32,093 nt of DNA, from positions 1 through 32,093 of IMG/VR virus record IMGVR_UViG_3300002231_001861. The stretch is one strand, 5' to 3'. Origin of the DNA: a virus. The notes under the pieces were generated by a model. That model had not been told where the DNA came from and made no database searches. It was given only the letters and a program-made list of their open reading frames with translations. Positions 1 through 32,093 of this stretch are shown here, piece after piece. Every line of letters begins with the position of its first letter. Within the stretch, counting starts at the first letter, position 1. The translations under genes were made by a program, and so were the position numbers.

Positions 1-102
1 AAGGTTGTTTCAATAAAACACATAGGTAAGATGGATACATATGATATATGTTGTGATGACCCTTATCATAACTTTGTTGCTAATGGTATGGTTGTGCATA
101 AC
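1..102 (+). other. C-terminal end of an intein (N-terminal part lies left of the window)
   Basis: The reading frame is open from base 1 and reads KVVSIKHIGK, then MDTYDICC, then PYHNFVANGMVVHN, directly followed by SGKT. This is the standard C-terminal splicing region of Hint-type inteins: block F (YDI...HNFVANG) and block G (VVHN) with the terminal Asn at bases 100-102. The +1 residue is Ser (103-105). The host protein resumes at SGKT, so the insertion is inside a Walker A loop. The ATG at 31 is internal to block F and would give too short a C-intein, so it is probably not a real start. Whether the upstream part is contiguous (cis intein, with or without a homing endonuclease) or a separate N-intein gene cannot be seen here. 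Confidence 0.9.
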
Positions 103-1587
103 TCAGGTAAAACAGTTGTGTTTGGAAATATTATACAAGATTATATCAAGAACAATCCTGGAAAAAGTGCTGTTGTTGTATCGCATCTTGGATTACTTAC
201 CAAGCAAACAGGTGACAGATTTGAAAAGGACTGGGGATTTAGTAGCGAGGTACTACAGGCAGACAGGATACCGACAGGAAAATCAAACTGTATTATCACA
301 ACTATGCAATCGTTTAGAGATGAGAACAAGGTTAAGAGATGGTCAAAGAATATGGGATCATTCTCTGGATCCTCGAGCTTTACCAATGTTGGGTTGATAA
401 TAATTGACGAGGCACATTATGTAGGTTCACAATCCTACGACAGTATCATGTGTATGTTTCCTGATGCGGTTATAATAGGGTTCACAGCTACTCCGTTTAG
501 GGGCAACAAGTTAATGACTAATATGTTTGAACGTGTAGCCTACACTATATCAATGGGGGATCTTATAGACCAGGGGTACTTAGTTCCACCAAAACTTAAG
601 CTAACACCGTTTAACACTGCCGATCCTGCTGAGTTGTATGCAGGAATAGTTGAGGTTATAAAGAATCATCCAGATGAAAAGATAGTTGTTTACTTGAAAA
701 CAATAGCTGATGCTGAGGAATGCAGGAATATAATAGTCGATAATGGATTTACCTGTAGTGCTATAACGTCAAAGTTTAAAGGAAAGAATAGGGATTTGCT
801 ACTGGAAGAATACAGGAGTGGTAATGGGCCACAGGTCTTGACGACTGTTGATGTGCTAACAGCAGGTTTCGACTCTCCTAATTTATCTGTAATAATAATG
901 CCATACAAGGTTGGATCTGTTACTACCTATTTGCAAAGGGTAGGTCGTGGACTTAGGATTAATCCTGGAAAAACCCATTGTGACATCTATGTTGGTGGAA
1001 AAAACCCTAAACTTGATGGCGGTTTCTGGGAAAGAATAACAAGACAAATGCTTAAGCAGGGCAGAAATGAATACGATAACTATCTTGATGATCTTGATTT
1101 TTTAAAGGATGAGTTGTCCGAAGAGGAATACGAATGGACTGTTGATGTTGTTAATATGGCCAAGGCTGTTGGTAAAAAAAACATGAATGGCTTATTCGAG
1201 TGCATAATAAACAAGGAGTTCCCTGTTGATCTGCTTAATACTTTTATAGAGAATCATCCAATAGTTCCAAACAAGAAGCTATTAAAGATGAGACTAACAG
1301 ATAAACAGTTTGACAAATTAGACCAGTTTGGTATTGATGGTAGTTGCTTGTCAAGAGGCGAGGCAATGTCTACAATAGCTAGTATCATAAGGAAAGAGGG
1401 TACATACGACAAGAGGGATATTGTACCAAGCGGTAAATATAAGGGATACTTTTTTAATGAGGTTCCGACATCGTATTGGAGTATGCTTGGTGGAAAGATT
1501 GGCGGTTTTAAGTACAGCAAGTCTGCAGGAAAGTCTGGCGGTCTTGTGGATAAATATAATGATTTCAAAAGGAGGAATAATTTATGA
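1..1587 (+). CDS. SF2 DEAD/DEAH-box helicase, C-terminal part downstream of an intein (5' partial)
   Basis: This is an ATP-dependent helicase of superfamily 2 (XPB/ResIII-like), probably used in phage DNA replication or recombination. Counting from the Met at base 31, the motifs are Walker A remnant SGKT (25-28), DEAH (126-129), TAT (152-154) and QRVGRGLR motif VI (302-309). These form two RecA-like domains in canonical order. The start of the helicase, including the first Gly residues of the P-loop, lies left of the window on the N-extein, and splicing must rejoin the P-loop before the enzyme can bind ATP. Near residue 470 a GKYKGYFFNEVPTSYW segment resembles the GKYKG motif of DUF3820-like tails found on nucleic-acid enzymes. 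The stop overlaps the next gene by ATGA, and that gene's AGGAGG ribosome site lies inside this one. Confidence 0.93.
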   Translation, partial: KVVSIKHIGKMDTYDICCDDPYHNFVANGMVVHNSGKTVVFGNIIQDYIKNNPGKSAVVVSHLGLLTKQTGDRFEKDWGFSSEVLQADRIPTGKSNCIITTMQSFRDENKVKRWSKNMGSFSGSSSFTNVGLIIIDEAHYVGSQSYDSIMCMFPDAVIIGFTATPFRGNKLMTNMFERVAYTISMGDLIDQGYLVPPKLKLTPFNTADPAELYAGIVEVIKNHPDEKIVVYLKTIADAEECRNIIVDNGFTCSAITSKFKGKNRDLLLEEYRSGNGPQVLTTVDVLTAGFDSPNLSVIIMPYKVGSVTTYLQRVGRGLRINPGKTHCDIYVGGKNPKLDGGFWERITRQMLKQGRNEYDNYLDDLDFLKDELSEEEYEWTVDVVNMAKAVGKKNMNGLFECIINKEFPVDLLNTFIENHPIVPNKKLLKMRLTDKQFDKLDQFGIDGSCLSRGEAMSTIASIIRKEGTYDKRDIVPSGKYKGYFFNEVPTSYWSMLGGKIGGFKYSKSAGKSGGLVDKYNDFKRRNNL

Positions 1588-1910
1588 TTAATTTAAAAAA
1601 TTTCATGTTGTTTAATGAGTTCGGAACATCTGTTTCGCTATTGGCTGACAGGACTGATTTGCCACCAAGGGCAAAACTTGCCCTAATGAACATATACAAG
1701 CACTTTCAGCAAAGGCTTTTAGATATAGAGGACGTTAGGCCAAAGGTTAAAAACGAAAATGAAAAGCTATCAGTGGAGCAAATAGATGAATTTGACTCAT
1801 TGCTAAAGTCTGATTTTAGCTTTTTGTCTGACAAGATTTGCATAGAAGATGTCGTTGAGTTATTATCTACAAAAGATCTAATGTTGTTAGATCCAATCAT
1901 AAAGGAGTAA
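1584..1910 (+). CDS. conserved-type small phage protein, 108 aa, function unknown
   Basis: The gene overlaps the helicase stop by four bases (ATGA) and has a strong AAAGGAGG site about 8 bases upstream, so the two are translationally coupled. The protein is acidic and helical. It begins with an LPPRAKLALMNIYKHFQQRL segment and ends in a pattern of evenly spaced Ile/Leu/Asp residues (KICIEDVVELLSTKDLMLLDP). That layout resembles a group of short phage proteins of unknown role (DUF1617-like in my recollection). No catalytic motif, signal peptide or membrane segment is visible. The resemblance is by pattern only. Confidence 0.75.
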   Translation: MINLKNFMLFNEFGTSVSLLADRTDLPPRAKLALMNIYKHFQQRLLDIEDVRPKVKNENEKLSVEQIDEFDSLLKSDFSFLSDKICIEDVVELLSTKDLMLLDPIIKE

Positions 1911-1913
1911 TAT

Positions 1914-2120
1914 ATGAAAGCAGTATTAATTGCAGTAATGAAAGCACTTGGTTTAAGAAAACTAGTAATTGGATTAATGGAGGATGCTGTTAAGCCAGCA
2001 CTTGAAAGACTTGTCGCAAGAACAGATAGTCAATTTGACGACAAGGCTATGAAGGCTTTGTTCCCATTACTTGAAGATGAACTAGTTAAAGTTGTTGACA
2101 AGTTAGTAAGCAAGCTATAG
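1914..2120 (+). CDS. small amphipathic helical protein, 68 aa, unknown
   Basis: The start is set by AAAGGAG seven bases upstream, and the gene begins three bases after the preceding stop. The product is almost all helix-forming residues: a basic hydrophobic N-terminus (MKAVLIAVMKALGLRKLVIG), an acidic middle, and a Leu/Val/Lys heptad-like end (LLEDELVKVVDKLVSKL). It could be a membrane-surface or oligomerising helix protein. I do not recognise the family. It is the last gene before an inverted repeat and an intrinsic terminator, and so closes the helicase transcription unit. Confidence 0.7.
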   Translation: MKAVLIAVMKALGLRKLVIGLMEDAVKPALERLVARTDSQFDDKAMKALFPLLEDELVKVVDKLVSKL

Positions 2121-2124
2121 TATT

Positions 2125-2143
2125 AAGGAGTTTCAAACTCCTT
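2125..2143 (+). repeat. perfect inverted repeat just after the 68-aa gene
   Basis: AAGGAGTT and AACTCCTT flank a three-base centre, giving an 8-bp stem. The following TTGTTA is a poor U tract, so this hairpin is a weak terminator or mRNA 3'-end stabiliser. The better terminator is 30 bases further on. Confidence 0.6.
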
Positions 2144-2170
2144 TGTTACAAATTTAATTCTTCATTTAGG

Positions 2171-2193
2171 CCCCTTACTTGAGGGGTTTTTTT
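2171..2193 (+). terminator. intrinsic terminator of the helicase operon
   Basis: CCCCTT and GAGGGG pair across an ACTT loop and are followed by seven T. The innermost pair is U-G in a + strand transcript and would be C-A in the opposite strand, which supports rightward use. Confidence 0.85.
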
Positions 2194-2207
2194 GTTTATG
2201 GTACAAT
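2179..2207 (+). promoter_or_regulatory. sigma70-like promoter for the 2214 gene pair, overlapping the terminator
   Basis: TTGAGG (2179-2184), a 17-base spacer and TACAAT (2202-2207). The -35 box lies in the 3' arm of the preceding terminator and the spacer contains its T run. The expected transcription start, six to seven bases after the -10, coincides with the ATG at 2214, so the mRNA would be leaderless. No Shine-Dalgarno sequence precedes that ATG. Confidence 0.55.
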
Positions 2208-2213
2208 CTTATC

Positions 2214-2396
2214 ATGCAATGGTTAGTTAAATTAATACTAGATTACCTATTATCAAAAATACCTGGACTAATATCTAAAGTCTTTGGTTACTTTAAAACA
2301 CTGTCTAAAAACAAGAAGGTCGACAATGCTGTTAAGGATATTAAATCTGCTAATAATAAACATGATCTTGATGACTCTTTTGATAAGCTGCCATAG
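2214..2396 (+). CDS. small membrane-associated protein, 60 aa; possible lysis/inner-spanin-like partner
   Basis: The N-terminal 25 residues are hydrophobic and amphipathic (MQWLVKLILDYLLSKIPGLI). A Lys-rich, then Asp-rich helical tail follows and ends DDSFDKLP. The size and layout resemble short phage proteins encoded just upstream of a small lipoprotein in lysis regions. The 3' end overlaps the lipoprotein gene by 71 bases in another frame, which is the architecture of Rz/Rz1-type spanin pairs. The periplasmic coiled coil is very short for an inner spanin, so a pore-forming or regulatory membrane peptide is the main alternative. There is no ribosome-binding site, and the start probably coincides with the transcript end. 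Confidence 0.6.
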   Translation: MQWLVKLILDYLLSKIPGLISKVFGYFKTLSKNKKVDNAVKDIKSANNKHDLDDSFDKLP

Positions 2397-2616
2397 CGTA
2401 GACTTATCGCCAGTTAGAAACCTACAACGATGCATGGTTCAAGTTGAGTACCACAATTGCAGGTGCCATCGTTATGACTTTGCTACTGGTAAGCGTATTT
2501 CTGAATCAACCGACAATGACATCTCGTATTGCGATAAATATATATCAATATCACCTGACGACTGGGCTGCTGTTGATAATCTTTTAAATAAAATGAGAGC
2601 ATCTAAGCACAAGTAA
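2326..2616 (+). CDS. Cys-rich lipoprotein, 96 aa; candidate outer-spanin-like lysis protein
   Basis: From the ATG at 2326 the product has a short basic start (MLLR), a hydrophobic stretch and a lipobox LISC with the acceptor Cys at residue 22. It should therefore be exported and lipidated. Other Cys residues are at 36, 45, 47 (a CRC motif) and 69, suggesting disulfides. The C-terminal part contains SPDDW and a basic tail. I chose 2326 because AGAAGG lies six bases upstream. An in-frame TTG at 2284 would put 14 charged residues before the signal. The gene begins inside the upstream 60-aa gene (+1 frame). An outer-spanin role is inferred from position, lipobox and overlap. The family is not identified. 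Confidence 0.65.
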   Translation: MLLRILNLLIINMILMTLLISCHSVDLSPVRNLQRCMVQVEYHNCRCHRYDFATGKRISESTDNDISYCDKYISISPDDWAAVDNLLNKMRASKHK

Positions 2617-2630
2617 TTACTTATTTTTTT
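2611..2630 (+). terminator. weak intrinsic terminator after the lipoprotein gene
   Basis: The palindrome AAGTAATTACTT includes the stop codon and is followed by A and seven T. The stem is short and AT-only, so termination would be inefficient. Confidence 0.4.
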
Positions 2631-2652
2631 AACTTTATTTCAAATTAGCCTA

Positions 2653-2681
2653 TTGTCATAGTGTAATTGCCATGCTAAAAT
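2653..2681 (+). promoter_or_regulatory. strong sigma70-like promoter with extended -10, reading into a structured segment
   Basis: TTGTCA (2653-2658, 5 of 6 consensus), exactly 17 bases, then TAAAAT (2676-2681, 5 of 6) preceded by TGC, an extended -10. No convincing protein gene follows. The predicted start near 2687 opens directly onto a G+C-rich run of hairpins. Confidence 0.65.
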
Positions 2682-2686
2682 ATTTA

Positions 2687-2872
2687 CACCGAAAACGTGG
2701 TGCAGGTGTCCAAGGCACGGACGCCGCGGCAGTCTGCTACTTACTACCTAACTTCTTACGAAGTGACCTTCTACCCTGTAAAACCCTTATGTATCCTGCC
2801 CTGTCAGGGTACTTAGGTTGTAGTTATGTATCCCATGGTAATGGGTATCTAGGGTATGTATGTCATACCTAG
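2687..2872 (+). ncRNA. candidate structured non-coding RNA (end uncertain)
   Basis: This segment lies downstream of a good promoter and has no ribosome-binding site or recognisable ORF. Its first 51 bases (2687-2737) are about two-thirds G+C in an AT-rich genome. Hairpins read by eye: CACC/GGTG near 2687-2702; a 7-bp stem GGTGTCC (2705-2711) with GGACGCC (2719-2725); ACTTC/GAAGT (2751-2764) with a TTAC loop; TACCCTG (2772-2778) with CAGGGTA (2805-2811), which competes with CCCTGTCAGGG (2799-2809); CCCAT/ATGGG (2832-2845); and CTAG-GTATG/CATAC-CTAG (2849-2872, one bulged G). The second stem contains a U-G pair on this strand that would be C-A on the other, favouring + strand RNA. From 2787 on it is antisense to the metallophosphoesterase gene. 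No T-run terminator is seen, so the 3' end is a guess. A convergent-operon boundary structure is the main alternative. Confidence 0.45.
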
Positions 2873-3569
2873 CAAAGTCAAACATACCATTCTTAACATT
2901 AGTAAGAACTGTAGTACCTCTCCAGTGATGGTTGTTATGGTTTTTATAGTTCTCGTCATGTAGGTAACTTGATCCAGATATAAGAGCTTGTATCCTTTTG
3001 TTCTTCTCTGTTATCTCTTCATGGTATTCCCATCCCTGTTTGTGTCCTACTACACAGCTACAATGCTTCTTTGCTATTAATTGTCTTGCTGTTCCGATTG
3101 CATTAGCGTTGTTTAGGTTTTGGAAAAAGTGCGTGAAAAGTACACCACCTATAGACTTAACCTCGCGGAAAGGGACAACTTCATCCCATCCTGTATAATC
3201 GAAGTCAAACTCATTCATAAGTTCTATAAGCTCATCGGGGCCGTATTCCAATGCTCTGTTACGTCTGTCCTCATGGTTACCCTTGAATATGATCTTCTTG
3301 CACAGCTTTCTATTGTCTGGCCACATTAGATCCAATATACTATTAAACTCACGTAATGCTTTATTACCAGCTCGTATATCAGAAAGGTACGACTTTGTTC
3401 TATGTGACTTTTTACCTTTGTCATATTTTGACAGAGAAGGCATATCCCAATGGTCTCCTATGTGAACTATAATATCAGGCTTAACCTCACATATATGGTA
3501 CGCAATTGGTACTAATGGGTTTCTTACTCCAGGTTTAACCTGAGTATCACCTATCTTATAAATGTTCAT
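2787..3569 (-). CDS. calcineurin-like metallophosphoesterase, 260 aa
   Basis: The order of motifs is that of phage metallophosphoesterases: IGDTQ (6-10), HIGDHWD (36-42), KGNHE (96-100), FTHFF with His147, and VVGHKQ (173-178). Most of the two-metal site is present, but the usual His after the first Asp is Gln10 and the final GHxH reads GHKQ, so metal binding may be altered. A MPSLSKYDKGKK segment after the second motif is typical of phage versions. The substrate is unknown (nucleotide, nucleic acid or phosphoprotein). It is the last gene of the late operon, and its ATG overlaps the preceding stop (TAATG). The last 20 residues lie in the hairpin-rich DNA and look like a late-acquired tail. 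Confidence 0.85.
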   Translation of the reverse strand: MNIYKIGDTQVKPGVRNPLVPIAYHICEVKPDIIVHIGDHWDMPSLSKYDKGKKSHRTKSYLSDIRAGNKALREFNSILDLMWPDNRKLCKKIIFKGNHEDRRNRALEYGPDELIELMNEFDFDYTGWDEVVPFREVKSIGGVLFTHFFQNLNNANAIGTARQLIAKKHCSCVVGHKQGWEYHEEITEKNKRIQALISGSSYLHDENYKNHNNHHWRGTTVLTNVKNGMFDFARYDIHTLDTHYHGIHNYNLSTLTGQDT

Positions 3570-3937
3570 TACATCAACCCAAGTAAGCCCCTTAAGAACA
3601 TCTTAAGGCTTTCCTTCTCTTCATGCTCATGTCCACAATTTTCGCCATATTCGGACATTCCAAGAATACCTTTTGGGTTAGCTTTGAATTTTTGCTTTAA
3701 TATCTTATCTTCCGTTTCTCCAAGATCATCTATCTCAGAGTTTCTATCTTGCGGATTTTCCCCATTGTTTAGATCTGGCTCAACATCTCCATCAGATTCA
3801 TCTCTTTCAGACTTAGAGCTTTCATCAGCATCATCTGCAGGATCATTTATCTCGTTCATATCCTCACCCATTTTCTTTAAATCCTCAATAGACTTTGGCG
3901 CACGATTAACCTTTTTAACTTTAATTAACAAACCCAT
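3569..3937 (-). CDS. acidic low-complexity protein, 122 aa, unknown
   Basis: The start at 3937 is chosen because AAGGAGAT lies seven bases upstream; an ATG seven codons earlier has no such site. The basic N-terminus (MGLLIKVKKVNRAPKS) is followed by about 60 mostly Asp/Glu/Ser residues, then a short C-terminal helix (MFLRGLLGLM). The profile is of a disordered adaptor-like protein. It sits between the large internal virion protein and the metallophosphoesterase and may be a minor virion component. No known domain is recognised. Confidence 0.7.
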   Translation of the reverse strand: MGLLIKVKKVNRAPKSIEDLKKMGEDMNEINDPADDADESSKSERDESDGDVEPDLNNGENPQDRNSEIDDLGETEDKILKQKFKANPKGILGMSEYGENCGHEHEEKESLKMFLRGLLGLM

Positions 3938-3947
3938 ACAGATCTCC

Positions 3948-6827
3948 TTATAATCCAATTAAACTTTTTTTACTTCTATCTTTCAGTTTCTGGAGAGCCT
4001 TTCTCCTTTTAACTGTTCTTTTAAACAAATCAAGTCTTTCTCTTTGTCTTATCGGAAGCACTTTGTTTCCAATAGTAACAGCGGTATCCTTGCCCTTATT
4101 TACTACATCATTACGTGATCCAAGTATTTGATCCAATATTGGAACAGGTGCGAGATTACCTCTTATATTATCTATTGTTCCAGAAAAGTCTGACGTGGTT
4201 ATAAGGTTTCCTTTCTTATCCCTACCAGTTCCAGGCAAAACAGACTCTAACGCAAGAGATCTCGAGAATAACTTCTTTGTTCCAAACTTAGATCCGCTTG
4301 GTCTAACATTTTGGTCTAGTCCAAATTCTTTATTACGCAGATTTTCTACAATAGTTTTTAAAACAGGGTCAAGCTTGCCACCAAAGTTCCTTGCAGAGAA
4401 ATTATCTAAAGCATCAACAAGAGATACGTTAGGTGTTTGTATTATGTCATTTCCATCGTTTGATATTCTGTAAAATGAATCCAACATCCAATCAGGTATC
4501 CCTTTTCTTTCCTCTTCTGTCGGAGCCCTTCCTGTTGATCTAATAGCACGAACTGTTTTTAATATACCTGCACCATTGTTCTCTATCTCTCTAAGGTAAA
4601 ATGCAAGGTTTTTTGAATAAAACGAATAGAAAGGAACAATTCTCTTAAGCACCTTCTCTTCAAAAGCACTAAGATTTGAATAATCAAAAAAGGTTTCATT
4701 GGTAAGGTCTTTTGCATCGTCTATGATTTGTCTTATCTCTGGTATGCTTTCGTGAACATTAAGAATACCTTTCTCTTTTACAATCTTTAAAAGGTTTTTA
4801 TTTTTAGCTATTCTATGATTTACAATATCGTTAAAAAAAGAAACCCTCGCTCCATTCTCAACAGTACGTCCATATCTTCCGACTGTATTATTTAAAACAT
4901 TCTGATACCCTTCAATTGTTTTAGCAATCTTTCCTGGAGTTTCCTTCTTTATCATCTTCTTGATTTTAAGTATATCGTCAGGGTTTTCCGTTTTAGCAAG
5001 TATAGCATTTAGTTTAGCCAGTCTTGTTTCGGATCCAGTTCTTTTTAACATATCATCAAAGAAGTTTGTATCAAGGACACCAACTTTATTTGCCAGATAT
5101 ATAGACTCATCGGCAACATCCAAATGCTTGAACCCATTATTGGGCGAGGTCATCTTGAACAACTTCCTAAAGGTTTTACTTACGGGCAACTGGTCAAAGG
5201 CAACACCTGCACCTCTTTTTACACCAAGCTTCATCATAGCCCTAACCGAGTTTTCAAACATATTGTTTTTTATCCACGATGTACTAGCTAGAAGAACTGA
5301 CGACTTCCATAGTCTTCTATATTTATCCCAAGCATTGATAGCATTATCAAACTTTCCACCATTTTTTTCACCAAACAAAACCTTTGTTCCGTTTACTTCT
5401 ATAGCTCTGTTTATATCAAATGCTTTCTTGTGCAGCCTATCTGCCATTGATCTTGTAAAGTTATCCGCCCCAGTCTTAATCCTTTTATCAAGAGTAAGAA
5501 AACCAGATGTATCCTCCATTACCCTTTGAACCATACCAGATACGTGTTTAGCATCGTCTTTTAATCTGTATATATCCTTTATTGAGTCAGGAAGTAATAT
5601 CTCTGTTGAATGAAAATCTAAAGGTACGACATCAAATACCTGCTCATTACTTCCTAATTTATTTAAAAGCTTGGGACGCTCTATATTAAACTTCTTTATA
5701 AGCTCCCTATTATCATGCACGTACCTGTTTACAAAATCCCTCATTTTAGTGTCACCAGACTTTTTCAAAACAGCATCAACCTGCTGCCCTACTGACGTGT
5801 TAACCTTTGCAGTTATTTCGTTAAGCTCGCTAAGGTTTAATTTCTTAACAGTTTTACTACCCTCTGGTATAAGTTTGTTTTTTTCTTTCAGTGTAAAATC
5901 AATAAGCTTGTTTCTAAGTATAACAGAGTCAGACTTTGCACTATCAACTGTCTTTGTGAACGATTCTAATATTGAGTCAGTATCGCTTGCCTTCATATCT
6001 TTAAAAAACGAAGTCCTTGTTTCAAGGTATGCGTCTTTCATTATCTTTGAGTGCTTGTCAAATTCTTTCTGCATACGAAAGGCTTCAGAAGGTTTAATCT
6101 CTCTTAACCCCTTACCTGCTTTTGTCATCGAAAAGTATTCGTCACCTAATGTTGATTTTGTCATTGCATCGTAGAATGTGTCGCCAAGTTTACCCAGTGC
6201 CTTAACACCATCTTTTGTAAGATAGTGTGACAATGCACCAACGGCAAATCCTCTTCCTATTGCGTTTAGGGAATTTGATAAGGCATTTTCATCAAGTCTT
6301 GCACCAGATAATCCTATTGCAGATCCAACAACACCCCTAGTAAGTATTGAGCTTATAGCGGTCTTTGTCAGGTTCCTTCCTTTACCTAATCCTTTTATCA
6401 AAGCCATTCCTGGAACCCATGTTAATGGATCCAATGCACTTTCTACAGCGAAGTTTAATACAAAGTTTGATGCGTTATTAATAAATCCGTCATTGCTTAT
6501 TGGTTTTAGTCCGACTTTTTTTATTAGATCATTCTTGAAACTATTAGTGTCTACGAATTTTGTCCCTCTTATTATATCCATAACATCTACATCTTTGACT
6601 GACTCTAGGCCAATTAACTCTCCTGCGGCATTTAGCCCAAGAGATGATGACTTGTTGAATATATCTATTACATTTTCAAATAATGTCTGAGCAGGTGGAG
6701 CAACACCTTCTGCTCCAGTTTCGTCACCAAATGAAAAGCTCCCTCTATCAAACGAGAAACCTTTGCTGTCGTCTAAACTAAAATTGCTTTGACTATTAAG
6801 ATCTTCGTCAAGGTTAAAACCTGCCAT
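3948..6827 (-). CDS. large internal virion / ejection-type protein, 959 aa
   Basis: This is the biggest protein of the window. It has a Ser/Phe/Gly-rich acidic N-terminus (1-45), small-residue hydrophobic stretches between 120 and 200, and long helical regions. A segment at 502-527 (KYRRLWKSSVLLASTSW...KNNMFENS) and one at 714-741 (FDYSNLSAF...KRIVPFYSFYSKNL) are typical of large phage internal proteins carrying an LPD38-like domain. The expected role is to sit inside the capsid and form a DNA conduit during ejection, as T7 gp15/gp16 do. No lytic transglycosylase motif is visible. The start is supported by AGGA eight bases upstream. The gene follows the 331-aa gene directly, without any spacer. 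Confidence 0.75.
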   Translation of the reverse strand: MAGFNLDEDLNSQSNFSLDDSKGFSFDRGSFSFGDETGAEGVAPPAQTLFENVIDIFNKSSSLGLNAAGELIGLESVKDVDVMDIIRGTKFVDTNSFKNDLIKKVGLKPISNDGFINNASNFVLNFAVESALDPLTWVPGMALIKGLGKGRNLTKTAISSILTRGVVGSAIGLSGARLDENALSNSLNAIGRGFAVGALSHYLTKDGVKALGKLGDTFYDAMTKSTLGDEYFSMTKAGKGLREIKPSEAFRMQKEFDKHSKIMKDAYLETRTSFFKDMKASDTDSILESFTKTVDSAKSDSVILRNKLIDFTLKEKNKLIPEGSKTVKKLNLSELNEITAKVNTSVGQQVDAVLKKSGDTKMRDFVNRYVHDNRELIKKFNIERPKLLNKLGSNEQVFDVVPLDFHSTEILLPDSIKDIYRLKDDAKHVSGMVQRVMEDTSGFLTLDKRIKTGADNFTRSMADRLHKKAFDINRAIEVNGTKVLFGEKNGGKFDNAINAWDKYRRLWKSSVLLASTSWIKNNMFENSVRAMMKLGVKRGAGVAFDQLPVSKTFRKLFKMTSPNNGFKHLDVADESIYLANKVGVLDTNFFDDMLKRTGSETRLAKLNAILAKTENPDDILKIKKMIKKETPGKIAKTIEGYQNVLNNTVGRYGRTVENGARVSFFNDIVNHRIAKNKNLLKIVKEKGILNVHESIPEIRQIIDDAKDLTNETFFDYSNLSAFEEKVLKRIVPFYSFYSKNLAFYLREIENNGAGILKTVRAIRSTGRAPTEEERKGIPDWMLDSFYRISNDGNDIIQTPNVSLVDALDNFSARNFGGKLDPVLKTIVENLRNKEFGLDQNVRPSGSKFGTKKLFSRSLALESVLPGTGRDKKGNLITTSDFSGTIDNIRGNLAPVPILDQILGSRNDVVNKGKDTAVTIGNKVLPIRQRERLDLFKRTVKRRKALQKLKDRSKKSLIGL

Positions 6828-7823
6828 TTATCTATCCTGTCTGGTTATCATGTCAAATGTATTAGCGAACTCTTCTGCTGTTATACTTTTGTTTTCCTTT
6901 TTCTTTTTTAATATTTGAACCTGTCTCATCATTTTTTCACCAAGGGTCTTTTCGTCTAGGTTTTTAGATTGAGAGAGTACTCTTATTTTATCAAGTGCAT
7001 TTCTATACGCAGAGTTTATGGCTCTTATTTTTGCGTCATATGCTTGAATATCAACTCTTCTTTTATTTTGATTTTTTGATGATAGTATATTTGCTATATT
7101 TGCCCTTGATAATTTATTCTCTCGCCTGTTTTTAGATAGCCCGAGAAGCTTATCAAGGTTAAGTTTTTTATCCTTTCTGTCGTCACCTCTAAGTAAACTG
7201 TTTATTGTAGCATCACTCTCTGTACCCTTTCTATCTTCTGCTTGCTGTAATATATCTGCACTAAGAAGTGCTTTTGTTTCAGCTAATGGGTCATCCTCTC
7301 CTTTTGCAGTAGCCGATATTCTTCCAGGAACAGCTTTACCAGATGCTCTAATTTGATCGTTTGCAAACTTATCAGATAACAGCAGGTCACTTAATGCGCT
7401 TAACTGTGTCTCAGCGTCAGCAAGATTCGCTCTGTCTATATCTAACTCTGCGGATGCATCAGCTTTTTCTTTTGCGTCAGTATTGTTTTTAAGTATATCA
7501 CTTAATCCGTTAAAGCTGTCGCTAAGGTTTACACTACTCGGGAGGTCTTCTTCTTTTATAGTTGGAATACTAGGTAGCGGATCAAGTGCTATTGGGTTTG
7601 TTTTTAAAACCCTATCTGTTCCATCCTCAAGCCCACTGCTTTGTTCTTGATTCTTACCTAAACTTTCTCCGAAATAATCTTTCAATGGGATAGGTGGCTG
7701 CTCATTATTCCCTCTGCCAAACAACCCAACAATATCAATAGGAGTTTTACCTGTAATCTTTAATGATGGCGGATTTACCTTGTCGTAAAATCTTCTAATT
7801 AATTCTTCTTTGTCTTTATCCAT
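6828..7823 (-). CDS. putative internal virion protein, 331 aa, helical
   Basis: The protein is hydrophilic: a Pro-containing N-terminal region (to about 95), an Ala/Asp/Leu-rich helical middle, and a strongly basic coiled-coil-like C-terminus (from about 215) rich in Lys, Arg and Asn. There is no membrane segment or enzyme motif. Its place in a run of four helical genes between the connector and the 959-aa protein suggests an internal or ejection protein. AAGGAC precedes the ATG. Confidence 0.65.
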   Translation of the reverse strand: MDKDKEELIRRFYDKVNPPSLKITGKTPIDIVGLFGRGNNEQPPIPLKDYFGESLGKNQEQSSGLEDGTDRVLKTNPIALDPLPSIPTIKEEDLPSSVNLSDSFNGLSDILKNNTDAKEKADASAELDIDRANLADAETQLSALSDLLLSDKFANDQIRASGKAVPGRISATAKGEDDPLAETKALLSADILQQAEDRKGTESDATINSLLRGDDRKDKKLNLDKLLGLSKNRRENKLSRANIANILSSKNQNKRRVDIQAYDAKIRAINSAYRNALDKIRVLSQSKNLDEKTLGEKMMRQVQILKKKKENKSITAEEFANTFDMITRQDR

Positions 7824-7833
7824 AAAAAAGTCC

Positions 7834-8232
7834 TTATTGAAACAACCCTCTGTTAGTGTTTAGGCCAATTGAACTATTAGATGTGTCAGTATCTATAATC
7901 CCTTTTGCTAGATCAAGCAGTTCTTTTTTTTGTTTTTTTGTTTTTGATAATTTTTCAGCACCACTTACCGCAAGCTTTTTAGACTCAAGGTTTGGTGTTA
8001 ATGGCACACCAGTTGGTGCCTTGCCTAATATTATAGACGATAAATTATTTGCCCGAATAGCTCTTTCGGCCATAAGATCCGCGATTGCACTATTATTAAC
8101 CTTCTTTTCTCCAGGAGTAAGAGAGCTTCTTTCTAGTAACTTTTGGAAAAATCCCTTATCATCATTGATTGTATCGAGAACATCCTTATCTGTAAAAGCT
8201 GGCCCTGCACCCTTTAGTGTTTTAAAATCCAT
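7834..8232 (-). CDS. putative small internal virion protein, 132 aa
   Basis: The helical protein has a Lys-rich segment (SKTKKQKKELLDLAKG) and a polar C-terminus of Ser/Asn/Gly. AAGGGG lies seven bases before the ATG. It is transcribed between the Gly-rich 209-aa gene and the 331-aa gene with short gaps on both sides. I do not recognise the family. The role is inferred from context only. Confidence 0.65.
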   Translation of the reverse strand: MDFKTLKGAGPAFTDKDVLDTINDDKGFFQKLLERSSLTPGEKKVNNSAIADLMAERAIRANNLSSIILGKAPTGVPLTPNLESKKLAVSGAEKLSKTKKQKKELLDLAKGIIDTDTSNSSIGLNTNRGLFQ

Positions 8233-8250
8233 AATTAAACCCCTTGTATT

Positions 8251-8880
8251 TTACCCAAATAATCCGCCACCGCCACCACTAAAAAAGCTCCCAAGTCCTT
8301 TTGAAAAGCCTTCTCCTATATTGTTTGCGTCAGCGAGTAACCTATTTCCAAAGAAACCTAAGTCTGCATCAGCCTGAGCTTTTAATGCCGCATTTCTTCT
8401 TGCTGTCTCTAGTTGATTTGATGCATTTCTAGCTTCTATACCTTGACCAAGGTTAGCAGTAAATAACGATGCCTTATCAAGGAAACCTTGCTGATTAGCA
8501 AAGTCACCAATAGCTGATTTAGACAGAGCGTCAAATGTGTCACCTGCTGCCTGTCCTTGCTGTTTTGCTGTATTTAGGTTATTTAATGTGCTAAGTCTAT
8601 TAAAGAAAGAAGGATTACCTGCACCCCTCAAGGCTGCATTGTCAGCAGCATTTGTAAGAGCCCCTTGCCCTTGTGTTGATATATCGCCAATTCTTTCTTG
8701 ACCTTTCCTTTGTAAGAGATCCTGTGTTAATTGACCACCTTTCGACAGTCCTGTTATACCAGAATCTATTCTATTATTAAGCCTTCCAAGTTCGCTGGAT
8801 TTTTTTTCGTTGATATTTTTTAAAACAGTAGGATCTCCGCCAAATAAAGAGCTTCCTATGTTGTTTAAACTAAGTGCCAT
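8251..8880 (-). CDS. Ala/Gly/Gln-rich small virion protein, 209 aa (gp14-like position)
   Basis: This low-complexity helical protein is rich in Ala, Gln, Asn and Leu. It has a glycine run at its C-terminus (FFSGGGGGLFG) and an N-terminal SSLFGG. Many podoviruses encode such an Ala/Gln-rich protein as the first of several ejection proteins, just after the connector/tail genes. GAGGATTAA precedes the ATG, and the start abuts the connector stop. The assignment is by composition and position. Confidence 0.65.
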   Translation of the reverse strand: MALSLNNIGSSLFGGDPTVLKNINEKKSSELGRLNNRIDSGITGLSKGGQLTQDLLQRKGQERIGDISTQGQGALTNAADNAALRGAGNPSFFNRLSTLNNLNTAKQQGQAAGDTFDALSKSAIGDFANQQGFLDKASLFTANLGQGIEARNASNQLETARRNAALKAQADADLGFFGNRLLADANNIGEGFSKGLGSFFSGGGGGLFG

Positions 8881-9564
8881 TTAATCCTCGCTTTCATAAA
8901 AAGACATATCTGCAGGTAACTTATTATCGCTATTATCTAGCACCATGTCTGTTAATGTTTCTATCATAAGCCTTTTATATTCAATTTCTTCTGATTTAGC
9001 CTCAGCAAACATTGGGTTAGAATCTTTCTGTAATGCCCTCATTTTTGCATATGCTATAATATAATCTTCAAATTCATCAATATCACAAACATCAGTATCA
9101 AGAACAAGTGTTTTGGCATTTCGTATATACCATACTTTCAGTGTACCACTTTGAGGAACTGGTATCAATTGTATTTTGCGACCATTAGATGCAGTATTCA
9201 ATGGAACCCATCCACCTCCACCATTTGACAATGTGTTTGCATATAAAACCTGTATAGATGATGCTTTGTCCATGTCGTCTATTCTTGATATTTTATATGT
9301 CTCAGTTGAATTTCTAACAAGGATAAGAGATTTTACTTTATTTGCATATATGTCAGATGGGTAGTCGTATATATCCGTTCCAGATATTATTGATACTTCA
9401 TCGTATGATAAAAAATAAGGCTCATGTATACCAAGTATTTCAGACTGAGCAATCTTAATGCCTTTATTTATCCACCTGTCTATGTCTGTGTCATTTATAA
9501 GGTCACTATCTTGAAGATCTAAATCCTCTATAACCTCTGTTCTCATTTCTAAAAGAGTTTTCAC
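8881..9564 (-). CDS. head-tail connector / adaptor protein, 227 aa
   Basis: The N-terminus (LLEMRTEVIEDLDLQDSDL, then DIDRWINKGIKIAQSEI) is the helical pattern of phage adaptor proteins that bind below the portal (P22 gp4-like). A beta-rich middle and a helical C-terminus (YIIAYAKMRALQ...) fit the same family. The start is GTG at 9564, overlapping the 48-aa gene by GTGA and preceded by AGGGAGGA. The C-terminal tail is acidic. In the late operon it lies between the tail hub and the internal virion genes. Confidence 0.75.
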   Translation of the reverse strand: MKTLLEMRTEVIEDLDLQDSDLINDTDIDRWINKGIKIAQSEILGIHEPYFLSYDEVSIISGTDIYDYPSDIYANKVKSLILVRNSTETYKISRIDDMDKASSIQVLYANTLSNGGGGWVPLNTASNGRKIQLIPVPQSGTLKVWYIRNAKTLVLDTDVCDIDEFEDYIIAYAKMRALQKDSNPMFAEAKSEEIEYKRLMIETLTDMVLDNSDNKLPADMSFYESED

Positions 9565-9707
9565 AATCCTCCCTCTGTAAGTCTAGCGTCTATATCGTTA
9601 AGTATTTCCTCTATTTTAAGCAGGGTTTCTTTTATCTCTTGAATATTATCCTTAACTTTTTCGTCATCTACAAGTTCTAATTCGTTAAGCTCAATGTCAT
9701 AACTCAC
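9561..9707 (-). CDS. short coiled-coil protein, 48 aa, unknown
   Basis: A short ORF linked at both ends: its GTG start overlaps the tail-hub stop (GTGA, with AAGG upstream) and its TGA overlaps the connector start (GTGA). It reads MSYDIELNELELVDDEKVKD and continues with a heptad-like helix (ETLLKIEEILNDIDARL) ending EGGL. It is acidic and probably forms a dimeric coil or an assembly adaptor. Double coupling to both neighbours argues that it is expressed. No family is recognised. Confidence 0.65.
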   Translation of the reverse strand: MSYDIELNELELVDDEKVKDNIQEIKETLLKIEEILNDIDARLTEGGL

Positions 9708-11998
9708 GCATTACCGCCTTCTGAGCTAGGAGAGTATTGACCCTCTATGTTATCTAGTAATGAATATTTTATAGATAACGACTCTATTTCAAATGATTGA
9801 TTTGTTATATATCCAGAGATCTGCCAATCTTTAGACGTAGCAAGCGTGTTTATGCTAACAGCTTTTGCTATAATTTCAGTATCAGACACCCTGTTTATTA
9901 TTGTATATTTTTGTAAATAGTTATCATTACCAAACGATATTTCTTTTTTTATTATATCAACAGGGAATATTCCACCAACTGGAAGAGTTATTGTAAGGTC
10001 ACCAGTAGCAGCATTATGGACAAGCGTACTCCATTGGCCGTATAGATCAGACTTATAAACGACAACCTTTGTTGGTTCTATGCCTATCTGCTTCATTCTG
10101 CATCTAGTTGTCCCCCTTGGGAATCTTCTTGTAGAGCTAAGTGTCACCCTCTTTCGCCATATCGAATCGGGATTTCCCCATACAAAACCACTGTCGCCCC
10201 ATACCCAATTACCTTTAGATACTATGTGCTTCATTTCTCTCGAGCTTTTACCATCGTCATTTATCGAGTATAAACCTACCGATATATCGCTGGAGGATAC
10301 AGTTTCAACTACGACCCTGCTTGTAACCTTCCTTAGAAACCTTCCGCCCATATCTACAGCAGAGGTTATAAGTTTAAACGTAAGATCTGTAAACCAGTTT
10401 GCAATTGCATCATTTGTCACTTTTACATAATCATTAGATGTAGCTTTTGACTCTTTATATATATATCCATCCGAGTCTGTGTAGTATAAATAGTTGTCAC
10501 CAGACTGATAGACATCAACAGGGTTTAATGTTTGGCCAGTATAAAACCAGAAAGCATTTGTTATTAAAGAATATACCAATATCCTATCATTTTCTAGTCC
10601 GCTTTTGCCGAGAGTAAAATAAACTAAATCGCTGTCTTTGTTATATGATCCAGATATTCTATCTTTTTTTGACTGGGTATCTACAAACTTTGAATACGTT
10701 TCATTTATCTTAAGAGAGATCATCTTAATTCTAAATCCGTCTGTAAAATATATACCATCGTCACCACACCAGATTAGCCCTTCTGGTGTCTTAACTATAC
10801 TTTTATCACTAACACATCCAACCTTGTCGGCTATAACAACAGACCTCATTTCAGATGCTGTGGTTGATGTGTATGCACCCTCTATCCTGTATACAGCATT
10901 AGACGTGAACACTATAGGGAATTTCTTAAAAGAAGATAATCCTTTTATCTCGTAATTAAAATCAAGGAAAAAGTCAGGGTTTGAAGAGTTGACTATTCCA
11001 GGTATCGACTGATACACCCTGTTTGACTTAACATTAACTATATCGCCATACTCTTCGCAATTTCCAAAGTACGCTGTATTGTTTGCAACTGAAACATATT
11101 TGCATTTCGGAGGCTGATGGTATCCAGTAGGTAACGTATCTGGTGCATATAAAACAACATTATTATTTACAGCAACACTTTCTTCCATTGAGTCTGTGAA
11201 TGTTGTTGTTCCGTTTGTAACCTCATTTACCTTTAAGAAAGCCCCACCATTATAGCTCCTAAATACCTCAACGACTGCGTTTGAAAGGAAAACATCCGTT
11301 GACACTTGATCCAACACAGGGATATTCGTAACTGTTACTGTACTCAACCCTGTCAATGGATCAGGATCAGCATTAGTTACACCAACTTGATAGCTAAATG
11401 ATACGCTTTTATAAATAATATCGCTTACAATTTTAAATTCAGTAACACCAACTTTATGTGTTTTGCTATAAAAGTATGCATATATATACTGATGTGTTGA
11501 TGCGCCACCTCTGGCTGATGAATGAGTTATTGGGTTAAGTGTGTCTTCTGTAAGTCCAGGCATTCCAAGCTCTTCAACGAGTAGCGTATTAGTGTCATCT
11601 ATATATACTTTTTTTGGAACCTGTCTTTCGCCGTTAGAGAGTATTAACTGACTCAACCAAGGATCCATCCTTACAGGTAAGTCTTGTGTATTTGTTAATA
11701 TGTCCCCAGCATTAGGTTTTGTTATAGGTGTAACTGTTCCTGCAACTTCGTCAAACTCATTAACAAGAGTTGTTCTTGTAACTATCTTTCTTCCGCTTAA
11801 CTCGTTCATCCCAGTTATAGGAGATACAAAATTAGAATCAAACACAGGAGTAAATCCATTTCTGAGTCTTAGTTTGCCAAAGCTCGTTATGTCAAAGTTC
11901 TCAATAGTTTTAAAATGAGTATCGTCTGATTGAATATAGTTATCAACTATACCACCAGAAAAATTGCTTAATGTTAAATTCTTTTGCTCTAATGGCAT
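9704..11998 (-). CDS. tail hub / nozzle-type structural protein, 764 aa
   Basis: The N-terminal signature (LTLSNFSGGIVDNYIQSDD then ENFDITSFGKLRLRNGF) is typical of podovirus tail hub or stabilisation proteins (P22 gp10 / T7 gp12 type). The rest is beta-rich and propeller-like, with phrases such as GLIWCGDDGIYFTDG and YLYYTDSDGYIYKE. The size fits the family. It probably extends the channel below the connector and anchors fibres. The ATG overlaps the preceding stop (TAATG). Confidence 0.75.
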   Translation of the reverse strand: MPLEQKNLTLSNFSGGIVDNYIQSDDTHFKTIENFDITSFGKLRLRNGFTPVFDSNFVSPITGMNELSGRKIVTRTTLVNEFDEVAGTVTPITKPNAGDILTNTQDLPVRMDPWLSQLILSNGERQVPKKVYIDDTNTLLVEELGMPGLTEDTLNPITHSSARGGASTHQYIYAYFYSKTHKVGVTEFKIVSDIIYKSVSFSYQVGVTNADPDPLTGLSTVTVTNIPVLDQVSTDVFLSNAVVEVFRSYNGGAFLKVNEVTNGTTTFTDSMEESVAVNNNVVLYAPDTLPTGYHQPPKCKYVSVANNTAYFGNCEEYGDIVNVKSNRVYQSIPGIVNSSNPDFFLDFNYEIKGLSSFKKFPIVFTSNAVYRIEGAYTSTTASEMRSVVIADKVGCVSDKSIVKTPEGLIWCGDDGIYFTDGFRIKMISLKINETYSKFVDTQSKKDRISGSYNKDSDLVYFTLGKSGLENDRILVYSLITNAFWFYTGQTLNPVDVYQSGDNYLYYTDSDGYIYKESKATSNDYVKVTNDAIANWFTDLTFKLITSAVDMGGRFLRKVTSRVVVETVSSSDISVGLYSINDDGKSSREMKHIVSKGNWVWGDSGFVWGNPDSIWRKRVTLSSTRRFPRGTTRCRMKQIGIEPTKVVVYKSDLYGQWSTLVHNAATGDLTITLPVGGIFPVDIIKKEISFGNDNYLQKYTIINRVSDTEIIAKAVSINTLATSKDWQISGYITNQSFEIESLSIKYSLLDNIEGQYSPSSEGGNA

Positions 11999-12423
11999 TA
12001 CGCTGTTACCACCCTTATATTTAAGTTGTTATCATTAGAAAACAGATAGTACGTCGTGGCATCTATCTTTTCAGTAGTAGGATAAAACTCCTTCCAATTA
12101 CCAAGCAATACTGAATCCTGATAAAAGTATCTTCTAATATTACCTTCGTATGTTGCACCACTTGGCAGAGTCATTGTCGCCTTAAACATTCCATATGATG
12201 TTGTACCAGACAGGTGAGCGTTCCATACTATATGTGTATCCTTTATAAAGTCCGTTACATCTTTGCTTATATTTAAAGTTATAGATTTTGAGTCAACACC
12301 TGTATGTGAATGATTAATAAGTCTAGCAAATATATCATCAAGGATTGTAAATAGCGCATCACCCTGATCTAGTGTATCTGGAACCTCGTATGAACCAGTA
12401 CCAAAGTTAATAGTTTTCGACAT
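11998..12423 (-). CDS. tail-fibre-associated protein, 141 aa
   Basis: The protein is beta-rich. An HSHTGVDSKSI segment near residue 38 is of a kind common in phage tail-fibre or fibre-attachment proteins. Aromatic residues are frequent in the second half. It shares a TAATG junction with each neighbour and lies between the 241-aa protein and the tail hub, so a role at the hub-fibre junction is reasonable but inferred. Confidence 0.6.
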   Translation of the reverse strand: MSKTINFGTGSYEVPDTLDQGDALFTILDDIFARLINHSHTGVDSKSITLNISKDVTDFIKDTHIVWNAHLSGTTSYGMFKATMTLPSGATYEGNIRRYFYQDSVLLGNWKEFYPTTEKIDATTYYLFSNDNNLNIRVVTA

Positions 12424-13148
12424 TAAAATCCTCCTTCTGTTAGTTCGTCCAACAGATCATCCTTTAATTCATCTATTACACCATCATAAGGTACAGCCTC
12501 TATAAGCAATCTCGCCTCGCTTGGGCTACCATCCTTTAATCTTGTATATATTTGGCCAAACGATGCCTTCATTGCATCAACCTGTGAGCCTGTTTTCCCG
12601 TCATTAAAGTCCCTGACAAGATCTAAGCACTCGTTACATACAACCTTTTTTCTTTTTCCTCTTTCTTTTTTATTTTTTCTGGATTCTTTTTTTATCTCAC
12701 TTGGCCTATCAATAGCCTCTTGTGCTTCAAGTTCAAGTAAAGTTGTTATATCATTTTCTTTTATTATTCTTTCATATTCACTATGCATACTTGAATTATA
12801 CTTTCCAATAGCCTCAGCCCTGGAGTAGTAGTTTGTAATCAACCCAAGTCTTATCTCAAAGTCTAAGACTCTTGCTTTCTCCGCCTCAGCAGCAACAAGT
12901 TCAAGCCTAGCATTTTCATCGTTTATCATTCTTCCTTTTATTAAATCTTTTTCATCTTGAAGAACTGCTATATCGTCTAATACATATGCACTATTTAATT
13001 GAATCCTTCCGTATAACCCATTGCCAGTATCAGGAAGTAATGTATATAATGCTTCTCCAGACGGAAGCTCTGCGGAGTCATAAAGATTATTCAACACTTC
13101 ATCAATAAGATCACTTAGTGTTAATGCTTTTATTTGGTCTAACGTCAT
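12423..13148 (-). CDS. coiled-coil protein of the fibre cluster, 241 aa, unknown
   Basis: The long Glu/Ala/Arg/Leu helical segment (about 75-150) is followed by a very basic stretch (KKESRKNKKERGKRKK) and a CNEC motif. The C-terminal 80 residues are helical and end in a Leu/Asp/Glu tail. The late part (SFGQIYTRL...ARLLIEAV) resembles a helix seen in proteins neighbouring phage fibre genes. A fibre chaperone or structural adaptor is possible. AGAGGTAG supports the start. Confidence 0.6.
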   Translation of the reverse strand: MTLDQIKALTLSDLIDEVLNNLYDSAELPSGEALYTLLPDTGNGLYGRIQLNSAYVLDDIAVLQDEKDLIKGRMINDENARLELVAAEAEKARVLDFEIRLGLITNYYSRAEAIGKYNSSMHSEYERIIKENDITTLLELEAQEAIDRPSEIKKESRKNKKERGKRKKVVCNECLDLVRDFNDGKTGSQVDAMKASFGQIYTRLKDGSPSEARLLIEAVPYDGVIDELKDDLLDELTEGGF

Positions 13149-13158
13149 TAATCTACCT

Positions 13159-15045
13159 CTATTTTATATGTTGAACTTCTATTCTTCCAACAGTCTCAAA
13201 CCCACCTACTGCCTGTGATTTTGTTTTGAACTGCACTTCTATTGGTGAGTCTATTGTTAGCGTATGGATCAAGTTTGTTGAGTATTCAAGACCAGTTGCA
13301 CTAATATATGCAGCATACAGAAACTCTTTTATCGTTGCATTGTTCGTAAAGTCATGTATTAAAAGATCCTTCTGTAACCCACCATCATAGCCACCAAAAG
13401 GAATAGAAAGCCGATAGGTTCCTTTTGAGTTTAGAAGCAATCTGTCTCCAGATATAGAAAAATGATTTGTCTCACCGCTTGTCGAAACTAGAGGCGCAGT
13501 TTTATATAATAATGTAGAACTAGGAACCGAATATCTAAATAATGTTGCATGGGTATTAACATACCGTGTTTGAATAGTCGGAACAGCAGCCAAAAAGGTA
13601 GCACTATAGTCACTAACCATTAGCGTAGCAAACCCACCTGCTGCGGTACCAGACGTTGAAGTTATAGTAAGCACATCACCACTATTTAAAACCAACTGAG
13701 CAGAGGCCCCAGCAGTTGTGGTGGCTACATTAGGAGTAGATGAATATGAAACTACCGAACCATTTTTATTTATTCTTACCTGCGTAAAGTTTGCAGTCTG
13801 AGTGGATAAAGAAGCTGAAACTAACACATTTACTTTTCTAGATGCTGTAAATGTATATGTACCAGACTGAGACAATGTACCCAATTTTGATATATTATCC
13901 ACAGTGTGGCTACTTACAACCATTGATGCACCAAGGGTAGATATAGCATCTTCCGTTGATACAGTGGCAGGACTAACAATGTATTCAGACTCAGCCTGAG
14001 CCAACACTGATATTACAGAATTACCTGCACTTGGAGCCACTCCATCATCATGCGGACGTATAACATCACCTGCCGCCATTTTATAAGTAGCCGACAAAGA
14101 TGGTGTTTGCCCTGTTGGTTGATACTCTATACCTAGAATATTTGCCTGTGGAAGTGCTGATATATTCGTTGATAAGGCAATTGAGTTTAATGATATACCA
14201 GAAAATGTTGAAACACCTGCCGTTAGCCACCTAGTTACAACTATACTACAATCCTTGACCGCAGTTATAGACATACCAGATATATTGCTGTTACTTATTG
14301 ATATCAATTTACCTGTTTCGTTTTTGTTTACTGTTGTAAAATATGGTATTTTTATATTTGTTGAACCATATCCTGCATGACCTACTGCATGATACGACTC
14401 TGTTGTTGTTAGATTCTTGTAAGTAAAAAGACTATCATCTATCTCTATATCATCAAATATGAAAAAAGATGGAACAGTAATAACCTCGAAAACTATTTTA
14501 ATCTGTGCTGTTGAGTCCAACATCTTTGGTTCAAGACTCCACTTTATAGCGTCGCCGCCAACAGTTAAATTTACAGTATCTAAAGGGTTAACGAGGTCAG
14601 CAATATCAAATACTGATACTTTTATGTTACCTGGTGCTGTTGAATTTGATGAATAAACACCTCTAAACGAGCATTTTTCACCTCTTGATCTGTATGGTAT
14701 ATCTCTTATTATCTCGTATGTTTCACCTATTGTTGGCGTAACTATCTCATATGACTTTGTTCCACTTATCGGCAACACTGAATACTCACCAAGCGATCCA
14801 GTCACCTGACTTCCTATAGTCCAGTCAGTTGTTTTTACATCATCTGCGTTAATCTGAACAATAATAGAAGCCTTACCTGTGCCTGATCCAGAACCTTCCT
14901 CTATTAAGTCTGTTCCATTGTCTGTGTAATATTTCTTTGTGTCAGTTGCGTAATACTTAATACCCTCAACTCTAGCCAATGCTGTTAGGTTTGCCAAGGT
15001 ATCCTTCTTTGCAATTAATCCATCTATCTGGCTAAAGTTCTTCAT
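13159..15045 (-). CDS. tail fibre / receptor-binding-type protein, 628 aa
   Basis: The N-terminal module (1-55) ends in YYATDTKKYYTDNGTDLIE, a short beta motif used by many phage surface proteins. A Ser/Gly linker follows. Next come a jelly-roll-like region (about 85-205, ending SFFIFDDIEI) and long Ser/Thr/Val-rich beta sequence. The last part (SISGDRLLLNSKGTYRLSIP onward) looks like a C1q/TNF-like trimer domain. The expected role is binding host surface structures. No depolymerase catalytic motif is visible. Confidence 0.7.
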   Translation of the reverse strand: MKNFSQIDGLIAKKDTLANLTALARVEGIKYYATDTKKYYTDNGTDLIEEGSGSGTGKASIIVQINADDVKTTDWTIGSQVTGSLGEYSVLPISGTKSYEIVTPTIGETYEIIRDIPYRSRGEKCSFRGVYSSNSTAPGNIKVSVFDIADLVNPLDTVNLTVGGDAIKWSLEPKMLDSTAQIKIVFEVITVPSFFIFDDIEIDDSLFTYKNLTTTESYHAVGHAGYGSTNIKIPYFTTVNKNETGKLISISNSNISGMSITAVKDCSIVVTRWLTAGVSTFSGISLNSIALSTNISALPQANILGIEYQPTGQTPSLSATYKMAAGDVIRPHDDGVAPSAGNSVISVLAQAESEYIVSPATVSTEDAISTLGASMVVSSHTVDNISKLGTLSQSGTYTFTASRKVNVLVSASLSTQTANFTQVRINKNGSVVSYSSTPNVATTTAGASAQLVLNSGDVLTITSTSGTAAGGFATLMVSDYSATFLAAVPTIQTRYVNTHATLFRYSVPSSTLLYKTAPLVSTSGETNHFSISGDRLLLNSKGTYRLSIPFGGYDGGLQKDLLIHDFTNNATIKEFLYAAYISATGLEYSTNLIHTLTIDSPIEVQFKTKSQAVGGFETVGRIEVQHIK

Positions 15046-15752
15046 TATAATACTGTCCTGTTTATTTTAATAAAATAATTTATTGTAGTTGATTTTGCCC
15101 TTGTTTCATTTCCACCAGACAAGTCTGTATAAATTCTTTGATATATATCCAGTGCTGAATCAGTGTTACCACCAAAAACAGCCGCTCGTGTAGGGCTTGA
15201 TCCACCAACTCCACCTGTTGCTGACCTTGTCCACGATTCTGCAGATGGTGAATCATTAACAGATGACCCTGTTCTTTCGCCATGATTGTGCGATGCTGTT
15301 AAGTCACCTTGATACAGACCTAATGCCAAATCTCCGTCTGGGTTTAATCCTCTAGCATGATCCTTCATTCTTGGAACTGTCCCCCTCATATCTGGAGCAT
15401 TTGTTTTTGCAGTAAGAGTAAAGTAATCAGATGGGTTTATTGATCTTCCATCGCAAAGAATCCATGATGTGTCAGGATTTCCAGATGGATTAACAACCCC
15501 TTTCAACGTAGCCATTTCAATTTGAAACTGTAATTCTGTTAGGAAAGATGGTTGAACACATCCAAGAGGAAAGTCTAAAAACTGATCCTCTTTCTGTAGC
15601 TGTTTCTTCCATACACTTCCGTTTGAAACCCAAATATGAAGATCTTCAAGTGAGTACATTTGTCTTGCTGTCATTGTCGGTAAGGACAATATTTCAGCAG
15701 TTGTTTCCCTTACTTCTACCTGAGCTTCCTTAAGTTCGCCTTTTACTTCCAT
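15045..15752 (-). CDS. phage tail collar-domain fibre protein, 235 aa
   Basis: The hallmark collar-domain features are present: SWILCDGRSI, APDMRGTVPRM, a HNHG histidine motif and the terminal INYFIKINRTVL strand. The N-terminal 60 residues form an adaptor-like beta module (MYSLEDLHIWVSNGSVW). Collar proteins form trimeric fibre tips that bind ligand through metal-coordinating His residues (family knowledge). The gene lies between the two long fibres, sharing one base with the 628-aa gene. Confidence 0.85.
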   Translation of the reverse strand: MEVKGELKEAQVEVRETTAEILSLPTMTARQMYSLEDLHIWVSNGSVWKKQLQKEDQFLDFPLGCVQPSFLTELQFQIEMATLKGVVNPSGNPDTSWILCDGRSINPSDYFTLTAKTNAPDMRGTVPRMKDHARGLNPDGDLALGLYQGDLTASHNHGERTGSSVNDSPSAESWTRSATGGVGGSSPTRAAVFGGNTDSALDIYQRIYTDLSGGNETRAKSTTINYFIKINRTVL

Positions 15753-15753
15753 A

Positions 15754-17868
15754 TTAAACCTCTACACCAAGGACTGTTAAAACTGCTCCTGGAACAGCCA
15801 CATCCCTTGTGATTATAACATTTGTTGCAGTAGCCTGTATATCTATACTAACAATCTTTCCAGTAGAGTCAGCAACTTGCCATATTGCAGACTGAGGATT
15901 TGAGAATGTAGCACTAACATCTGTGCTTACTGACGTTAATGTAGTAAGATCAACAGTAAAACTTATACCTGGTTTTCCTACCTTTACCTTTACACCTGCA
16001 TTATTAAAATAAAGCGAGTCGTTAAATTTTCCTATCTTCCCATCTAGTGCGGCATTACCGACACCTATATACGTGTCAAGTGCGCCAGATGTTGCATTGT
16101 CTTTTATCTTTAGGCCATCAGCAACACCATTCATATATATATCTGTGTACCTAAGAACGGCTGACCCTATCGAAGTATTTGCATCTATTGTAGGCTTAAC
16201 CTCTGTAGCAGAGAGTATTAATCCTGCACCATCAACTACATTATTTTGTAATGTAAGCAGCTCTGCTGTTAATATTCCACCACTTATAATCTGACCGCCA
16301 GATCTACCTAAAAGTTTAGGGAATACACTATGTCCACCATCACCATTTGGCCCACCATTCAGATTGGATATTGTTAAGTGATCTGCTGCGGTTGATGATG
16401 TTGCAAGCCATTTACCAGAAACAGAGTCAAATGCAATCGTGTCTCCATTTGAAAGTGGTATTGTCTTTGCCGCATCTCGAAACTGACTAGAATTAAATCT
16501 CATTAGCTCAGAAAGCGAGAAAAGATCAGTAGTTGTTTTTAACGCTCCAGACAAATGAAGATCAACCCATCTGTTTGCTGATGCACCCAAACTGTAAGTA
16601 GCATCTATTGTTGGTACAGGGTTTCCATTTAAAACTATAGATAGTCCGCCTGCATCTATTCCGTTATTCTTTACAACTATACCACCACTAAAAGTTATAG
16701 TTTTACCTGCTGCAATTGTTACGTGATCCTGTAACAGTGACGTACCATTTATAGTAGCACCAGAGTTAACATATAGTGATGAACCATCTAGCGTTATTGT
16801 TCCTGCTGACAGTATTTGATTCAGCGACATTGTCATTGAGCCGATTGATGCAGTAGTTGCTGTTAATGTATTTACTGTACTGTTACCAGTTGTTGTTGTG
16901 TTATTTGATCCAAGGTCTATTGTTGCCGATAAAGATGTTAATGTTCCTGTGCCTATTGAAAAGTCTCCAATCTGGCCAGATGTAAATGTACCAATACCAC
17001 CACTGATGTTCCCAGTTGTTAATATATTATCTGCTGAGAAGTCTGTTGTTCCGCCTGCAGTTGTTATAGTTGTTGAAATTGATATGGATCCGATACTGCC
17101 AGATGTTCCAACAGACAATGTGTCAGAGCTTACCAATCCAAGCGTTGCTACTGTGTCAGATGAAAAATCAACAGTTCCAGATGAATCAGTTATCGTACCA
17201 CCTGTTATAGTAGTAGTCCCAGATACCATAGAATCTGTGAATATATTTAAAAATCTTTCCGTATTAGTACCAAGAGTAAAAGTAGAGTTAATAGTCGGAC
17301 GAGCATTGTCATTAAATTGAACATATCCAGTACCATCGAAATTGTTAGCATTTAGCGTTAAGTTTTGTAATGTTTGGTCACCGCCAAAAATAGACTGACC
17401 TGCAAATGTGCCAGTTATAGCAAGCGATGTTAATGGATTATAATCAGTCGATCCGTATTTCTTTGCGTATAATGGCTGTGTAGCATCAACCAAACCTTGG
17501 AGAACTTGATTAATACCCCAGTCAAAGTCGTACACCTTATGCCACACTGCTGTTACGTCTGTATCATATTTTGCAAACAAGTACCCAGCAGCCTTTCCGT
17601 CACCATCATCATTTACTATTCTGTAATCATTGATCGTTGGTGCAACATCACCTATGTTTGGTGTATCTACACCAGTAGGGAGATCTGCAGGAGTCGCAAC
17701 AGCAGCTTTTGTATTAGGGTATAATACGGCAACAATCCAATCTATCGCCTCTTTTGCATTTGTTACACCTGGAAGAGATGATGACCCATATACCATCTCA
17801 TCTAACGTATGCGCCAACATATGCTGCAACTTACTTACAATTTTAGTTCTATCGTGATTATGTATCAT
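15754..17868 (-). CDS. long repetitive tail fibre, 704 aa
   Basis: Residues 1-140 form a globular, probably virion-binding domain. The rest is a Thr/Ser/Gly-rich beta fibre. Three diverged copies of a PTI(D/N)...LG....R module occur near 191-210, 419-438 and 559-578. The first and third are preceded by a GGQ/AGQ-I-GG...LTL strand motif. Between 215 and 345 short strands with repeated SIG/IGS turns suggest a triple beta-helix shaft. The C-terminal 100 residues (SFTVDLTTLTSVSTD and on) probably form the tip. It is the first of the fibre cluster to be transcribed. Confidence 0.75.
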   Translation of the reverse strand: MIHNHDRTKIVSKLQHMLAHTLDEMVYGSSSLPGVTNAKEAIDWIVAVLYPNTKAAVATPADLPTGVDTPNIGDVAPTINDYRIVNDDGDGKAAGYLFAKYDTDVTAVWHKVYDFDWGINQVLQGLVDATQPLYAKKYGSTDYNPLTSLAITGTFAGQSIFGGDQTLQNLTLNANNFDGTGYVQFNDNARPTINSTFTLGTNTERFLNIFTDSMVSGTTTITGGTITDSSGTVDFSSDTVATLGLVSSDTLSVGTSGSIGSISISTTITTAGGTTDFSADNILTTGNISGGIGTFTSGQIGDFSIGTGTLTSLSATIDLGSNNTTTTGNSTVNTLTATTASIGSMTMSLNQILSAGTITLDGSSLYVNSGATINGTSLLQDHVTIAAGKTITFSGGIVVKNNGIDAGGLSIVLNGNPVPTIDATYSLGASANRWVDLHLSGALKTTTDLFSLSELMRFNSSQFRDAAKTIPLSNGDTIAFDSVSGKWLATSSTAADHLTISNLNGGPNGDGGHSVFPKLLGRSGGQIISGGILTAELLTLQNNVVDGAGLILSATEVKPTIDANTSIGSAVLRYTDIYMNGVADGLKIKDNATSGALDTYIGVGNAALDGKIGKFNDSLYFNNAGVKVKVGKPGISFTVDLTTLTSVSTDVSATFSNPQSAIWQVADSTGKIVSIDIQATATNVIITRDVAVPGAVLTVLGVEV

Positions 17869-17874
17869 AATAAC

Positions 17875-18141
17875 CTATGGTAATGAATCCGCATCCCAAC
17901 TTGAGTTCCAAGTCGACAATGATTCTTTTGTTGCTAAAATAACTCTGCTTGTTCCTGCCGCACCATCTATATATTTTATAATTGTCTTAAGACATGGGTT
18001 ACCATTAACAGAAAATAATGGTGCTTCATACACTTCGGACAATCTTCCGCTTGCGTCATAAACATTGTAAACCATTTGCCCATTATTTAACTGAGAGCTA
18101 ATCATGTCCCTTGTGTCTATTTTTTTATTATTAAAATCCAT
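17875..18141 (-). CDS. small surface/virion protein, 88 aa
   Basis: The protein is beta-rich, with YDASGRLSEVYEA, a GNPCLKTIIKYIDG segment and a terminal WNSSWD. This pattern of YD-G turns followed by CxKT and an aromatic end recurs in small phage virion proteins. The 153-aa gene at 21218 shows a related YDGSSRIIEEY motif, so the two may be paralogues. The function is not known. Confidence 0.6.
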   Translation of the reverse strand: MDFNNKKIDTRDMISSQLNNGQMVYNVYDASGRLSEVYEAPLFSVNGNPCLKTIIKYIDGAAGTSRVILATKESLSTWNSSWDADSLP

Positions 18142-18144
18142 ACA

Positions 18145-18366
18145 TTATCCCCTAAAAATACTATCAATTAAAGCGTACCCCATTGAACCAATAACTCCAA
18201 AAACCATTCCAAATATTGTAACCTTAACCTTTAACGTGTTTATAAACAAACCCTGTTGTATTTGATTCTGTTCAAGTTTGTCTAGCTTTGTCAATATGTG
18301 AGTTCGCCACTCTCTATCGTTATTAATAAGCATTTCCATTTTATCTGGTGACATAATAAATTTCAT
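18145..18366 (-). CDS. small membrane protein, 73 aa, XhlA/holin-like topology
   Basis: A soluble coiled-coil-like N-terminal half (NDREWRTHILTKLDKLEQNQ) is followed by one C-terminal membrane segment (about 49-68, VTIFGMVFGVIGSMGYALID) and a short FRG end. This is the layout of XhlA-type lysis proteins and of some holins. CAAGG seven bases upstream favours the ATG at 18366; the next in-frame ATG (18354) is possible. It lies within the fibre cluster rather than beside the lysozyme, so the lysis role is inferred from topology. Confidence 0.6.
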   Translation of the reverse strand: MKFIMSPDKMEMLINNDREWRTHILTKLDKLEQNQIQQGLFINTLKVKVTIFGMVFGVIGSMGYALIDSIFRG

Positions 18367-18386
18367 CCTTTGACCTTGATTCTATT

Positions 18387-18599
18387 TTAATCTATTTCCT
18401 CGCCCTCATCAAGCTCTATGCTTTTTTCACAGTGATTCTTGTCTATCTTATCTAAAAACCAACAGATTAAACATCCCCATCTTTTACCTTTCCTGTTCGC
18501 CTTTGCAGCCCTTGAGCTTATAGTTTCATCAGGATATCCGCCAAATAGCGTGTTAACAAATTGATCTATACTTATTAATATGTTCCAAAAATATTTCAT
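18387..18599 (-). CDS. conserved small phage protein (YPDETISSRA family), 70 aa
   Basis: The sequence MKYFWNILISIDQFVNTLFG followed by GYPDETISSRA and a late DKIDKNHC matches a small protein I recognise from many tailed phages, often encoded next to lysis or late genes. Its function has not been established to my knowledge. The N-terminal hydrophobic helix and two Cys (WGCLICWF) suggest membrane association. It overlaps the upstream 144-aa gene by four bases. Confidence 0.75.
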   Translation of the reverse strand: MKYFWNILISIDQFVNTLFGGYPDETISSRAAKANRKGKRWGCLICWFLDKIDKNHCEKSIELDEGEEID

Positions 18600-19030
18600 T
18601 GCTTATCAAATATAACATTAGCTAGACATCTAACTTCTGTTACTCCTGTGTTTTTATATTTAATCCTTATTCTTAATGTATCTGCCACTATTGCAGGATC
18701 TTTTGGATTTAGTTTACTCATAAAGTTATCTGGTATCAATATAGGTTGACTCTGTGTATCTGGCTGAACATACCAACCCTCACCAAACTCATTAATTATC
18801 TGATCTGTTAATAGGTCATAAACAGGATGTTGTATATTTGCTACTATCTGAAACCACACTTGATCCCCGAAAGAATGCCCACTCAAGATCAATTGTATTC
18901 CACTGATCCATTTGACATAAGGGATAGTAAAATCACTGTTTACTGTTGATGATGGCTGAATTAAAAAATCAAAACAACCTTCGTAATCTGATTTTAAATC
19001 TTTTGCATATTTTTCACTTGCTACGCCCAT
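18596..19030 (-). CDS. beta-rich virion protein, 144 aa
   Basis: There is no signal peptide or enzyme motif. Beta strands with many aromatics (KWISGIQLILSGHSFGDQVW, GEGWYVQPDTQSQPI) end in LRIRIKYKNTG and a short strand. The composition fits a head or tail surface protein. The gene overlaps the 70-aa gene and shares one base with the 409-aa gene, so it probably belongs with the latter's structure. The family is unknown. Confidence 0.55.
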   Translation of the reverse strand: MGVASEKYAKDLKSDYEGCFDFLIQPSSTVNSDFTIPYVKWISGIQLILSGHSFGDQVWFQIVANIQHPVYDLLTDQIINEFGEGWYVQPDTQSQPILIPDNFMSKLNPKDPAIVADTLRIRIKYKNTGVTEVRCLANVIFDKQ

Positions 19031-20259
19031 CAGTAAACCTCCAGAAAATGAATATTTCCAAACACATCTTCATTTCCTGACGTTGTTCGTCCTGCCAAGG
19101 TTAGTGTATCTGCAACTCCGTCAAAGTCTGATAATATTTTCATTAATGTATCTTGTGAGTCTGACGATCCCCTAGTTTCTTTTGATATGTAAAATATTTC
19201 TATAACCTCTCCACCGCTAATGGTAGTTGAAGCGATGTCTAATTCGGCAATCGAGTTAATTCCGACACTGTTCCAAATTGTTCCGCCACCTAGTGTAGCA
19301 TTAACGAGAACTTGGATCTCAAAGTTTTTACCTCCGTCCAATAATACTTGATATTCTTTTGGTATAATCTGCGCTCTGTTGTAAGCAGACTTTAATCTTA
19401 TTGAACAAATAGGTTTTAAAGTAGTTGTTATGTTTATCTTACTTATTCCCCTGCCTGCGGCTCTAGCAAAATCCGCATGGCTTTGATCTCCTTCAACTAT
19501 AACCGAACAACAGATTGCATCTACCCAACAAGCTGAGACTGGAGCAGATTTATTAAAAACCTCCCATCTCATAGGTAAGTCAGGACTAGACATATAGACA
19601 CCGCTTGTAATGTTAGCGTGAGTAAATTCATGGGCATACATTATTATTCCATTAATATCAAAACCCATTCTTACACGTCCAACACCAAGATATTGAAAGT
19701 CAAAAACTACAATCATGTTTTTGGTAAAGTCTAAAGTAATTCCACTGTCACCAGTTCCATCAAACTTGTCTATATTCCAACTAGCTTGCTCTACAGCATT
19801 TTCAACTACAGATCCAGTTGTTTTTGACCTTATCGTGAAGTAGTGACTAGCTCCGTTCTGCTCAAAAAAGAAACCATTATAATCGTCAAAGTTTCCGACA
19901 CGTTGAGCGCAACCGCTTGAACCTGTACCCATTACAGCAGTAATCATTCTTAATGCAGATTGACCACCTATGTATCTAAAATATTCTTTTGTTTGTCTCG
20001 ATGCTCTATCATTGAGAATAGTAGTTCCAGTTAATCTAACCTTTGCTTCCGCTTTAGTATAAGCCCTAGTTCCGCCAATTAGCTTCTCTGTAAACTCTAA
20101 TGGTTTATCGTTATTGTTTAATACAGCACTATACAAAACAACAGGATTGGAAACACGTAAACGAGAAAAGGCATCAAGGTTAGCACTATCATCTAGTGTT
20201 ACCCCGACACCTGTAACTGTTTTCTTTTTTCCGTTATCTAAGACTACAAGCCCAGCCAT
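19030..20259 (-). CDS. phage surface/tail structural protein, 409 aa (DAFSRLRVSNP family)
   Basis: The N-terminal NLDAFSRLRVSNPVVLYSA motif, a Q-Y-FRYIGGQSALRMITAVMG-like segment and FDFQYLGVGRVRMGFDINGI with a following HEFTHANI identify a virion protein type frequent in marine podoviruses and cyanophages. A single large beta domain is likely. The molecular role is unestablished; a fibre or capsid-surface binding protein is plausible. It follows the decoration-type gene with a seven-base gap. Confidence 0.7.
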   Translation of the reverse strand: MAGLVVLDNGKKKTVTGVGVTLDDSANLDAFSRLRVSNPVVLYSAVLNNNDKPLEFTEKLIGGTRAYTKAEAKVRLTGTTILNDRASRQTKEYFRYIGGQSALRMITAVMGTGSSGCAQRVGNFDDYNGFFFEQNGASHYFTIRSKTTGSVVENAVEQASWNIDKFDGTGDSGITLDFTKNMIVVFDFQYLGVGRVRMGFDINGIIMYAHEFTHANITSGVYMSSPDLPMRWEVFNKSAPVSACWVDAICCSVIVEGDQSHADFARAAGRGISKINITTTLKPICSIRLKSAYNRAQIIPKEYQVLLDGGKNFEIQVLVNATLGGGTIWNSVGINSIAELDIASTTISGGEVIEIFYISKETRGSSDSQDTLMKILSDFDGVADTLTLAGRTTSGNEDVFGNIHFLEVY

Positions 20260-20266
20260 TATAGAC

Positions 20267-20785
20267 CTATAGACTTATACAATCGTCAATATCAGTATTA
20301 ACTTCTGTAGGACTAATAGCAACTCCAAGGAATTGACTAATCTTACCTGTGTCTGTAATAGGAGCTAATGGAACAGTAATAACACCACCTGCTGTTCCTA
20401 AAAATACTCTTTGTCCTGCAGTCAATCCAGAAAGGTCTGTGTTCGGCCCTTCAAAATAAACGATTGCTGTGGCTGCATCAGCATAAGCTGCTTTAACAAA
20501 ACCATGAGCATCACGACCATTTGAATTATCAGCAAGTCTAACCTTTGGAGTACCTAAACTATCAAAGATATTTACATAATCCCCTGCCGCTAAACCTGAT
20601 GCATCTTCAACCACGACTGAAGCTACGTCTGGCCCAACACCTACTGGTAAAACCGTTGTGTCAATCTTCCCTGTTGAATCAAGAGCCAAAAGGTCTCCAT
20701 CATTTGCCGCACCTGCGGATACTACAGTAGCTTGGATAGCCTTTAGCTTACCTGCTACTAATCTCATAAAACTTTTTGCTGCCAT
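20267..20785 (-). CDS. putative capsid decoration / head protein, 172 aa
   Basis: This Ala/Gly/Asp-rich beta protein has clear motifs: AGAANDGDLLALDSTGKID, DSLGTPKVRLADNSN, YFEGPNTDLSGLTAGQRVFL and FLGVAISPTEV. The layout is that of small phage head or cement proteins. Its codon choice matches the capsid gene: the isoleucines are ATT or ATC except one ATA at the extreme C-terminus, unlike most neighbours. This suggests high expression. AAGGAG precedes the ATG. Confidence 0.65.
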   Translation of the reverse strand: MAAKSFMRLVAGKLKAIQATVVSAGAANDGDLLALDSTGKIDTTVLPVGVGPDVASVVVEDASGLAAGDYVNIFDSLGTPKVRLADNSNGRDAHGFVKAAYADAATAIVYFEGPNTDLSGLTAGQRVFLGTAGGVITVPLAPITDTGKISQFLGVAISPTEVNTDIDDCISL

Positions 20786-20795
20786 TATTGTCTCC

Positions 20796-21221
20796 TTATA
20801 GACCTATTGGTTTTTCTATTTTTAAAAAAATTGACCCAGTACCTAAACTGTAGCCAATGTCAGTAGAGAATGTTGCTGCTGGCGCAACTGGCGGTATATT
20901 TGTTATTGTACCATTTATACCAAGAAACAATGAATCGTTAACTGGAAAGGTAAAAAAAGCATCGTCCAGTTTGCCAAAAAACAAAACCTCTACAGGGTTA
21001 CCTATTGTAACAGATGACAATATTATCCCTAAAACATTAGCGTTTGGGAACAACAAGTCATTGGTAGCCTTATCTATATTTGTGTCAGATGTTGCAACAA
21101 CCATAGTTAAGGCACTCATGTTACTGTCTGCAATCTTACTATCAGTAAGACGCTTTGCCTCGTTAGTTGGTGGGCTAAAAAAATCAAACTCACCAGAAAG
21201 AGGATTGTATTTATAACTCAC
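20796..21221 (-). CDS. small head-region protein, 141 aa, unknown
   Basis: The start is GTG, overlapping the 153-aa stop by GTGA. The N-terminus reads YKYNPLSGEFDFFSPP, a strand-turn often seen at the front of small phage structural proteins. The rest alternates hydrophobic beta strands. It lies between the capsid gene and the decoration-type gene. The function cannot be stated. Confidence 0.6.
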   Translation of the reverse strand: MSYKYNPLSGEFDFFSPPTNEAKRLTDSKIADSNMSALTMVVATSDTNIDKATNDLLFPNANVLGIILSSVTIGNPVEVLFFGKLDDAFFTFPVNDSLFLGINGTITNIPPVAPAATFSTDIGYSLGTGSIFLKIEKPIGL

Positions 21222-21679
21222 GCTATCACCACTGTATCTATATCAACCTTCGCTGATGTTAGATATGTAACAGTAATAGCCCTAATTGTAGCACCAGATA
21301 ATTTATACGATATAACTTCACTTGATGCTGTAGGGTATGAGTATGAAATACTGTCGTAATCTATTCCTGCCGTTAATGATCCTGCTGTATCCTTAAAAAA
21401 AGAATTTATAGCAAGAACATCCATTGGGACAGATTGATTATTCTCTTGTACTATTGTCCATTCTTTTATGGTAGGTGTTCCGCCAACTGGTTTGCCGTTT
21501 GTGTCATATGTGTAAGATCTATACAGAGAACTTCCGCCGACTTTAACATCTATACGAGTTTTATATTCCTCTATAATTCTAGATGATCCATCATATGTAT
21601 ATGATTGTTTAGCAAGAAGGCCATCGTTTTCAAGACTTAGCCAACTCTTTAAACTAGCGTTGTTAGTTCTTGTTGTCAT
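21218..21679 (-). CDS. small virion-region protein, 153 aa, unknown
   Basis: The protein is Ser/Thr/Tyr-rich with two YD-turn repeats (YTYDGSSRIIEEY and YTYDTNGKPVGG), similar in style to the 88-aa protein at 17875. The C-terminal half is beta-rich. It is the first gene after the capsid terminator; its ribosome-binding site (AGGGT) lies immediately behind the terminator T run, so its expression depends on readthrough. The family is not recognised. Confidence 0.6.
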   Translation of the reverse strand: MTTRTNNASLKSWLSLENDGLLAKQSYTYDGSSRIIEEYKTRIDVKVGGSSLYRSYTYDTNGKPVGGTPTIKEWTIVQENNQSVPMDVLAINSFFKDTAGSLTAGIDYDSISYSYPTASSEVISYKLSGATIRAITVTYLTSAKVDIDTVVIA

Positions 21680-21687
21680 AATACCCT

Positions 21688-21713
21688 AAAAGAAAGGGCA
21701 GCCGAAGCCGCCC
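21688..21713 (-). terminator. intrinsic terminator just downstream of the major capsid gene
   Basis: On the - strand GGGCGGC and GCTGCCC pair across a TTCG tetraloop and are followed by TTTCTTTT. The fifth pair is G-U on this strand and would be A-C on the other, confirming direction. It lies in the gap between the capsid stop and the next gene, so it should reduce transcription of everything downstream relative to the capsid gene. Confidence 0.9.
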
Positions 21714-21721
21714 ATGTTTAA

Positions 21722-22999
21722 TTACATAGCAGGTACGTTATAAACAACACCACAATGCGATGGTTTGCTAACAATAAGCTCTCCAAAGAATCGAATATCC
21801 ACAACATACTGGTAACCAGTGTTTGCACCAGTATCATTACGTACTTCATAGAATTGTTTTCCATCTGGAGAAGTTCTTCTTTCAAAGAATCCATTAGAAT
21901 GAAGTTTTAATGCATTCCAATCCATGATATACATTTTGTCGTCATCCATTTCGTTGATACCAACAAGTTTCATTGAACCTTGGGCTCCACCGATAGTTAC
22001 CTCTTGCCATCCGTAAGGATTAGCTTTAGCACCTTCACCAACTGAACGGAATCCGTAGTTTCCTGGATCTTGTAATTGAGCAACCGCAACTGCGAAGTTT
22101 TTACCACTCATTAAGATTTCAATAGGATTACCTTTACCAATAGTTCTTGTTTCAGTAATCATGTCGAAAAGTTTGCCAAGAATGTTTGCTGATGACATAC
22201 CTCTTGCAGTAGCATCAAATTGTTGTGCTTGTAAGTGAGGGTAGCTTAATTTTGGAATACCAAAAATATTAGCAGTACCACCATTAGCAAGTGATAATAG
22301 TTGCTCAGAAAGAGATGTGAATTTGTCTGCAGCAACTGTTCCACCTTCGTAGTAGAAAGAGTCACCTGCAACGATACCATCAAGAGAAACATCAACAGTT
22401 GCAACTAAGTCAATTGTAGCAGAAAGTGTTACTGTTTTGTTTTCCATGTCGATTGACTTAACATATCTACCAGCACCACGAATAGTTCCAATAATACCAA
22501 GTTCAACATATTGTCCAATTGTAAATCTTTCAGCTCTTTTTACAGCAACAACACCATTGACGAAATCGTTTGCAAGAGATGTATCGTCATACGCGTCAAT
22601 AGCAGAACCATTTAAAAGAGATACTGAAACAGCTTCTTTCATGTCAGAGATAAATTCTTCAAGTGTTTCTGGTAAGATCTTAATGAATGATTGTGTCATG
22701 TCACCATGAGATTGTAGATCACTATCGTTAAAAATCATTGCTCCCCAAATTTCTTTGTACTTAGGAACAGAACCTTTAGCGTATTTGTTTTCTGTAATCT
22801 TTGAAAGACTAACCAATCCACCATGCTTGAATGATCTAGCTGCTCCACCTTTGAAAGCAACTTCCATGTCTCCACCTTTCCAGTTTTGATCTTTTTCTAC
22901 TTTTTGAAGGAAGTAGTCCCTTTTGATAATTTCCTCTTTTAAAAGGTCATAAGGCATGTATTTTTTCAACATGCTATTAAATGTAACTTTTGTAGCCAT
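21722..22999 (-). CDS. major capsid protein, 425 aa
   Basis: It is encoded directly after the scaffold. The length suits an HK97-fold capsid subunit with an inserted beta domain (about 160-235). The N-terminus (MPYDLLKEEIIKRDYFLQKV, then WKGGDMEVAFKGG) resembles podovirus major capsid proteins. Supporting features are the strong CGGAG site, the terminator right behind the gene and a codon profile unlike the operon: every isoleucine codon I decoded is ATT or ATC, none ATA. This marks it as the most highly translated gene. Assembly is expected on the 301-aa scaffold and the portal. Confidence 0.88.
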   Translation of the reverse strand: MATKVTFNSMLKKYMPYDLLKEEIIKRDYFLQKVEKDQNWKGGDMEVAFKGGAARSFKHGGLVSLSKITENKYAKGSVPKYKEIWGAMIFNDSDLQSHGDMTQSFIKILPETLEEFISDMKEAVSVSLLNGSAIDAYDDTSLANDFVNGVVAVKRAERFTIGQYVELGIIGTIRGAGRYVKSIDMENKTVTLSATIDLVATVDVSLDGIVAGDSFYYEGGTVAADKFTSLSEQLLSLANGGTANIFGIPKLSYPHLQAQQFDATARGMSSANILGKLFDMITETRTIGKGNPIEILMSGKNFAVAVAQLQDPGNYGFRSVGEGAKANPYGWQEVTIGGAQGSMKLVGINEMDDDKMYIMDWNALKLHSNGFFERRTSPDGKQFYEVRNDTGANTGYQYVVDIRFFGELIVSKPSHCGVVYNVPAM

Positions 23000-23014
23000 T
23001 TTTTACTCCGTTAA

Positions 23015-23920
23015 TTAAATTCCCATACTAGCTGCAAGTTTCTTAAGGTCGTCAATACTTCTCGGAACCTCGTTTACAGATGAACTAGCAGTCCTTCTTA
23101 CTCTAGGCAATGTTTGACTACCAGGTTTCTTTTCAGTCATTTGCTGCTGCATAGGTGTTTTGTTATTATTTATAAACCCATATTTGGCTGCCGTTATCTT
23201 GATAGCATCCTCTATAGTAGGCTCGACTCCTGTGGTTTTAAACTGGTTTGTTCCATTCATTAATACTTCATCTTCAAAGTTAATCCCAACCTCTGAGAGC
23301 TTAGAGTTTAAATCTGACCACTCTGAACTAATCATAGATCTCATTCTGTTCATTTCGCTTTGGTAATGATTTGCAGATCCTTGACTTTGTAGTTGTTGTA
23401 CTTGAGAACGTAACGATGACAGCTCTTTTTGTTGTGAATTGGCACCACTTATTCTTTCTTGCTCTTCTTGCGGAAGTGTTAGAAAGTCAGCTTTTTTAAT
23501 TGCCCATTCTAAGATTGCGTCTTGAAATACTTCGTCATCAGATGCACCTAATGCGTCTATTAACTTGTCGATATTCTTTGTATCTCGAATTTCTTTTAAT
23601 GTTGAAAAGCCCTTAGACATTAGTTCTATCTGGCCAAATGCCTCATCGTAATCATTCTTGTACTTGTCAGCTTTTTCCTTGATTGCGTCAAGTCCATCTG
23701 CTTTTGTGTAAAGATCGCGTAAAGCATCTTCGTCATCTTTTGAGTTTATAACAGATCTGAATCTTTCATCAAATTCTCTCTTCTCACCCTTTACATCATA
23801 ACTGTAGTCAGGCTGCCACTCATCGACAACTTCATCATTAAGATCTTCTGTTTCGTTATCAACTTGGTTTTCGGCCTCGTCTGATACTTGAACATCTTCT
23901 TCAAAAACTTCATCTTCCAT
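23015..23920 (-). CDS. scaffolding protein, 301 aa
   Basis: The N-terminal 45 residues are strongly acidic (EVFEEDVQVSDEAENQVDN), the middle is helical with a Gln/Ser-rich coiled coil (about 165-200), and the C-terminus is basic (LPRVRRTASSS). This is the typical profile of a phage internal scaffold, where the basic end binds the capsid shell. It is placed between portal and capsid genes as in P22- and T7-like phages. TAGGAGA precedes the ATG. Confidence 0.82.
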   Translation of the reverse strand: MEDEVFEEDVQVSDEAENQVDNETEDLNDEVVDEWQPDYSYDVKGEKREFDERFRSVINSKDDEDALRDLYTKADGLDAIKEKADKYKNDYDEAFGQIELMSKGFSTLKEIRDTKNIDKLIDALGASDDEVFQDAILEWAIKKADFLTLPQEEQERISGANSQQKELSSLRSQVQQLQSQGSANHYQSEMNRMRSMISSEWSDLNSKLSEVGINFEDEVLMNGTNQFKTTGVEPTIEDAIKITAAKYGFINNNKTPMQQQMTEKKPGSQTLPRVRRTASSSVNEVPRSIDDLKKLAASMGI

Positions 23921-23928
23921 AATTTCTC

Positions 23929-25986
23929 CTACGCTTGCGGCGCATTGTTTATAAGAGGAACTTGCGATTCCACTTGTTGTTTATTACTATTACCAACCTG
24001 AGATTGCGTCCCTTTTGGTATTTGTGAAAACTCTTTTAGGAAAACACCTTGTTGTTGCAACTTCTCCATCATCCATTGAATTGTTTCCGATGGTGCTTTA
24101 ATCCTTTCAACTTTACCAGTTACTGGATTAAGCCAAGATGCGTTTATTGTTGTTAAGAAGCCGCCACTAGGTATCAGCCCTAGCTCAGAGTTCTTAATAG
24201 CTTCAAGCTGTACTGCTTTTGCTGTTGTGTGTAATTGTATTTTATCTTTATAATTCTGTTGTATCTGACTGTCTAAAAACTTAAAGTCCGACTTTGTCAT
24301 CCTTGATGAAAGAGAATTAAGCATTAAGTCGTGATCGTCAAATTCATTAATAGGTACAATCTCGCCTCTATCTAACGCTAGTAATGTATTGTCAACATAA
24401 TCCTGTTTCGATGTAAGTGTAGAGGATAACGATTCTTTTGAGCCAAATGGCATATCTTTAATAAGCATACCTAGTTGCTCTGGTTGAAGCGAGCTACCTG
24501 CATATTGTAGAATTGAAGTAGCCCTTAGTACTTCACCAAACTTTGTCTCTATATCACCCGACATTGGCTCAACATAGAAATCAAAAGAGTCATCACTAAG
24601 TTTTTTAAACTCAGAAATATTGACAGTTTCAGTTGCACCCATGACTTTAATAGCCATGCTTTCGGGTAAATGCTTTTGTGCGAGCTTTAGTGCAATTGAA
24701 AATATTTCTGTTTCAAAGTCTTCATATTTTGTACTATATATACTAAACCTTCTCTTATCTTTCATTGACGTATAAAGCATTTGGTATGGGTCACCTTGTG
24801 GTGCCTTCTCTTCGTTTATAAACGCTAAGTTACAAGCCTCGTACATTTCCTGTATTTGTCTAACTTGATATTCTAAATACTGCGCACCAGATCTACCTGC
24901 TTGAATAACAGGCATTTCACCTGCATAAGAGTAAGATCTTATTCCTGCCATACTTCCTGCGCTTGATAGCTTTGTACCTTTTTGAATAAAAACCTTATCA
25001 TCACCTAAAGTAATCTGATGTTCTGCCATTTTGGAAGCACTTCGATTTATTTCAATTTGATATGGACGACATATTTTAATTATAGATGTACTTCTAGCCG
25101 ATGTTGTCATCTCGTCAAAACCAAGATACACCCAATTCCATTGACCAAACGGAAGTCCAGTTTTTGTAACAACAAAGTCTTTCGTAAACATAACATACTT
25201 ACCTTCTGGGTTTTCCAAGTCAGGTCTTCCGTAGTATTCCATTATTACGACTTTATCTTTTACTTCTTTTATTACACCATTGTATGCATCAAAGGCATGA
25301 TGTCCTGATGAGATACCAGGTTTAATATTACCAACCATTTCTGGCTTAAGTTCTTTTACTAATGCCTTAAAATCTTCAAGGTCAACGATTGATTCGTGTA
25401 TCAACCATCTCGCGTCTTCAAAGTCTCTTGCTGATGGATCTAGCTTTATATCGAAACCAAAGGCTTTATCTATTGCTATCTGACCTCCAGGGAGCTTTAT
25501 TGGTTCGCCAAACTCATTTAACCCTGCGTCAACAAGCGGCCCCGACGATGGGTCGTATGAAACTTTTGCGAATGTTTCACCTATGGTCACAAAGTCATCA
25601 ACAAACTTACGTTGCTTCTTTCTCCACTTATTAGTTCTTTTAATCCACATAAGTACAGAATTAGCAAGCTCTGATGCCTTATTGTCGGACAATTCTTCCT
25701 TGTTGTATGGCCTAGTTGAAACACTAGGATTGCCGTCAAGGATTGCGTTAGTATATATGTTTACAACCCTTGGGATATGATTCTTTGTTATACGTATTTC
25801 TGGCTTGTCAAAACTAGACACCCTTCCACGAAGAGTATCACTAAACCCATTTACTTTAGCCTTTTTATGGTGCTTGCCAGACTTTACAAGGATATTATTT
25901 CTCTGCTCAGCAAAGATAGCTTCGTCAGCCCTTTTTGCCATACTGTGCTTTTTTAATAGATCCTGGTGTTCTTTGTCTTGCTTCAA
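23929..25986 (-). CDS. portal protein, 685 aa
   Basis: The large size, position after terminase and before scaffold, and sequence features fit podovirus portals: an N-terminal helical region, the conserved FVDDFVTIGETFAKVSYDP segment, FGFDIKLDPSARDFEDARW, and a long helical stem/crown region with a Gln-rich C-terminus. The start is TTG at 25986, overlapping the preceding stop (TTGA), with AAGGAAG six bases upstream; the next ATG is 15 codons in. It forms the dodecameric DNA gate at one capsid vertex (family knowledge). Confidence 0.87.
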   Translation of the reverse strand: MKQDKEHQDLLKKHSMAKRADEAIFAEQRNNILVKSGKHHKKAKVNGFSDTLRGRVSSFDKPEIRITKNHIPRVVNIYTNAILDGNPSVSTRPYNKEELSDNKASELANSVLMWIKRTNKWRKKQRKFVDDFVTIGETFAKVSYDPSSGPLVDAGLNEFGEPIKLPGGQIAIDKAFGFDIKLDPSARDFEDARWLIHESIVDLEDFKALVKELKPEMVGNIKPGISSGHHAFDAYNGVIKEVKDKVVIMEYYGRPDLENPEGKYVMFTKDFVVTKTGLPFGQWNWVYLGFDEMTTSARSTSIIKICRPYQIEINRSASKMAEHQITLGDDKVFIQKGTKLSSAGSMAGIRSYSYAGEMPVIQAGRSGAQYLEYQVRQIQEMYEACNLAFINEEKAPQGDPYQMLYTSMKDKRRFSIYSTKYEDFETEIFSIALKLAQKHLPESMAIKVMGATETVNISEFKKLSDDSFDFYVEPMSGDIETKFGEVLRATSILQYAGSSLQPEQLGMLIKDMPFGSKESLSSTLTSKQDYVDNTLLALDRGEIVPINEFDDHDLMLNSLSSRMTKSDFKFLDSQIQQNYKDKIQLHTTAKAVQLEAIKNSELGLIPSGGFLTTINASWLNPVTGKVERIKAPSETIQWMMEKLQQQGVFLKEFSQIPKGTQSQVGNSNKQQVESQVPLINNAPQA

Positions 25987-26345
25987 GATTCACTTCCTTC
26001 TAGTAAGTATTTCTCATATGCCAGAGGGTCAGATAATTTAATTTCTTCCAAATCAAACTCTTCTTCGATATTATTAGAAACAGGCTCACTATCCTCGATA
26101 TTATTATTGTAATCAAAATCTGAACTTTTCGCAACAAATGTTTTGGAAACTGGCGCAAAGTCTATTTTTACACCATTATATTCAAGTCTCGTGACAGCAT
26201 TTTCACCACAGGCTTTAATTATTTCAATAAGATTCAAACTCTCCTGCCCAGTGCTTAAGCTCTTCGTTGTCTTCTTTGCTGAAATACCTTTTGACGTAGT
26301 TTTCCTTGTAGAAGTCTTCTGGTCTCTCTCTTTCAATTGTGCCAT
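25983..26345 (-). CDS. small acidic protein between TerL and portal, up to 120 aa
   Basis: The core (about 38-120) begins LNLIEIIKACGENAVTRLEY and ends LEEIKLSDPLAYEKYLLEG, a pattern I recognise from short proteins encoded between terminase and portal in podovirus-like phages; their function is unknown. Two starts are possible. The ATG at 26345 has GAGG at good spacing and adds a Lys/Thr/Ser-rich N-terminus, but then 122 bases overlap TerL in another frame. A TTG near 26234 would remove most of the overlap, but its AGGAG site is only three bases away. The core is more certain than the extension. Confidence 0.65.
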   Translation of the reverse strand: MAQLKERDQKTSTRKTTSKGISAKKTTKSLSTGQESLNLIEIIKACGENAVTRLEYNGVKIDFAPVSKTFVAKSSDFDYNNNIEDSEPVSNNIEEEFDLEEIKLSDPLAYEKYLLEGSES

Positions 26346-27792
26346 TTTTTCCTCTTACTGCTCCATGCTGTATAGCATATTTTGTTTTTGTGTTAGTGTT
26401 TACAATAACTTCCCAATCAACAGGTATGGACATCATTGCATATCTTAACGCGTCTATCAAATCATCCTTGGCTGTACGCTTATTTGCACCAACTCTTAAT
26501 CCTTCAAGCTCTCTTGCTAATTTTAACGAGTCTTCATCCCGATTGTAAACCTTTAACATATCTAACTTAAATGCAGTATTTAGAACCATTTCCCCGACCT
26601 CATGGTTTTTCTTGGCCTTTTTAAATGGTATACCACATCTAGTTGCTATCGTATGGAAGTCCCTTGCTGCCCAGTCATAACATTGCGATATTGGCTTCCA
26701 ATCTCCAAGTAGCTGCATATATGCATTTAGAATATCACCTGCTGTTGTTTCTATCTTATCCATACGTCTGCATTTTAGAACTCTTACTTTTTTGTAATCT
26801 GGTGAGCATCCAAGAATAACCATTGCTGCAGGATGATTATCCTCACCACCTGTGCCAATATCAACACCACCATAAACAAACCATCCACTTGGCAGGATCT
26901 TTGGATTATTAATATTAGGCCTAACAAAATGCCTAGCTCGGTCAAATGTAGGGTAAACAAGGCCAGTGTCAACAACAAACTTGCCATAAATCCTCCTCTC
27001 TACTTCCGCGGAGTTTTTACATTTAAGTTTTATTCTTTCTATTCTTTCTTCCGTCCAAGGTGTAGATGACCCATCTTCGTACTCGAGGCAGTCGTACATT
27101 GACACCTGTATCTTAAATGCGTCTTTTTCTCTTTCTTCAACACCTTTCCCTTCGATAACATCTCTCCAGTAGTCTTGCCCAAGTGTGGCTGTAAAGACCA
27201 TTGAAAACTGTCCGTCAGACGAATAGAGCCTAGCATCAAGCTCAGGTTTAAGATCCATAGGAAGTTCCTCATCAGCGTCAATTGCAAACGGAGTCCCCGA
27301 CTGTAAATCCACCACGTTTTGAGAGTATGTCTTAAAGTATATTTTGTATCCATTATTAAATATTATCGCCTTTAGCTTCTTGTTTTCTTTAAAGATCCGC
27401 CACCCAAATACAGGATCATCCTTCATTTTTCCCCTAGGAAGAAACTGCGGTATCCACTTATCCTCGACCTCACTAGTAACAGTGTCAAAGTTAGGGTAAA
27501 GATACCAACTAAATGGTGTCATATCCTTGTTTAGCTTATACTGGGCTGGCCACAACTTTGGCCACAAAGACGGAGTTGTAGCTATTGTTATCCTGTCCCT
27601 TATCTGTGTAGATGATTTACCTATCTGATTTGCAGCACATAAGTATCTAGCCTTGCAGAACTTTGCATCGCTATACTTCCTAGCCCACTTATACATCTTT
27701 AATCCATACAAATGAGGGAGAAGCTCTCTCCTAGCTGTCTCTTGTTCTAGTAGTCTAAGCTTTTTTCTTTTTAGCTCTAGCAGGTCTGACAT
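26224..27792 (-). CDS. terL: terminase large subunit (packaging ATPase-nuclease), 522 aa
   Basis: This is the DNA-packaging motor and headful/cos nuclease. The ATPase domain has Walker A AANQIGKS (53-60), Walker B AIDADEE (170-176) and coupling motif FTATLGQ (200-206). The nuclease domain has GVDIGTG with Asp311, YDWAARD (372-378) and KDDLIDAL (442-449), providing the acidic metal ligands of an RNase H-like fold. All key residues are present and the length is normal. AAGGAAG precedes the ATG. The start is embedded in the preceding 64-aa gene and the end overlaps the next gene. Confidence 0.95.
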   Translation of the reverse strand: MSDLLELKRKKLRLLEQETARRELLPHLYGLKMYKWARKYSDAKFCKARYLCAANQIGKSSTQIRDRITIATTPSLWPKLWPAQYKLNKDMTPFSWYLYPNFDTVTSEVEDKWIPQFLPRGKMKDDPVFGWRIFKENKKLKAIIFNNGYKIYFKTYSQNVVDLQSGTPFAIDADEELPMDLKPELDARLYSSDGQFSMVFTATLGQDYWRDVIEGKGVEEREKDAFKIQVSMYDCLEYEDGSSTPWTEERIERIKLKCKNSAEVERRIYGKFVVDTGLVYPTFDRARHFVRPNINNPKILPSGWFVYGGVDIGTGGEDNHPAAMVILGCSPDYKKVRVLKCRRMDKIETTAGDILNAYMQLLGDWKPISQCYDWAARDFHTIATRCGIPFKKAKKNHEVGEMVLNTAFKLDMLKVYNRDEDSLKLARELEGLRVGANKRTAKDDLIDALRYAMMSIPVDWEVIVNTNTKTKYAIQHGAVRGKNGTIERERPEDFYKENYVKRYFSKEDNEELKHWAGEFESY

Positions 27793-27949
27793 CTACTTCC
27801 TTGTAAATAATAGTATAAATAATAACCGACGGCCCCTCGTGACAGTTAAATAGCTCGATGTTATCAAGCCCTTTGATAGCCTCGTTTAGTAACCTTTCAC
27901 TTGATGATGCATTCTGTTTTAAAATAACAACACTCTTTATTTTAAACAC
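27755..27949 (-). CDS. small protein overlapping the terL start, 64 aa, unknown
   Basis: The start is GTG at 27949, one base after the previous stop, with AGAGGT six bases upstream. The protein has a beta-helix-beta look (FKIKSVVILKQ, a helix with LLNEAIKGL, then PSVIIYTIIYKEV) and a basic KKKKA end. The stop lies 38 bases inside terL, suggesting translational coupling. A small regulatory or terminase-associated protein is conceivable, but no family is recognised. Confidence 0.6.
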   Translation of the reverse strand: MFKIKSVVILKQNASSSERLLNEAIKGLDNIELFNCHEGPSVIIYTIIYKEVDVRPARAKKKKA

Positions 27950-27950
27950 T

Positions 27951-28634
27951 CTATACCTCTGTATCTATTATACTGTCGTGCATTTTGCCTTCCAGTTCTT
28001 TCAGTTTTTTATTCAACTCGTCCATATCAAGCTCAGCAGTTTCACCTGGCTTAACGTCTGGTTCAGTAGTATTCATAACTAGTTGCTTCTGGACAGCACT
28101 ACCATGAACCCTGTTTTCTAATTGAGACATTAGCTTTAACCAAGTGTTGACCCTAGACATATCGTATTCTTCATACTCCAAGGTCTCATCTTCGCCTTGC
28201 TCTTTCTTTATCTTTTTGAACTTCTTAACCTTAAGTGGCATTGTTAGTATTTCTTCATACCTCTTTGTTGCACTATCAAGCATAGACTTTATACGCTTTT
28301 CATATTTTACAACTGGCATAACAAGCCATGCAGCTAAGTATCTATTAGACTTTAACGAGGAATTAAACATCGGTAGTGGCATTATCCCATTGCAAACAGC
28401 ATCAAGGTTAACCTTTCTCCCAGAGTCTTCGGCAATTTCAACCTCTCTCCAGAAAGCATCCCTTATCTCGTAGAATATTGGCTCAGGATTAGCCATCCGT
28501 TCAACCTGCACTGGATTCTTGTTTATCACTTCACCCAAGCATTCATCAACCATATTGACTATAGATACAGGATATATTTTATCACGTCTTGAGATTGAAA
28601 CTTCATAGAAATTGTTCTTCATTTTACGTACCAC
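27951..28634 (-). CDS. probable terminase small subunit-like protein, 227 aa
   Basis: It lies upstream of terL. The central part (AFWREVEIAEDSGRKVNLDA, then YLAAWLVMPVVKYEKRIKSM and a later LENRVHGSAVQKQLV) resembles a conserved protein found just before terL in podovirus-like genomes, where a DNA-recognition small subunit is expected. The C-terminus is acidic and helical. The start is GTG at 28634 or ATG at 28622; neither has a good ribosome site. No helix-turn-helix is obvious, so the role is inferred. Confidence 0.6.
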   Translation of the reverse strand: MVRKMKNNFYEVSISRRDKIYPVSIVNMVDECLGEVINKNPVQVERMANPEPIFYEIRDAFWREVEIAEDSGRKVNLDAVCNGIMPLPMFNSSLKSNRYLAAWLVMPVVKYEKRIKSMLDSATKRYEEILTMPLKVKKFKKIKKEQGEDETLEYEEYDMSRVNTWLKLMSQLENRVHGSAVQKQLVMNTTEPDVKPGETAELDMDELNKKLKELEGKMHDSIIDTEV

Positions 28635-28673
28635 AATATTAAAAAAATAGATGTTAAGTTAGTTGAAAACAGA

Positions 28674-28949
28674 CTAGCCAATAATAGAAGGGGTAGGTTG
28701 ACCCATATCTTCCGCAGGAACTTGTGTATTAGCAACCAGATCATTTATACCTTCTTGCTGTGGCTGAATCTTGCCAGCAATCTTGTTTCTATCTTCTCTT
28801 CTTTTTATTTCACTAAGTTTAATTTTAGCCATAGCTTCAAACTTGCTCTTAGTATCGTCTATTACTAATTTTGCATCCTTAGTATCCAAACTGTCAAGGT
28901 CGCTAAAAATCTTCTCAAATACCTGCGTAACTAAATCTTTCTCTTCCAT
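28674..28949 (-). CDS. small hypothetical protein, 91 aa
   Basis: The helical, charged N-terminal two thirds (VFEKIFSDLDSLDTKDAKLV, then KIKLSEIKRREDRNK) are followed by a Pro/Gln/Gly-rich disordered end (GQPTPSIIG). The start overlaps the upstream stop (TAATG-type junction). It precedes the probable small terminase after a short gap. No domain is recognised. Confidence 0.6.
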   Translation of the reverse strand: MEEKDLVTQVFEKIFSDLDSLDTKDAKLVIDDTKSKFEAMAKIKLSEIKRREDRNKIAGKIQPQQEGINDLVANTQVPAEDMGQPTPSIIG

Positions 28950-30052
28950 TATAATTTCTCACCTTTTATTTCCAATACTCTTTTACTTAGCTTGTCTAAC
29001 TCTTTCTCTATATCAGTCTGAGGTTTTGGCCCCTCTTCTATACCAAGTATCTCATTAACCCTTTTATCCATAGCTCTCTTCTTGTCTTCTGGTGAAAGTG
29101 CCTCAGCGTCACTAGACCCACCGAACTGATTCATAAGTAATGCAAGTGCTGCCCCACCAACTGTACCACCGATAGCAGTTTTTAGTTTATTCTCTCCAAC
29201 TGCTTTAGCAACTGGCTTCGCTTTCCTTTTTGCCTTTTCGGTAATAACCTTTGAAACCTTTTTTGCTCGTCTTAACTTTTTCCCAGTGTTAGCAATATTG
29301 TTGTCTATCCGCCCTCTAAGCGGAAGGTCTATCCCAAGCTCTTCTGGAGTAAAAGTAGGAGGAAGTTCTATATTATCAATAGCATCTCTTATATTTGTCT
29401 CGGCTCTGTCTGCTATATCTTTACCAATCCTAGCCTCTTTTAGTGCTTCTTTAATTTGTATGTTTGACAAATCAGCCCCTGCACCTGCCGATATTCTTTC
29501 TGATTTTTTAAGATTCACCCTGTTCGCTCTTTTCAACAGCTCTGCTGGCTTCCCTTCTAGTTCAGTAACCAGTGTCCTAGCGTTTGTTTCTTTAACTATT
29601 CCTAAAACTTTGTCTTTAGCAAATTCAAGTGTTTTCTTTGGGATCTTTAACTCTTTTCCTAGTTGCTCAACAGCCCTTATCGCTAACCCTTCATCTAAAT
29701 CAGCACCGCCTTTTTTAGATATGTAGTCGATAACAGTCTCAACAACTTTATCAACTGCGCCTACAGACTTCTGAACAACTGGCGCAGCTTCTTTTGCTTT
29801 TGTTTTCTTAAGCAAACCAACCGCCTTCTTTAGTAAACTTGGAGACTTTGCTGCAGCCTTTTCAGTAAACTTCAAGCTTCCACCAAACGGATCTGGTGGG
29901 TTTAGTAACGCATCCACGACCTGCCCCTTGTTTTCAAAGAGACTACGCGGCCCTGTTTCAAACTGGGAAGCAAGCCTGTTAGCTGTTTCCTCATCGCTTC
30001 TTTGTTTACTCTCAATAAGGTTTTTCAGTGTTTCAAGTGCAGAATTAGCCAT
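28949..30052 (-). CDS. Lys/Ala-rich protein with one hydrophobic segment, 367 aa, unknown
   Basis: The N-terminal part contains Lys/Ala stretches (LLKKAVGLLKKTKAKEAAP) and a globular middle (100-250). Residues 257-292 are very basic and histone H1-like (KKLRRAKKVSK, KAKRKAKPVAKAV), directly followed by a Gly/Ala hydrophobic segment (GGTVGGAALALLMNQFGG, 295-312) and an acidic helical end. A DNA-binding tail next to a membrane-compatible helix would suit an ejected or packaging-associated protein, but the family is not recognised. It is the first large gene of the late operon. Confidence 0.65.
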   Translation of the reverse strand: MANSALETLKNLIESKQRSDEETANRLASQFETGPRSLFENKGQVVDALLNPPDPFGGSLKFTEKAAAKSPSLLKKAVGLLKKTKAKEAAPVVQKSVGAVDKVVETVIDYISKKGGADLDEGLAIRAVEQLGKELKIPKKTLEFAKDKVLGIVKETNARTLVTELEGKPAELLKRANRVNLKKSERISAGAGADLSNIQIKEALKEARIGKDIADRAETNIRDAIDNIELPPTFTPEELGIDLPLRGRIDNNIANTGKKLRRAKKVSKVITEKAKRKAKPVAKAVGENKLKTAIGGTVGGAALALLMNQFGGSSDAEALSPEDKKRAMDKRVNEILGIEEGPKPQTDIEKELDKLSKRVLEIKGEKL

Positions 30053-30054
30053 TA

Positions 30055-30210
30055 TTATTCCTGTTCAATAGTATGTGATACAGCACCCATTATTCTACCA
30101 ACTAGGTCTTGAGCCTCGTGCGTATCCATTATTAGATCTAAAAACTTTCCAGATTCTTCTTTTACCCTCAAGATTATCCTACCATCGTTTGCAATTATTT
30201 CCAATTTCAT
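30055..30210 (-). CDS. small protein, 51 aa, unknown
   Basis: A short ORF between two operon genes. It reads MKLEIIANDGRIILRVKEES then a helix DLIMDTHEAQDLVGRIMG and ends HTIEQE. Two beta strands plus a helix form a compact mini-domain. GGATGGA upstream is a plausible ribosome site. Its stop lies a few bases before the 367-aa ATG and its start 13 bases after the 89-aa stop, a spacing typical of this operon. Confidence 0.6.
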   Translation of the reverse strand: MKLEIIANDGRIILRVKEESGKFLDLIMDTHEAQDLVGRIMGAVSHTIEQE

Positions 30211-30223
30211 GTACTATTCCATC

Positions 30224-30493
30224 CTACAGTATATTATCGTTAATATCAATAACTTTACCTTTCCTGCATTTGTTTATGTAGCTCTGTATCTTGTCAATAT
30301 ACACAACATCAGTCCTTACTTTATACCATCTCCCGACCTTTACTTCGGATGCAATCCTAGTTATATCAGATATTTCCATGATACAAGACCTTCTAAACAC
30401 ATCAAACCTGTACTTCTCTGGGCCAAACTTATTGGCAACAACACCTAGTTCTATCTTTTGTAAAGCTTCGGACATAAAAGAGGTAACCTCCAT
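30224..30493 (-). CDS. first gene of the late operon, up to 89 aa, unknown
   Basis: The protein is mixed alpha/beta: VTSFMSEALQKIELGVVANK, KYRFDVFRRSCIMEISDIT, and VGRWYKVRTDVVYIDKIQSY. The basic residues and compact size would fit a small regulator or DNA-binding protein, though no helix-turn-helix is clear. The ATG at 30493 lacks a nearby ribosome site. A second in-frame ATG at 30475 has GGAGGT 10-11 bases upstream and may be the true start (83 aa). It sits directly behind the leader terminator. Confidence 0.6.
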   Translation of the reverse strand: MEVTSFMSEALQKIELGVVANKFGPEKYRFDVFRRSCIMEISDITRIASEVKVGRWYKVRTDVVYIDKIQSYINKCRKGKVIDINDNIL

Positions 30494-30547
30494 GTATTAA
30501 ATCAAATCCTTTTGATCCTCTCATATATATTGTTTCAGATTGTTCCC

Positions 30548-30593
30548 AAAAAAGAAAGCCCTGTGCGTTAGTTTTTAGCTAAAACACAAGGCT
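30548..30593 (-). terminator. intrinsic terminator in the leader of the late operon
   Basis: On the - strand a 9-bp stem (30593-30585 with 30565-30557), with an inner TTAG/CTAA pairing, is followed by TTCTTTTTT. One pair is U-G on this strand but A-C on the other, so the structure is built for leftward RNA. It contains the 12-bp palindrome TTTTAGCTAAAA (30573-30584). It lies upstream of the first late gene. Confidence 0.75.
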
Positions 30594-30633
30594 CGTTCGA
30601 TATAATTGAGGGTACGAAAATATCTATGCGGCA

Positions 30634-30662
30634 ATGGTAGTATAGAATAGTTAATGTGTAAA
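30634..30662 (-). promoter_or_regulatory. possible weak leftward promoter of the late operon
   Basis: On the - strand TTTACA (30662-30657), 17 bases, TACCAT (30639-30634). A TATACT overlaps the spacer. Transcripts would run into the leader terminator at 30593-30548. The -10 match is poor, so this is tentative. Confidence 0.3.
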
Positions 30663-30678
30663 TAGAAATATCCAATAT

Positions 30679-30707
30679 TTGACATACAATATTTGCTACA
30701 ATAACAT
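30679..30707 (+). promoter_or_regulatory. rightward promoter for the small-gene operon at the right end
   Basis: A perfect TTGACA (30679-30684) is followed after 17 bases by TAACAT (30702-30707). The same stretch holds an extended -10 TGCTACAAT ending at 30702, and TACAAT also occurs at 30685. Either reading gives a start shortly before the AAGGAGG site of the gene at 30732. Confidence 0.6.
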
Positions 30708-30731
30708 TTAGTGATTAAGGAGGATACGCAA

Positions 30732-30941
30732 ATGAAATATAAAGAATCAGACATGATAGGTGAGGGATGGTTCCTACTTTCACCAGAAGGAAATGAGATA
30801 GTGTTAATAGACTCTACCTGCCTATGGTTAATAATGGTCGAGAGAATGTTTAGCCTTGGAGGCACTAGTGTTATCACAAAGGAACCTATGACAGTTTCTC
30901 AAGTCGAGGAATCGTTTGGCGAATGGATTATATTAGAATGA
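30732..30941 (+). CDS. small protein, 69 aa, unknown
   Basis: The start is fixed by TAAGGAGG nine bases before the ATG at 30732; an in-frame GTG at 30711 would include that site and is rejected. The sequence (GEGWFLLSPEGNEIVLIDST, VTVSQ-like VSQVEESFGEWIILE) is beta-rich and acidic, with no membrane or metal motif. It is the first gene of the rightward operon and overlaps the next by ATGA. The family is not recognised. Confidence 0.7.
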   Translation: MKYKESDMIGEGWFLLSPEGNEIVLIDSTCLWLIMVERMFSLGGTSVITKEPMTVSQVEESFGEWIILE

Positions 30942-31198
30942 GTAAACCAACAGCCGACTCTGTAATATGTAAAACTTGTGAGAAGGAAAAGCCGTTAAGC
31001 GAATACTATCTGAATGGACAATACCCAAGAAAGGATTGCAAGAGATGCTTTAACCTTAAAATCAAGATGAACAAGATACTAAGAGAGAGTCAGATTGTTG
31101 ATGGTTCGTATAGCGACAAGGCAAACAGTCTAAAGAACAGGAAGTCGAAAAAGCCAAGAGTCTACGGATGGAATGGCGACAATGAGATATACAACTAA
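30938..31198 (+). CDS. small zinc-ribbon-like protein, 86 aa
   Basis: CKTC at 11-14 and CKRC at 34-37 form a four-cysteine site with the spacing of small zinc ribbons (CxxC...KPLSEYY...CKxC), as seen in phage HNH and recombination-endonuclease relatives. No HNH residues follow; the rest is Lys/Asn-rich. A nucleic-acid-binding role is likely but not shown. The ATG overlaps the previous stop (ATGA). A start 15 bases upstream is less likely because its GAGGA is too far away. Confidence 0.65.
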   Translation: MSKPTADSVICKTCEKEKPLSEYYLNGQYPRKDCKRCFNLKIKMNKILRESQIVDGSYSDKANSLKNRKSKKPRVYGWNGDNEIYN

Positions 31199-31209
31199 GT
31201 GAGGGACGC

Positions 31210-31551
31210 ATGAATAGATTATCTAAATTTAACTTTACATCAAAGAAATATGGGCCGCTTGAAAACTGTAGCGAATGGCACGATATAGTTAATGAGCTAA
31301 ACTTCGGAAGCGTTGAGGCTAAAGAACCTTCTATGATGTCGATTACACCAGATACGAAACTTACTGATGAGGTATACGACCTTATATCAAAAGCGAACAA
31401 CACAGGGATAGACGAGAGACTTCTGATGAAAGCTGTTGCCGATACAGGGATAGATAACTACATGGATAGATTACTCGCAATTGACTGTATTAAAAAGGGA
31501 ATGATATTAGCAAGGTGTAAGATCACAGGAGGTTTAAGTGTTATTAACTAG
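31210..31551 (+). CDS. hypothetical protein, 113 aa
   Basis: GAGGGA precedes the ATG. The protein is mostly helical: NCSEWHDIVNELNFGSVEA, then KLTDEVYDLISKANNTGIDE, and a C-terminal DRLLAIDCIKKGMILARCK with a short tail. No catalytic or membrane motif is seen. It overlaps the following gene by 14 bases, and its last codons contain that gene's ribosome site. Confidence 0.65.
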   Translation: MNRLSKFNFTSKKYGPLENCSEWHDIVNELNFGSVEAKEPSMMSITPDTKLTDEVYDLISKANNTGIDERLLMKAVADTGIDNYMDRLLAIDCIKKGMILARCKITGGLSVIN

Positions 31552-31804
31552 AAGATTATTTCTACCTATAAAAAAGATTATCAACAGAGTAAGGATGTTC
31601 TTTAGTCATATTACGCTAAAGAGAAACACGAGAGAGTTCGTAAAAACCAGACCGCTATCCGATAAAGAGAAGAACAACCTACTTAATTGGGGAAGCAAGA
31701 AAAAGGGAAGGTTTAACACATTAGTCATAAGAGGAATGGATCCGTCTAAGGCATACGATATAGTGGAATATCAGAAAGGAGTCGTCAATGTGGAAAAAGA
31801 TTAA
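31538..31804 (+). CDS. basic small protein, 88 aa, unknown
   Basis: The GTG start is preceded by AGGAGG at ideal spacing, inside the upstream gene. The N-terminal 30 residues are basic and hydrophobic (LLTRRLFLPIKKIINRVRMF), suggesting a membrane-contacting amphipathic helix. The rest is Lys/Asn-rich (LLNWGSKKKGRFNTLVIRG). It lies just before the lysozyme and overlaps it by 17 bases, so a lysis-associated role is possible but unsupported by family evidence. Confidence 0.6.
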   Translation: MLLTRRLFLPIKKIINRVRMFFSHITLKRNTREFVKTRPLSDKEKNNLLNWGSKKKGRFNTLVIRGMDPSKAYDIVEYQKGVVNVEKD

Positions 31805-32093
31805 GTCATGGTTTTGCAGAACAAGATCCAATACTAAGAACCTGTTTAAGTCCAGCTTTGCCGCAATGTATATGGCAGCCTTCCCAAGTAACGATATAGG
31901 TAGAAAAGCAAAGGATGTAGCACTAGAGATAATGCAAAACAAATCAAGATACATAAATGTCTCGAGAGAGTTCGGTATGCCATGGGAAGTCGTAGGAGTT
32001 ATCCACTATCTTGAAGGTGGACTTAACTTCAGCAGGATACTACACAACGGCGAAAGATTACCGATAAAGAAAACAAAGCTAGTCCCAAAAGGA
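31788..32093 (+). CDS. lysozyme-family peptidoglycan hydrolase (endolysin), 3' partial
   Basis: The ORF is open to the window end (102 codons). After a basic N-terminus (MWKKIKSWFCRTRS) comes a helical region, then MPWEVVGVIHYLEGGLNF with a candidate catalytic Glu in HYLEGG, and SRILHNGERL. This is the arrangement of phage lysozyme-family proteins, where Glu lies in an HxLES/G motif followed by LHNG. There is no clear signal peptide, so export would rely on a holin. AAAGGAG seven bases upstream supports the ATG at 31788. The C-terminal part lies beyond the window. Confidence 0.8.
   Translation, partial: MWKKIKSWFCRTRSNTKNLFKSSFAAMYMAAFPSNDIGRKAKDVALEIMQNKSRYINVSREFGMPWEVVGVIHYLEGGLNFSRILHNGERLPIKKTKLVPKG

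Follow-up and report, generated by a model that had tools for sequence, protein, structure and literature searches.

The stretch of DNA analysed here, referred to as the window, comprises positions 1-32,093 of the viral record IMGVR_UViG_3300002231_001861 and has an overall G+C content of 37.2%. Leftward genes extend from position 2787 to about 30.2 kb and, as the terminase, the portal and virion proteins are encoded there, are assigned as the late operon. Rightward genes are found at both ends of the window, i.e., a helicase gene truncated by the left edge and several small genes. Positions 1-114 read as the interior of an intein (...NFVANGMVVHN) directly followed by SGKT, suggesting that the nucleotide-binding motif of the helicase is interrupted; an intein-like insert is present at the same place of the helicase in the distantly related contig L203 (ORF 4870-7458). 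At the right edge, positions 31789-32093 encode the start of a protein resembling the one encoded at 12042-12665 in the contig L290, where it is the neighbour of the helicase, and the window ends 31789-32093 and 1-1587 therefore probably adjoin. The genome is thus probably circularly permuted and slightly longer than the window. The virion structural protein encoded at 19030-20259 has its best named relatives in large cyanophages (36-37% identity), and the phage carrying it seems to be far smaller than these.

The ORF list leaves a convergent intergenic gap at 2617-2786, where the rightward helicase/spanin operon and the leftward late operon, which is roughly 27 kb long, end facing each other. 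The rightward operon is closed by an overlapping pair of + strand genes that read as spanin-like, the inner one at 2214-2396 and the outer one at 2362-2616 with the lipobox LISC. The same arrangement is also found in L001 and L202, and a Pfam search with the pair (2214-2616) returned no match. Upstream of it an intrinsic terminator (2168-2189, + strand) is followed by an extended -10 box, TGGTACAAT (2199-2207), which served as comparison promoter. The last gene of the late operon, at 2787-3569 on the - strand, encodes a metallophosphoesterase (phrog_221, E 2.4e-37; homologs 50-53% identical).

Within the gap, at 2653-2681 on the + strand, lies a sigma-70-like promoter sequence of the form TTGTCA-17-TGcTAAAAT. 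A first-pass annotation had described it as a near-consensus promoter with a 17-base spacer and an extended -10 element, and this description was confirmed: the site matches the consensus at 10 of 12 positions and carries TG in front of the -10 hexamer. When the 170-base gap is shuffled, a 10/12 site on one strand occurs in 2% of cases and one with the additional TG in 0.1%. Moreover, TGNTANAAT occurs seven times on the + strand, three of these within intergenic regions totalling 507 bases (binomial P 1.3e-4, an optimistic value as these regions were picked after the sites had been seen). All three are in rightward context (2121-2213, 2617-2786 and 30494-30737), the other two boxes being located upstream of the spanin-like genes and upstream of the rightward operon near 30.7 kb. 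As a class, promoter-like sites show no excess in this region, with 11 between 1500 and 4500 compared to 10.4 in shuffles. The site at 2653-2681 is somewhat more likely to be an active promoter than a silent one.

The first-pass annotation had further proposed that this promoter opens onto a possible new non-coding RNA within the segment up to 2872, G+C-rich, dense in hairpins and lacking a credible ORF. The right part of this segment (2787-2872) is the 3' end of the metallophosphoesterase gene on the - strand, so the absence of coding capacity does not hold. The placement antisense to the last late gene does hold: by sequence match, the promoter-like site at 2653-2681 lies on the strand opposite to this gene and points into its 3' end. 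The homologs of the phosphoesterase in L202, L001 and L002 stop about 15 residues earlier, and positions 2787-2831 encode a lineage-specific C-terminal tail that is absent from these three closest homologs. The last of the proposed stems (2849-2872) codes on the - strand for approximately residues 234-241, which align with the C-terminus of the homologs, and R234 and L240 are invariant in the four phosphoesterase sequences. Selection on the protein encoded by the other strand plausibly constrains the DNA around 2849-2872. Since the whole of 2787-2872 is phosphoesterase coding sequence and part of it a lineage-specific tail, stems drawn within it are a poor basis for an RNA. Two further ORFs were rejected, one at 2697-2813 (39 codons from GTG) and one at 2672-2872 (66 amino acids), which starts within the -10 region; no ribosome-binding site was seen for them, and no family was matched.

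The description of the sequence behind the promoter as two-thirds G+C applies to about 50 bases, namely to 2687-2738 on the + strand, which comprise the hairpins 2687-2702 and 2705-2725 and with 66% G+C form the richest 50-mer of the window. It does not apply to 2687-2872 as a whole, where the G+C fraction is 0.484, or to 2741-2872, where it is 0.417. A 50-mer of 66% G+C is found in 6 of 60 shuffles. As for the stems, six non-overlapping local hairpins, G-U pairs being allowed, can indeed be drawn on the + strand within 2687-2872 (2687-2702, 2705-2725, 2751-2764, 2791-2812, 2832-2845 and 2852-2870), compared to four on the - strand. On the + strand no other segment of the window has as many; on the - strand a segment near 25466 also holds six. 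Six or more hairpins occur in 2.4% of shuffles of the segment itself, and 23 of 60 dinucleotide shuffles of the whole window contain a segment with at least this number. This shows that hairpin counts in a hand-picked segment are misleading without a whole-window control. The folding energy gives z scores of -1.0 (+ strand) and -1.2 (- strand) against dinucleotide shuffles and of -0.7 for the 59-base G+C-rich part alone. With G+C adjusted by regression over the window, 1.7% of segments fold at least as well. The structure of the segment is at most slightly above the window average, and a slight residual excess is what selecting the most hairpin-rich place would yield. A weak terminator-like hairpin, TGCACCACGTTTTCGGTGTA followed by AATATTTTAG, is present by consensus match at 2685-2704 on the - strand, i.e., for leftward transcription. 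On the + strand no intrinsic terminator is predicted from 2687 to 3589, the first being expected at about 3590, which makes a discrete RNA with its end at 2872 unexpected.

Searches for relatives, based on four proteins and three alignments, yielded distant ones only; the helicase is common to two contigs (53% and 36%) and the large late protein to others. In L290 this large late protein (5884-9531) has an extra C-terminal part resembling a lysozyme-like domain, in which the protein of the window differs. In L202, L203, L290, L292 and L293 the end of the late operon faces the end of the helicase operon. The junctions themselves differ: that of L203 comprises four tRNA genes plus about 400 bases more, L290 has a gap of more than 400 bases with no convincing ORF, and L292 and L293 lack a gap altogether, their convergent genes overlapping. 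L001 has the spanin pair and the phosphoesterase with an extra gene in between. In L202 the phosphoesterase follows the outer spanin on the rightward strand and the gap comes next. The gene at this locus is therefore encoded on opposite strands in the window (2787-3569) and in L202 (2968-3705), as if an inversion or a separate acquisition of the gene had occurred. The L203 and L290 junctions contain rightward promoter-like sites of 10/12 or better (TTGACT-16-TATAAT and TTGACA-18-AATGAT, respectively) and no leftward ones, and the scan for 10/12 sites gave no comparable promoter in the L202 junction; three of the four gapped junctions compared, including that of the window, thus contain such a site.

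The junction DNA is not shared with the relatives found. Spacers of L202, L203 and L001 gave no alignment score with that of the window above shuffles. A likeness of the L290 junction to the opposite strand of the window (score 24, which 2% of mononucleotide shuffles also reach, in one of ten tests) was taken as chance. On the rightward strand, the fold z scores of the junctions of L290 (-0.26), L203 (-1.8) and L202 (-0.36) are ordinary to slightly stable. A nucleotide search of the phage collection with the segment found no match, and an exact 18-mer of the best hairpin has 0 matches in viral contigs; its presence in three bacterial genomes, with 257 billion bases searched, is compatible with chance and fewer than expected. 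The hairpin pattern with a free loop matched at least 120 stretches and is too unspecific. In summary, the convergent layout is kept in distant relatives, whereas the junction DNA is not.

With moderate confidence, we interpret the segment as a convergent operon junction of the ordinary kind that contains a plausible rightward promoter; if active, this promoter would give rise to a cis-antisense transcript. A host-type extended -10 promoter in the gap 2617-2786 would fire rightward with a start near 2688, and the transcript would enter the 3' end of the phosphoesterase gene in antisense orientation, perhaps running beyond it. Made early, such a transcript might dampen leaky late transcription by pairing or by polymerase collision. 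The hairpins would be ordinary local structure, in part a weak leftward terminator and in part phosphoesterase coding sequence. This interpretation is supported by the layout in five relatives despite the unconserved junction DNA, by the overlap with a protein-conserved gene, the last stem included, by the near-chance folding and hairpin density, by the rarity of the promoter match in shuffles and by the rightward sites of L203 and L290; it is weakened by L202, which has no comparable promoter, by L292 and L293, which have no gap, by the ordinary frequency of promoter-like sites in the region and by the G+C-rich 50-mer, for which it offers no specific account.

Antisense transcription over late genes is known in phages and by analogy may occur here. 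In the Pseudomonas phage PAK_P3, early antisense RNAs lie mostly over structural genes, the small ones being about 176 bases long (PMC4933390). The transcript from the window would likewise run antisense to phage late genes; however, the PAK_P3 RNAs were measured and lie nearly all within genes, whereas in the window there is only a promoter-like site, located where the late operon ends. The OOP RNA of phage lambda is about 77 bases long, covers the 3' end of cII and ends at a clear intrinsic terminator. This short RNA is made from its own promoter, is antisense to a phage gene and acts against cII (PMC12197685). A transcript from the window would share with it the own promoter and the antisense orientation to a phage gene, but it has no such terminator and covers no known regulatory gene. 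Compared with convergent operon junctions carrying intrinsic terminators, the operons of the window also meet tail to tail with hairpins in between; the difference is that the sole terminator candidate seen is a weak leftward hairpin, and that an internal rightward promoter sequence is added. Should the promoter be active, the junction would add a further example of antisense transcripts covering late genes, from a phage whose relatives identified here are all distant.

A less probable, though still sizeable, alternative is that the promoter-like site is inactive, being a relic or having arisen by chance, and that the junction consists of two operon 3' ends with their terminators. This would agree with the lack of excess of promoter-like sites as a class. 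Moreover, the + strand phosphoesterase of L202, located just past the outer spanin, has a TAAAAT box ahead of it, and the site in the window could thus be a leftover from before a gene inversion; however, the similarity to the L202 spacers is not significant. An extended -10 element combined with a 10/12 match is rare by chance in intergenic DNA, and the rightward sites found at the L203 and L290 junctions likewise speak against an inactive site. A more far-reaching variant of the antisense junction, which we regard as unlikely, is that the phage group retains a rightward junction promoter making a fast-evolving RNA against the late operon, conserved in position and not in sequence.

The dedicated structured RNA of about 185 bases starting at 2687 and acting by its fold, possibly as a two-stem switch, would matter more if true, and is still less likely. 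A credible promoter, the hairpin number, its bias towards the + strand and the G+C-adjusted fold speak in its favor. However, the 3' half is antisense to coding sequence, the fold and the hairpin density are near chance, a + strand terminator is far downstream and the segment recurs in none of the relatives found. In line with the first-pass statement that no known RNA family is matched, an Rfam search gave no match at gathering score, the best E at a permissive threshold being 4.9, and a permissive Infernal search likewise gave no support for tRNA or ribozyme readings. That the segment derives from a decayed tRNA gene or another RNA gene, as the locally raised G+C content and the tRNA genes in the L203 junction might suggest, is highly improbable, since a tRNA was detected neither by ARAGORN nor by Infernal even at E 5, a T-arm signature was not seen in the segment and nothing aligns with the L203 spacer beyond its tRNAs. 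The tRNA genes of L203, located at 7710-8025, are those for Pro, Gln and His and one detected by Infernal only.
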